From assembly GCF_010015585.1 (NCBI RefSeq), contig NW_022985067.1:2288044-2352043 (forward strand): a stretch of 64,000 bases of DNA. The letters are read 5' to 3'. The notes below the pieces were generated by a model. The model saw nothing but the letters and a program-made list of their open reading frames with translations, searched no databases and was not told the DNA's origin. Positions 1-64,000 of this stretch are shown here, piece after piece. The position numbers and the translations under genes are program-made. Positions within the stretch are counted from its first letter, which is position 1. Each line of letters begins with the position of its first letter. Source of the DNA: Eremomyces bilateralis CBS 781.70 (lineage: Eukaryota; Ascomycota; Dothideomycetes; Eremomycetales; Eremomycetaceae).

Positions 1-54
1 CCCGGGGTGGGCGTGGTACCCGGGGTGGGCGTGGTGCCTGGGTTGGAATGGGGA
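1..54. repeat. 18-bp GC-rich tandem repeat at window edge
   Basis: Two nearly identical 18-bp units (1-18 and 19-36, core ggggtgggcgtggt) are followed by a degenerate third copy to about 54. The array may extend beyond the window edge. No gene is recognisable between here and the transposon remnant at about 424. Confidence 0.6.
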
Positions 55-423
55 CTGGAGACGTGCCTGGGGATACACGGAGGACCTCAGGAGGGGCGAT
101 ATTTATGACGCTCGATCTCTGATTAGTATCTACTCTTTTTTTGCCTGTTTTGCGCGAATCTCACGTCTTGATGTCGATATCTTGGTGGTGGCAGGAATCC
201 CTCTAGAAATATACGCTAAACCATTTATGGATACGTGTAGGTCTAGCAATACGGGACGTGTAGGCGGAGCAAACGTTACGTGTAGACATAGCCTTACCCA
301 AAATTTGAAGAGCTCCAAAGTACTCAACCAAAGGTTGCACTAATTAGTACGGGGTGTCTTGGTACGAGAATGAAAGCGCTGAGGGAAAATAACTTTTAAA
401 ACCCCCCCTAACTAGAAGCCTGA

Positions 424-1437
424 GAATTCCCAGGACGCTTTACCAGCATCTTTAGTTATTGGGAGATTGGACTTCGAATTATAGCTTGCTGGATTGCAAG
501 GTCGCCGCAGCGGAAGCTGCAGTGGAAACTTCTCTGTCAGACCCATCGATTGAATGACAAGTTCATCGAGTACGACGTCGATACGCGTTGGAATTCGACC
601 CGACGAATGCTGAGAGATGGACTGGGTGCAAAGCAACAGATTCAAAAGTGGACCGACCATGAAAAACGTCTTCCACCTTTTACGATCGAAGATTGGGATT
701 TTCTTGAGCAAATTGAGAGCATCCTTGCAAAGTTTGACGAGTGTACTCTGGTTGTTTCGGAGCGTCCGCCGCGGATCAGTTTGGCGATATCGATCTACTA
801 TAAGCTGCACGACATTTTACATGATGTCGCTTCTAGAGAAGGAGAGTTTTCAGGTCTTCATCCGGATATTGTGGCAGCTATGTCCCCAGATCTACAGAAG
901 TTCCAGGAGTATTGTGATCTCATGGATGGGCAGGATACGTACTCGGTCGCTCAAGTGCTTGATCGGCGGTTCAAAACACTACTACTTGAAAATGAGTTAG
1001 GAGAAGCAACGGCTTAGGATGTAGTTAAGAACATAGAAGGCTTGTTACATGAGTAATATTCATCAACAGCAGAGCAGCCCGTATCCGCTGAGGGTAATAG
1101 AAGGAAGGCAAAGAGTGTTGAAGCTCGAGTGTTACAGAAGTTGCAACCACAAAAGCAATGCTTGTCTGATATCGATCGGTACTTTCAAGATGGAGCTGTG
1201 ATAGTGGATAACTCGACGACGAAAGAGAAGGACTGGTTGCTCTCTTGGTGGAGGTCTCATTACCATGAGTACCCACGTATGGCTGCAGCTGCCAGAGATT
1301 ATTTGGCTATACCAGCCTCTGGGGTATCAGTCGAAAGACTGTTAAGTGGGGGAAGAGATCTCTTGGGAGTGCGGAGGAGCTCAATGAGTGCAGAGACTAT
1401 GAGGCGTCTGATGATGCTGCAAGATACATGGAAATAG
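424..1437 (+). mobile_element. Decayed hAT (Ac-like) DNA transposon, transposase C-terminal half
   Basis: One forward frame runs from about 424 to 1437 and reads as the C-terminal half of an Ac/hAT transposase. The segment DVDTRWNSTRRML (about 568-606) matches the conserved hAT core. The stretch from WWRSHYHEYP to ASGVSVERLLSGG and RSSMSAETM (about 1240-1410) is the hAT C-terminal dimerisation region. The frame is interrupted by TAG at 1015-1017 and TAA at 1054-1056, both explicable as C-to-T changes of CAG or CAA, the type caused by RIP. The zinc finger and N-terminal half are missing, and no terminal inverted repeats or target duplication were found. It is a dead fragment. Confidence 0.8.
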
Positions 1438-1643
1438 CTTCAGATATATAGGAATAATTAGCATGAATTGGAATTGTTACAGTAGTAAAAGCAGGATAAA
1501 TTTCAAATTACCTTCCTAAACGCCTTGCGGTGACAATTTAGAACCCTTATAATCCCATTGACAAAGGAAACATTTAGCGAACAGCTGTATCAACGTTGGA
1601 AATTCGGTCTAAAGGGTTAGTAGAGTGTCATGAACGATGTAGT

Positions 1644-2387
1644 TCAAAGCAACTTCTTCAGCCACCTGGTGAACTTACGACGAATCGACTGCTTCTTCGG
1701 CTTCGTCCGTGGGTTCTTCTGCACGAAGTTCTGATTCGCGATGTGCCGCGCTCTTTCCGCCGCACGATGCCGGGCAATCGACTGCCTCCAAAGTCTCTTC
1801 GCCCGAGGGTCGTTGATCTCGTAGACCGAGCCCGTATCAGAAACAGACGAGGAAGAGTCGGAGGAGAATGCAGATGTAACGCCGCCGGGAGTGCTGCGAA
1901 TATATCGGTAGTCGGCAGCGTAATCGTGACGCGCGGGAGTCCGAAGCGGTAGGCGGGGTGGAGCTCGCCGAACGGTTCGATAACGGGTCTCGGTTCGCGG
2001 CTTGGATCTGGTAGCGGGATTGCGGGTCGGGGTGGCGCCAGTTGCCCTGGACGACCGGGAGTAGTACCAAGGGCTCACAGGGCGTCGACGCTCGTAGTAT
2101 TCGGCCTTCATGGTCGTGTACGGTTGCTGAAGCTGCTGACGCTGCTGAAGCTGCTTGGGCTTCAGGTCCTGTTTTACCTTCCAATAAGGGGTTGGGGGAA
2201 CTAGATGGGTGCGGTTAACATTAGGAGGAGCAGCAGCAGAATAACCAACAGGATGCGGCTCGTCACAGTGAGGACCAGACACAACTATCTCCGGGATAGG
2301 TGGTGTCGGGGCCTTATTGAGATCGGAGGGGCTCTTACGCATGGTCTTGTGGGATCTGCGCTCAACATTCGACGAACAGTTTCCCAT
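1644..2387 (-). CDS. Basic, disordered orphan protein with N-terminal acylation motif
   Basis: Single-exon ORF of 247 aa; family not recognised. The N-terminus MGNCSS fits the N-myristoylation consensus (Gly2, small residue at position 6) with Cys4 placed for S-palmitoylation, as in dually acylated plasma-membrane proteins. The middle is rich in Pro, Arg, Gln and Tyr. A Ser-rich stretch with acidic residues lies at about 170-190. The C-terminus (KKQSIRRKFTRWLKKLL) is a strongly basic, probably amphipathic helix that could also bind acidic membranes. There is no predicted transmembrane segment or enzyme motif. I infer a peripheral inner-leaflet membrane protein. The start is supported by the quality of the acylation motif. 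Confidence 0.55.
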   Translation of the reverse strand: MGNCSSNVERRSHKTMRKSPSDLNKAPTPPIPEIVVSGPHCDEPHPVGYSAAAPPNVNRTHLVPPTPYWKVKQDLKPKQLQQRQQLQQPYTTMKAEYYERRRPVSPWYYSRSSRATGATPTRNPATRSKPRTETRYRTVRRAPPRLPLRTPARHDYAADYRYIRSTPGGVTSAFSSDSSSSVSDTGSVYEINDPRAKRLWRQSIARHRAAERARHIANQNFVQKNPRTKPKKQSIRRKFTRWLKKLL

Positions 2388-4001
2388 TTAGCACGAAGAG
2401 TTCATCGAAGTGTTGAGCCTGCTTGGGTTCTGAGGAAAGAAGAAAGCTGGTAGAGATGGAAGGGCTCAGAGATATATATATATGGTAGAGAAGAGAAAAT
2501 ATATACAAAGACATTGTGATCGGTACCAGACAAAGCAACAAAGGCAAGCACAGCGTATTGATACACTCATTGGGCGGTGTTACAAAGCAGAGCATGCGAG
2601 TCAGCGGTTCTAGCGAAGGTGATGAGATTCAGTTTTCGTGATATCTAGTTGAATCAGTGATCATTTGCCAGATCGCCTGCCTCGTCAACACGATGATCGA
2701 GCGGTGTAGAGAGGCTTAGGTAGTAACGCCTTTGTGTTAGCTCTGCTGTTATCGCATTGTCTCTCGCTAGGTGCTCATCAACACTGCTGCTTAGGAGGCT
2801 GGTATCGAACCCAGGGATGGCGATGACATACTTACCTACAATTATGTAAAAGCCATATCCGTTCAGCGATCTGCTTTGAAGTTCCTTCCTGTAGTTTCGG
2901 GCACATGATCGCATCCTCTTTTCTTGCTGAAGTGGAATAAGACTTCATATGCTCCCACGGGGACAGCTGGCCAAGGGGGTGAATGTCAATGATGCTGGCC
3001 AGATAGGATTGATATGTTGATGAGACGGTGTAGACATCATCAGTAGAGCGGGGGAAATCTAGTAAGCTGATGCTTGAACAATAAATTGGATATATATGGA
3101 AGGCGAATCTTTAATGAATAGTACTGTGTAACACAAGTTCGTAACATACCATCAAACAAAGGCTGGTTATATGGTGCAAAGATGCAGGCGTATGAAGCCA
3201 GGCATCGGCAGTATGCAGACCCTGGATCCTCAACAAAAACTGCGGTTGATAGAATAATGGATAGTAGCATTGACAAAGAAGATCTAAAAAATTCAAACCT
3301 ATACAACCTCATAAGACTAAATTGAGACGTAGCATACGCTTGACAGGTAGTACAGACAATGGGTCGAGATATTATTTCAGGGTGGTCTTCCAGTGCTGCT
3401 AAATGAACAGATTACTAACTAAGTTGAACGCTATGAAAGGCATCTTCTGACTTCTGTAGTTTAACGTTGTTCGACTTGAAATCTCCGGTCTCTGGAGATA
3501 AACTTGGATCTGTCGTATGTGAACGGGATGAGAATTGGTTGATGAAAGAATGTCACCGACCACCATAAGGAGTCAAGGAAGGCAGTGACGTCAAAATTAG
3601 GCCCATCAGGGACGCCGCCTGCGTGACCGACGGTTTGAGGGGCGTTCTTGTTGTTAAGTCCGTGCTGCGCCATATGTATTGAAAGTTTGAAAGTTGAAAC
3701 TAGCTGAAAGTTGAACAGCCAAACTAATAAATTACTAAGGCTTACTAAGCACTGCGGAGTGCGGGCTGCTGGAGGCCTGGAGGGCGGAGGCTGGAGCACC
3801 CTGGTGGCCGCATGCGGTGGCCGGGCCAATTATCTCCGCTGGGTAACGTTAATATGCCTTTGCATCACAGCATTTAATATTGCCTCATTCCTGTCCATTG
3901 AAAGGCTCAGTGCAATTCAACCGAAAGAGAATAACCAGACACTTGTGATTGAAATTCCACGCCATTCAGGATCACCCCAAGCAGTCCAACCACTCGACAC
4001 C
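2388..4001. other. Intergenic, one weak small ORF
   Basis: An AT dinucleotide run lies at about 2471-2484, upstream of the 1644-2387 gene. The only ORF with any promise is minus strand 3674 to 3461 (70 aa, starting MAQHGLNNKN). It has no recognisable family, and I do not call it as a gene. Nothing else is visible. Confidence 0.4.
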
Positions 4002-4758
4002 ATGACGACCACAGTTCTCGCAGGAAGCACAGGGCTGGTCGTATGCATATTTCCACCAGTAACCCCTCCGTCAATAGAATACGCACTAACTTCCATCTTC
4101 TCAGGGCTCCTTCATCCTTGATACTCTCACCAGCCTCCCCGCCATCAAGCAAATCTATGCCTACACCCGCCGCGACCTCCCCACCTCATCCCCCAACGTC
4201 ACTTCCCTCACCTCCAGCGACCCCTCCACCTGGCCCTCCTCCTTCCCTACCACCCCCGTCCCCCAACTCTTCCTCTCTGGCCTCGGCACCACCCGCGCCG
4301 CTGCCGGCAGTCTCGAGAACCAGCGAAAAATCGACCTGGACCTGAACCTCGCGCTCGCGAAGGCGGCGAAGGCCGCGGGGGTGGACACGTATGTGCTGAT
4401 TTCGTCGACTGGGGCGAACGCGAGCTCGCGGTTTCCTTACATAAAGATGAAGGGGGAGTTGGAGGAGGCGGTGATGGGGTTGGGGTTTAAGCATGTGGTG
4501 TTGGTAAAGCCGGGGATGATTCTGGGGGACCGGAAGGAGACGCGGGTGGTGGAGTGGGTGATCCGGACGTTCGGGAGGGGGTTGGGGAGCGTGAGTACGG
4601 CGTTGACGGATTCGTGGGCGGCGGAGGCGAGGGTGATTGGAAGGGCGGCGGTGAGGGCTGGGTTGGATTGTGTGGAGGGGAAGAGGGAGGAGGGGGTGTG
4701 GGAGTTGGGGCAGAGTGATATTATCAGGTTGGGGAGGACGGAGTGGAAGGAGACGTAG
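4002..4758 (+). CDS. fmp52: FMP52-like NAD(P)-binding protein, mitochondrial outer membrane
   Basis: Two exons, 4002-4040 and 4105-4758, with a 64-nt GT-AG intron; 230 aa. The short first exon encodes the start of a Rossmann fold (VLAGSTGLV, then GS after splicing), so the nucleotide-binding loop is split by the intron. Later motifs fit the FMP52/TIP30 atypical short-chain dehydrogenase family: YVLISSTGAN (about 131-140), YIKMKGELEE with the catalytic-type Tyr and Lys, and VVLVKPGMILGDR. In yeast Fmp52 is found at the mitochondrial outer membrane; its substrate is unknown. Codon use switches strongly from C-ending in the first half of exon 2 to G-ending in the second half. Confidence 0.92.
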
Positions 4759-5069
4759 TTGGAGGATGTTTCGAAATGGTCGGGGGACGTGAACGATGAT
4801 TCGAGCTCAACCGGAGACTGTAGGACTGTACGATTTGATTTTAGGTCGTTGGTGCAATAATGTAGCTCATGCCACAATCATAATGCTTAATAAAATGTAC
4901 GATATAAACAACGCTTCAAGGTACTATATACAATCATCCCTGAACGAACGCTAGACACCCGTGATGTCCACAAATCCAAGTGCATGCGTAAGATCGTCAG
5001 AAGTTCGTGGCCCAGATGGCCTATATACTCTAGTATGTCTATTCCAGACTCAGAACCTAGTCGCTGAGT
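4759..5069. other. Convergent intergenic region
   Basis: Tail-to-tail spacer of about 310 bp between fmp52 and the MFS transporter gene. It is AT-rich around 4850-4930, which suits 3' UTR and polyadenylation signals of both genes. No ORF. Confidence 0.5.
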
Positions 5070-6938
5070 TCAGGAGTTAGCCAGAAGCTCGTCGTTTTCC
5101 CTGTAATCGTCATCATGATACTCTTCTTGCTCGGGGAGATACACTACACATATTCAATTAGTCCCATGTATTTCATCATTCAGGATACTCAAGACTCACC
5201 GTTCGGTCTGATGAATAAAGCGCACGCGAACGCCAAAAAGAACGTCGCGGTCAGACATATAAACACCGTTGGAGAATACTTCCCCACCGTTGCACTATAG
5301 ATGCCGTTGAAGATCGTCGGACTGATCACTCTTGCCAGAGCATGCAACAGTCCCAGCGCTCCAAGCAATTGCCCCGTCTTATCTGGTGGGACATGCTTCG
5401 TCAAGACGCTCTGCAACGTCGGCGCCCCCATACCGCCAAAGCTCGCGACGATGCCGCTGAGGGTGAACAGCTTCCCATCCCTGGCAAAGCTGTATCCCAG
5501 AAATCCTAGGGTGTCAATCATGACCGCCACACGGATGATGTTCAATTCGAAAGTGTCCGAACCACTCCGCGACACGTGGGTAGTGCCCGTGAGCCACCTG
5601 CGGCCGTAGCCGTTGAGCAGTGGAAGGATGACGAGCAACCCGAAGACGCGGCAGGTGTTGACGATGGAGATGAACAAGGACTGCGTGTATGTGTCCCAGC
5701 CGAACATGAAGTTGCTATAAATGACGATGATCTGGAAGGCTCCCATGGCGACGCCGAACCCAAGGGTATCAACGGCGGCAAGCACGAGGAGGTTGCTACG
5801 GAGCGCGGAAGAGGATCCGGGGCCAGTTGGGTAGAGGATGCGGAGGGGTTCGAAGAAGTTGGCGGGGCGGAGGGAGGAGAGAAAGGAGGGAGGCCCGGAG
5901 GCGAGGTGTTTGACGCGGTATTTTTCCCGCGCGAGCAGCTGGCGGGATTTGCTGAGGGACTCGGGGATAACGAAGGCGAGTAAGGCGATGAAGAGAATGT
6001 GTGCCGCGATGCCGTAGTAGAAGACCGGCAGGACGGTCCCGGTCTTCTTGACGATGTAGCCTGCAACGATGGGTCCGATAGCAATTCCCGTGAAAAGGCA
6101 GCCATGGAAGTATCCAAACGCCACGTTCCGCTTCGATGGAGGCGTACAGTCCGTTGCATACGAATGCGCAAGAGCCATGGACGTGATGAACGAGCCGCAC
6201 ATTCCATCGAAGACGAACCCAACTAGAATCCAATATACGGAGATGATATCGGGATATTTGGCGGCAAATATAGTAATAATCTCGCCGCTGAACATCCCGA
6301 AGTTCGTGAGCACGATGATCAGCTTCCGCCCGTATCGGTCGGACAGTGCGCCCAGTTTCGGGCTCACAAGAGCTGCGAGGAGGCCCGAGATAACGGTTCC
6401 TGCAAGGTTGAATTGTGCAACACGCGATTGCACCCCCGCGTCACGGCACTGCTCGTTCTCTTCTCCAAAGACGACCGGGAGGTATGTGAAGGTAGGGTCG
6501 GCCAACGCTTGGTCGGCGAAATATTCTCGACAGATCAGGGTAAGGATGAGGTTCAATTTCGGGACCATGACACCGCCAAATGCCATCGTGGATAGGAGGT
6601 ATGGAGGAAGCATCCAGAATATCTGCAGCGGTCAACGTCTATGCGTTTGATCTGTTGGATCGTATACTCACGGATGGTTTCTTGTACCATGGCAAGCCAT
6701 CGAAATCTCCGCGCTCTTCAGACTCTTCCCCCAGCAGTGTTGTAGAAGTCGTTTTCCTTATCAGAGGCGTCTCCTCGTCTGTATCCTGCACCTGTTTGGA
6801 ACCCATGACTCCTCCCTCGGCCGCCGGAACAATGTCCTCTTCTTGCAGCGTGATATCGCCGGTACTTCCACTTCGAGTATTGGATGCGCCGACCACCTCG
6901 TCGGCGCCCAGCCATGCTGGCTGTCGTTCGGCGCTCAT
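5070..6938 (-). CDS. MFS transporter, DHA1/TetA-like (YCR023C type)
   Basis: Three exons on the minus strand: 6672-6938, 5200-6622 and 5070-5143; 587 aa. The first 89 residues are a cytosolic tail with a PLIRK segment. The membrane domain starts with MAFGGVMVPKLNLI and carries the MFS loop signature GALSDRYGRK after TM2, with about 12 hydrophobic segments overall. The frame runs into a stop at 5189 only if the last intron (donor at 5199, acceptor at 5144, 56 nt) is not removed. Splicing gives an acidic tail ending in DELLANS, a dileucine-type sorting signal. The start at 6938 is preferred because an in-frame extension to 7082 would translate the GATA-site repeat. Substrate unknown; see the regulatory sites at 6981-7013. 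Confidence 0.9.
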
Positions 6939-6980
6939 CTTGTCCCTGTGTCGTCCAGTCTGGTGGACTTGGACCCTTCG

Positions 6981-7013
6981 ATCTGATAACTGATCTGATA
7001 ATTGATCAGATAT
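6981..7013 (-). promoter_or_regulatory. Three phased SreA/URBS1-type GATA sites
   Basis: Three copies of a 9-mer lie exactly 12 bp apart on the plus strand: ATCTGATAA at 6981, ATCTGATAA at 6993 and ATCAGATAT at 7005. Two match ATCWGATAA exactly and the third matches 8 of 9. ATCWGATAA is the published binding consensus of the fungal iron-responsive GATA repressor SreA. The array ends 43 bp upstream of the MFS start codon at 6938, in its promoter or 5' UTR. I infer iron-dependent repression of the transporter. Confidence 0.55.
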
Positions 7014-7614
7014 CTTGCGAGATGGACCCGTAAATTGTCCTAGTGGGCCGAGACTGCGACCGCGGAAGCACACGTCGGCCACTAAAGAATGCGAGAGTGG
7101 AGAACGAATGAACCAATTCGAGCCGGTTGTTGCAACATCGCGATGAATCGCTAGTGACTATTACAGAGCAACTCTGTCCAGAGACCACGGCCTAGGAAAA
7201 ATGGGAAAATGAAGATACAAGAGAGTGTAGGGGGTAGATAGCTAGATATCGTATCCAAGGTGCTTCGAAACAGGGACGTGACGTGACCGTACAGCGAGGC
7301 TTCAGCCGCCAGGGCTGGCATTCAGATTGTCCCGCGGTGTATCTTGAGGGGAGATAACGTCAAGGGGGGTATTGGTAATCCATGTTGGACGGCAATTTAT
7401 ATGCCGACATCAGGATCTCTGATCTCGGCCACATCATCCACAAGGGCTTGATTCGCTGTCTCGAATCTCGATGACCCAGGCTTTAATTACCATAGCATGC
7501 ATGATGCGGCCAAATGATGCGATTAGGTGTGCGACATTGCGACTTCGTCCATAGTCGTGAAATTCCCTTCAACGGCTCGGAACAAATATGCACATTGACT
7601 GTTTCGCAATTCTC
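7014..7614. other. Intergenic
   Basis: Upstream region of the MFS gene. No convincing ORF or repeat beyond the GATA array. Confidence 0.4.
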
Positions 7615-8031
7615 ATGAACTCCGTGACTCCATCCATCAAGTTCACATCTTGCAGAGGTAACTAGTATCTTCAGCTACTCAGAGGAGGGGTTTCAAATCG
7701 CGTCGAACAAAATGTACATTTTCCTATTTTTGAGCCTATCTGCTGCCACCAGCCATTTACAGAGTCCTCATTCTTCCAAGTCGCTGGAAATTCTCCGCAA
7801 CGTGGCAAGCCACCAGCTACGTGTCCTCCAGGAAACAATGCAATTCAGCTTTCGAGTATTCATTTCAATCAGAAAGGAGAGTGCACATTGGTTATATCGT
7901 TACTCCAGGACAACCTTGGAGCCGGAGGTGCTATGGTGCCATGTCCGGAGGAGACCCATATTGTCGGCAGTCTCGACGTATTCTATTATCTTCAGGAGCT
8001 TGTTCTTGAACAACAACGAAAAGGTCAATGA
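7615..8031 (+). CDS. Possible small two-exon gene, unknown product
   Basis: A tentative gene. Exon 1 would be 7615-7657 and exon 2 7763-8031, with a 105-nt GT-AG intron ending in ttacag. The joined reading frame is open and divisible by three, giving 103 aa. Exon 2 has a natural-looking composition, with segments such as CPPGNNAIQLSSIHFNQ and GECTLVISLLQDNLG. I recognise no family. An alternative reading from ATG 7712 has a signal-peptide-like start (MYIFLFLSLSAATS) but then degenerates. It may be a relic or not a gene. Confidence 0.22.
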
Positions 8032-8306
8032 TGAATCGTCCAACCGAACGCGTATGAAATCAATATTAGTTTCGCAGAACTGCTTTGTCTAATAACACTG
8101 CATTCCTCTGCCGGTCACTACCCGCGTCACTTTCTTTGATCAGTCTACTATGAAGTCGTCTTGTCCCTCGAGTCTCTGCTTCATCATGGGTCTAATTAAT
8201 GTTCCGTACGTTATGAACTCGTCGCCAGTGTCGTCCAGTATTTTTCTTCAAGCATCCGTTCTATTGATAGCAGGTCCTATTGTGACTTGGCCACTCGAAG
8301 TTAGCC

Positions 8307-9741
8307 ATGGCGACAGGCACCCAGTATGATAACACTATAAACGTGGATGAATTGTTGTTGCCAGCTACCCAAAAAGAGAAGGATGGATGGACTGGATGGG
8401 TCAAATTACAAGGTGAACCGGTGAGTGCTTCACAGAGGAACATTAGACATCAGTGTTCAAAGTCCGACCACTAATTCATCATTGAAAAGTGGGCGTTCAA
8501 CGCGTTGATGAGGCACTTCGGCCTTGCCAACCTTCGGTGGATACAGGCAACAGCTCTGGATTATAACGGCTTTATAGACTCCCAGGCGTGAGTTGGGGTC
8601 GTTCTCTACAAAGTTGTTGGGATGCTGACAAAGCGGTAGCCTCCCCGATGGCACCAGACTATACGCCATGATTGTCGTCGGACGCCCCTACTGGGCACTA
8701 GATAAAGGGCAGCGACCCTACCATCGACCAGGAATCTGGTTTGCGAATCAACTAATCACAGATGCATGCGGGACCATCGCGTTGATGAAAGTCCTCGGCA
8801 ACCTTCCTGATGGATTGATCGATAGCGAGCAAATGGCGGAGTTTTTCGCCACTACCGAAAGCCATAATCAAGTTCAACGAGGGGAAGACATCACCGGATT
8901 TGAGGATTTGAGAAGCGCTCACAACGCGTGCGCGAGGAAGATGGAAATGTTCATGCAAGACGCCAAAGTCATCACAGGCTACACCCCAAACGCCCGCAAG
9001 GGGCGACCAGGGCCAAAATCTCTTGGGGAAACTTCAAACGTACCACCAGGTGAAATTAATCTCACCCAGGGCACGCTTGAACATTTTGTTGCATATTCAC
9101 CTATCGGGAACCAGTTGTGGTATTTGAACGGCCTGGATGAGTGGCCCAGATAGCTCCACGACTACGAAGAACTCCCCTTAAACTGGTTAGACTGGGCGTC
9201 GGAGGATTTGGCCGACTTGTTTGAGCCAGACGGCGCTGCGCATGCTATGCTTGTCCTAGTGGAGGATACACAGGTAAATACTTTGGAAAGTTGTATTGCG
9301 GCGATCCGGGCTATCGAGCGACGTTTGGACGAAATTTATCTAGCGCACCCCAAGGTAAAGGACGAGGCCTGGCGAAACCTAGTCGCGCGAAACCTATTCG
9401 TTCTTATGCCCGTCGATGGGGAAGAACCATACTTCATAGGGCCACCACCTAGATACTATGGGGTCACACAAGGTCTAATCGATGCAAGCCCGCCGATACC
9501 AGAATACCAATTGCCCGCACAAGACCAGAATCCGGGTGGGGAAGTCGATAGGCTGATTACCCTCTTTGATGCCATCGCACAGCACCAGGTAAACATTCTT
9601 CCTGGGATTCGCGACAGGCACCAGTCAGGCGACACAGCAAGGAACATGTTCTATTATCAGTACGTTATTCTCAAATGGTTGAAAATGTTACATATCAATG
9701 GCAGATTGGACGAGGTACAGAAGGCGGCACAAGGAAATTAG
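8307..9741 (+). CDS. uch2: UCH37/Uch2-like ubiquitin C-terminal hydrolase, interrupted by one TAG
   Basis: Peptidase C12 family. Exons 8307-8420, 8490-8587 and 8640-9741. The oxyanion Gln108 and nucleophile Cys114 lie in WFANQLITDACGT with the family's 6-residue spacing. His219 lies in EHFVAYSPIGNQLW. The third catalytic position, 15 residues on as in UCHL5, is Asn234 (WYLNGL) where an Asp is expected. The same frame is cut by TAG at 9151-9153, then continues open for 195 codons and ends in a UCHL5-type C-terminal helix region (FYYQYVILKWLKMLH). In UCH37 that region docks on the proteasome. The gene is therefore either a young pseudogene, a readthrough gene (TAG followed by CTC), or carries a sequencing error. 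CAG to TAG would fit a RIP-type change. Confidence 0.8.
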
Positions 9742-10061
9742 GAAAGTAGTGGATAGGCAAGATCCAGTCATAAGATAACCGTCCGCATGTACCGAATATA
9801 GAACCGCAATAAGGTCTATTTAGAAACTCTGGTTTAAGAATAGAAGCGTAGAATTCGTTCTCCGTACGCATCACTATAAATACTATACCCCTAAACTAAC
9901 GATTTATTGTGACATATCTACGGAGTAGGTAACTACCATATTTCTGAGATTCGCTACTCCTGCTGGCACTTCAACCTTCATGAACCTCTAGAATTTCGTA
10001 TCCTCTGGATAGTTGAATCAGAAATGGTAAAAAGATATCCCGCCCAAAAAAAAAAATATAT
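9742..10061. other. AT-rich intergenic
   Basis: An AT-rich spacer with no ORF or repeat that I can support. Its right end holds the poly-A run that terminates the minus-strand tRNA. Confidence 0.4.
10046..10056 (-). terminator. RNA polymerase III terminator of tRNA-Ser
   Basis: Eleven consecutive A on the plus strand give a T11 run on the minus strand, starting 5 nt after the tRNA 3' end. This is a strong Pol III stop. Confidence 0.8.
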
Positions 10062-10160
10062 CGACACGGACAGGATTTGAACCTGCGCACGCGAACGTAT
10101 CAGATAGCTCAAACAAATTTTGGTTCAAGTCTGACTCCTTAACCACTCGGACACCGTGTC
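10062..10160 (-). tRNA. tRNA-Ser(UGA) with 18-nt intron
   Basis: The minus strand folds as a class II tRNA. The acceptor stem is GACACGG/CCGTGTC with discriminator G. The D-loop contains the box A type sequence GTGTCCGAGTGG, and box B reads GGTTCAAATCC. The anticodon stem is CAGA/TCTG around loop CTTGA-A/A, giving anticodon TGA. An 18-nt intron sits one base 3' of the anticodon, the standard eukaryotic position. The long variable arm expected of tRNA-Ser is present. Mature length is 81 nt before CCA addition. Confidence 0.93.
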
Positions 10161-10716
10161 ATGTAGATAGAGAATTACTTTTCAATGGCGGAAAGAGATA
10201 TATAAAGTAAATTAGAATTTACCGATTACGGAAATCTATATTGAATTTTCTCTCATGCTTCGTTCGCATTTCATTTCATGGTCACGGCACGTCACGTGGG
10301 CAAGGGTAATTGAATGAATTATTGACGAGTCTTGATGACTAGATCACAGACCCTGATGGTCTGCAAAGCCAACCAGCTAACCTAGCCTAAAGAAAGGACA
10401 ACACATGAAGCCCATCATAACCACCACGCAGAAAAAACGAACCGCAAATTCAAACTCCTCCCACATGGTTTACAAACGCCTGGATGTCCATGCCACACCC
10501 CTAATGGATCGCAGAGGCGCCCGATGAAGAGAGAGAAAAAAATCACACCACAATCCTAGGCCTGCATCAGCACCAGTGTTTCCCGAATGCCTCGACTTTC
10601 CAACGGATCTATCGACAAATAGCCGGGATAATATGCCGTTCCACCGCTCTGATGTTCAGGATACCTCTAGAAAAGCTCTATGCACCCCGGCTGACTCTTT
10701 TGCCTTCCGCGCCCAC
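10161..10716. other. Intergenic between tRNA and ccr4
   Basis: Contains tRNA upstream sequence and, at its right end, the 3' UTR of ccr4. No gene is visible. Confidence 0.4.
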
Positions 10717-12995
10717 CTATCTATCCTTCCGCGCCTTCACCGCAAACTCCGCCAAGAGCGCAAGATGATCACTCGGGAAATGATAGTTCGGGAAACCAGG
10801 AACGCACGCCAGATAGTCCTTATCCACTTCACCCAAAAGGCCCGTGACTTGGAACGCATTGGCGGAGTACCAGATGTAGTCGATGACGCCGGTGAACGTT
10901 GGAGTGTAGTTGGTGAAGGACAGCTCCCCGATGTTGCTGTAGCTGCTCTTCAGCTTGAACGGGTGACTCATGCCGACGCCTTCCTTAGTAAAGTTGCCGT
11001 ACTTGCGGTTCATGAGGTCGCTGTGCGCGTGGGAGAGGTTACCGTGCGCGATGAGGTCGTAGACGCCGGATCCGGGCATGCTGTTGAAATCACCGCACAT
11101 GATCACCGGAATATCGGTCCCGGAGGAATATTTCTTCGATGGTGCGGGATTGGGTTGCTCTTCCGGCGGTGCGGCAGCCTCGTCCTGATCGCTGTTCGCG
11201 AATTTGAACAGGACTTTGTCCTTCTCACTGCAAGGTGCGACCTTCGTGAATTTCTCGGCGAGAACCCCAAGCTGTTCCAGGAGAATCGCGACTTGAATGA
11301 CTTTGACATCCTTGAACACCGGGTTCCAGAAGATATGGGCGTTCACGACCATGAGTCGGGCGCCAGTCATGCGGTTTTCCAGAAACGACACGGTTGCGAT
11401 ATCGTCTCTCGGCATGACACGGTTGAAGATATCATGTTCGCCTTTCATGTCCGGTCGGTTAATGGCTTGATTCGCAAAATCGATCACCTCTTTCTGGAGG
11501 AGAATGAATTTGCTGTTCTTGTAGAACGTCGCACAGCCATCGACGAGCTCGGCATCCTTGTCGCCCATGGTTTTCGCGCGGCCCTTCGGCCAGTAGACCC
11601 CCTTGTAGTCATTGTGCGCGAGCGAGGGTCGGAAGAATTCGTTGTAGCTCCTCTGATCGATTTCTTGAAGACATACAATGTCCGAGTCGCGACCACGGAT
11701 TTCTTCGAGAACCAGGTCCCGGCGGTGTGTCCACAACAATGCGGCGGAAGGAGTATAACCATACTGAGATTGTGTCGCGTACTTGTCACAAAGGGTGTTG
11801 TAGGTCATCACGGTGATCTTCTCATTGGCGGTGACGGGAGTGTCATCCAAAACGATCCAATCTCGCTCGACAGGGGGTGGAGGCACTGTGTTTTGTTAGT
11901 TGGCAATGTAACAAGTTCGAGTCATTTCTACTCACCCGGTGCTTGCTCACGCAAGAATTTGATGAGTGGTCCGGTACCCTCGTCCTTGAGGATTGTTGTG
12001 ACCTCATCTGGAAGTTGATTGCCGATGACACCCAGCATTTCCAGCTGATACAGACATCCCAGCTCCGGTGGTAAGACTTCGAGATAGTTTCGGAATAGGA
12101 GCAGTTCGCGCAGGTTGGTCAGCATTCCAATCTCCGGAGGTAACTCTCGTAGATGGTTGAATGATACATCAAGCTGGATGAGCCCTCTCAAACGGCCGAT
12201 TTGCGAGGGGAGGTATTGCAGGCTGTTGTGGTTGAGGATGAGTCGCGTGAGGAACGTATAATTGAACAGAGAAGGAGAAAGGTTTCGGATCTTGTGGCCG
12301 CCAACGTCGATAGCATCGAAGTAGAGTTTTGACCCATTAACCTCCACGCTGATATGACTGCCACGGTTGCGCTCCTCCTTATCCCTCTCTTTGGTGAGAC
12401 CATTCGTTGCCGCTGCAATCATGCTCCTCTGTCCTCCGTGACTTCTCGCGTGGGCATTCGGACCGCTCATCTCCGCGGATTGCTGGTATGCCTGAAGTTG
12501 CATGGTATAATTCTCACCGTAGTTTTTCGCCATTTCTGTGCTAACATACTGAGCGATTCCGTGCGGCTGTTGCGCGTGAGGTTGAGCTTCGCTGCCAGAG
12601 AGGTTATGTTGATGGTTCGGAAAGTTGTGTCGAGAATTCGGCGTCGCGTGGTCCTGGTGTTGGGCGTGTGGTGTATGCGCTTGTTGACCATGGCCCTGGA
12701 AGCCTCTGGTGGAGTTCATATGAAGGGCATATTGCGCCGCTCCCATGCCATTTTGGAGAATGTTGCGCTGGTTGGCATTGTGGCCCCCACCGAACATCCC
12801 GAATCGATTGTGCGCTCCAGCGTGCGGGCCAGGAGATCGAGAGGGGGATGGAGTGTCGTTTGCGTAAAGGCCTCGGCCGGTACTGACTGGGGATGCAGCC
12901 CGTTGATTATGCGCTCTGTAAAAACCCCCCTCTAACGAGGGGTTCCAGAGACTGTGGCCAGCTCCCTGCTGGTATCGCTGATAACCATCAGCCAT
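10717..12995 (-). CDS. ccr4: CCR4, catalytic deadenylase of the CCR4-NOT complex
   Basis: Two exons, 11936-12995 and 10717-11885, with a 50-nt intron; 742 aa. The protein removes poly(A) tails from mRNA in the cytoplasm. Residues 1-220 are a low-complexity His/Gln/Asn/Pro-rich tail. Residues about 235-340 hold leucine-rich repeats (for example [30 protein letters not shown]), which bind the Caf1/Pop2 partner. Exon 2 encodes the endonuclease-exonuclease-phosphatase domain with the expected metal and active-site motifs [26 protein letters not shown] and [11 protein letters not shown]. All catalytic signatures are present. The intron separates the LRR and nuclease modules. Lengths and order match Ccr4 across fungi. 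Confidence 0.97.
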
Positions 12996-14921
12996 CTAAC
13001 GCTATCGTAAAGTCCAATATGGCCACCACTCCGTGCTAGCCGGGTATTGATGATCTCGTGAAATCGAGATCGGATGAAGTTAAGTTGGAGGTAGGGATTG
13101 GGGTCGTTGTTTTCTTCGTCTTAGCATCGGCGAAAGGAGATGTGTTGAGCAGCAAGTGTCTAAGAAACCACTTTGACTTGGGAATCGTAGCCTGTGCCTG
13201 TTGTTCGTGGCCTGGTGACAAGGTCAGTAGCTGAATCGCGGGGACCTCATCCTTTCCGTCAGTGTGAATGAACCCACAATAGAGATCTCCTGCAAATGGC
13301 AGTATTATAGGTACATCAGTAGTAGCCTGAGTCAACAGGATTGACTTAAGTCAACAAGACCAGCAGCCCGTGAAGGTTGGAGATAGACTTTGCGATGGTG
13401 GTTCTGGAAGTGGAGGTCGCGACAGGTCGGAATTGTGCAAAGAGCGTGGGATGGTAGGGTTTCAAAGCGTGCTCGATGTGTCTGTTTACGTGAAACTTCT
13501 CTCTGTAAAGATAAATAGGTCGAGTACACAGGATTCCGTGTTCGATTTGCGCGGTTCGTAGGTGGTGGTACTAGTTACAGAGTCACGATCCTGTGAAGTG
13601 CTTCGTTGTGAATGCACGTGACCTAAGATAGCCACCGTTTCGGCCTCATTGCCTGGTGAAAGTTCTTTCGCCACAGGGACTGGGGAGATCAGATAGTAGT
13701 GCTCCAGACTCCAGAAAGTCGATCAATCATCATCATCACCTAATTTATTTCACATGGTTTTAATCAATACCTGTTAATATTACTACAGCAGGTCCAGCTG
13801 CTATTGAGTCTCGCCATTAGCAGGAACTCAAATGACTGGTCGGTATTGCTATTTTCGTGCAGCATGAGCAAAAGAGACTCAGGACTTGTTTCTCAAAGGA
13901 CGCTCTACATTCCCGATCAAAGCAAATGATAAGCCAAGATGTCATTTTTCCCAGACCTCCCGTTATTATATTCTTTTGATGTATTCAGTATGGACAGTTC
14001 TGGATCTAAAGAGGTTGTTCGTACCCAATTAATATCATTACGCCTGTTCTGAAAGACATATCTCCGTTACCAGTCTCTTGTAGCCTTTCGGATGACTGGT
14101 ATTGCAACGTCGCAACATTGATATGTATTGCCGATTACGTGCCTACGATGTGGATGATGCTTGAATTTTAGTACAAGCTCCCCTTAAGAGCCTTAAGAAT
14201 GTATTTCGGTCGTCTTCTCGGAGCAAAGTGTTTCATATCTCCAACTAAGCACGATCCTGGACAATAGATCTTCCCAGCCAGGAGACAACTTTAGCTGATC
14301 CATGCTTGGCTGTCAGCATGAGGAACGTTTCAGTCCAGATACAAAACCCGACAGGCTGCTTCATTGTCCGGGTTCATCAGAAAATCCCTGGATCATCCTG
14401 TCCTCAGGATTACTGGCGGCCTTCGCGAGACCATAGGGTTATCAGCAGCTCAGCACAGGCAGAGTCCACGGCATTCTGGAACTCCTACCGAAATTGGCTC
14501 TGCACATCACCGTTGAATCTTTGGGCGACCAGCTGAATGGTGCGCCCTCTACTAATTAACCTAATCTGCCTTAAAACTGCATATGTGTATATGACCGACG
14601 ACTACCGAATACTAAAAACATCCACTCCATCATTACTCAATGCTTCTACTTTCTGTTCGGATTTCCTATCATTCCTGTTTATTTAAGTCCAGTTTCTTTT
14701 GATCTCCATAATTCTACACGGTGCTGGTCACTCGGTGTTTCAGATTCCTCCGAGTTTTGCTCCCGAAGTTGGCCAGGTAGATGCTTGTCTCAGGACCGGT
14801 CGCAAGTGCTTCGTCCGCTGCTCAACCCGGCTACGCATCACAGCCGCATTCCGGCGGATTGGGTCTCCTGGGTCTTTGAAGTGGGGACAATTAAACATGA
14901 AAACCTGCAATGAAAGGCACC
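12996..14921. other. Long intergenic region, ccr4 promoter side
   Basis: About 1.9 kb. Short ORFs on both strands (for example minus 13036-13335, plus 14306-14536) have no recognisable content. A long 5' leader for ccr4 is likely at the left. I see no gene, repeat or RNA here. Confidence 0.4.
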
Positions 14922-15180
14922 ATGACTTCGTGGACACTGTCAGTGAACCTTCCTGTTCCTATAATAGCAGGCATGTCCGCTGGCGTTCCCCAACATAGGA
15001 ATAACAGTATGTATTTCAAACAGGTATCGATATCAGAGTATAGACGGCGTACCGATCTTCCACCCGGGTACCCAGACAGAATGTCCTGACTCAGGAGCCA
15101 AACACCAGCCTCCTCAACGGGCCAAGTCTACGAGATCGTCTACATCGAGGAACACGTTGAGAAATCGGCGATCCCAAAGC

Positions 15181-16356
15181 ATGGATGTCTCGAGAACCCA
15201 CGCCGTTTCTATCGCGAGTTCCTCATCAACACAGAGCGTCAACGTCCTACCTCCGCCGGCGCCATTCTTTGTCCGGAATGGACGGCGGTATCCGCGCGAT
15301 CGCCCGAATCCACTGCCATGCGACTTGGCCGAGCTTCAGCGGCAGAACTTGCGAACCATGCTGGTCTCTTCGGTTTTGGGGAAGCCAATTTGCTGCCCAC
15401 CGCGATTCCTTCCGAAGACACATCAACTGCGAATCCTGGACATCGGATGCGGTACGGGTTATTGGAGCTATTTGATACACCAGCACCTCGTCTCCTCTGG
15501 ATGGAAAGCGCCGTCATTCATCGGCCTTGACACGGCCCAGTCCGCGCCGGATCTTGGCAAGCAAGGCATGGACTGGAGATTCGTGGCGCACGATCTTCGC
15601 CGTCCGTTGCCGTTTTCCGACTCCCAATTCGACTTAGTAATCATGAAGGACATGTCGTTAGTCACCCCCGTCGGTGAAGGCACGCAGCAACTCCTCGACG
15701 AAACTATCCGCGTCCTCAAGCGCGGCGGCGCGTTGGAGATTTGGGAATGTGACCACGCGATCCGGTGCCTTCAACTGGACCACTCCGCTTCGTTCTCTCG
15801 TACCAGCGAGGAGGAGCTCACGCAAGCGAAGAAAACCGCGACGTATCCCATCAACTCGGCAACAGTTTTCGGGGAGCCACAGAACACATATCTCCACCAA
15901 GCCAGCGCTTGGATCGAAAATATCTTGGACGCGCGAGGGCTCTCGGCAACGCCCGGATCGCGAATGACAGCCGCCCTTCTCCAAGAGCCGGACGATCTCT
16001 GCGAGATAGGGTTCCGGCGCGTGGCCGTGCCGTTGACGGAAACGAGATGGGAGCGAGAATCCGGTATCGACTGGGAATCGAAGATATTCCCAGACCAAGA
16101 GCAACCCACCAAGGACCAAGGAGATGAAGTGCAGAGTGTCTTGACGGACGAACAAGCCGCACTGCGAGCCACGGCGTTGATGACGGTGGTGCAGATACTG
16201 GAAGGGCTGGAGCCGCTGCTTACGGATCTTAGCCGAAAGAACGCGGAGGAATGGGCGCGGTGGTGGTCGGGGATGAAGGGAAATCTCCTGCAGGGACGCG
16301 GTGCGGAACATGGGGAATGTCTGGAGATTGGGGCTTGGTGGGCCAGGAAGCGATGA
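15181..16356 (+). CDS. Class I SAM-dependent methyltransferase
   Basis: From ATG 15181 the ORF encodes 391 aa. Motif I is ILDIGCGTG (about 85-93), followed by an acidic motif II (FIGLDTA). Motif III-IV lies around FSDSQFDLVIMKDM, and ETIRVLKRGGALEIWE is the usual post-IV strand of fungal small-molecule or protein methyltransferases. Substrate unknown. Upstream, the same frame stays open to 15044. An exon at 14922-15006 (starting MTSWTLSVNL) would join it in phase, through an intron of only 37 nt (15007-15043) or an in-phase acceptor at 15094. The real N-terminus may therefore lie at 14922. There are no biosynthetic neighbours, so a secondary-metabolite role is not supported. Confidence 0.85.
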   Translation: MDVSRTHAVSIASSSSTQSVNVLPPPAPFFVRNGRRYPRDRPNPLPCDLAELQRQNLRTMLVSSVLGKPICCPPRFLPKTHQLRILDIGCGTGYWSYLIHQHLVSSGWKAPSFIGLDTAQSAPDLGKQGMDWRFVAHDLRRPLPFSDSQFDLVIMKDMSLVTPVGEGTQQLLDETIRVLKRGGALEIWECDHAIRCLQLDHSASFSRTSEEELTQAKKTATYPINSATVFGEPQNTYLHQASAWIENILDARGLSATPGSRMTAALLQEPDDLCEIGFRRVAVPLTETRWERESGIDWESKIFPDQEQPTKDQGDEVQSVLTDEQAALRATALMTVVQILEGLEPLLTDLSRKNAEEWARWWSGMKGNLLQGRGAEHGECLEIGAWWARKR

Positions 16357-16431
16357 TGATTTACGTGACAAGAGACGAAAGGGATGACGGCATTTCGCAG
16401 TTTCTAAACACCCCGACCAGGGCTGTACGGT

Positions 16432-16913
16432 TCATTTTTCTTGGGTTGCGTGGTCTTCGATAGAATGCAACGGATCGGGGGTGGGGGTTTCATAGCGTTG
16501 CCGCAAGGTTCGGTATCGCTTCAAATAGTACCTAGATGAAAACGACAATGTTAGCTTCAATGGCATCCCTTGACAGGAGATTATGATGGCATACAGCGCC
16601 TCGATTTCTACATAGCAATGAATCAGCCCAGCCCATACACGGCCGAATCAAACGGATCGGCGAACGTACCCTTCTTCACGAACTCCGCTCTTTCGATCCC
16701 TTTCTTGATTTTTTCTTCATCCTCCAGGTGGACTTGACTCGCGAATGCTTTTTTCAATCGAGGTCGGTAATAGTCGAATCCAAGGGGGTATTCTCGACCA
16801 AGGTACAATAGCTCTAGTGGATGTCAACGCGGTCCTCGCAACTGGGTTCGTACCGACCAACCTTTGTAGATTTTGATTACTTGGTGCCTCAGGGCAGGAT
16901 TTGGGGCACTCAT
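16432..16913 (-). CDS. etfrf1: ETFRF1/LYRM5-type LYR protein (ETF regulatory factor)
   Basis: Four exons on the minus strand: 16862-16913, 16670-16813, a 13-nt micro-exon 16595-16607, and 16432-16531; 102 aa. The LYR-type signature spans the first junction (IYK then [10 protein letters not shown]). It is followed by the conserved core [37 protein letters not shown] and LRQRYE, which matches animal LYRM5/ETFRF1 along its whole length. That family binds and deflavinates electron-transfer flavoprotein in the mitochondrial matrix, throttling electron flow from acyl-CoA dehydrogenases. Reading through the second donor would replace the conserved C-terminal half with an unrelated short tail. The gene is head to head with a thioesterase gene (288 bp between start codons). 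Confidence 0.88.
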
Positions 16914-17201
16914 ATTCCGTTTTCAGTAGGCTCAGGCTCAATTGCGACGACTGTGTCGAGTGGAATTGGAGAATGGTGTTTTGAAAGTTCATGCTGACGA
17001 GAGATGACGTTAATTCTCCCGCCCCACTTCCTGGCAGCGGTAAACAGGAACATCGTGACTTCGCGAGGCCTCGGCCTACCAGACGAGCCATCTTTCAAGC
17101 CTTGAAGCATTTCTTGAATGGAATTGGAAGTTGATACCCCCTGAATTTAGTTCCCCATCGAGTCTATATGCCAATTGATTTTCGAAGTCTTTGATACAAC
17201 C

Positions 17202-18369
17202 ATGAAGTCTCTCCTGCAGCTCCGAGCCATACCGCCAGTCCTTGCCTCACCCCTCCCCCGCCAACCTGTCCCCCTTTATATCAATGGTTTATCTAGCGCT
17301 CAGAACTCTTTAAATATATTAAGGCCTTTGACCACGTCCTCACCAAATCGTTCTTCCGCTCCCTCCCCAGCCGAATCCCAGGCGTTGACCGCTCACCATC
17401 CGCGATGGCTCTCCGCGCTCAAGGAACGGATAGGAACGTGCATCTGCTTCGGCATGAACACGGCGCAGGTAGGCGAGGCATCCGAGATACTAAAAGAGCT
17501 GAGTCGGGATTGGCGGGAACTGGTGGCTGGGAGTGAAGGGTATTTGACGGCGGAGGATCGGAGAGGGCTGTGGAGGCATCGGGTGGTGTGGGGAGAGATG
17601 GTATGTTGAGATTCCGATTGATGGAGTTGGTTCAAGCCGTGTTAATGTTTGATTAGGACAGTATGGTAAGTCGCGTCGACTACAGCATATATCTCCTGGA
17701 CTACTGACCAACTGAAGGGTATGTATTCATAGCATCTGAGATTGGGCATCCGAGATTCCTTACTGGTACTCTAGGCCATGTGAACAACGTGATGTATACC
17801 AGGTATGCCGAATCCGCCCGAATAGAATGGGCGCAGAAGATCGCAACTTTTGTCGACCCTGCCCATGGCGATGAATGGAGAGAGCTGTGGACGCCGCGAA
17901 GTGTAGGCTTGATATTACGGAGTATCAAGACAGACTACAAATTTGTATGTGTTCCGAAGCCCCATTCGCAACTTTAGCGACGAGGTGCGATATATGGATT
18001 GTTGATATTAACCTGTGGCAGCCTATGACATATCCCGACCATGTTACTGTCCTTCACAAGCTCCGCAACGCACCGGATGGGCGAATGGACCATTTCATCC
18101 TCGACGTGATCATCCTCTCCGAGCTGCATCAACGGCCCGCGGCACGCTGCGTGGAGGACATCGTGGTATATGACTACCAGCAGGGGAAGAAGGTGCCGCT
18201 GAAGCCGTTCATGGTTGATATGTTCCACGAGACGTTCCGACTGCAGGAAGCAGCTAAGAAGTCGAACGGCGAAAATATCAGGAGACTTCATGAGCGGGTG
18301 GAGGTGCTGGAGAAGGAAACGTGGGATAGACCGGATGCGAAAGAAGATCTCGGGTCTGCTGCTCCATGA
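17202..18369 (+). CDS. Mitochondrial hotdog-fold thioesterase with a one-nucleotide exon
   Basis: Proposed exons: 17202-17600, 17657-17665 (9 nt), 17718 (1 nt), 17775-17944 and 18022-18369; 308 aa. Residues 1-60 are Arg/Ser/Pro-rich with few acidic residues, fitting a mitochondrial presequence. The hotdog active-site segment WGEMDSMGHVNNVMYTRYAE is built from four exons: the first ends in GEM, the 9-nt exon supplies DSM, a lone G plus GC gives Gly137, then HVNN follows. Without the single G the frame fails, and the four larger exons sum to 926 nt. The family (4HBT-like) hydrolyses acyl-CoA or acyl-ACP. It shares a divergent promoter with ETFRF1, which regulates acyl-CoA oxidation. Confidence 0.85.
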
Positions 18370-20358
18370 TCCGGAAATGCTTGAGGATAGATGGATCGGC
18401 AAAGTGTGATTCATGTGGATGTCAAAGGTTATTGGTCGACTGACACTATGTTGATACTTTGATGACGATACATGCATGAAACGGGTAGGGACCACGAAAC
18501 CAAGTTCTCCAATGCGGAGTTTCGAGCATGTCAATAGTACTTAAGAAACCAATGCTTGACTTGCCAATGCATGATAGGTACAGCGTCGGGTGTTCTTATA
18601 CTGCAATAGGCGAACGTGTACGAAGTATTCCGTAGGATATCCTGGTTGAATCCCCCGACTTGTATGAGATCAGGAGCATGTCAAACCGTCTATTCCCGCA
18701 TCGAGAGTCTCGGGTATAAACCATTCCATTGACGTCGGACAAGTTCAAGTCGTGAGACATTTGGAAGCATTGTTGAATGTTGATGCATTTCCCCTCCTGA
18801 ACCGGAAGCCTAAAATGGACGATTCGATGATCTTACATCTCATTCGGAAAAGTCGGCTTCAGCGTGAATTGTCCAATGTCCATGTGCCAGCAGAACGATC
18901 ATCGAAATTCGCTCAAACCGGCCCCGCATGGACGATGATTCGCAAGTCGTGGCTGCAGTGCCCATCAGGATATGCAGCCACACCGAACGAGAGTCCAGAA
19001 TGCAGAAACGCTGGCCTGTGACTGCAGGGCTGAAGACCAGTCATGCCGGTTCCCAGACGGCCATTTAGATCAGACGAGCTAGGAATCCCGTCTATCCAGG
19101 GCCATCCATGAAACCGAAGTTTTCGAAACCGAACAGCAGCAGCGGCGTGGACCAGGCATGGGGTGGTGCAGCGAATCAGTCTGGCGCTGGATGGGGGCTG
19201 CTTCATCAGGGGCGGCCTGGGCGGAGGGGCACTCTAGATGACAATGCTTGGATTTCGCCATCAGTCCGAATTCTGTCCATGAACAAATTTAAGCGGTGAG
19301 TGACTATATTGCTTTCGCAATGGAGAGCACTGCGTCGCTCCATTCCTTTGTTCGCCGCGATCAAACACCTTGGGGGCTACTTCTCGACAGGACCCTGTTA
19401 TCCCAGATCATGGGATTGATATTACGGGTATGTAATCCTGCTGACCATTGATAGTTTAATTATTAGCGATGACGGATGAGAGGAAACGGGAACGATAAGC
19501 ATGCGCTAGACTTCGATTTGGAGGGCGTCCCACTAGGATCGACGGCGCCAGGCCATTAATGGGCGAAGAGGCTGCTGCAGCGACGGGTGCTTACTGCTGT
19601 CACTCCTTAGGGTGTTGGCGGTTTAGCTTACGTAGAGCGACTGGCCGCTGGGGGCGCCTGTAGGTACATCGGAAGCTTTGTGTAGCCGGAGCTTTCATGC
19701 AGTGTGCCTGGGCCCTGGACTCTCTACTGCCTGGACTGGCCCCCGCCGGCTCTTCTCGTGGATGTTTCGTGTGGTGGATAAGTTGGCTGTGGAGTTGAAT
19801 GGGGCGACGTGATACAAATGCCCATTTTCATGCAATGCACCATTTCACATTTGGTTTGGCGAACGAACTGACCAGTATTCTTCAAAATTGAGGGCATGGT
19901 TTTCTTCTTTGTCCACCGTGAATGAATAATACGCTCTTCAAAGAACTGAAACGTCTCCTAATAAGTTACGGCCTTATGAGCACAATAGACTTCGCGCACG
20001 TTGGACTAAAAGCCTAAAAACCCGAAAAACAGCCGAGTTCCATTGTGCACCTAAGAGAGTTAATCGTTCCGACTAATTAATACTGAGGCTGCTGAGGCTG
20101 CAGTGCTCACTTGGCGATTTGCTTCATCTGAACAAGGACCTTACTTTGTCCCTCTCTCTAAACCTTCGATTATACTTCTTCTGGTTTCACCTCCTCCAAT
20201 CCTACGCCACTACTCCTCTCGGATAACCACTCCTCTTCACCCTTCTCATCTCGTCCTTTCTCATCTCGTCCCTTCATCCTGCAGATTTTCCTTACCGTGG
20301 CTCGTCTCGTGGAAACAGTCGAGCCAGATCGGTAGAGGACGTTGTCGGCGCTGCGTTG
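18370..20358. other. Intergenic, 2 kb
   Basis: No supported gene. Small ORFs (for example 18752-19021, 19108-19299) lack recognisable content. A pyrimidine-rich tract at about 20150-20340 is the likely core promoter and 5' UTR of acrB. Confidence 0.45.
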
Positions 20359-23300
20359 ATGCCAAAAGGCAAGAAACCCAACGCACACGACAAACGGCAC
20401 GAGAACGGTCTTGCTCCTCCAGCGAAACGGGTCGTGAAGCAGAAGTCGTCCAATTCGCTTCATGAGAACTACCATGCCAATGGATTTGCTCACTCCGCGA
20501 CGCCGGCATTGCCCTCGGTCGCTGTAGATTCACCATCCGGTTCGCACAACCAGCTGCACGCTTCCCCGAACGGCTTCGCTGTCCCTTCGACGGCTACAAA
20601 TGGAACGATCCTTGATCCGGAAATGGGTATCGCGCAGTCTCACGCCTACGATGATGCTTCCTATCACGCCTTCCCTCTGCAACACAAACTCGGTCATGGA
20701 AAACTGCACCGCGCATCCTCCGCCTCCCCCCTCCGAATCGACGTCGATGCCGATGCACTTAAAAATGCCAAGGCTTACAAGAGCAATATCATTACTATGG
20801 CCGCTACGGTTATCAGCTCCTGCCCGATCACGGATGTCATTACTATCCTCATCTTACTCCTCTCGCTACCCACCGGCGTCGCAAACTGCGCTCACCTGCT
20901 CTACGCCTTCTTGGAGTTTATAAGATCGGGGGAAGTGTACTATGGAGGCTCGATAACGAACAGCCTCCCGAGTGTACATGACGTCTTTCATAGCACCCCC
21001 GGAAAGCCATCGCTCCTCACCATCGCCGTTTCCGATCTAGCCTCTCTTGGTTTCTATCTTGTCCTTTGGAGACCCTTCCAAAATCTAATCGTGGACTTCG
21101 CCCCCGCCGTTATCGCAATTTATGTCGGCGGAGCCGCAGCGATGGATCCAGGACACCGTCGAACCACCATGCGAAGTGTCCTGGCCTGTTTTGCAACCAT
21201 TCTTGCGTTCCATATGACCAAGTGGAGATCGACACGTCAATTCGGCTTCCAGATTCCATGGACGGACAATGGCACCTTTCGAGTCCCGTCGCTTTCCTTC
21301 GAAGTACCAGAGGCGCTGTGGCGGCATCGGAGCCAATTCGAAAGTTTTCTTGGGGTTCATATCGTTACACAAGGCATCGTTCGCCTGATTCGCCGAAAGC
21401 TATCCCAGGCTCGCGAGCAACAGTCCTTGCCCTCACCGCATCCAACCAAAAAGAACGATACCGAAATGATCGTCCCTCCGATTACCCCTCGGAGAAACTC
21501 CGGTGCGGTCGACATCAGAATAGACGGAGGAACCGGTTCGAGTTCAGACGGACGACCTCCGGGCCCATATCCTAGCGACGGTCCTCGGGAAGGCGAACGT
21601 ATTTCTACTTCGAAACAACAGCGACGGCGACAGGCAAACTATGCTCGAAGCCACCAACCGTTTTGGGCTGCGATTGCTGGATCAAAAGTATCTTCTTTGA
21701 AGGCGGCGTCGGAAGAACGTCTCGCGTCGTTGGATGCGAGCGAGGCGAAAAGCATGGAGATTTGTCATTCCGACAGCACGGATGTTACGTTGGGCACTAA
21801 TATGGGGACAGTTTGGATTGGGGAAGTGAAGTCGACGGAGATTGATTTTTGGGTGCTGGTTTCTTCGGCTCATCTATCGGATGATGACGATGATAAAGAT
21901 CCGCCGATGACGCCGAACATTGACAAGACGAAGCCGTTCTATATTCGTGTCAATGGGGCCGACTGGACGTCCACGCGAATCATTTGCGAAGGCGCTGGTG
22001 ACGACGAGGGTGACCAAGGCTCCGTTCTCTGGTCTGGTGCAATCTATGGGCTCACACCGATGTCAAGCTACAACTGTGAATTCATAAGTATGTACGACAG
22101 ATCATTGGTATACTCGGTTAGTCTAGTCACCCAGTCGGCCCCTATGACCGATCTTGGTAAGTTCTACCGGTTCCAAAATCTCCTGAGACAGATGTTGACA
22201 ATATATAGCATCGATGGCAACTGCTCCTCAACAACCGCCACTTAGACCTCAATCTCCGACAACAACACTCAAGAATTCCATCGCAGCGGCCGATTCCAAG
22301 CTGAACGAATCGAGGAATAAGATCAAAAAGAATCGAAAGGATCATAGCAAAGCTCAAACCGGGCTGCGCAAAGAGATCAACGATCTGACTACTCGCCGAG
22401 CTGCCACTACCGACGACGCAAGAACTCGTCAGAAAGTACAGCAATTGCAACAGAATGTTCAACAAGCACGGTCGGCCGCCGAAAGCCTCGAAGCGCAGAG
22501 AAAAGAGATGGGAGACATTCCAGCCAATGTTGTCAAGGGCCACGAGCAAGCAAGGAAGCGGTGGGAAGAGGCACAGGAACAGCGGTCGAACACGAAAAGG
22601 GACCTCAATCTCGCCCAGCAAGAGAGGAATAAGGCGAAAGCGGATCAAGCGGCTGCGCTGGACCAAACCTCGCAAAGACGGGAGAGACTTCACGCCCGCG
22701 AGAATAAGCTCAAGGAGCAACTCGCTAAAGCGCAGGCCGAGAAAGCCCAAAGTACCGCCGAACGGAAGCGTAAAACCAACGTCCGTCTCGCGACCGCCGC
22801 GACCCGTGCGCAAGAAGAGGCCCGGTGGATCGAAGGCATCCAAGGTTGGGAACAGAAGGAGTCCGACGAACTTCAGCGTACCCAGGGGGTCATGCAAGAG
22901 TATCGTCGACTCGAGACTCACCTGCTCCAGCAGATGCATGCCTCGCAGCCACCGCTCACCCCCGAAGGACCTCTCCCCGGCACCTCTGGGGCCTCCCCGC
23001 CTCCCGCGCCGACCTTCTCCGCCATCCCCGGTCCCCTCCCCACGACATCCGGATCCGGCAGCTTCGGCAGCACGCGCGACGCCTTTGCCTCGTTCCAATT
23101 CCCTACCTCCGCACCAACCTACTCCCTCAGCCCCACCAGCACCGGCCTCCCCACCTCTGCCTTCTCCTCCTCCCTCGCCCCCGGCTTCCCCCACCTCGCC
23201 CACGACCGCCCTACTCCCTCCCCCGGCGCCATCGGCTCCGGCGCCTACTCCCTCGTCCCCCGTGACCGCAGCTCCTCCCTCGCCAGCAACATCAGCAGCT

Positions 23301-23713
23301 TTTCCGATGACCTGCACGAGATGTACGCGCACACCTCCTCGCCCTCGCCGCACCCGCCCGCCCCGTCGTTCTACACCTCCAACCCGTCCACCCGCCCCAA
23401 CTCGTACATCCAAACGTCCGCCTCCCCCTCCATGTGGCTATCGTCCAATGGCCCGCTGCAGCAGCACGTGAATGCCTGGTCGGGTGGCCCGTTCGGCGGG
23501 TTTCCCAGCATCGCGCTGGAGGGGCTGGGACGTGCGCGGAAGGGGAGTAAGGCGAGTCAGGGGAGTGGGGGCACGGGGAATAAGAGTCAGGGGAGGAGTA
23601 GTGGGAGCGCGGGTGGTGGGAGTGGGTTGGCGGGGAGTCCGTTGCAGACGGAGGCGGTGTTGGATGAGAATGAGGATGAGGATAGGGATGAGGGGGATGA
23701 GAAGAAGGGGTAG
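20359..23713 (+). CDS. acrB: AcrB-type ubiquitination-network membrane and coiled-coil protein
   Basis: Two exons, 20359-22156 and 22209-23713; 1100 aa. The N-terminal 120 residues are basic and disordered (MPKGKKPNAHDK...). Hydrophobic membrane segments lie at about 145-190, 215-240 and 245-265. After a Ser/Arg-rich linker there is a globular part (about 470-600). Exon 2 opens with a long coiled coil (about 610-800, heptads rich in Gln, Lys, Glu, Arg). It ends in a Ser/Pro-rich and then Gly/Ser/acidic tail. This architecture matches Aspergillus nidulans AcrB, which was identified genetically as part of the CreB/CreD deubiquitination network affecting carbon catabolite repression and drug tolerance. 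Its molecular activity is unknown. The last 200 nt are strikingly G-rich. Confidence 0.88.
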
Positions 23714-24688
23714 GATATGGATGGTTGGTTGGAGTACATGTAGGTAGCTGTCTGTGCTGAGTACGTCTGTGCCGGAAAAATGAGATTCTTCGTGCTTTGG
23801 ATATATTACATATCTCGCCCTTATTTCTGATGAGTGATGAATGGTGACTGATGTTTAACTTTGTCGTGCTCCATCCCATCCCATCCTCTATCAAGAAGCA
23901 CTTGTCCTTATCCTTTGCTCCGAAGAGAACGGTAATATCGAATCCGGTACGTATTTTGCGATACCTAACTAACCGTTGTTCAGAAATCTTGACATCTCCA
24001 GTTCCCGCGGACCACCGACTGTGACCGTCAGATCCGAGATCATCGATGACAGATCCGCCTACAGCCTTGGGAGAGCTTGGACCATCGATTAGTAGCATCC
24101 CCTTGCCGGAATACGGATGGTCAAACTTTAAAGGCGCGTCATTGGCGTTTTTCCTATTTCCACCTCCACCTCCAGCCTCCATTCGGCATTCATCCATAGT
24201 TACTCGACACCGTAGCTTGCCCATTGAGTCATTTAGGAAGTCAAAGAAGATCGTAATACTTTTACATTGCTAGACTCTGCTCTTCGGTAGAACATCTGCC
24301 TCGATTCCAAGGTTCTCCCTTCATAGACGACCGATCACGGGCGAAGGGGCAAATCGGCTCCTCCAATCAACCCACCGTATACGAATCGTTACCCGGCACC
24401 GCGCGGATATCGGCCACCAGAGAATTGCGGCTTTTTCTTCCGAGTTGGCTCACTCACTAAGAAAATCGCAGAATACTGGATCGGCCCCCTGGGCTTAAGT
24501 ATGGGTCGTTGAACCGTTAATCGGCAGCTTGGCGGTTCCTCATTTTCGTGATTCCTTTCGAGTCGAGATAAAACTTTAGGGCTTTGTTCAGCCTTTCAGG
24601 TCGCCCTCAGCGCTGCCTCACCATCTTTTCTCTCTTTCTCTTCTCTCTCCCGCTCTCCCCTCCTCGCCGTCGCCCCTCCAACCTCGCA
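23714..24688. other. Intergenic, acrB 3' side and DUF2434 promoter
   Basis: About 975 bp with no supported ORF. A C/T-rich tract at about 24600-24680 directly precedes the next start codon and is the likely 5' UTR. Confidence 0.45.
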
Positions 24689-26332
24689 ATGCCGCTCATC
24701 AACCTCCGGGACCTCATCGCCTGGCCTAATAACCCCGACAATGCCTCTGACACTGTCATCAATGGCATCCACTTCAACAAGACCGCCCTCGAACACTGGA
24801 ACTACACCTACTACAGCAACAACACCATCTCCAACGACTCCAATTGCTTCGTCATCTTCGACGCCTACCGCCCCACGTTCCTCTCCAACGGCTCCTGGAT
24901 CAACGGCACCACATGTTACTACCCCCTCAACTCCATCTCCACCCGCGGCTCCATTGGCATTGCCTTCGTTGCCATGTACGGCCTCGCACTGGTCTTCTCC
25001 CTCGTCGTGCTCCGCAAGCACGGGCAGCTCTACCTGCAGGAGACGAAGCGCTTCCGGGCGGTCGGGCGCCGCTGGACGTGGTATTGGATGTGCTTCACCT
25101 GCGCGTGCGCGCTGATCAGCACCGTCTCGAGCATCGATGTCGACCGGAACTATCTGCCGAAGATGCCTATCATCCTGCAGAGTTTCTTCTTCATGCTGAT
25201 GGTGCCGGGGAGTTTGGCCATGGTGTGGGAGGCAACGAGGCATTGGGGTTCTTGGCAGGAGCGGCAGGTCGTGGATCCGGATCCGTTTGCGCTTGGGCAG
25301 GATGATCGGAGGAGTAGAACAGAGTTCTACCTGCCGCTGATCTTCTACCTGTTTGCATGGCTGGTGAGTTTCCATCCCCCCCATCCCCCCCGATCTAATT
25401 CCAGACACTAATCCTGGTTGCAGAACTTCTTCATGACCATCCCCCGCTCCTGGAGCGCCATCGAAAAACAGCGCTCCGCTGACCAAACCCTTGCCGTCGC
25501 CGCCCCCTCCGGCACCGACAGCCGCTTCAAAGCCGGCTCCATCCTCGGCGGCGTCGCCTACTTCATCATCATCTACAGCCTCCACCACAGCCTCAAGCAC
25601 TACAAACCGCGCCCACCGACCCCGACCCGCTCCTTCGCCCCCTTCAAATCCATCGCCCACTTTATCGCCGCCTGCCCTACCAAGATCTTCCTCGCCCTCG
25701 TCATCCTCGCCGTCCGCATGGCCTACATCGTCGCGCAGGCCTGGGAATGGGAAATCAGCGTCTTCAACCTCTCCGTCAACCCCGCGTGGCCCTACGCGCT
25801 GGGATACGCCCCCGTGCTGCTGATCATGTTCATCTTGATCGTCGCGGGGCTGATCGAGCGGAACGAGGACGTCGTGCTGATCGAGCAGCGGCGCCGGCGC
25901 GGACGCGAGACGAACGCGATGGTGGGATATACCCCGAAGCCGCAGTGGTGGCGGTTTGGGAAGGAGAACCAGTTCATGACGGCGGAGGAGCAGCTGCGGC
26001 ATATGACGACGGAGGTGGGCGGAAGGGCGCCGACGGCGAACCGGCTCTCGCGGACGATGGAGTTGCGGAATATGCAGGGAGGGAACTTCTCGGATGGGGA
26101 TGCGAATGGGATGGAGATGGGGGTGACGGGGGGTAGTGGGATGCGGAATCGGAGTCGGAGTCGGGTGGAGGATCCATTTAGCGATCCGAGTCCTGGGACG
26201 GGGTTAACGCCGGAGCGGACGAGGAGTAATGATGCGTCGAGCGTGAGGACGGGCCAGAGTGGGATATCGGGGACGACGTTGGCAAGTGGGAACGTGAAGC
26301 CGGTGCAAGTCAGGAGTATGTTGGACATATAA
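24689..26332 (+). CDS. DUF2434 family multi-pass membrane protein
   Basis: Two exons, 24689-25363 and 25424-26332; 527 aa. The N-terminal 95 residues are extracytosolic in character, with several N-glycosylation sequons (NKT, NYT, NNT, NDS, NGS, NGT). About seven or eight hydrophobic segments follow, for example GIAFVAMYGLALVFSLVVL, FYLPLIFYLFAWL across the splice site, and LGYAPVLLIMFILIVAGLI. The C-terminal 140 residues are a cytosolic, Ser/Arg-rich tail. The layout fits the fungal DUF2434 family, whose function is unknown. The residue order loosely resembles a receptor (glycosylated N-tail, several TM helices, long Ser-rich C-tail), but I see no receptor signature. Both exons start C-rich and end G-rich. 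Confidence 0.85.
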
Positions 26333-26521
26333 GCCATCATCCAGAGGGGCGGGAAAAAGTTATATGAAAAGTTCATGGGATATAAATAGATCTTGATGAA
26401 ATGTATGAATTTTATGTATATCAAGTACAGTCCAATGATACACATAATCAAAAGCCACATTCGGCACGCTCGAACCAATATCATCGATATCCAACGCCTT
26501 GCAATGCACCGCCATCTCCAG

Positions 26522-27254
26522 TTATGTCCCCGTCCCCGAACCCCCCATCCCCACCATCTCATACTCCCCCGCCCCATCCCTCCCCCTCCCCCTCCCCAGA
26601 AGCCCCTCCTCCACATCCACCTCCGCCGCGGCATTCTGCTCCTCCGGCCGCCGATTCGCCCCGCCGAACATGATCGGCTTTAGCTCGCGCCACTGGCAGG
26701 TCCAGATGCCTAGCCACGTCATCAAAGCGGCCGAGCAGATCTGCAGGGCCCACCAGAAGGGGGACAGCGGGATCGAGTGCGAGTAGAGAGAAGTCGCGAG
26801 GAAGTGGAGGGCGTGGAGAGTAAGGGCGAAATCGAGGATGAGTTTCGAGCGCGCTACGAGGATGAGGAGGTATATCACACTAATCTCATACGTTAGCCAT
26901 CGTTTCCGATCAACGCACCACCATCCATCCAAATAAATGCGCCAAGGCACCAGCACCAGCGCCTTCCCCCTCGCTATATCCCCGATTCCATGCACTTCAA
27001 ACTCACCTAATCAAACTATTTAGCACCCACACCAGCGCATACATCCACCCCACCGTATTATCCGCCCGCACCGTCCGCCAGTTCAGCAGCAGCTCCAACC
27101 GCAGCGGCGTCCCCGCCACCAGCGCCGTGAACACAATCAGCACCGCCGCCGACGCGTAGTAGGCGGCCTGCAGGATCACGATCTGCGTGAAGATGCGGAG
27201 GGGCGAGACGTCGGCGAGGGCGCCGGGGCGAGGGGGTCGGCGGCGGCGGGCCAT
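26522..27254 (-). CDS. sys1: SYS1, Golgi membrane trafficking protein
   Basis: Two exons, 27007-27254 and 26522-26879; 201 aa. After the basic start MARRRRPPRPG come four hydrophobic segments: IFTQIVILQAAYYASAAVLI, VGWMYALVWVLNSLISV, LHALHFLATSLYSHSIPL and WWALQICSAALMTWLGIW. WRELKPI then marks the end of the conserved fold. This is the Sys1 family, which recruits the Arl3/ARFRP1 GTPase to the trans-Golgi and supports retrieval to that compartment. The tail is acidic and Gly-rich and varies within the family. It is divergently arranged with coa6 (475 bp between start codons). Confidence 0.93.
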
Positions 27255-27729
27255 TTTGGGGGTGGGTGTGGTGAGGTAGGTCGGTAAGTGTGTGGAGAGG
27301 TGGCTACATAGGTGAGCGGGAGAGGCGGTAGTGGTGGAGGTGGTCGAGTTGGGTGGTTGGAGTTGGTTCGAGGCTATCAAGACAGATGGGTTGTCATGGC
27401 TTCCTGGTGATCAGGTCGGCATCGGGTCGGGTCGTGTCGTGTCGGTCGTTGTATAACTCAGTATAAGGGATAAATAATCGGTAATATAAAAGAAGACAAA
27501 GGCGTTTGGGGTTCAAATTATTGGCATCGATGCAGGGGCTGCGCCACGTGACCACCAGCTATGTCATCGTCCCATTTGATATTCGAAGCTTGGGAACTTT
27601 TCCGGACCTTGAACACCCGCAAGTACGGCGATGATCTAACCCCAAGGTATAGAGACCCAATTGATGATTAATCGCCCAGGGTTTGCTAACCTCGTCCGCC
27701 CAGTTCATCCTCTTTCCACCGATCTCACC
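27255..27729. promoter_or_regulatory. Divergent promoter region, sys1 / coa6
   Basis: A 475-bp spacer between two outward-facing start codons. No ORF. The G-rich flank on the sys1 side belongs to its leader. An in-frame upstream ATG for coa6 lies at 27664. Confidence 0.5.
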
Positions 27730-28161
27730 ATGGGCTGGTTCTCCTCCGACCCCAAAGCGAAAGACGCCGCATATGTTCCGCCCGACCGCGAGGCGCGCAA
27801 CCGCTGCTGGGAGGCCCGCGACACCTTCTACGACTGCTTGGATAAGCACAGCATCGTCAATCCGCTGGAAGATGACCGGACGAAGAATGCATGCCCGAAG
27901 GAGCTGGCGGGGTTTGAGAAGAATTGCGCGTCGAGTTGGGTTTGTCGTCCATCCAATATATCATATCTCTTCAGCTCAAATCCATGAGAACGGGGAGAAA
28001 GAGGTGAAGGGGGGCGAGAGTTTGAGGCTGACTGTATGTGCCAGGTGAAATACTTCCAGCAGAAGAGATACGCGGATTTCAGGAAAGAGGAGTCGTTGAG
28101 GAAGTTGAAGGAGCAGGGTGCGGAGTTTGTTGGAGAGTTGAGTGGGGGGCCTGGGAAGTGA
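27730..28161 (+). CDS. coa6: COA6, cytochrome c oxidase assembly factor (CHCH)
   Basis: Two exons, 27730-27939 and 28045-28161; 108 aa. The twin-cysteine motif is complete: Cys26-x9-Cys36 (CWEARDTFYDC) and Cys55-x10-Cys66 (CPKELAGFEKNC), followed by WVKYFQQKR, the COX6B/COA6 signature. The protein acts in the intermembrane space, delivering copper to COX2 during complex IV assembly, and is imported by Mia40-driven oxidation. MGWFSSDP at ATG 27730 is the usual fungal start. An in-frame ATG at 27664 would add 22 residues. The donor is GTTTGT and the intron is 105 nt. Confidence 0.94.
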
Positions 28162-28532
28162 GTTGTGTAGAGGATAGTACCTGGTATCCTGTGATATGCT
28201 AACCTGGTCCAGATGATCATCCTCGGCTGGTATATACAGTTGAAGTGCTCCGATGCATGGGACGGCGTACTTGGTGATAATGTCTCAGGACGAGGATCCT
28301 TTGACGGTTTTGGCTTATTGCATACTAGGTGTACAATTTCAACTCATTTTGGTCACTTCAGTTTCACATTTCTCCCTACCGCCGGTTTGGTGATTGATCG
28401 GTGTCATTGTGGTACAAACCACGGACTGCTTCAAAGACACTATGCCTAACAATATGCGATGCAACATATCCATGCTCGTTCTAGTCCTCTCTTGTCCTCT
28501 AGTCGTTTTAATTTTTGAGCTTGCCATATTCG
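28162..28532. other. Convergent intergenic region
   Basis: A 370-bp tail-to-tail spacer between coa6 and the PARG-domain gene. No ORF of interest; 3' UTRs only. Confidence 0.45.
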
Positions 28533-29478
28533 TCACCGGTAGCTCGTCGGATGCGTCCGTTCAGGAGCCAGCTCCTTCTCAAACACCGCCAAATCCGACA
28601 ACCCCCCTTTCCTCTCCTTCACCGCGTCCTCATTGTCGATGGCGAACACGATATTATCAAACACCCCGTCGAATTCCTCGTCGTTGAACAACAGCTGCTT
28701 CCACATCCGGGCCAGCTCCTCCACCGGGTTCCGGAACGTCGCGCCCGCGCCAAACGTCCCCAGGCAGATGTCCTTGTGCCCGTAGTGCGCCGCGATGCGT
28801 AGCACCGTGCGCATCTTCTCCAGCATGAGGTCTTTCTCTTGCTCAAAGGAGTACTGCGTGCCGGTCTCGTCCAGCCGGGGACGGCGAACCGGGGCGACGG
28901 AGATGACTGGCAGCATCTGGGGGTGGGACCAGGGGGTGTACTGATCCGGGCCGTTGCGGAATACCACTGACATGGTTAGCGGGCCTGTTGCGGGTTGGGG
29001 AAGTCCGTCCGATGCACTCACTGATAGATGGGCTGTATAGCCCTCCTCGGGGCGGTATGGGGTAGTGTTTCGATTCGGCGCCATGACCCGACCACGCTGT
29101 CACCAGGGCCTTCACCAGATTACTCCGTCTCGCCAAGCACTCCTCCGGCGCCATGATTCCGCTCTCCCAATCTCCGCCGGGCCGTCTCTCGTTGGCAGTA
29201 TTTATCACCGGGATCAGACTGGCCTGCTTGCCTTTGAGCGCTTCTTGGGCGGCATTATGTTGATACAGCACCAGTGCTGCGTCAACCGGGTCGCCATCGA
29301 CCACCGCGATGGAAAGGTTCCAGTGATTCCGCTTGCTGGGCGACACGGCGAAGGTCGCGCCGTCGGAGATGAAAAAGGAACGTGCAGGGTATTGGTCAAA
29401 GTGGGCGTTGAGCCAAGGAATGTAATGCTTCTTCGCTTCGGCCGCGATTTCGGACGGCTTGGGGCGTGAGTGAGGCAT
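28533..29478 (-). CDS. Microbial-type PARG (TIGR02452/DUF2263) domain protein
   Basis: Two exons, 29022-29478 and 28533-28966, with a 55-nt intron; 296 aa. The signature sits at residues 93-120: NTANERRPGG, then DWESG, then APEECLARRSNL. It matches the bacterial-type poly(ADP-ribose) glycohydrolase macrodomain, where the Gly pair binds the diphosphate and the Glu pair (112-113) is catalytic. Downstream, GGLYSPSI joins MVFRNG across the splice site, and CLGTFGAGATFRNP is the second conserved block of the family. The probable activity is removal of ADP-ribose from proteins or nucleic acids; this is inferred from the fold. No targeting signal was seen. Confidence 0.87.
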
Positions 29479-30829
29479 TTTGGAGAAGAAGGGAAAAATG
29501 TGGTCCAGTCAACTCAATTGACTAAAGGGGACACCGGGTCGTGGAGACAGGAAGGGAACAATCATCGATCAACTTGGACTGGTAAATGATCGCCGAATCA
29601 ATCGGGATAAGCGATCGACATTTATATCTGAGACTCGATCTCAAACAATGTACGACGGACTGCATCATCTACTGCTCTACGATCTCCTAGCACAACTCGA
29701 GGAAGCAAGGACTCTAAAAATCTCGCGGGATCCACGCTGCGGTGTTCCTACATATCGGTATACGGTATGCGGTATCGATCGGCCCCCCGCATCCGATCAG
29801 GTTTTGAAACGGACCTGTCGTTTGACTGTGGGGCATTGTTGCTCTTAGGATTGTGGTCGTGAGGTTAGAGGACGAGAACTCGATAAGCGCATAACGCCAT
29901 GCTGTTAAGTGTCGAGCCTGTGACTAGAAAGCGATGGCAAATAGCACACGTACCTGGTTTCTCAGTCCTCACCTCTCACCCCGACGAGAGTCGACGAGAG
30001 CTTTGAGTTTCAGGTTCCATGGGCGAGGAGTGGTCCGATGAGGAATTCCGGATACCAGCTGGGATGAAACAAAAGCGATTGATCTCGACGACGGCACGCA
30101 GGGTATACACACGAAGTACTTCACAGGGCGTCGCGTTACACACGATGTGACGCTAGGCATTTCGCGATCACATCGACGGTCGACTCCGATGAGCGCCCAC
30201 ACGCGTGTGTAGCATTCCACAGTCTCATCTGGTTCCCAGCTCTTGACGTAAAGGTACCCCTCTTAAGCTCTCGCGGAATTGGAGTCCGAAGGGGTCGTTT
30301 ACGGTGTCATTTACGGTGTCATTAAGAAGGTCACGTACAGTTCAAGCAGTCGGACATGTACTCGCATTCTGTGGAAATCTATGAGAGGGGGAGAGGGGAG
30401 AAAGGTCACGATCGAATTAAAGTGGCGTATCGATCGTGCGGCTAAGCGGTGGATAGCAGATGGGTAATAGGGTATACCACGGTGGGATACCAGCTGCGAG
30501 CATGTGTAGCCATCTGAATCAAAGGGTCGTGTAAGGACTTGATAGTTGGATTTCGAAAAAGAATCTTCTTTGCTTTCATTCGAACGACGTGCATCTCCAG
30601 TGTAACGGCCAAGGCGGGCCGACGATCCCATAGAATCCTTTGGATGACTCCGATCCCTGCGCCGATATTCAACTTCATGTCTTCAACTTCTTAGAGTATT
30701 ACAATTTATTTGCACTGTGGTCCTTCTTGAAATCCATACTCTCGCTTTGTACCTGGACTCGGTACAGGTACGGTACCTTACTTTGCTCTCCATATTTGTG
30801 TTTCCCCTTGCGGCCTCTTGTCCTCCATT
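29479..30829. other. Divergent intergenic region, 1.35 kb
   Basis: Between the outward-facing PARG-domain and AsnRS genes. It contains a direct 12-bp duplication (ttacggtgtcat twice, 30299-30322). Small ORFs show no recognisable content. Confidence 0.45.
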
Positions 30830-32633
30830 ATGCGACCATGGAGACTATGTCGCCAGTCCATCCGACATGACAGCTCACCCTCCACGAACCTGCGCCGTTC
30901 CCGATCCTTCTATCATCATAACATCCCCGTCTCTCTACCGAGATCCTCGTCCAGGGCTACCTCGACCACGCCCCTTCCCCAATTGCGATCGGTCCTGCGC
31001 GCGTCGACCGCTTCCACCAGCTCCACAACAGCGCCCACCCCCGGCTCGATCGTGACCATCCATGGCTTTGTCCGATCGGTGCGCCGACAGAAGCGCATCG
31101 CCTTTGCGGCCATTGGCGATGGATCGTCGCTCGAACCGTTGCAAGTGGTCCTACAGCCTGAACATGCGGAAGAGTAAGCCCAGGGAATGACGACAGCTCC
31201 GAAATCATGCAGTATTTGTAACGACGGGCTTGTGATAGGCTTTCGAATGGGACAGCCGTTACCGTGACTGGCAAGTGGGAGGCGTGCCCGCCTGGGAAGA
31301 AGCAGTCCTATGAGCTACATGCGACGCATTTGAAGGTGCTGGGGCAGAATGATGCGACGGTTGGTGATTCCGGACTTCTGTTTGCGCGACAACTTGCTGA
31401 TTGACGCCCGTTCCGGAAATCCAGGCATCCCCCATTCAGAAGAAATATCAGACGTCGGAGTTCCTCCGCACACTACCACATCTACGCCCTCGTATCCCAT
31501 TCAACTCGATACTGTTGCACCTCCGATCGCAAGCGATCTCCTCCATTACCACCTACTTCAACCGCCACGGTTTCGTCCAGACGCACACTCCCCTGATCAC
31601 CTCGTCCGACTGCGAAGGCGCCGGCGAAGCTTTCACCGTGACCACTGAACCCCCACCCCCCGCACTCTCGTCCTCCCCCCCTCACCCCACCCCGCCTCCC
31701 GACCCCTTCTTCCGCACCCCCAAGTACCTCACCGTCTCCTCCCAACTCCACCTCGAAGCCTACGCCCAAGCCGTTGGCCGCGCCTGGACCCTCTCCCCCG
31801 CCTTCCGCGCCGAAAAAAGCGATACCCCCCGACATCTTAGCGAATTCTACATGCTCGAAGCCGAGCTCTGCTTCGTTGATGACCTCTCCCAGATTATGGA
31901 CGTCGTCGAGCACCTGCTGCGCGACCTCGCACGCACCCTTCTCGCCTCAGATCTGGCGCACGACTTGATCGAGGGCGCACGCATCCGTGCGCAGGAGCAC
32001 GGGGATGCCGGGCCGAGCGCCCACGACGCGAAAGTGGTGGGGGCGACGGCGTTACGTGCGCGGTGGGACGGGCTGGTCGCCGCGGACTGGCCGCGCATCA
32101 CGTACGCGGAGGCGGTCGAGCACCTTCGATCGGCAGTGGCGGAGGGCGCGGTGGAATTCGAGCATGCACCGGAGTTTGAGGGGGGGTTGCAGGCGGAGCA
32201 TGAGCGGTACGTCGCGAGCTCGATTGGGCGAGGGGGCCCGGTGTTCGTGACGGACTATCCGCGGGCGATGAAGCCGTTCTACATGGCGCCGAGTGAGGGC
32301 GGCGAGCAGGAGCTGGGCAGAGAGGGGAGGGAGACGGTGGCGTGCTTTGATTTGCTGGTGCCGGATATCTGTGAGTTGGTGGGGGGGTCGATGAGGGAGC
32401 ATCGGCTAGAGCCGTTGTTGGAGAATATGCGGAGGCAGGGATTGATGCCGGCGGGTGGCGAGCCGGGGGAGGGAAATGCGTTGGATTGGTATGTGGATTT
32501 GCGGCAGTATGGGAGTTTGCCGCATGGTGGGTTTGGGTTGGGGTTTGATAGACTCCTAGGCTATTTGGCTGGGGTCTCTAATATTCGAGACGTGGTGGGA
32601 TTCCCGAGATGGTACGGTAGGTGTGACTGTTAG
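30830..32633 (+). CDS. nars2: Mitochondrial asparaginyl-tRNA synthetase
   Basis: Three exons, 30830-31173, 31239-31359 and 31425-32633; 557 aa. The first 65 residues are rich in Arg and Ser with almost no acidic residues, a mitochondrial presequence. Residues about 70-155 form the OB-fold anticodon-binding domain (GSIVTIHGFVRSVRRQKRIA). Class II catalytic motifs follow: motif 1 region LRPRIPFNSILLHLRSQAI, motif 2 FRAEKSDTPRHLSEFYMLE, and motif 3 GFGLGFDRLLG. YLTVSSQLHLEAYA is typical of AsnRS/AspRS. The protein charges mitochondrial tRNA-Asn. A Pro-rich insertion (about 31650-31710) interrupts the catalytic domain. Codon use changes from C-ending to G-ending along exon 3. Confidence 0.95.
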
Positions 32634-32753
32634 GTCATGTACACATGAATTGTAGACATATAGACTGTACTTCTAGGCTGTATGATAGATGACTCAACTG
32701 AAGGCTGAGCTAGTTGGATGTATGAACTCCCAATGGTCCACATTATGCTTGAG

Positions 32754-34372
32754 TTATGAACCTTCAGCATTTTGCCACGCCTGGTACACCTCCTCCAAGG
32801 CCTCTGCAATAACATTCGCATCCCTCTCTTCGTCCGCCTGCCAATTCGACACCGCAATCCGCGACGCCGGCTGACCCTCCCACACGGTCCCCGAAACATA
32901 GATCTTCTTCCGCCGGTTGATCGCTTTCACCAGCGACGCATTCAGCACCTCGTCTTTCGCCCGGAACAGCACCACCATGTACGTGTGCTGATCGATGTGG
33001 TCTTGGTGCCAATCCGGGAGCAACTCATACCCCGGATGTTGGCGAATATAATGCGCGGTCCTTCTTGCCAGGCGGATTTGCTGCTGCAGAAACGTCCGGA
33101 AACCATCGCGGCCGTATGCGATTAAATTCGCGTACATTGGCAACGCACGGAATCGTCGAGAGTTCTCGATCCCGATGTTCAAAGGGGACGGGATGTCGGA
33201 CGCATCGGTTTGGAGGTAGGCGGCCCCGGCGTTCTGGAACACGTCCATGCCTTCGGCTTTCCGGGACAAGAAGATGCCACAGTCATAAGGCTACGAAGTG
33301 TTAACCCTCGCTCCAGGTTGAGTAAGCTGGATATGACTTACTACGTTCAGCAGCTTGTGTCCATCGCCAGTGATGGAATGGGCGTGTTCAAGGCCATCAC
33401 TCCCGTCGATGATGCTCTTGAACTCCCCGTTGGTGTCAGGGGCTAATATCCTTGCCATGAAGCCAAAGGCTACAGGAAGTCAGCTCGATTCGTCGCCTAT
33501 CAGTGATACCACTCACCCGCGTCAACATGGATCCATGCCTTATACCTCCTACACAACCCCGCCAGCCGCTCCATATCGCCCCTCCCGGCAGCGAAGAACC
33601 CCGTATTCACTTCTGAACAAGACACCGCAACAATCGAGCCCACTCCCGGTCTTTTGAGCTCTTCTTCCAGCTTCTCGAAATCGATCAAGTGCGGCCGATC
33701 GGACCGGTTCACGAGCGTCACTGAATCTCGTCCTAGCCCGACAATACTCGCCGCTTTCCCCAGCGACGAATGCGGCACGGTCGTCAAGACCTGGATCTCA
33801 TCCAGCCCGGCAGCGTTCATCGCTCGCACAAGCCCCATCTTCGCTACGGAAGTCGTCGTCCCTGCAGTCGCCTTGCCATGCCAGCGAACGACACCCTCCC
33901 GCCCACACGCGAGCCCCATCACATTACTCGCCGTCGCCCCCGTCGTGAACGTCCGATGCGCCCAGTCCCTCTCCTCCAAGTCGAGCAGCTGACATAGCAT
34001 CCGCAGCGCCCGGTCCTCGATCTCAGTGACGATGGATTCGTTGGGCAGATGGACCTGGACGGAGTTGTCGAAGGCCGAGACGACATTGTCGGCGACGGCG
34101 GCGATGGGGGTGCTGCCGCCGGTGACGAAACCGTAGTAGTGAGGGGAGAGGCTGGCGAGGTTGAGGCCTGGGATGACGGCGTGCTCGAGGTGGGAAACGG
34201 TGGCGGGGAAGCCGAGGCCGGTGGTGGGGAGGGTGGCGATGCGGTTGTTGCGGGTTTGGAGGAGAGATACTTCGCTTGGAAGTGTGTTGGTCTCCTCCTG
34301 TCGTCGAGTGTCATAATACGCCCTAGTCGCTGCATCGAGCTTGATGCTCTGCTCGAGGATGTTGTGTGCCAT
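32754..34372 (-). CDS. Group II PLP-dependent decarboxylase
   Basis: Three exons on the minus strand: 33517-34372, 33342-33469 and 32754-33290; 506 aa. This is the aromatic amino acid/glutamate decarboxylase fold. HYYGFVTGGSTP lies near residue 85, TFTTGATASNVMGL follows, and WIHVDAAFGF contains the PLP-N1 partner Asp284. HSITGDGHKLLNVPYDCG contains the Schiff-base Lys324; the next exon begins right after NV. The substrate cannot be told from sequence; tyrosine, tryptophan, DOPA or glutamate are candidates. No isolated signal peptide. It is divergent from a CaM kinase gene (653 bp between start codons). Confidence 0.92.
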
Positions 34373-35025
34373 TTTCTGTTCAATTCTTCGCTCTTTCTCT
34401 ATAATGATCCGACAATGCGGAATGAACCAGAGGAATTGTTTAATCTTGCATTGCAAATGGCGTGACAGAGGACTAAATGGAGTAGCATTGCTGTGGAGTC
34501 ATATGCCTGGTTATGTTACATACCTTAATGGCGCTGGTCTTCAACTAGCCTTTGAGAAGCGAAGCGCCCGATCAGTAAAGGGAGGGAGACTTAGACTTAC
34601 TATTCGAATATTACATCTCTCATATCTATAATTTTAGCTTTCTGAATGATCGAGATAGAACACGAAGAGGGGTGCAATATAAATTTAAGGACAAGATAGT
34701 TCCACACCGGAAGCTTAATGCGGACAAGGGGTGAGACAGGACGAAATACGCCGATTGGGATGCTTACTGACTTTGCATTCAATACATAAACCAGCCATTT
34801 AACTCAACAATTTCCCCTCCGCCATACAAGAGTCGGTCTACCAAGTTCAAAACCCCAATTGACCTCGAACTCCTAACCGCGGGTCCGGGATTCATTTCGT
34901 GGAACGAGACCAAACTCAGAGAGCCGAGACCCTTTCGACCACCACCGTACCGCGGGGCGCTTACTCCCACCCCACCCATACCCTGACGACCGCGATTCGG
35001 CACTTCGACAGCGTGATTCCTCACC
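34373..35025. promoter_or_regulatory. Divergent promoter region, PLP decarboxylase / CaM kinase
   Basis: A 650-bp spacer with an AT-rich middle (about 34600-34720). No supported ORF. Confidence 0.45.
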
Positions 35026-36375
35026 ATGTCCTGGGGGGATGACCGGAATGGCCAGGGGCCGATGAAATCGTCTCCGCAGGCGCAGATTCAACCGTGCCGA
35101 TACAAGACGGGGAAGACGCTGGGGGCGGGGTCGTATTCGGTGGTGAAAGAGTGCGTGCACATCGATACGGGACGATACTATGCGGCAAAGGTGATCAATA
35201 AGAGGTTGATGGCGGGGCGAGAACATATGGTAGGTTCGCTGCTACTCAGGAAGGATGGGGAATTGACCAGAGGCTAGGTGAGGAACGAGATTGCGGTGCT
35301 CAAACGCGTATCGATGGGCCACAGGAACATTTTGACGCTGGTGGATTACTTTGAGACGATGAACAACCGTATGGATGTCCTGAACTACTATAGAAATTTT
35401 TGCTGACAGTGCATGCGTAGTATATCTCGTAACAGATCTCGCGCTCGGAGGCGAGCTATTCGATCGCATCTGTCGGAAAGGAAGCTACTACGAATCGGAC
35501 GCCGCCGATCTGATGCGGGCAACCTTGTCGGCCGTCGCATACCTTCATGACCATGGGATCGTACATCGAGACCTGAAGCCGGAGAACTTACTCTTCCGAA
35601 CGCCCGAGGACAATGCAGATTTGCTAATTGCGGACTTTGGGCTTTCGCGGATCATGGACGAGGAGCAGTTCCATGTCCTGACCACCACGTGCGGTACACC
35701 TGGATATATGGCACCGGAAATCTTCATGAAGACCGGCCATGGAAAACCAGTGTAAGTTACCGCCTCCATAGCCAACTTTCAAGCCCCACTAACAACCCCA
35801 GCGATATCTGGGCCATCGGCGTCATCTCTTACTTCCTCCTCTGCGGCTACACCCCCTTCGACCGCGACTCCAACCTCGAAGAAATGCAAGCCATCCTCGC
35901 CGCCGACTTCTCCTTCGAGCCCATCGAGCACTGGCGCGGCGTTTCCGAGACCGCCCGCAGCTTCATCCGCCGCTGCCTCACCGTCGACCCCAGCAAACGC
36001 ATGACCGCGCAGGAGGCGCTCTCCCACCCATGGATCTCGGGCGACGCACGGCAAACGGACACGGACCTGCTGCCGGTGGTCAAGAAGAACTTCAATGCGC
36101 GGCGCACGCTGCACGCGGCGATCGACACGATCCGGGCAATCAATCAGCTACGGGCGGGCCAGGGGGCGGCGATGATGGACGGGGCGTTGAGCAAGGATCC
36201 GACGCCGGCGGCAAAGGTGCCGATGCCGCAGGAGGAGGAGGTGAATGCGGAGGAGGCGGTGATGGATAGTCGGGGGAATGCGCGGGGACAGACGGAGGAG
36301 ATGATTCGGGAGCAGGAGAGGAGGATTAGGGAGACGCAGGTGGGATTGTGGGGTCGGACGGGGGGAGGTACTTGA
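35026..36375 (+). CDS. cmk: Calcium/calmodulin-dependent protein kinase (CaMK I type)
   Basis: Four exons, 35026-35229, 35278-35368, 35421-35751 and 35802-36375; 399 aa. Kinase landmarks are in order: glycine loop GAGSYSVV, Lys55 in YYAAKVINK, catalytic loop HRDLKPEN, DFGLS, activation segment TTTCGTPGYMAPE with the Thr that a CaMKK phosphorylates, and DIWAIGVISYFLLCGYTPF. After the domain, KKNFNARRTLHAAIDTIRAI is a basic amphipathic autoinhibitory/calmodulin-binding helix. The tail is acidic and Glu-rich. Length and layout match Aspergillus CmkA/CmkB. It acts in cytosolic Ca2+ signalling. The final exon shifts from C-rich to G-rich codons. Confidence 0.95.
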
Positions 36376-37214
36376 GGATGGGGGGTGGCAGGATGATGAT
36401 TGGAATTAGCATTGGCAGTGGGATCATGGTTGATTGAGCGATGGAATTGGCTCGTTATGCATATGCGAAGCAATGTGGTGGGATAGGGAAATGGCTTTCA
36501 TCAGTTTCATGAGAATGGACAGTATTTATATGGCTTCAGTCGTGACGTCACCCGATATGTGATATATGTGATGCCCAACTTCCCGCAGATCGTATACAAG
36601 CAAATAATAATGATAATGATTGAAATGTGATATCACGTTAGGCTACCGACAGTTGAGATTCCAAGAACACGAATTAGTAGTAAAAATGAAGTCATGCACT
36701 ACCAAGCTCCGATCGATCTCACTTGTCACTTCAGCCTTCCCCAGCTTTCTCCAGCTCCACGATGACCTCTCTCCACTCTCCAGCTTGAGCTGTACATAAA
36801 CAGGTTCAACTGCAGACAGAAGATCATCCCAATTAACCTCCCTGTACACAACCTACCCCTCCACCATCTGTTCATCCCTCAGGTTTCATAACACCAACCA
36901 TCGGTTTGCATGTAAGATACCCGTTATCCGTATCAACCTGGTCCAACGACAGAGGCAGTGCACTTAACACAACCATCTCCCCCCAGCCATTAGCATCTTC
37001 ACCATGAAGCTGCCCGCGCCTTAGCGTTATATTCCAGGCTCTTATCACAGCCCTGATCACGGCCGATCAAGCCCTACGGACGGGCATAATAACTTCCCCT
37101 CTCGAGCTACTTCCATAAGTATTATTCGCCCCCAACTGACCACCTGCTTCCTGGACTCGTTGGTAATCGATGAAGTAAACAAAAGTGCCTCCCTCTCTCC
37201 CTCCCGACGACATC
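36376..37214. other. Intergenic, 0.84 kb
   Basis: CaM kinase 3' side and promoter of the DUF7730 gene. No ORF with recognisable content. Confidence 0.45.
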
Positions 37215-38417
37215 ATGGTCAGCCGCAGACTTAACCACCTCTCCCGCTATGAGGCCTTGCTACTGATAGCTACCTGCCCCATCTGGTGCCCGATCGCCTG
37301 CTTCATCATCCTGCTCGATCGAGACCCCCCCGCTGAAGCCATGGAAGATAAGCTGGAGCTGGTAAGGCAGAAGCGATGCGGGACACGGACGCCCAAGAAG
37401 CTTCCGCCGAGGAGGAAACGAGAGCTATCGCAGCCTCCACCTTTGCAGAGGGAGTATCTGAGCGAAGAGCAGGTTGACGAGCCCGTTCAGGTGGTCAATG
37501 AGAAGACTGGGGTAAAAGAGGAAGGAATCGAAGTGAAGTTAACTCAACTGGTATCCAAGATTCATCCCAAGAAAAAGCCGGATCTGGCGATGTCTAGCCA
37601 ACAGCAGTCCATGCTGCTCTCGAAGCTGCCAGCCGAGTTACGGGAGATGATCTGGAACGAGGTGATAGGAGACCATGTCCTGCACATCAACCACGACTGG
37701 CTTAAATCGACCAGAAGGTTCGAACCATTGCGCACGCGAGATAAGAAGCGACTGTTCTATGGCACCTGGCATGATCACGACTCCTTAAGATTCCCTGCCG
37801 GCTATCGCCAGCGTTTCTGGCTCCATGGATTTCTCTCCCTAAATGAGGTCATCTTATCCTTCAGCTCGGCACGGATCCTCTCACTCCCACTAACCTGCCG
37901 ACAAATGTAAGCTCTGATCCTCCCCATATCCTTCCGCCGCGGTTGGCTAACCACTCACAGCTACATGGAATGCATCCACCTCCTCTACCAACGCAACTTC
38001 TTCTCCTTCCGCCACCTCTTCCAACTCACCTACTTCAAATCCGCTGTTCTTCCCCACCGCCTCTCCCAAATCCGCTACCTCCGCCTCCAATGGCGCATTC
38101 CCGTCAACATCTTCCAAGACTATGTCCCTACCAAATGGCAGCGCCCCCCCTGGAACCGCCGCACCTGGGAGAAGGCCATCGACACCCTCGTCGCCATGAA
38201 GGGACTACGCGAGTTGATTGTCATCATCAGTTGCACATTCGACGACGAGGCATCCACGGGGGAGCTGTTGACGAGTTTGAGTCGCGTGCGGTTGGGCGAG
38301 AGGGGGAAGTATACGGTGGGTGTGTCGTGGAAGGAAAACGCTATGGATCGGCATCTGCTGTATCACGGTCTCCCGTTCAGGCTGGTGAGAAAGGGGGATG
38401 CGGACTGGGATGCGTGA
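37215..38417 (+). CDS. DUF7730-type fungal protein with N-terminal membrane anchor
   Basis: Two exons, 37215-37906 and 37961-38417; 382 aa. A single hydrophobic segment near the start (ALLLIATCPIWCPIACFIIL, about 14-33) could be a membrane anchor and is rich in Cys. A charged linker follows. At about 140 comes LLSKLPAELREMIWNEVIG, the opening helix typical of fungal 2EXR/DUF7730 F-box-like proteins, then LPLTCRQI YMECIHLLYQ across the splice site and IRYLRLQW. Function unknown; families with this opening often act as adaptor-like scaffolds. Exon 2 shows C-rich to G-rich codon drift. Confidence 0.8.
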
Positions 38418-38828
38418 AGGGCTGGGATCGATAGGTGGTCGTTCGGCTGGGTAGATGCTTGGGAATGGATGCGCATGGTCGTATCAGAAGCATATAGTCC
38501 TGATCATGGTACACAATCATCAGATGCGGGGCAATGAACAGTGCCAACGCCTTGGTTTGGCGGCTCAGTCGTCTTTGAGGTTCGGCGTTTCGCGTCACTG
38601 ATATCAGAAGGCTAAGGCCTAGAGATGCCCTAGATGCGATATGGTCCTGGGCAATAGTAGGTCGAAGTAAAGGCAAGCGATGGAAAACAGCAGTGAATTC
38701 ATGAAACTTCTCTAATCAATCTGCATGTTCCAAACTAGCTCCTAGTTTACGGGAAGTGGAAATATCGTGACACTGCTTGCCGGCGCGGTTCATTCTAGTG
38801 GTATGTGGCATTTCCCGTATTGCCGTTC

Positions 38829-38858
38829 AGATCGCTCCAGATCGCTCCAGATCGCTCC
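38829..38858. repeat. Perfect 10-bp tandem repeat, three copies
   Basis: The unit agatcgctcc is repeated exactly three times. It lies 51 bp beyond the stop codon of the minus-strand gene at 38909-39484, probably in its 3' UTR. The 490-bp spacer 38418-38908 holds nothing else. Confidence 0.8.
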
Positions 38859-38908
38859 TCTGTCACGATCTATGTATCCAGCTCCGACGATCTAACGCCC
38901 ATCTTCCC

Positions 38909-39484
38909 TTAAACTCTAATAAACTCCCACGTCATCCCCCCCTCCTCCCCCTCCCCTACCTTCTCCAATCTTTCAATCCCATTCTCCACCTTCATCCCCA
39001 CGTACCACAAACCCCCATCATGCTCCGCCAGCAACACAAACCCCCCATCTGGCCTCACCTTCACCTTAAACCCCTCCCACACCCCCTGCCACTCCGCTGC
39101 GCACCGCAGGAAATAACCCTCATCATGCCCCAGAAACCACCCGCTCACCTCATTCCGAAACCCCAGCCACCCTTTCGTCTCCACGCACGTCCAGTGGAAC
39201 GACCGGTCGCTCTTGTCCGGGGGCGAGAGGAGCGGCTCGCCATCGATGAGGGTGAGTGCGTGGCCAGAGTCGGCGTCGCGGATGAGGAAGGTGGCGTTGG
39301 GGTGGGGGCCGAGGTGCCTGCTGTGGGTGACGCGACCCATGTGGTCAATGTCGGCGAGGCGGTCGATGTCGGCGAGGCGGTCGGTGGGGGAGGAGGGAGG
39401 GGGGCGGGCGCCGAAGGAGGTGGGGTTGATGATTTCGGGTTTAGGGATGGGGGAAGGAGAGAGGGCGGTTTGGGTGAGGTCCAT
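38909..39484 (-). CDS. Orphan protein, possible beta-trefoil or lipocalin-like fold
   Basis: Single-exon ORF of 191 aa. Family not recognised. Residues about 60-190 alternate aromatic and charged residues in a beta-rich pattern (FLIRDADSGHALTLIDG, FHWTCVETKGWLGFRN, GFVLLAEHDGGLWYVG), reminiscent of fascin/ricin-type beta-trefoils. This is only an impression. A Pro-rich N-terminus precedes an exact repeat of six residues (RLADID twice) caused by an 18-bp duplication at 39345-39380. There is no signal peptide or TM. Strong C-to-G codon drift from 5' to 3' supports real coding. Confidence 0.65.
   Translation of the reverse strand: MDLTQTALSPSPIPKPEIINPTSFGARPPPSSPTDRLADIDRLADIDHMGRVTHSRHLGPHPNATFLIRDADSGHALTLIDGEPLLSPPDKSDRSFHWTCVETKGWLGFRNEVSGWFLGHDEGYFLRCAAEWQGVWEGFKVKVRPDGGFVLLAEHDGGLWYVGMKVENGIERLEKVGEGEEGGMTWEFIRV
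39345..39380. repeat. 18-bp in-frame tandem duplication inside a CDS
   Basis: Two adjacent 18-bp units (39345-39362 and 39363-39380) differ at one base. They encode the doubled hexapeptide RLADID in the 38909-39484 gene. Confidence 0.8.
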
Positions 39485-40666
39485 GGTGGTGGGGGGGTTT
39501 TATAGAGATGTTGAGCGGGTTCGGGGTGGAAGATAGGCTGAATTGTTGAGAGTAGTCGACTGAGGAGTGCACATCGGATTATCCAGGCTCGTTTCTTTGG
39601 TGATCATGCATTCCATCGCAAGTATATGAATGCGTTGTTTGAATCAAAGACACGAGGGACCATTTGACGCCGGCTTCTGTGTATTCAGTCATCTGACAAG
39701 CCTTCCCATACGATGATATCCATATCCATATCAGGATTGTATTCTAACCCGTTGATTAGTGCAGAATGAATGAAATTCAGATAGCGACTGGTTAATCATC
39801 AGGGAATTCGAGAACGCGAAAAGTCTGATTGGCAGTGTTCTGTCTGCGAAATATCGAATGATCTCATAATTGATCATGGTGAGTTTCGGTCATCGCTTTT
39901 TCAGGGATTATGGATATGGTCCAAGAACATCTCCGAGATCATGCGGAAAGATTACCTTACGGTAACTAGTTATCAACAAAACGAAGAGCCGCTCTACTTG
40001 GTGAACTACAACGTTGGAATTCCTAGGCCGGTTATTATTAGCGGTGCTGAGATTATGGATCAGTGGAGAAGTTCCGACGATTCAATGTATCGCGGTCACC
40101 CCCCACCTACGCTACGTGAGAAGTCATTTCGAACTCGCATCCTATGCTCAGGTTAAATGCGATGGAGTGAGGCTAATTCTCTAAAGTATCTTGTTAACCT
40201 AAAGCCAGAGCCGATTATTTGGAGGAACAGAAAGTACTAGTGAGAGTTCAAAAATCAACACGTCCTATAGGGGAGAGAAGTGCTGAGGAATGGGAACAAT
40301 CCAAGCACTTGTCCGGGCTGTGCTCGTCTGCGTACGCTGATGAACCTACAAGAGACGCGCATGGAGAAGGGAATACCCAAGGGGTATCGAAATGAGGGAA
40401 AAGACCTTGATTTTGCTGGAAGTCCTTCCCTGTCCATCTCTAATATACAATGTTGTCTTCCATCCCTCCAGGGGTATCATTTCCTAAACACGGAAGAGAC
40501 GGTCCAGAGTTCCCTTCCCTTCACAACTACCAAAAGCAGCAACTTCGGTTCCTGGGAACCCCATGGCGGGCCGTCTTTCCATGACCAAACTGCAATTTCA
40601 TAATCATACACGCTGAAGCAAAGGGGTGGGTTCGTATCGGTGGAAGTAGCGCAAATGAGAAGGCGT
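39485..40666. other. Intergenic, 1.2 kb
   Basis: Promoter of the minus-strand orphan gene on the left and the ubp2 3' region on the right. Short ORFs (39941-40156, 40280-40603) have no recognisable content. Confidence 0.45.
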
Positions 40667-43600
40667 CTAGAAAAACTCCGGCGCTTCCACCGGCTTCGCT
40701 CGATCGATCGAGTGGATGCTGGCAAGATCATCGCCCATGTCCATCGTGTCATCGCTCGATAGGCCATGTTCGTTGTCGGAGGTGACCAGGTCCTGCAAGA
40801 GCTTTTGCGGAGCCAGCGTCAGTGGTGCACCGAATTGTTAACGGTTGTTGTCGAAATTTGGCGGATAGGAGCGTGAGCGACCTGGGGATGGGCGCTGCGT
40901 CGCGAAGGGAATTTTAGAGAGTACAAAAGGAAAGGTCGAGCTGAGGACATTGAGTTCTGAAATAATCGCGAGCCAGCGCGTCCATATGAAAGGTAGGAAA
41001 CGGTAGACTCGGAGTTGTTGTTGGTAGTTTATTGAGGTCGGCGTTTGCTCCTTACCTCCTCGTCATCGTATTCGTCATTCAACATCGTCATTCCGTATTT
41101 ATGGATGATGTCGGAGCTCTCACTATCCATCGTCCCCGCTCTGGAGAGGTCTTTCATCTCGATATCGCTACGGATTTCTGGAATGTCTCGGTCAGCGAGA
41201 CGACTAGTCTTCTCAACCGACTGACGGGGCGGATCCAACATCTGTGTATCTCGTCCGTCATCCTTGACCCACTTCGGAATTCCACCCTCGCGCTCCGGAG
41301 ATGAATTGGAAGGACTGGGATAGACAGGAGCAGTCTTATCGAGAGTTGGCTGCTCGGTAACAATCTCAGGTTCGGGAATGTCGCGATAGAGCGGTTGGGT
41401 GTGGCTGAAGATATTCTCCTCCCGGACGTAGACGATGTGGTAGGGCGTCGCGGGGTGTTGCTCCTCCTGGTCGAAAACTTCCTTCTTCCAATCCGCAATC
41501 TCACGGACGCTCTCGTCGTTATATTTTCGCCAGCAGGCGTTGGCATCGTCGAGACCTCGGGAGAAGTCGCGGATATTGATCCAGTAGTGCCCGCCATGGG
41601 CTCCACCTCGGTGCATGAAGACAGCAAAGAGACGATATTTGTGTTGTTTGTATGTCTCGTCATCGAACAATTGCTCCAGGCGATTCTCGGCAGCCTTGAT
41701 ACCCTCATCGATTCCATTCTTGTCCTTGCCGAACTCGAGGGCGGTCTGCGTCAGCTTCTGCGAGAGAGCCATTGCTCCTGACGGTATAGACGTAGAGTTG
41801 GATCTCGCTCTCTTCAACGCTGGTGGAGATTCCGTCTGCTCGGCGGTGCTTCTGCGCTTGGCTGCATTGTCATCGTTCACCTTGACGCTGTCAGTAACGG
41901 TGTCAATTGCGATATTGGTAGGGCCAGATAATTCTTCTGCTTCAAAATATTCGGCGAGTGTGGTGAGGGCATCGGGGAGGGTTTTGAGTGACTCTACGCT
42001 CTCTTGGGCCTTGGCCGTTTCCTTGAGTTCTTCAATCTCGTTGCGAAGCTTCCATGACTGTTCGCGCTTCCTCAAGAGGTCTTGATCGTCCGATGCAATG
42101 TAACGGTCCAAGTAGAGCGTGTCGACCAGTTCCAACTTGTGTTCAATTTTCTCGGCCCGGTTCGTCTCGTAGTTCATCACGGCGCGAGCAACCGACACTT
42201 GAAAGAACGGAGAGGGGTCGTCGATGGCTGCATATCGAGTATACATGACTCGAGTGTGCGAGGGGTCGTGCACGGGTTCAAGACCAAATTCGCCATCCAG
42301 CACGTCGTAGATATGCCGGGGACCTTCGTGGAGGTATGCAGTGATTTCAGTCTGGAGCTGGGAATGGTATGCTTTCATTTCGCCAGGTTTGAAGTTCAAC
42401 ATCTTCCAGTAGAAGAGATCCTGGATTGGGTCGCCTGGCTTCTCGAACCCTTGACCGCTCCTTTGCTTGATGGCCCACTGGACTTTGAGATTGATGAATC
42501 CCATCACTTCATTGACGTCTTGCTGCTGGGAGGCGGCCTCTGCTTCATGGAACCTCTCCTCGTCAGCGTTGGGGCGAGGTGGGATGGGTGGAGGTCGATT
42601 GGGTTTGGGAGGAGCTGCTTCGGTTCTTGTGGTTTTGGGATCGGTTTGTGTTTCGTCAGGAGACTCTTTTCCAGTGGTTGAGCCTTCAGCTGCATTGGAT
42701 TTTTGTTGGTCGTTGGTTTCGACCAGCGAGGTCGTCTTCTTCGCCACCGAGCCACTAGCGTTCTCTGGTTTGGTCTGTCTATCACCCTCCATCCCAACAG
42801 CCTTGTGTTGTTCATCGGGTTTTTCTTGTTCAGCCTCTTCTGCCAGGAGGGCTTCAAGCGTTGCTCCACCCTTCTCTCCCGCCTTCGACTTGGGGCTTGC
42901 TTCAGGGAGATCCACATCCATGGCATCGGTATGACGAGGTGCTTTGTCTGACTCGCCAATCAGAGTGTCCTGGTCGCTTTCCTCTTGTGTTGCCGGGATG
43001 GTAAGACGGCGCATGAGAGTCGGCGATTGCGGGAGACTAGGGCCTTGAACGGCGAGCCCATCGATTACCCCAAGTCCCACCGGGTGTGCCACGCCGCTGA
43101 GAGTTGACCGACGGCGCATTGCCGGACTGCTGGGATGATTGTACTGGGCGCCGGTGAGCAACGTGAGAATCGCAAGGTTTCGTGACGGTTCCACCACTCT
43201 GACTTGGGAGGTAGACATCTCCATGAAGAGCTTTTTCAACTCCTTAACGAACGCTCGGCCAAGAGCGACCTCGTTGCTTCCGTACATAGTGCCGTTGATC
43301 AATTTACCATTTACATTATCGTCCACGTTTCCAGGGAATGTCAGGATAACATCTCTGAAAGGTCGAATGGAGTACAAAAACTGCAGGACGCTTGCCAGGT
43401 AGCAGGTATTGCCGATATTCCTCAAGCCCACGGGATGATCCTTCGGATCGCTTTCGGGGGAGTGTGATTGCAGGTAAGAATACCTTCGCCCACTCGGGAA
43501 TTTTCGCGCAATGTGTCGGACCAACGATTTGCGGTGGCGCTCGATCTCGTTCCAGTTGAATGGGTTGTCTTGCTGATGGGTGAGTGCATACATATCGATC

Positions 43601-45710
43601 ATTTCCGGATCGATGTACCCGTCACGTTCCTTGATATTGAAGAAGTTGAAGGCTTGGGTGACATCGTCATCGTCGATCTCGGCCGTGACGAATGCCATGA
43701 GGGCATCGGAGTGTCGCCGCTCTGCTATGATTTTGAGAGCATGTCGGGCGCGGGTTACCTCTCGATCAGCTTCCCCCTTGCGGTCCTTTCGTATTGTTAG
43801 TTCAAGAACAATCAAAATCACGTGGGTGTTTTACGCATATCGTGAGTAGAGGATTATGTGCATTGTTCGCGGCGAAATAGCCAGAAGGTTGGAAGAATAA
43901 TCAGGAATATGACTTACCTCACTGCTATCTCTGGTCTTCACCTTGGTTTGATACGCCACCTGAATAAACTCATCGCTATAGGAATCATCAGCCTCTAAAA
44001 ACCGAAGGCAGGCTTCGTAGGTATCCAACAACTCTAAACACCGTGAGCAACAACCTAAGCACAAAGGACTAAAACACATACCATCCGAACTGTCAGAGAG
44101 GCATTGAAGGTCAAAGACATGGGCAAGGATCTTTCTCATCTCCCTCATATCCATCCTGGTCCTTTCACCAACGTCTTGGTAGCGAACGTTGTAGTGATTG
44201 AGGATTTGTTCTCCCGTGAGGGTGGGGCCTTTCTGAGGATCGATACCGAGACAACGAAAAGCGTTGTCGATAGTCTTGCGATCATATACCCCTCGTGAGT
44301 CTGCGAGTGCCACCTCCACGGAAAGGGCTTCACTTCCACGACCTTGGGCAATTCCCCGTAAACAATCAAGGTAATAAGCGTGGTCGAGTTTGTCAAAGAA
44401 TGACTGCGTTTTCCATGCGAAAAGAATCAAGTTGTCAGAGAAGTCGGCGACGGCACCGAGTGAAGCGTAATGTCTAGGTGAAGTGTAAGCGACACATGCG
44501 ATGTAAACGAACCCCTAAGTGCGGAAACTCACGGATGGTCTTCCTCGTCGGATCGTGTTGAACGTGTTGCCCTCGCCCCTGGCTTTTTCTCGTCTGAACA
44601 AACGTTAGAACGCACACAGCGTTGAGGGTATGCCAACGATTACTCACATCCTGCACAGCTCAGAATGCTCTCTATACTAGAGACTGCATTGACCTTTGTG
44701 ACAAGCGGATAAATCTCCATTCTTGACGCAACCTCTTCCCTTTCATGAGGTTTACAGTCCCAAAGAACAATGCCGAGTTCCTGATAGACATCCTGCAGGT
44801 ATGTACGCTTGTCCGGTCTTCTCCATACATCCTCACTGTCAGTAGGAATCGGTGGGATCCACCTCCCAAGCCCATCCGGATGGTCTTCTGCCGTGGGGGT
44901 AAACCCAAGTCGATGCAGGAATGTCTGAGTATCCGTTCCAAACAAGGCCAAGAACGTCTTATGGGTGAACGGGATTGTCCTCGGCAACCAGTCCGGATTT
45001 AGAGCATTGCCAATATACACCCGAAGGGTGGCAAGAACCATAGCTGGGATCGGTTGTGGTTTTACATCTCTATGCTCCTTCAGAACGGCCCGATGTCTTG
45101 CGTCTAGCCGATCTCCGTCCATGAGGAGCCGATAATCCTCAGGCAGAATTGCTGGTGGACGGGACAACACCTTCAGAACCATTTGGCACTGCTCGAACTG
45201 GCATATAAAGTCGAAAGTCGAGGAGGACGGCGTTCTCGGATCCGCAGTGAGGTCGGTGGGATCAATATATTCCCCATGCGATATGCCACGGCAAGCGAAA
45301 TGGTGCAACGGCTCCCCTTTCCCAGTCCCACATGGCTGTCCTACACCTTGACGTTTATGCTGGACAAACAAGTCAAAATGGTATCTGCACCGAGAACATA
45401 TCGTCGCGACCTTCAGTCTGGTGCCTTCCTCCCATGCGACCGTATCTGTGTTTGGCAGGACGCTTTCATCCGCTTTGAGGATGAGAATATGGGAACAGCT
45501 CCCCTGAGGGATCGCTGGTTTCCGAGTACTCGCCTGGGGATCGAATCGGTGGGGCAAAGAAGCCAAAATATTCCGCTCGGCTCGCTCCTCCAACCTTGGA
45601 TCATAACGGAGAAGATCTTCGAGTATCCGGGGGGAAGTCTTTCCCGCTGTGAGAACATGAGTATATGCGGCCCTGTGGATTGTTTTTTAGATTCGCCTAC
45701 CGGTACTCAT
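40667..45710 (-). CDS. ubp2: UBP2, ubiquitin-specific protease
   Basis: Seven exons on the minus strand: a 10-nt first exon 45701-45710 (MSTA start), then 44648-45646, 44533-44593, 44082-44473, 43918-44033, 41056-43785 and 40667-40792. They sum to 4434 nt, giving 1477 aa. The start of the fifth intron's 3' exon could also be 43776. The N-terminal 500 residues hold the UBP2-specific region (RILEDLLRYDPRLEER, CSRCRYHFDL). The USP Cys box is GLRNIGNTCYLASVLQFL (Cys654). The His box is GGAHGGHYWINI (His1259), with WRKYND following. Long Pro/Glu/Lys-rich insertions separate the two boxes. The last exon adds an acidic tail (SSDDTMDMGDDLASIHS). In yeast Ubp2 works with Rsp5 and Rup1, trimming K63-linked chains in membrane-protein sorting. 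Confidence 0.94.
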
Positions 45711-47003
45711 TACAAGGGGTTGCGCCATATCCAATACTTCGAGTAAGCTCACTCGAGGCGATTTACCCAAGATGAACTCGTACTCATACAGGCATAGGCG
45801 GGTGACCGCGCTCTCTCCTGAAGGCCACACCCAACAAGGCCCTCACCAGTCACGCCAGCTGATGGTGTGAATGTATATGTCGGGAGGAAGATTTCGGCCA
45901 ATATCGAGTAAGGGGATGTCCTCCTTCAACAACCACTTCACACAAAGCGTGAAGCTAGTGACAGACTCTTATTTCAATTGCGACGGATTCGGAGAGGAGG
46001 TGAGGTATGTGGTAGTATCGGACGGATGTTGGTTCGGGATGACGGTGTCGCAGATTCTAGGTGAGAAATGGAACAAGAAACACTAGACAAGCGGCAGGGT
46101 ATTCATGAGGATGTGTGTCGTCTCAATGGAGAGAAAAAGAAGAAATGCGACTGAGACCACGATGCGGCAGTGGAGAGTTGTGTCGAATTCGATGGACGCG
46201 GAGAGACGGCGGGGGACGGAGCGGAAGGAGCGGAATACTCAACACAACCACGAAGGAATAATATCACCTAGGCAAGTTGATGATCAGCAGAGAATTTCTC
46301 ATCTATTCGAATGGACTTGAAGTAAACACCACTGTCTTGGAAATGAGGCGCCTAGGCAGAAATGCCGTCTCGGAGGCGGTGACGCGTGCGAATTCGATGT
46401 GACGATGGTCACAAGGACGTGCGCAGACGGATGGGGGCAAATGGACAGGATTGCAGCGTCCTTAAGGCAGAAGGAGATTCGACGGGCTCACTTTTAACTA
46501 CACAACGCTACTAACGGGTCTCTGTTTGTTCTTCTGAGCAACTTGAAGGGTTTTCTAAGCTGCATCCGATATACCAGTCGAGAGGCGCGTCGAGGCGGGG
46601 AACAAAGGGATGAGGCTCGCAGCAGATCTACCAGTGGTTCTGCACAGGAAATAATAGGGATCAGAAGCTCAGAGAGGATCGGTTGAGCAAACAACCTTCC
46701 ATCCCGAGCTGGTTATAGGAAATACAGTCCCATCTACAGTTGGCCCAGTTTGTCCTGCACCTTCAGGCTATCGACACCCGACGTTGAGGCTCATCTGCGT
46801 GGATTCTATTGGTAGGGATGAAATCTATTGCTGTATGATACGAACTAGTCTTTATTTGGCGTATATTATGTTTGGTGCGCGATGCTAGTGTGACTAATCA
46901 ACCCTCACCACCATCAGCTTCAACTTCAGTTGCTCTTCCGTGATACTTGAGCTTGAATGAACCACCTTGCCAATTCCCTCCATTCCTGCCATTCAAGGCC
47001 ATA
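45711..47003. other. Intergenic, 1.3 kb
   Basis: Between ubp2 and the complex I subunit gene, which point away from each other. Purine-rich around 46090-46260. No supported gene. Confidence 0.45.
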
Positions 47004-47774
47004 ATGGCTCCATCAAATCATGGCTCGGACGGCCATTATGAGCCGGAAGATGCGATTGGTGCCACCATCAAAACCACCGCCATAACCTTCGGTGCTGGAG
47101 GTCTCCTGGCCGCCGCCCAAACATCCCTTACGAAGCAGAATATCGGCGCGTTCGGTATCTTCACACGATACGGCAACACCGTTGCCATGTTCAGTACGTC
47201 GCCTTTCAATTGGAGCCATGAAGCGGCACGGTCAATTGCTAACGGAACGCTCAGCTGTCGGTGGAGCGTCATATCAATTCGTCAAATCCGTCTCCGCCAA
47301 CCTACGACAGAAGAAAGATCATTGGAACAACGCACTGGGAGGATTCGCTGCTGGTGCTGCTGTCGGTGCTTTCAGTAAGTAGAGCAGGGTTTGTGTAAGC
47401 ACACTGGCTCATTCTATAAACAGGGAGAACCATCCCCGCCATTATCGGAAGCGCCACCGCTTCCGCAGTCTGGATGGGCGGGTACGAGTATCTGACAGGA
47501 GGGAACCTTTTCAATCCACAACCCCTCGGCGAGGCGATCGATCGAGAGGAAGATCAGGTTGAGAAATACAACAAGATCATGAACAATTACCGGAGGCCGA
47601 TTGAGGAGACGATCTCCGAGCTGGGAGAGGGTAGAGGTACGTTCCACAGGCATCTGGAGGCTGGCCATTGAGCTAATTTCTGCAGGTATCAAAGCTCCCG
47701 GGTATGAGGAGCGAAGACGACAGAGGATAAAGGAGCGGTACGGCGTGGACATCGACCCGGTTCCTGTACAATAG
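47004..47774 (+). CDS. Complex I 21.3 kDa subunit (NDUFA11/B14.7 type)
   Basis: Four exons, 47004-47193, 47255-47374, 47424-47636 and 47686-47774; 203 aa. This is a Tim17/22/23-like four-helix membrane protein: TTAITFGAGGLLAAAQTSL, GIFTRYGNTVAMFTVGGASY, HWNNALGGFAAGAAVGAF and IPAIIGSATASAVWMGGYEY. It then carries a charged C-terminal extension typical of the fungal subunit. It is a supernumerary subunit of the mitochondrial NADH dehydrogenase membrane arm. All introns are short and in phase 1. Confidence 0.92.
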
Positions 47775-48926
47775 ATCGCTCAATGAATGGAATATTGGCA
47801 GACTCCTGCCGATATGAGAGCCTTTCATGGCCTCACGCTGGGCATTGCTGAATTGCCCGGTTGTACGAGCTGATCGGCCCTAAGCCGAGCCTTTTGGGTG
47901 CTGCAGGTAGCGGCCAGGCCTCGGAACATGGCATGGCGTCTTGGGACCTGGCATATGAATTGTACATACAGAGTTAAGAACATGCAGATTCGAAGTCTTG
48001 TTCGTGATGCCAAACTACATCGTTGCCATCTTCTTCGGCGAAAGTATACCCAGGATGCAATGTTGTTCGTACTAGCCATTTGTGCCATTCTTTGTAAAGA
48101 TCCAAATGCAGCTCCTTCTCACGATGAATATTGCAACCAACGCCCTCTACCATCTTAAAACTGTGCATTTATTTCATCCCGGAAGCCTTGCAATGCCTGA
48201 AGCGAAACCTATATAATCGCGAATCACTCAAATGCAATAATATTCGCCGGGCATTCGGCGCCAACAGCGGCTGGTTCGCTGATATCGCATATCCGGCCGT
48301 TCCCCCACAAAACCGCTGCAAACCGCTGCAAACCGCAAGGATGTGAAGGTGGTGGTCAGGGACGAAGTAGCGTCTCTCACATTTTATATAACTCCAAGCC
48401 TTGTATAGCTCACGCGACACTCAATTCAGTTGTACGGGGTTCATTTGTAAATTTTCGACTTTCTAAGGTTGGAAGAGAGAGCGTGCGGTGATCCCACGAT
48501 ATCATTTCACGGCTTTTCTTCCCCTCCACGAGAATGCTGAAGACACTTTAAGAAGCTCTTGACGTTAATCATAAACCTTTGAGACTCATATTTTCTTCAA
48601 GTCTGGGGTCATTTGCTCTATGAGCCATTGTTACGTACATGTGCCTGGAGCTGTTTACCTCATACGTCACTGCATGGGGTGCATGGTGGGAGCTGCTGGA
48701 CTGCGATATAGCACACGACTCATTACTAGAGTGGCATTAACGCCTGATACACCTCCTGGATACCCGGAAGAGTTACTTAGAACCCACCTTAATAACTTAT
48801 AGAGTCACCCAATTCCCAAACCGGCCTGTGAGTGCCCCCATGTTCCCTTCTATCCACTCCTAGCAGATCCTAACCATTACCAGAGAACCCCCCCAACATC
48901 TCGAACATCCCCATCCCCCTTCCAAA
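47775..48926. other. Intergenic, 1.15 kb
   Basis: No supported gene. It contains the decamer repeat at 48311-48336. A C-rich leader begins at about 48880, ahead of the cofactor C gene. Confidence 0.45.
48311..48336. repeat. 10-bp tandem repeat, 2.6 copies
   Basis: The unit aaccgctgca is repeated twice in full and once in part. It lies in the spacer between two plus-strand genes. Confidence 0.75.
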
Positions 48927-49984
48927 ATGTCCACCGAACCCACCCAGCCCTCTCTCCCCTCCCCCTCTTCACCTAGCCCCACCCCCACCCCCCTCACCAC
49001 CACCTTCTACCACCACTTCCACCACCACCTTACCGCCCTCCAATCCCAACTCACCCTCCTTCCCACCCTCCCCCCCACCGAGCGCCCTGACGCCCTCGCC
49101 CACCTCCTCGCCGGCGTCGCCCGCCTCCGCCATGAGGTCGCCGACGCCGCATCCTACGTCCCCGCGTACGATCAGCGCACCTACGCCGAAGCGCTGAAGG
49201 CGCTGGCGGGGCAGTTGGAAAGGGTGAGGGTGGAAGGGGGGAGGGGCGGTGGGCGGTTTGCGTTCCGAAGGGGGGTGGGGGTGAGGGAGGGGAGGGTGAG
49301 CGCGGCGGCGATGGAGCCGAGTCTGCAGAAGGACATAGAAGCGCCGACCGCTCCCTTAGAGCCGCCACCTCCCCCACGGCACAACACCTTCATCACCCTT
49401 CCACCCTCCCCCTCCACTGCCCCGCACATCACCACCGCCACCTCCTCCCTCCTCCATTTCCCCGCTCCCCTCTCCTCCCTGCACCTCTCCCACCTCTCCC
49501 GCTGCCTCATCCTCATCGGCCCCGTCGCTGGCCCCGTGCACGCCACTCACCTGCGCGACTGCGTGCTCCTCCTGCAGCACGCGGGGCAGCTGCGGTTGCA
49601 TGATTGGAAGGGGGGGGCTGTGTATTTGCGGTGCGGGTCAAGGCCGATTGTGGAGGATGTGGAAGGGTTGGGGTTTGCGCCCTATCCTGCTGAACTATCA
49701 GAACCGGTGAGTGTCCTTGTTTCGTGAAAGAAAGCGGGAGAGAAGAATGCTAATGGGGGAATGGATAGATCGGTGACGATACGACCGCCTCCACACCCGC
49801 CCGAGACCTCTGGGACCAAGTCGACGACTTCAAATGGCTGAAAGCCACGCCGAGCCCGAATTGGCGGGTGGTGCCAGAGGGGGAGCGGGTGGGGGTGGAG
49901 ACGTGGCGGGAGGTGATGCGGGCGGCGGGGGAGGCGAGGGTGGCGGAGGGGTTGGCGTTGGTGGGTTTGGGAAGGGAGGAGTGA
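48927..49984 (+). CDS. Tubulin-folding cofactor C (TBCC)
   Basis: Two exons, 48927-49706 and 49769-49984; 331 aa. After a Pro/Ser-rich start, residues about 25-105 form a helical spectrin-like domain (FYHHFHHHLTALQSQLTLLP). The C-CAP/cofactor C beta-helix follows, with CLILIGPVAGPVHATHLRDC, LLLQHAGQLRLHDWKGGAVY and LRCGSRPIVEDVEGLGFAPY. Exon 2 continues with DDFKWLKATPSPNWRVV. TBCC is the GTPase activator that releases native alpha/beta-tubulin from the cofactor complex. The Arg expected in the GAP finger may be that in LRDC, but I cannot confirm it. Codon skew alternates from C-rich to G-rich blocks twice within exon 1. Confidence 0.9.
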
Positions 49985-50784
49985 AGGGGTTGGCGAGCGA
50001 GGAGTGAAGGGGGTTCGATAGACGGGGATATCATGGTCCAAATCAGCAGGCTACGAGCCTATTAATTGAGCGTCACGCATTCATAGCCTTGAGTCCATGA
50101 TTATAATTTTTGCGGCATAGATCCCATACCGTATGGATAATGGATCGCCACTATACACACACCTGTTCCCTCTCCCTTTTATCACCCTCATCATACCCTC
50201 ATACCTTGTCCCCTCTGTCATACTCATACAAGAACCCCTAACGCGTCACGCAAGCCCCTCGGCTGCCTGCCATTGCGTCTGGCCCTGCCTCCGCAACAGC
50301 TCGCCTCAGTAAGTGTCATAACCCTAATGCCAACCCCGCACATCGCGCACCACTGGCGAGAATAAAAACCGAGGAACTCCGAACCGGATGGTACCCGCGA
50401 GAAAGTCTCATGCCGTGACATCTCGGAAGGATGTCAGATAAGACGCATTGATTAGAACGCCGGAATGCAGATGATGATGACTGATGATGGGACGCCGTCC
50501 GTCCAGGGAATCGTTCGCGTACGGAAGAATGGAGGGGGGAAGGGTAGGGTATAAACGCTGTTGGATAGGGAGGGGGGGGGGAAGGAGTTGAGGGTGAGGA
50601 TGTCGGATGGATAGGGCATTCGGTTCGTCCTATTAATGCGCTGTAAAGGTTTTCCATCTCGGGATGTTGTTCGTCGTTCATTTGGAAATCGTCGTGTGTG
50701 AGGTCGCTCAGTGAAAGATCGTCCACACTGCAATGTGTCGACCGCCGGACATGATTCGCAGGTTGCAACTGTGCCGAAGGTCGA
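49985..50784. other. Convergent intergenic region, 0.8 kb
   Basis: Tail-to-tail spacer between cofactor C and hpc2. It has a G run at about 50570-50580. The minus ORF 50316-50768 has no recognisable content. Confidence 0.45.
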
Positions 50785-53071
50785 TCAATGCCCCGGCCCC
50801 GGATACGCCGCCTGCATCGTCAACCCCGTCGGCACCCCCAACACCGGCACCGCCGTCTTCCCCGCCCCTCCCCCTCCCATTTCCCCCTGCCCCAACCCCA
50901 CTCCCCCATGATTCCCCACCCCATGATGTCCGCCCCTCAAACCCGCCCCTACCCTCTCCCTCTCCCTCTTCTCCTCATCCATCCTCGCCCTCTCCGCCTT
51001 CGTCACGCGCGGCTTCCTCACCGTCGTCCCTCCCCGCGCGCGACTGCCCCGCCCACCACGGCTCCCCGGCCCGGACGTCGGCAGCCCGTCGGCTCGCAGC
51101 GCCACCGTGCCGTGCGGATTGGCCGGCGGTGCGTTGATCGGGAGCGAGTGCGCGGGCACGCTGCCTGAGCGGGCGGCGCCCGGCGCTGGCGCGATTTGCG
51201 CGTGTGCGGCGGCGAGGTCCGCGTGTGTGACGCCATGGGTGTGGGTGGCCGAGCGGCGGCCGCGGCCGCGACCGCGGGTAGAGGGGGGTTTTGAAGTGGA
51301 GCCGTCGGCGCTGGGATAGAATATTAGCGATGAGTTTAGAGAGGAGAAGAATAGGTACACACCGCTCGACTTGTTTATCCCCCTCGACGACGAGTGGGCC
51401 GGAGTAGACGAAGAAGCCGTCTTTCGCCATGAGCGCCTGCTCCTGCCACGCCATCTCGGTGTCGTCGATGAAGTCGTCGTTACGATCGTAGTCCTCCGTC
51501 TTCCGCTTCCGTCGACGGATCAGCCGCCCGTCTTTCCCGACGTAATACAGCTCCGGATCGAGCCCCATCTCCTTGATCATCGGATGCGGCTCGCTTCCTT
51601 TCGATTTCTTCGCCGCCTGCCCTTCGAGGCCGCTCATCTCATTCTCTGCTTCGTCAACCGACACCGCCTCCTCGTCGGACAAATCTACGCTCATGTCGTC
51701 GCCGCTGCCTTTCGGCTTCTTCGCGTTGATCTCTCGCTCCAGATCCGCACCGGCCGCGGCGATCAGGCGCTTCCGCTCGTTGCGCGCGGCTAAGCGGGGA
51801 TGCAGGGCGGCGAAGCCGTATTTTTGCTCGACCTCGCGTGCATAGTTGATGGTTACGTTGGTGCGGCCCTTGAGCGGGAAGGTGAGCCAGATGTTGGCGC
51901 CGAATTTGCCGTTGGTGCTGGTGCCGTTGGTGGAGGATGGGCCACCGATGGAAGGAAGGAGGCCGGAGCCAGGAAGGGGCGGGGGCGCTTCTTTGGCGCG
52001 TGCAGGTTTCGTGGGTGGGGTGGGAGCGTTCGAGGGGGTTGCGGACTTGCTGGGTGGTGCTGTGGTTGCGGGGCGGCTTGAAGGTTGGTCAACTTCCATT
52101 TCTGTCGGGAAGTTGGATGGGGGAGGGACGGTGCCGAGGAGAGCGGTGGGAGGCGGCGGGACAAGTGGTTGGTTGATGGTCGATCCATTGCTTTGGATCG
52201 GTGCCGGCCGGCTTATCGATGCGTGCGGTGACACGGGAACGGACGGCGCAGACGTCGAACCGATGCGCGATGCATGCGGAGCTGGAGCAACGGGGGGATC
52301 GATCAGCGAAGTGATCGAAGGTGATGCGCTCGCTCGATTCACATGTGGATGCGATGGAGAAACCGGAGCGTTCTGGGACGCGGTATTCTCACGAGCGGCA
52401 CCACGGATCGGGTCGAAGATTTGACCTCGCGATGCCGGTCGAGGGGTGGATGGAGCGGCAATGTGACTGAGGTTCGGATTGGTGTACACGTTTTGATGCG
52501 GCTCTCCTCGGGATTGCATCGGAGGCGACGGCATGGAGGAAGCGGAGGGGTGCGGATTCGGCGGTGACTGATGCATGATCACGGGATCATGGACGGGTGA
52601 TGGACTCCGTGGCATCTGTGGGAACATGAGCGGTGGTCGCGGTTTGCGTTCGGTCCATGAAGGGATGGTGGCCGGTGGAGCTGCAGCTGTAGCTGCAGGC
52701 TGTTGCGTTCGTGATAATTCTTTTGCGACGGATTGTTTGGTTGCACGGGGTTTGCGCGGTTTCTTCTCCTTGCTCTTTTCTTTTTCATCGGCGGGTGCAG
52801 CGGCCTCTCGCTTTTTTCTGGTTCGTTTAGCCGGTGCAGTAACGGTTGTCAATGCGGATGCAGCGGTATTGGAGGTTGACGTAGCGGAGGTCTTGGCAGT
52901 GGCAACATCGTGATTATTTTGGAATTGCGAGTTCATCCCAAAAGCTTCATGGGGATGATGCGACGCGTTGGGTGGCGGGCCGAGTAACGGCGGCGGCGTG
53001 AATTGCGGGTTTTCGGGGGTGGGTGGTGCCGAACTCAAAGCCGGAGAGGAACTTTGCTGGTCGACGTCCAT
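50785..53071 (-). CDS. hpc2: HPC2, subunit of the HIR histone chaperone complex
   Basis: Two exons, 51363-53071 and 50785-51310; 744 aa. Residues 1-400 are disordered and Pro/Ser-rich, with basic AT-hook-like or nuclear-localisation patches (PAKRTRKKREA, KKPRKPRATK). The conserved Hpc2/ubinuclein domain lies at about 500-565: MIKEMGLDPELYYVGKDGRL, KRKTEDYDRNDDFIDDTEMA, then KDGFFVYSGPLV. The second exon encodes an Arg/Gly-rich tail. The HIR complex deposits H3-H4 outside S phase and represses histone genes. The donor is GTGTGT. The exon 2 codons run from C-rich to G-rich. Confidence 0.9.
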
Positions 53072-55151
53072 TCTGGTGGATTATCGTGGAAGGGATGCAG
53101 TCCGGGAATTATCCATGCAACGCTAATCGAATGCGGGAAAAGTCTCGATACGAGTAAATGAGCGAGAAGGAAAAGCCTCAACACCAACAATCGGGTGGTG
53201 ATGGGGAATCTTGGTGGAGGAACAGGAACGTGTGGTGGCCGAAAGAGGAAATGGCCAGGAACGCTGATTCGCGGGATGGGGGATGGATGACTTGGGGGAG
53301 CAGCTGGTGTACAAGGTGTTTCAGATCGGGAAATGCTCCCAAGTTGAAACCAGGAACCTCAACGCGCGCCTGAGTCTCTCTCACACGATCCCCCAGCGCG
53401 ATAACACGGAGCAAATGGCCTCCACTCAACTCCTCTCTCACCACCTCGAAGAGAACGGAAATCGTATCGGACCGTCGGTGCATGCAGTGCCGGTTAAGTG
53501 ATGATCTGGTATCGAATACTGAATGCAGAAGGTTGAGGGAATTCGGGTCTGATGAAAGTAGAATCGAAAGCGATGGCGCGGAATGGTTTGGGACGGTTGA
53601 AAGTTGAGAAAGGGTAAGTTGGTGATGTTGAGAAGAAAAAAAGGAGGAGAAAGGGAAGAGAGGGAAAGGGAGAAAAGTGGGAGATGTATCGGATATGAAG
53701 ATGGTGAAGGGAACGAACGAAACGATTGGAACCTCTGGAACAAATTAGGAACAGCAGAGCAAAGCCAGCAAAGGGAAAGCAAAGGGAACGGGAGTGAGGG
53801 GGCGTGTGCGGATGGTCAGGCAACATGAGATTAGCAGATTGTATTTACTTGTTCATTCGCATGGAATGGAATGGACTTGGGCCTTGGGGGAGCCAAACTC
53901 TATGAACCGTCAATAGAATTACGAGCATCAACACTGCGACCGAGCAGCCAAATCAGCCGACGGAGCGCCTACAGAGCGGGTGGATTTAGGGGGGAACGGG
54001 CCAGTATTGGGAACACATCAGCCTCGCACCCGAATCACTAAATGGCCATGAGCATGACCACTGGGCCGACCAGAGCAGCAGGCAACGGGAACTCCAAAAA
54101 CCTCCACATCACGCAACAGGAACATGAGAGCGGAACGGGGAAGTCCAGCGTTGAGCATCAAAGGGAAATCAGCCGGGGGTAGTGTTAGAACTTCCATCTG
54201 ATTGGTCCAGACGTCCATTTAACGCATCAATTTCCCAGCCCAGGCAGGTCATACGCTTGTGGCTCAACACCTGTGGCTGGGGTTTCCATTTGGCTTCCTC
54301 GGCGCGCCACCCGCAACTGGAGGTGCAGCGCCAGACATCTCACTTGCTTCCCGCCCAATCCCAGCGTTTGGTCGGTTCCCTTCCACCGGGTCGACATCTA
54401 TTCACTATACTAAATTCTGTTTATCAAGCGTATATGTCGAGATAAGGGTAGAAGCATAGACCGTATCAACCTTCAATCTGACCGTTCAGCCTCTTGAGAG
54501 TTGAGAACAGGTATATCGTATCTGTTGTCTAGCTCCCGACTCCTGCTTTGAGTCTGTGACTGCCTGGTGAGTGGTGACTCGCACGCCTGATGCTGAATAC
54601 AGGGATATAGAGCAGGGATGTTCGGCCAACCTGCGCATCACCGACCAGGGTCCCCACTACTACGTCCCGACCATCATGAAGTCGCAAACCATCTCCACGC
54701 ACGACTCAAACCCCGGGTTCGTTGACAAGTTTCGAATTGATTGTAGGGTTCCCATCTCATCATTCAAGGCGATGCAGCTGTGAACCCTCTACCGTTGCAT
54801 CGTTCATCACGGATCTCAGGTAATCGTGATTCCTCGTTCCCATCAGCAAGTCGCACCTGATCCGCCAAGGCTGAAGCCTCCCCAGTCTGGATCAGGCCCG
54901 TGCGCAAAGCGGTGGACGCTGGGGAAAGGGCGATGCCCGTCATTGCAGGGTCTTGGCATGGTCTTGGCAGGGTCGCCTCCCCGATCCGGGAACCCGAGCA
55001 GTCGATTTGAGATGGGACAAATCACGTGCACATCCCCATCCCGGTCGCTGTTGCCCGATCGGAATTCTTGAGATTTGAGCCTCATATCCATCCTTACCTC
55101 CCGGCGCATCAGCAACACCCGAATCACCAATATCCCTGGATTATCGTCAAC
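53072..55151. other. Divergent intergenic region, 2.1 kb
   Basis: Between hpc2 and the RPAP1 gene. A purine-rich tract on the plus strand spans about 53600-53800. There is an imperfect 12-bp repeat (ggtcttggca) at about 54950-54973. No supported gene. Confidence 0.45.
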
Positions 55152-56764
55152 ATGGCCCACGCCTTTCAAATACGCGGTGAACGATTCCATATCCCTCTGG
55201 ACTCCGATGACGAGGAAGATCCCGTCCCTTCGCCGCCCGTCAAGCAGGCCGTCGGCTTTTCATTCGTGAACGATGTCCTAGAACGTTCGTCAACCACCCC
55301 GAAAGCGCCCGCGCCTCCGACGGTCAAGAACGCGGCGGGGTTTCCGGCGCATAGGAAACGGAATCGCACGTCGGCGTTTAAGAAGGCTCGCGGTCATGGT
55401 GATGGGACTGCGGCGACGACGCAGTCGACAATACCAGAACGGAGTGATAGGGTGGCGGAGAAGGGAGTTGCAAAACCAGAGAAGATACTGTCGGAGAGAG
55501 AGCGGATCGATCGGGATAATCAGCAACGGATAGCGCAGATGTCGCCCGAAGAAATCGAGGCAGAGCGGCGAGAGTTGTTCGCAGGGTTGAGTCCCGCGCT
55601 CGTTCAACGACTGCTTCAACGCTCGACGATTGACGACGAACCTCCGCCAGCGCAAGACTTAGAGACAGGTACAGATGACCTAGAAGCGTCAGAGGATCCA
55701 CCAACGACGTTGCAGGGCAAAAATGTCGCATTCGAAACGAACGACACGATCATTCCGTCTACTCACTCGACAGAACACAATCAAACCGACCCTCCCCACG
55801 ACCGACCCACTCCGAAACCTCTATCCACACCCACCCCACAACCTCACGATCCAGAAACGATNNNNNNNNNNNNNNNNNNNNNNNNNNNNNNNNNNNNNNN
55901 NNNNNNNNNNNNNNNNNNNNNNNNNNNNNNNNNNNNNNNNNNNNNNNNNNNNNNNNNNNNNNNNNNNNNNNNNNNNNNNNNNNNNNNNNNNNNNNNCTTC
56001 CCGCACCCCCTCCCTCATCCATCTCCTGGCTCCAGCCCCTCCCCTCCGACCCCTCCACCTACTCCCCCTCCAACCCCTCCCTCTCCCTCACCTCCCTCCG
56101 TTTCTCCTTCTCCGGCGCCCTTCTCCCCCCCAAAACCGCCTTCCTCCTCCCCTCCAACCTCGGCCTCCACCACCACGGCGACGCCCCCGACGCCGCCGGA
56201 TACACCATCCCCGAGCTAGCGCTGCTCGCAAGAAGTAGCTATCCGGCGCAGCGGTGCGTCGCGTATCGGAGTCTAGGCGCGCTGTTGGGGCGGTTGGGGC
56301 GGGGAGAGTTCGGGGTGTTGGATGGAGTGGATCTAGTAGGCGCAGGGGGAAAAGGGCCATTGGAGGGGGTGCCCGGGCAGATTCCGGGACCGGAGCGGGA
56401 AGAGTCACAGGAGGAGGGGGATGAGGAGGAGCAGATCAACGAAGCGGACCGGGTGAAGGTGCTCGGACAGGATGGGAAAGTGTATGAAGGGGTGGACGAG
56501 GCGCGGAAGCTGGCGAGAGGGTTGTGGACCGTGATGACGCGAGAGCGGGTGCTGGAGACGATTAAGGAGGAGGTGGCGAGGGAGAGCGGACATCGGAGTG
56601 CGAGGGAGTATGCGCGGGAGGCGCTGGAGGCGTGGGAGGGGGGGTTGAGGGAGGGAAAGGGCAGTGGGAGGAGGAAAGTGATTAGGGAGGAGGAGGCGGA
56701 GGTGCGGGTTGTGAGGAGAGATATGGTTGATAAGAAGGTGGATCAGGCGACGGAGGGTGGATAG
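55152..56764 (+). CDS. rpap1: RPAP1 (RBA50), RNA polymerase II assembly factor, split by an assembly gap
   Basis: The N-terminal part (55152 to the gap at 55862) has MAHAFQIRGERFHIPLDSDD and the RPAP1-N helix (SERERIDRDNQQRIAQMSPE, then LFAGLSPALVQRLLQR). After the gap, from 55997, the RPAP1-C domain appears in another frame: LRFSFSGALLPP, YTIPELALLARSSYPAQRCV, AYRSLGALLGRLGRGEFG. The tail is charged. The 135 Ns are a multiple of three, yet the frame differs on the two sides, so the gap length is only an estimate or an intron lies inside. The factor links RNA polymerase II to assembly chaperones and the GPN-loop GTPases. Confidence 0.85.
55862..55996. other. Assembly gap (135 N)
   Basis: A run of 135 undetermined bases inside the RPAP1 coding region, flanked by C-rich low-complexity coding sequence. 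Confidence 0.99.
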
Positions 56765-57061
56765 ATAGACGTGGATGATTGAGTGACATAGGAATATATG
56801 GATTCATGACCACTGGGGATCCGCCCGTTTCGGACCTGCTACATACTACGTGCAATGCTGTACGGTGGTGCGATCTGATCTGCTCGGCCTCGAAGACTCT
56901 GAATAAGGTAAAAAGGGATCGGAGATTTACTCTCCATGCAGCAAAGAAACCCCGGAATAACGCCTAATCCATAATCCCAATAGGTATGAGACCCTGACAC
57001 CCCCCAACCCTCATCGAGTCAAAAAAATTCCGTAATCCACGCCCCGTCCCATCTTCCCCCG

Positions 57062-58346
57062 CTACACGCTCGTCTCCGGCCTCTCCCCCTCTGCCACCAC
57101 TGGCACCCCCAACCCCCGCTCCGGACTCTGCAACACCAATTGCTCATGCCGCCTCGCCCTGAGATAATCACTCACGCTGCGGATCAGGATAAACCACCCC
57201 ACGATCATCAGCACGTACGCCATCCAATCCGCCATGCTCAGCCCGCCGACCCCGCCCACGTCGCCCGGCACCCCCGGGTTCACGTCGTCGTCCATCGTCT
57301 CCGGATCGAAGTCGTGTGCATCCGGATCCGCCGGCCCGCCGAATTCCCCCCCTCCGCCGACCGGATCCGAGAACGGTGGGGCACCCTTCATCGCGAAGCC
57401 ATACTGCACCATCGTAATCCCCAGGCCGGCCTTGGAGCCGTTCTTCGCCGCGTGCGTGGTGTGCAGGAGGTAGGTGAGCAAGAAGCCGATGACCTGGAAG
57501 GAGACAGAGATCATGGCGTTCCAGACGAAGGAGAAGAGCGAGCCGACGGGGAGCCCGTCGATGAATACGTCGTCGGAGAGTGTGCCGGGGGCGAGGATGG
57601 TGGTTTCCCAGTAGGGCGGGGTGGCGTCTGCCGCGGCTTGTTCGTAGGACTGTTTCATCATATTAGCATCGTTATTGAGCAGCATAGGGGTGTTGAGATG
57701 GATGGGATGGGATGGAATGTCATGTACGTACCGGTGGCTTCTCATCCAGCTCCTCCCCCGGCGTCGGCTTCGCGCTCAGGTTCGCAAACACCCCATCATT
57801 CGCCGAATACCCTCTCCCCGCCGCATTCCGCCTCGGCGTCGATGACGCGGCCGCGGAGAACGTCGGCACCTCCGTCATCCGCCTTTGCAGTCCCTCGCTC
57901 GCATTTGTCGCCGCCTGCGCATCGCCATCCGCGCTCGTCCGTCGTACTAGGCGCTGGCGCGCATCGTCGGAGCCGCGGCGGCCGGAGTCGGAGTCACTAT
58001 CGGAGTCGGAGGGGTCGAAGGTATCGGCGAGGGTGCGGTCGGCGGAGGTGGTGAGGGGGTCGTGGGAGAGGAGGCGGGAGGTGGGGGAGGAGGCGCGAGA
58101 GCGGAATGAGGGGGGAGGGGAGTTGGGAATGGGGCGTTGAGGGAAACGGTGCGCGGAGGAAGGTTGGTGGGGGCTTATGGGAGAGGAGGAGTCGTCTTCT
58201 TCATCGTGGGGGGATACCTGGGGGTTGTTAGATGGTGGGTGAGGGGAGGTGAGAGTGGTGAGATGACGCTGGGAGTGTCGAGGGACTGGGGATAAAGGGG
58301 AAGATGTCTGAAGAGTACTCACTCTTTCGTATCGTTGTGAACTCAT
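57062..58346 (-). CDS. bsd2: BSD2/Ndfip-type Rsp5 adaptor, metal homeostasis
   Basis: Exons 57732-58346 and 57062-57649; 400 aa as read. A further intron at 58218-58322 (GTGAGT to CCCCAG, 105 nt) is likely. It is stop-free and in phase, and its removal gives MSSQRYER-VSPHDEEDD and 365 aa. A PPSY motif that would bind the WW domains of Rsp5 is split by the second intron between PP and SY. Three membrane segments follow: SFVWNAMISVSFQVIGFLLT, KAGLGITMVQYGF and WMAYVLMIVGWFILIRSV. Bsd2 resides in the endomembrane system and directs metal transporters such as Smf1 to vacuolar degradation. Both exons show the C-to-G codon drift. Confidence 0.92.
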
Positions 58347-58968
58347 CTCGCCGAGTCGATTAGCGTGGTTGATCCCACGCGCGCCTGCGGTCCGTCGTGA
58401 GGCGACCCTGATCAGTGATCAAGCCGGAGGAAGAATGGTGGGTGGATTCCCGAGAGTGGGAGGTATAGATAAAGAAACTCGCTGTCACAGGTGGAGAAGG
58501 GTATCTAGTTGATGGGTGGAATGGAGTAAGAGAGTGAAAAGGACGGATGATGATGGGGATTTATCAGATGTGTGTTGCAGTGATCCTTTAGACTCCGGAG
58601 TCGATGGAGATGGAGTCGTCAGTCGCTTTGCCTGTCGCTTGGCCGGAACTGAACCCCGTGGCGATGTTACGTGTATGCCTGAATGCCTGTATGCCTGATT
58701 CGTGGCGTTTTGTCTAGAGTCACGTGCGCCACTGCCCTCTCAAATAGTCACGTGCTCATGAAATGATCATTCGCTCTGGTTGGCAACAGAGACCACGAAT
58801 GAACATTCGACTTCCATCTGGACTTTTTATACTGTTGGTGTTGTTGCTGTTCAACTGCTCAACGCTGCTGTGCCACACGTATGACTTGCTGGTCATTCTG
58901 ATATTTAGAATGACTTCGCAGTTATTATAGTCCCTCCTTAATCTACCGTTTCCCGTACCTCACCCGCC
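58347..58968. promoter_or_regulatory. Divergent promoter region, bsd2 / cbp6
   Basis: A 620-bp spacer. A single exact SreA-type site (TTATCAGAT, the reverse of ATCTGATAA) lies at 58561-58569, 215 bp upstream of bsd2. One such match is expected by chance in a window of this size. Confidence 0.35.
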
Positions 58969-59465
58969 ATGTCTCGACAGGTAATCTATCCATCAGAAAC
59001 TCTGTCAACAACCTTCAACATACTCACAAGTACACCAGGCGATCGCGAGGCATTATGCCCGAATCTCCAGCCTCTGGCCCACCGATCCTCTCCGACCCCA
59101 AATCACCTTCCAATCCGCCATCCAATTCCGCGAATCCCTCGCATCCCCCCAACCCGCGGCCGAAAGCGTCCAGTCATCCACACCCGCCGCGCCCCTAGAC
59201 GGACAGCGGGAATTAAGAAACGCTAATGCGTTATACTCACTACTTGATAACCGGTATATGAAGAAGGTGTGTAGCATTACGCGATGGATGCTGAAGTAGG
59301 CCGGCTAACATTACGCGGTAGTACCCAATCTCGAAAGACGTCCTGAAACCAAAGTCGAACGTTACGTATTACGATGATCTCATAAAGGAATTGGAGATGG
59401 CGCCGAGGCGGAATTGGTGGGAGAACTTCGTTACGAACCTTCGCGGGAAGATTAGGTTTTCGTGA
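58969..59465 (+). CDS. cbp6: CBP6/UQCC2-type cytochrome b translation and assembly factor
   Basis: Three exons: a 12-nt first exon 58969-58980 (MSRQ), 59039-59266 and 59322-59465; 127 aa. Spliced, the N-terminus reads MSRQAIARHYARISSLWPTD. The C-terminal part is RYMKKYPISKDVLKPKSN, then YYDDLIKEL and WWENFVTNLRGKIRF, the Cbp6/UQCC2 pattern. With Cbp3 the protein sits at the mitoribosome exit and chaperones newly made cytochrome b of complex III. Reading through the first intron, as a naive ORF would, yields an unrelated frame. Short basic matrix protein; confidence is good from the C-terminal block. Confidence 0.85.
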
Positions 59466-59619
59466 GGGAGGGATGATGATTTGCTGCTCGCTGTTAAACT
59501 ACTCTGAGACTATGGCCATGCCTGGGGTCAGAGCAACCTATCCCACACAGCATCTGAGCTATCTACTTTATGTGAGGCATCTAATCCATGACTGTAGACG
59601 AATCTTTCAAACAATGTTT

Positions 59620-60960
59620 TCAGTCTGACTGAATACTCATGGCCTTCTCCTTTACGAGTTGTAGCAGTATGCTTGGACTGTTCATCTTCTGGGCATGGTG
59701 CAGAAGGATGCTGCAGGGCCGCCGGCGATGAACTTGGAATCGACATTGCCGATGAAATGCCTTCCAAGAACAAATCCGGAACCTCTGCCTATTCTGCATC
59801 CAATTCGTCCTCCGTATACGAATCCCACCCATCCTCAGTGCTATTGGGATGTCGCCATCGTCATCGCCGCCAAAGTCGTCTCGGGGTTCAGCAGCTCCGC
59901 TCATTGCTGCCACGTGGTGTAAAAGCCATTGCATCTCCAATATCCCTAAGTCAGGCAGCGGCCGTGCTACTGGGTCATCGGTTTCAAGGGAATTTTTGTC
60001 TCCGGAACAGATTTTCTCCTCAGTCTCGTAATGGAATAGCTTGACTAAGTTTGGACCTTGGTCCAAGTCCGCTGGCAAGGAAGGACGTTGGAGAACGTCG
60101 ACTTGAGGGGTGTAATTGCGTGGTGGTAGCCAGGAAAACTGTACGTCCAGACGTTTCTTGTCATCTGAAAGCCTGATTAATTTGAGGGCGAAATATGCTC
60201 TTCCCCAATATGCATGCGCGTTCGGACTGAGACACATAAGGTTATGAGAAGCCTCAGTCCCCGTGGGGAATATGGCTGTTTCCATATATCCACACGCTCC
60301 CCAGGCCAAAACGCACGTAAGATGCCCCAGAAGGAGGACCGAGGTCCTCCACTAGAGTCATCCTCATGTCGCATTGAAAACGGATAGATATGTGCCACAT
60401 CGATTGGCTCGCCTACCTTCGTGAGTACACATTTGAGTTGGTCTCTCTCACGACACTGAATGCTACTAGCAGGAACTTAATTAACCACTCCAGATGGACT
60501 AACCAGATCTCGCTGAGATTTTGAGTTAGAAGCGCCCAGCTGAGTATCACCCAGCTTTCGCTTCTTTCTACTAGGATTATCTCGTGACGAAGGTGGTGGC
60601 GGTGACGAGGATGGTAGTGAGGGAGTAGAAGCGGTAGAAGACGTGCGATGTCGTTGAGTCCCTACATAACATTCGCAATCCATACTAACATATAAGATGA
60701 ATTTGTAAACCTACATTTTGGAACTAATTTCACAAACTGTTCTACGTCTCCAACCTCGGCCAAATAGAGACGCGGCCCTTCAGGCTGCTGGGTAGCCAAG
60801 TCTACAATGCGCTGTAGGCGATCAATGTCGCCGAGCCACAGGCACGCCCAAGCTGTTGGGCCTTGTATTTCATCGGCACGTAGGGCGGTTTTCAAGGTTT
60901 CGAGGAGGTTATGCGCTCTGGGTCATCAAATTCCCCCTCCGGTCCGCCTTGAGATGCCAT
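59620..60960 (-). pseudogene. Decayed fungal HNH-nuclease domain gene
   Basis: Pieces of one fungal HNH_2-type protein lie in order on the minus strand. First is a helical N-terminal part (ALRADEIQGPTAWACLWLGD). Next comes a Ser/Pro linker with a basic patch (SRKKRKLG). The HNH core follows (RERDQLKCVLT, then IDVAHIYPFS, then NLMCLSPNAHAYWGRAYFAL). Last is the family's C-terminal block (LPDLGILEMQWLLHHVAAMS). Two junctions are ordinary introns, but at least two other joins change frame with no splice signals. The gene therefore looks inactive, unless the assembly has indel errors. Function of the intact family is unknown. Confidence 0.7.
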
Positions 60961-61683
60961 AGTGGTTGGTTCTGTTGACAGACTCCGAGGGGATGGAGGT
61001 CCGAGGGAGGAGGGAGGATCAATGGGGTAGGTGTGGCCTGGATGGTCCTCGAAATGGTACGACGTCAGACATTGAGAGTGGAAATGCTTCAATCGAAGCT
61101 AAAGCAGCAGAAAGGAAAGGAAGGATCGTGTACAGAAGTACAGAGGTGAAGAAGTAAAGAAGTGAAGAGGTGAGGTGAAGTGGTGGAATGAGCCATATCG
61201 TGGGCTCCCGCAATGTGATCAAGGTTCGCGAGATCAGATGCTGCCTCCCCGAAAAGAAATCTCTATCTTTACTATAACAGCGAAGAGGAGGAGCGCAAGA
61301 AGTCAGAGGGCCGGGGGCCAGGTGCAGGTGGAAATGATAGGATGGGAGGGAATCCGGGGGGGGGAATCCGGGGAGCAGCGGCGAGTGTTCGGGTGTCACC
61401 GTAAAAGATAGGAAAGGGAAACATGAAAGAGCAGAAAGGGAAGATGAATATAAAACGATAATTAGAACGAGGGGGGGTGGGACCCATGTAAAGCTCCCCG
61501 CGCTCAGTTAATACGAGTAAGGTCTGTTCGAGTATTAAGGCCAGATCGAGTCAGGTCAGCTCGGGATATCCCAATTCCCATCTCATCACCCACCGTTGAC
61601 CTCACTTCTCCGCAATTAACCTCCGATTCTTTGCCAAGATCATAGAAATCAAGATCGTAGAAATCACAATCATATAAACCAAC
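60961..61683. other. Intergenic, 0.72 kb
   Basis: Purine-rich in part, with G runs at about 61356-61373 and 61470. No supported gene. The right end is the HINT promoter, with a short repeated motif (aagatcatagaaatc / aagatcgtagaaatc) at about 61636-61665. Confidence 0.45.
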
Positions 61684-62213
61684 ATGTCTTCGGTAGCGTG
61701 TATCTTCTGCAGGATTATCAAAGGTATCATCTCTCCACATGGCACCTTGTCAACCCTAGCTCACTACTCCAGGCGAGATCCCAAGCATCAAGCTCTTCGA
61801 GAGCGAGAAGACGCTCGCCTTCCTCGATATCAACCCTCTCAGCAAGGGCCATTCCGTACGTATACCCTTCCTAACCCCCAACCATCCGCGCCCCCCTCCG
61901 ATCCGCCATCTAACGCGCCCTGCTCCAGCTCATTATCCCCAAATACCACGGCAAGCACATCACCGATATCCCCGACGACCACCTCCTCGAGGTCCTCTCC
62001 GTCACCAAACGCATTGCCCGCGCCGTCGGCGCCGAGAACTTCAACGTGCTGCAGAACAACGGCCGGATCGCGCATCAGATGGTCGATCATGTGCATTTCC
62101 ACATGATCCCGAAGCCGAACGAGGAGGAGGGGTTGGGAATCGGGTGGCCAATGCAGGAGCCGGGGACGGAAAAGCTGAAGGCATTGGGGGAGGAGATTAA
62201 GGCGAAGATGTGA
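61684..62213 (+). CDS. hnt1: HINT-type histidine triad nucleotide hydrolase
   Basis: Three exons, 61684-61723, 61773-61855 and 61929-62213; 135 aa. CIFCRIIKGEIPS opens the HIT fold with a Zn-type Cys pair. FLDINPLSKGHSLIIPKYH spans the second junction. HVHFHMIPK supplies the triad His95, His97 and His99, the middle one being the nucleophile region of HINT enzymes. The probable activity is adenosine 5'-phosphoramidate hydrolysis. The protein is cytosolic or nuclear. Exon 3 begins with C-ending codons and ends with G-ending ones. Confidence 0.95.
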
Positions 62214-62299
62214 GGAGCATGCGATAGGTGGGACATGGGGTGGTGGGACATTGCATGGCATGATGTATATGATGCTACGTTTGATATATAATAACAGAG

Positions 62300-63384
62300 C
62301 TATCTCCAGCTCCATAAAGATGCCTTAGACTCAGAATTCGCGTAGCAGCGGAACTCATTGCCTAGTTCCTTCGCGTGCTTCGGCTCAAACGACGTGGTTC
62401 GGACGCCGGATGCGCTGTAGAGCTTGAGGATGAGTTGCTCCATCCGTTCCCCCGTACAGATGATCAACTCCGGTTTCCACGCCTCACTGGCCGGTAGACC
62501 TCTTCCAGGCTCCGGCGAAGTGCTTGAGAGCCACCGAGCGGTAATGGCAGCTGGATGACCGTGTCAGCGTCGCCTTTTAGTCGTAAGTAAAAACGTACTC
62601 CGTGTTTGACAATCATCGCTGAGGAAGGGGGGATCGCATATAATGCGGTGGTATTTCCCTTTCATCTCCGCTGCATTGAATTAGATTGAGGGATCATGAA
62701 TGGGATCTCTAGGATCCGCGAACCTGGTAACACGAAAGGATACTTGAAGTCGTATTGAACGAACTCCTTGAACACAGCAAATCTGTCGTCATACTCGAGG
62801 AGGGAGATTGTCGGATGGGTGTTGGCATATTCCGTAGCCTTAAAACCCACATTAGATAGTCCAACAAGAAATATTCATGATTCGCCAAATTTGAAGGCTG
62901 TTTATGACCCCTAGATTCGTTTCAATCAGTATGGAGAGAACTACGTTACCTGCAGATTCTTGAGCTGGATAAACACACTTGGCGCAGATACGACCGCAAT
63001 GCAAGTCTCATCTGTCGCATCCTCCAGGAGTTCCCTCGCTAAGGCTGTAGCGGTAGGATCATCGTACTACAGTAAGTCGTAAGTTGCTGGACTTCAACCA
63101 AAGACAGTCGATTCAGTCGCCACCGTACCCAGAATTGACTGGCATTCCAATCTTCCGTAAAGAGTTCCATTGACAAAGGGTTATCCTTGTCAAATTTCAA
63201 CTCCGATTTGGTTTTTAGGTCTTCGAATCGAGCTTCTTGGGCTTCGCGATCGTCGTAGAACTGTTCCAGAAGCGCGAGCGTGGCGGCAGGGAGCCGTCTA
63301 TGCTTGGTTAGAACGGGAAATCTGACGATAGTACTGAACATAAACGTACAGGACATCTTCTTCATCCTCGCCATGTGAGGCCAT
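62300..63384 (-). CDS. efm5: EFM5/EEF1AKMT1-type eEF1A lysine methyltransferase
   Basis: Six exons on the minus strand: 63350-63384, 63129-63297, 62950-63066, 62724-62838, 62599-62670 and 62300-62550; 252 aa. The conserved opening LFTEDWNASQFWYDD spans a junction, then comes IAVVSAPSVFIQLKN. The catalytic DPPF motif (158-161, in ICDPPFLSDDCQT) resembles that of N6-adenine methyltransferases, for which the family was first named. ELIICTGERM and EFRCYANS end the domain. Yeast Efm5 trimethylates Lys79 of eEF1A. The very 5' exon encodes the acidic start MASHGEDEEDV. Confidence 0.92.
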
Positions 63385-63709
63385 GAAGGTCTCGGATCTC
63401 GAATAGTAAGATCTTTGAACTTTTCAAGTCATATAAAGATGGTAGGGCTGAGTCCTTTTTTTGTCAGCCAAGTGAGCCACCAACGAAATCTCCAATTCTC
63501 CATATCGGACCCACTAGACCCGATTCGGACGTGGGGTAGATCTCGGCATCCCCCACTTGACCCTTCGCCCAACCGCAACGTTCCCGTTACCAACCCCGGT
63601 CCTCTATTCCGTACCTCGGATATAAATTATGAAGGCGTGCTATAATGTTTCCATGGCTCAAAGGTCTTGCACTTATCATGACGTGAATTGAAGGATACAT
63701 CGCTTAAAC
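63385..63709. promoter_or_regulatory. Divergent promoter region, efm5 / LACTB2-like
   Basis: A 325-bp spacer between outward-facing start codons. No recognised motif or supported ORF. Confidence 0.4.
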
Positions 63710-64000
63710 ATGAATGCAGCTTGGCCACATATTCCGGAGGTCGAAAGACTGAGCGCGAGAGTCATCCGCATACTGGGAGGTAACCCGGGCAAGGTGAGCA
63801 CGCAATCTAGATGAATCACTAGATATGGACTGACTGTGATAGTTCACGCTACAAGGTAATTGCTCCTGTGAATAGCCGGCGAGACTCGAAACTCAGACAA
63901 CCAGGCACGAACACATACCTCATCGGTCAAGGACCTCGCCGTATCCTCATCGACTCCGCCCAGGGCATCCCCTCCTGGATCCACGCGTTGAAGAATGTCC
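63710..64000 (+). CDS. lactb2: LACTB2-like metallo-beta-lactamase fold endoribonuclease, 5' part
   Basis: Partial, running off the window. Exons are 63710-63793, a 13-nt micro-exon 63843-63855 and 63905 onward, with two 49-nt introns. The spliced start reads IPEVERLSARVIRILGGNP, GK, FTLQGTNTYLIG, then GPRRILIDSAQG. This is the exact opening of LACTB2 family proteins (strand, GTNTYL loop, LID-type strand). The metal ligands lie beyond the window. Human LACTB2 is a mitochondrial single-strand endoribonuclease. Related fungal proteins also serve as thioesterases in polyketide clusters, but no such cluster is visible here. Confidence 0.85.

Follow-up and report, generated by a model that had tools for sequence, protein, structure and literature searches.

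A predicted single-nucleotide exon in a thioesterase-like gene of Eremomyces bilateralis

Position 17718 of the window (the whole 64,000-nucleotide stretch of Eremomyces bilateralis DNA analyzed here) is likely a single-nucleotide exon of a 4HBT_2 gene, predicted from sequence to be spliced as in Table 1 and to encode a hotdog-fold, thioesterase-like protein. A one-nucleotide exon was the reading of the original prediction. It is supported by the splice structures that preserve a conserved protein motif, by the spacing of that motif in homologues, by the fit of the spliced protein to Pfam and PDB matches, and by the choice of introns made by a gene finder.

Table 1. Predicted parts of the thioesterase-like gene, in window positions.
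Feature	Position	Strand	Observation
Whole gene, thioesterase-like, ATG to TGA	17202-18369	+	Exons of 399, 9, 1, 170 and 348 nt
Exon 1, 399 nt, ..VVWGEM ending at a codon boundary	17202-17600	+	Open frame; start codon tentative
Intron 1, 56 nt, GTATGT..TTAG, branch-like GTTAAT	17601-17656	+	Splice score 5.29
Exon 2, 9-nt microexon GACAGTATG, Asp-Ser-Met	17657-17665	+	Homologue alignment
Intron 2, 52 nt, GTAAGT..ACTGAC..GAAG	17666-17717	+	Splice score 5.46; branch distance 10
Exon 3, single nucleotide G, first base of Gly codon G-GC	17718	+	Sole AG-N-GT site in 17666-17774
Intron 3, 56 nt, GTATGT..CTAG, weak branch CCTTAC	17719-17774	+	Splice score 0.37
Exon 4, 170 nt, GC-CAT-GTG.., (G)HVNNVMYTRYAESARIEW..	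17775-17944	+	4HBT_2 match alone, 29.9 bits
Intron 4, 77 nt, GTATGT..GCAG	17945-18021	+	In-frame join of exons 4 and 5; splice score -1.88
Exon 5, 348 nt, ending in TGA	18022-18369	+	4HBT_2 C-terminal half, 28.7 bits

Gene layout and the need for one base

The predicted exons require one base between introns 2 and 3. Read from the sequence, the five exons sum to 927 nt and stay open for 308 codons plus the stop. Without 17718, the remaining four come to 926 nt and the frame gives DSM-AM-stop. The sequence right after the acceptor of intron 3 is GCCATGTG, so that exon 4 opens with two bases of the residue between M and H. One further base is needed both for the frame and for the conserved spacing of the protein. 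The original prediction had the 9-nt exon supplying DSM, the other exons totaling 926 nt, and 308 codons open once 17718 is included; its coordinates, motifs and sums are reproduced here.

In homologues, DSM and HVNN are separated by exactly one residue. This spacing is seen in all four PDB alignments displayed, of eight matches, and in five of five bacterial loci. WGEMDSMGHVNN aligns without gaps to PDB entries 5byu, 5dio, 3qy3 and 2fuj (the four displayed of the eight matches). In these alignments, the residues of exon 2 stand without gaps against DAL, AAL, DSY and DSM, and the 3′ end of exon 1 matches the upstream flank of the motif. All five bacterial loci read VVWGEMDSM[QR]HVNN, with DSM at the place of exon 2; they were found partly by the peptide VWGEMDSM, and the independent part of this agreement is the M-x-HVNN spacing only. 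The residue that follows DSM is G in the four displayed PDB alignments, and Q or R in all five bacterial loci. Because this residue need not be glycine in homologues, any base at 17718 would suffice for length (xGC). Thus, the earlier claim that one extra G is needed stands as regards one base, and is too strict as regards G.

The only canonical source of this base is 17718, as had been proposed. We enumerated the structures that stay open and in frame, allowing GT and GC donors, AG acceptors only, and no more than four introns, each 30-250 nt long. This yielded 22,205 open canonical structures, 47 of which give DSMxHVNN, and every one of the 47 uses 17718 as a 1-nt exon. Within 17666-17774, AG-N-GT or AG-N-GC occurs once. 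The longer motif WGEMDSMxHVNN is retained in three structures, two of which do so with an additional intron upstream, 33 or 36 nt long.

Introns 2 and 3 are of the usual size and carry the usual signals. For comparison, a simple gene finder was trained on 264 kb, made up of the window and a further 200 kb from its contig; the target gene was excluded from coding and splice training, while the background composition included it. The 145 predicted introns have a median length of 57 nt and a 95th percentile of 124.6 nt, and their acceptors are CAG (74), TAG (60), AAG (8) and GAG (3). The two flanking introns, at 52 and 56 nt, compare closely with this median. Both lengths, and the branch-like ctgac of intron 2, had been predicted and were found in place. 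The block AAG-G-GTATGT (17715-17724) sets an AG directly before the single base and a GT directly after it. Intron 2 ends in an AAG acceptor, a type seen in just 8 of the 145 predicted introns, and has a good branch site, ACTGAC, whose A lies 10 nt from the intron end; the commonest branch distances among predicted introns are 10 and 11. Intron 3 has good ends and a weak branch, and its splice score is close to the 5th percentile of predicted introns (0.22).

The spliced protein belongs to the 4HBT_2 family. At full length it scores 85.8 bits on Pfam 4HBT_2 (PF13279; curated cut-off 25.5) over profile positions 1-119 of 122, and no other Pfam family scores above its cut-off for this protein. 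The match to TIGR00051 (the NCBIfam YbgC/FadM acyl-CoA thioesterase family) reaches 30.9 bits, below the cut-off of 68.7. Judged from its sequence, the product is a predicted hotdog-fold, thioesterase-like protein, presumably expressed and enzymatically active. A search of the organism's own genome found no second copy, the three matches being exons of the target gene itself. No comparable motif was found in the other 4HBT or 4HBT_2 matches, using a loose pattern in three forward frames at 11 loci, some of them overlapping. Prokaryote contigs supplied the five bacterial homologues; among viral contigs there was a single pattern match, and no relative. The neighboring predicted gene on the plus strand (14973-16356) is methyltransferase-like (Pfam Methyltransf_25, 49.3 bits).

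Chance signals and the loss of a base

The rival explanation that survives best, which we nevertheless regard as unlikely, is that an exon edge has lost a base, either through an assembly error or through a mutation that turned the gene into a pseudogene. Positions 17666-17774 would then form a single ordinary intron of 109 nt, with splice signals inside it that are due to chance. An intron of this length is long here yet possible, being shorter than the 95th percentile of the predicted introns. A loss is conceivable at the start of exon 4, where two G stand side by side (ctaGGcc). Furthermore, the assembly (26.6 Mb) consists of 62 contigs, and the window has one run of 135 N (55862-55996), probably a scaffold gap.

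Signals as good as those observed rarely arise by chance. When the intron interior was shuffled with dinucleotides preserved, some AG-N-GT split with two introns of at least 42 nt appeared in 978 of 20,000 shuffles, and the observed split score was reached in just 50 of the 20,000. On both strands of the 264 kb, two of 84 AG-N-GT sites with a strong donor pass the observed splice thresholds. The second passing site, AG-T-GT near 5143 (5064-5199, minus strand), has good splice scores on both sides, yet is probably ordinary exon. We set it aside by eye because the sequence past the first acceptor reads open, as an acidic C-terminus, to a stop.

Simulated losses did not produce a single-nucleotide exon. 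We deleted single bases computationally at one edge or the other of introns at least 85 nt long. The finder responded with an invented tiny exon twice in 60 trials (8 nt in one, 2 nt in the other), and never with one of 1 nt. These two rescues of the frame speak for the loss of a base. An earlier run of 96 losses gave no tiny exon, but a 1-nt exon could have fitted into just 15 of the introns used. Frame breaks, when allowed at -12 nats, were used nowhere across 106,686 coding bases, with a sensitivity of 76 in 134 simulated interior losses. On these controls, which are limited, the loss of a base is the less likely explanation, yet it is still alive.

Alternative splicing and gene prediction

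Splicing at other canonical sites is far less probable again. One such structure combines introns 17601-17661 and 17666-17732, and has a 4-nt exon, TATG, with 12 more residues in the motif; another skips the 9-nt exon. Splice signals separate the first of these from the 1-nt model by little. When 1,372 GT-AG structures were ranked exhaustively by splice and composition scores alone, the 1-nt model came first by 0.65 nats, with 9.99 against 9.34 for the 4-nt-exon structure. In a hand-picked comparison, the 1-nt model had been ahead by 7.2 nats (14.04 against 6.85), a margin that shrank to 0.65 under the exhaustive ranking. At three of six intron priors (-4, -5 and -6), the 4-nt-exon structure is the winner. 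However, it still needs a tiny exon, and its extra residues break the motif. The best structure without an internal exon shorter than 12 nt scored 1.38.

Homology, rather than splice signals, bears most of the weight for the 1-nt model; splice signals alone are no proof of it. We compared its 4HBT_2 score with those of seven in-frame alternatives drawn from the ranking by splice and composition scores. Over the domain stretches (161-178 amino acids), the 1-nt model reaches 88.1 bits and the seven alternatives 74.7-79.3, an advantage of 8.8-13.4 bits. As whole proteins, three other in-frame alternatives score 76.5, 76.6 and 75.1 bits, against the full-length score given above for the 1-nt model. 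The best PDB match is 44.4 bits for the 1-nt model and 30.0 bits for the top-ranked alternative. The 4-nt-exon structure falls behind by 13.3 Pfam bits (74.8 against 88.1), and by 14.4 bits between best PDB matches.

Gene prediction recovers the introns of the 1-nt model. The finder trained on 264 kb picked exactly these four introns and began the gene at 17454. A finder trained solely on the 200 kb outside the window again gave the four introns, at four of four intron priors, and began the gene at ATG 17598. This leaves one codon of exon 1, which contributed almost nothing to the second prediction. In-frame ATGs at 17454 or 17598 are thus preferred over 17202 by the two self-trained models, and ATG 17202 is a tentative gene start. 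The target gene scores 23.6, under the cut-off of 25 for confident genes. The finder supports the 1-nt model in that the four introns were chosen with the gene left out, whereas the margin is thin in one model.

Among predictions for the 264 kb made with no score threshold (159 genes with 109 internal exons), 17718 is the sole 1-nt exon, and five of the 109 internal exons are 9 nt or shorter (9, 1, 4, 6 and 5 nt). A control sequence, reversed and complemented, yielded 78 predicted genes; their internal exons numbered 12, five of them tiny (0, 0, 3, 3 and 5 nt) and none of 1 nt. The finder is unable to represent a 1-nt exon that forms the middle base of a codon, and these background counts are therefore incomplete. 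Another tiny exon, of 4 nt between introns of 48 and 54 nt, was proposed on the minus strand at 43976-44081, in a gene scoring 170.8; a previous model round gave this gene 171.6 with one fewer intron, and the 4-nt exon may be noise.

The base could in principle come from a nested twin intron (stwintron) or from a non-canonical site, such as the TA-AG or GT-TA ends that a one-base displacement of an intron would create. The introns flanking 17718 lie back to back and span 109 nt including the single base, which resembles fungal stwintrons, and the [D1,2] stwintron of A. niger lipS is likewise 109 nt long (52 + 57; PMC5639578); yet in the [D1,2] type described there the inner intron interrupts the outer donor after its first nucleotide and leaves nothing exonic between the two, whereas the outer donor here (GTATGT, 17719-17724) is uninterrupted, and a one-base shift yields non-canonical ends when read from the sequence, which makes this origin of the base scarcely credible.

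The single-nucleotide exon at 17718 would be joined by intron definition, each intron being recognized across itself. Introns 2 and 3 would then be removed one after another, since a single base separates the intron 2 acceptor from the intron 3 donor, and the two could hardly be engaged together. Intron 2 would probably leave first, as its stronger branch site suggests, and would leave ATG-G-GTATGT with an intact donor. Removal of intron 3 would follow and would join G to GCCATG. Either order keeps the signals intact; we infer both the splicing of the transcripts and its order.

Known single-nucleotide exons and intron shifts

The exon at 17718 is probably a further case of an established and very rare class of one-nucleotide exons. 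The nearest known example is CYP621A of Fusarium, described with 20 orthologues and 18 listed RNA reads, and named in that 2026 report as the first 1-nt exon in a fungal gene (PMC12940212). Both are nuclear genes of filamentous fungi, both have the single base in an AGGGT context, and in both the base completes a Gly codon within a conserved motif. They differ in that the CYP621A exon is the middle base of its Gly codon, while 17718 is the first base, in a thioesterase-like gene, and has a 9-nt exon directly upstream. Moreover, CYP621A is backed by RNA reads and orthologues, whereas 17718 is predicted from genomic sequence.

Single-nucleotide exons have also been described in plants. APC11 has a 1-nt exon, A, in a stretch of 422 nt, shown by cDNA and by constructs with base changes, and its authors favor intron definition with consecutive removal (PMC4674806). 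Like 17718, this exon is a single base between introns and is needed for the frame, in this case in a plant gene. The 1-nt exon of the plant gene VPS55, shown by RNA-seq and RT-PCR, is likewise one base between introns (PMC8831610). The same source reports a rice gene with adjacent microexons of 5 and 12 nt. That gene resembles the present locus in having two microexons in a row, whereas the sizes here are 9 and 1 nt and the gene is of fungal type.

Single exonic bases and closely packed introns occur in other fungal settings as well. The mitochondrial rnl-576 and rnl-577 introns of Ophiostoma and Ceratocystis are separated by a one-nucleotide exon, and relatives keep one intron (PMC12308204). 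The single base between two introns is shared with 17718, whereas those are group II introns in a mitochondrial rRNA gene, and the introns here would be spliceosomal and in a protein gene. Stwintrons share with this locus two U2 introns packed together and their consecutive removal; they differ in that one intron interrupts the splice signal of the other, where the locus of 17718 would have an exonic base between (PMC5639578).

The two introns flanking 17718 interrupt the same codon, after ATG (phase 0) and after ATGG (phase 1). A single-nucleotide intron shift has reportedly been discussed by Fekete et al. in 2017. With two introns so placed around 17718, a single base apart, a descendant that lost either of them would appear to have an intron moved by one base. 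We therefore raise, as a doubtful possibility, that the exon may be a living intermediate of such a shift in a nuclear gene. The mitochondrial rnl-576 and rnl-577 introns, of which some relatives have one only, offer a hint of a parallel to this intron-shift reading.

The literature searched, on single-nucleotide exons, microexons and stwintrons, contained no report of a 1-nt exon in a thioesterase gene. If the reading is true, this would be, within that literature, the second nuclear fungal gene with a 1-nt exon and the first with exons of 9 and 1 nt in a row. One-base exons probe the minimum sequence that the spliceosome requires between introns, and few are in print in the literature searched. 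A second, unrelated nuclear gene with AG-G-GT would point to exons of this kind recurring and being overlooked by annotation. It would also permit testing whether apparent one-base intron shifts between species stem from them.
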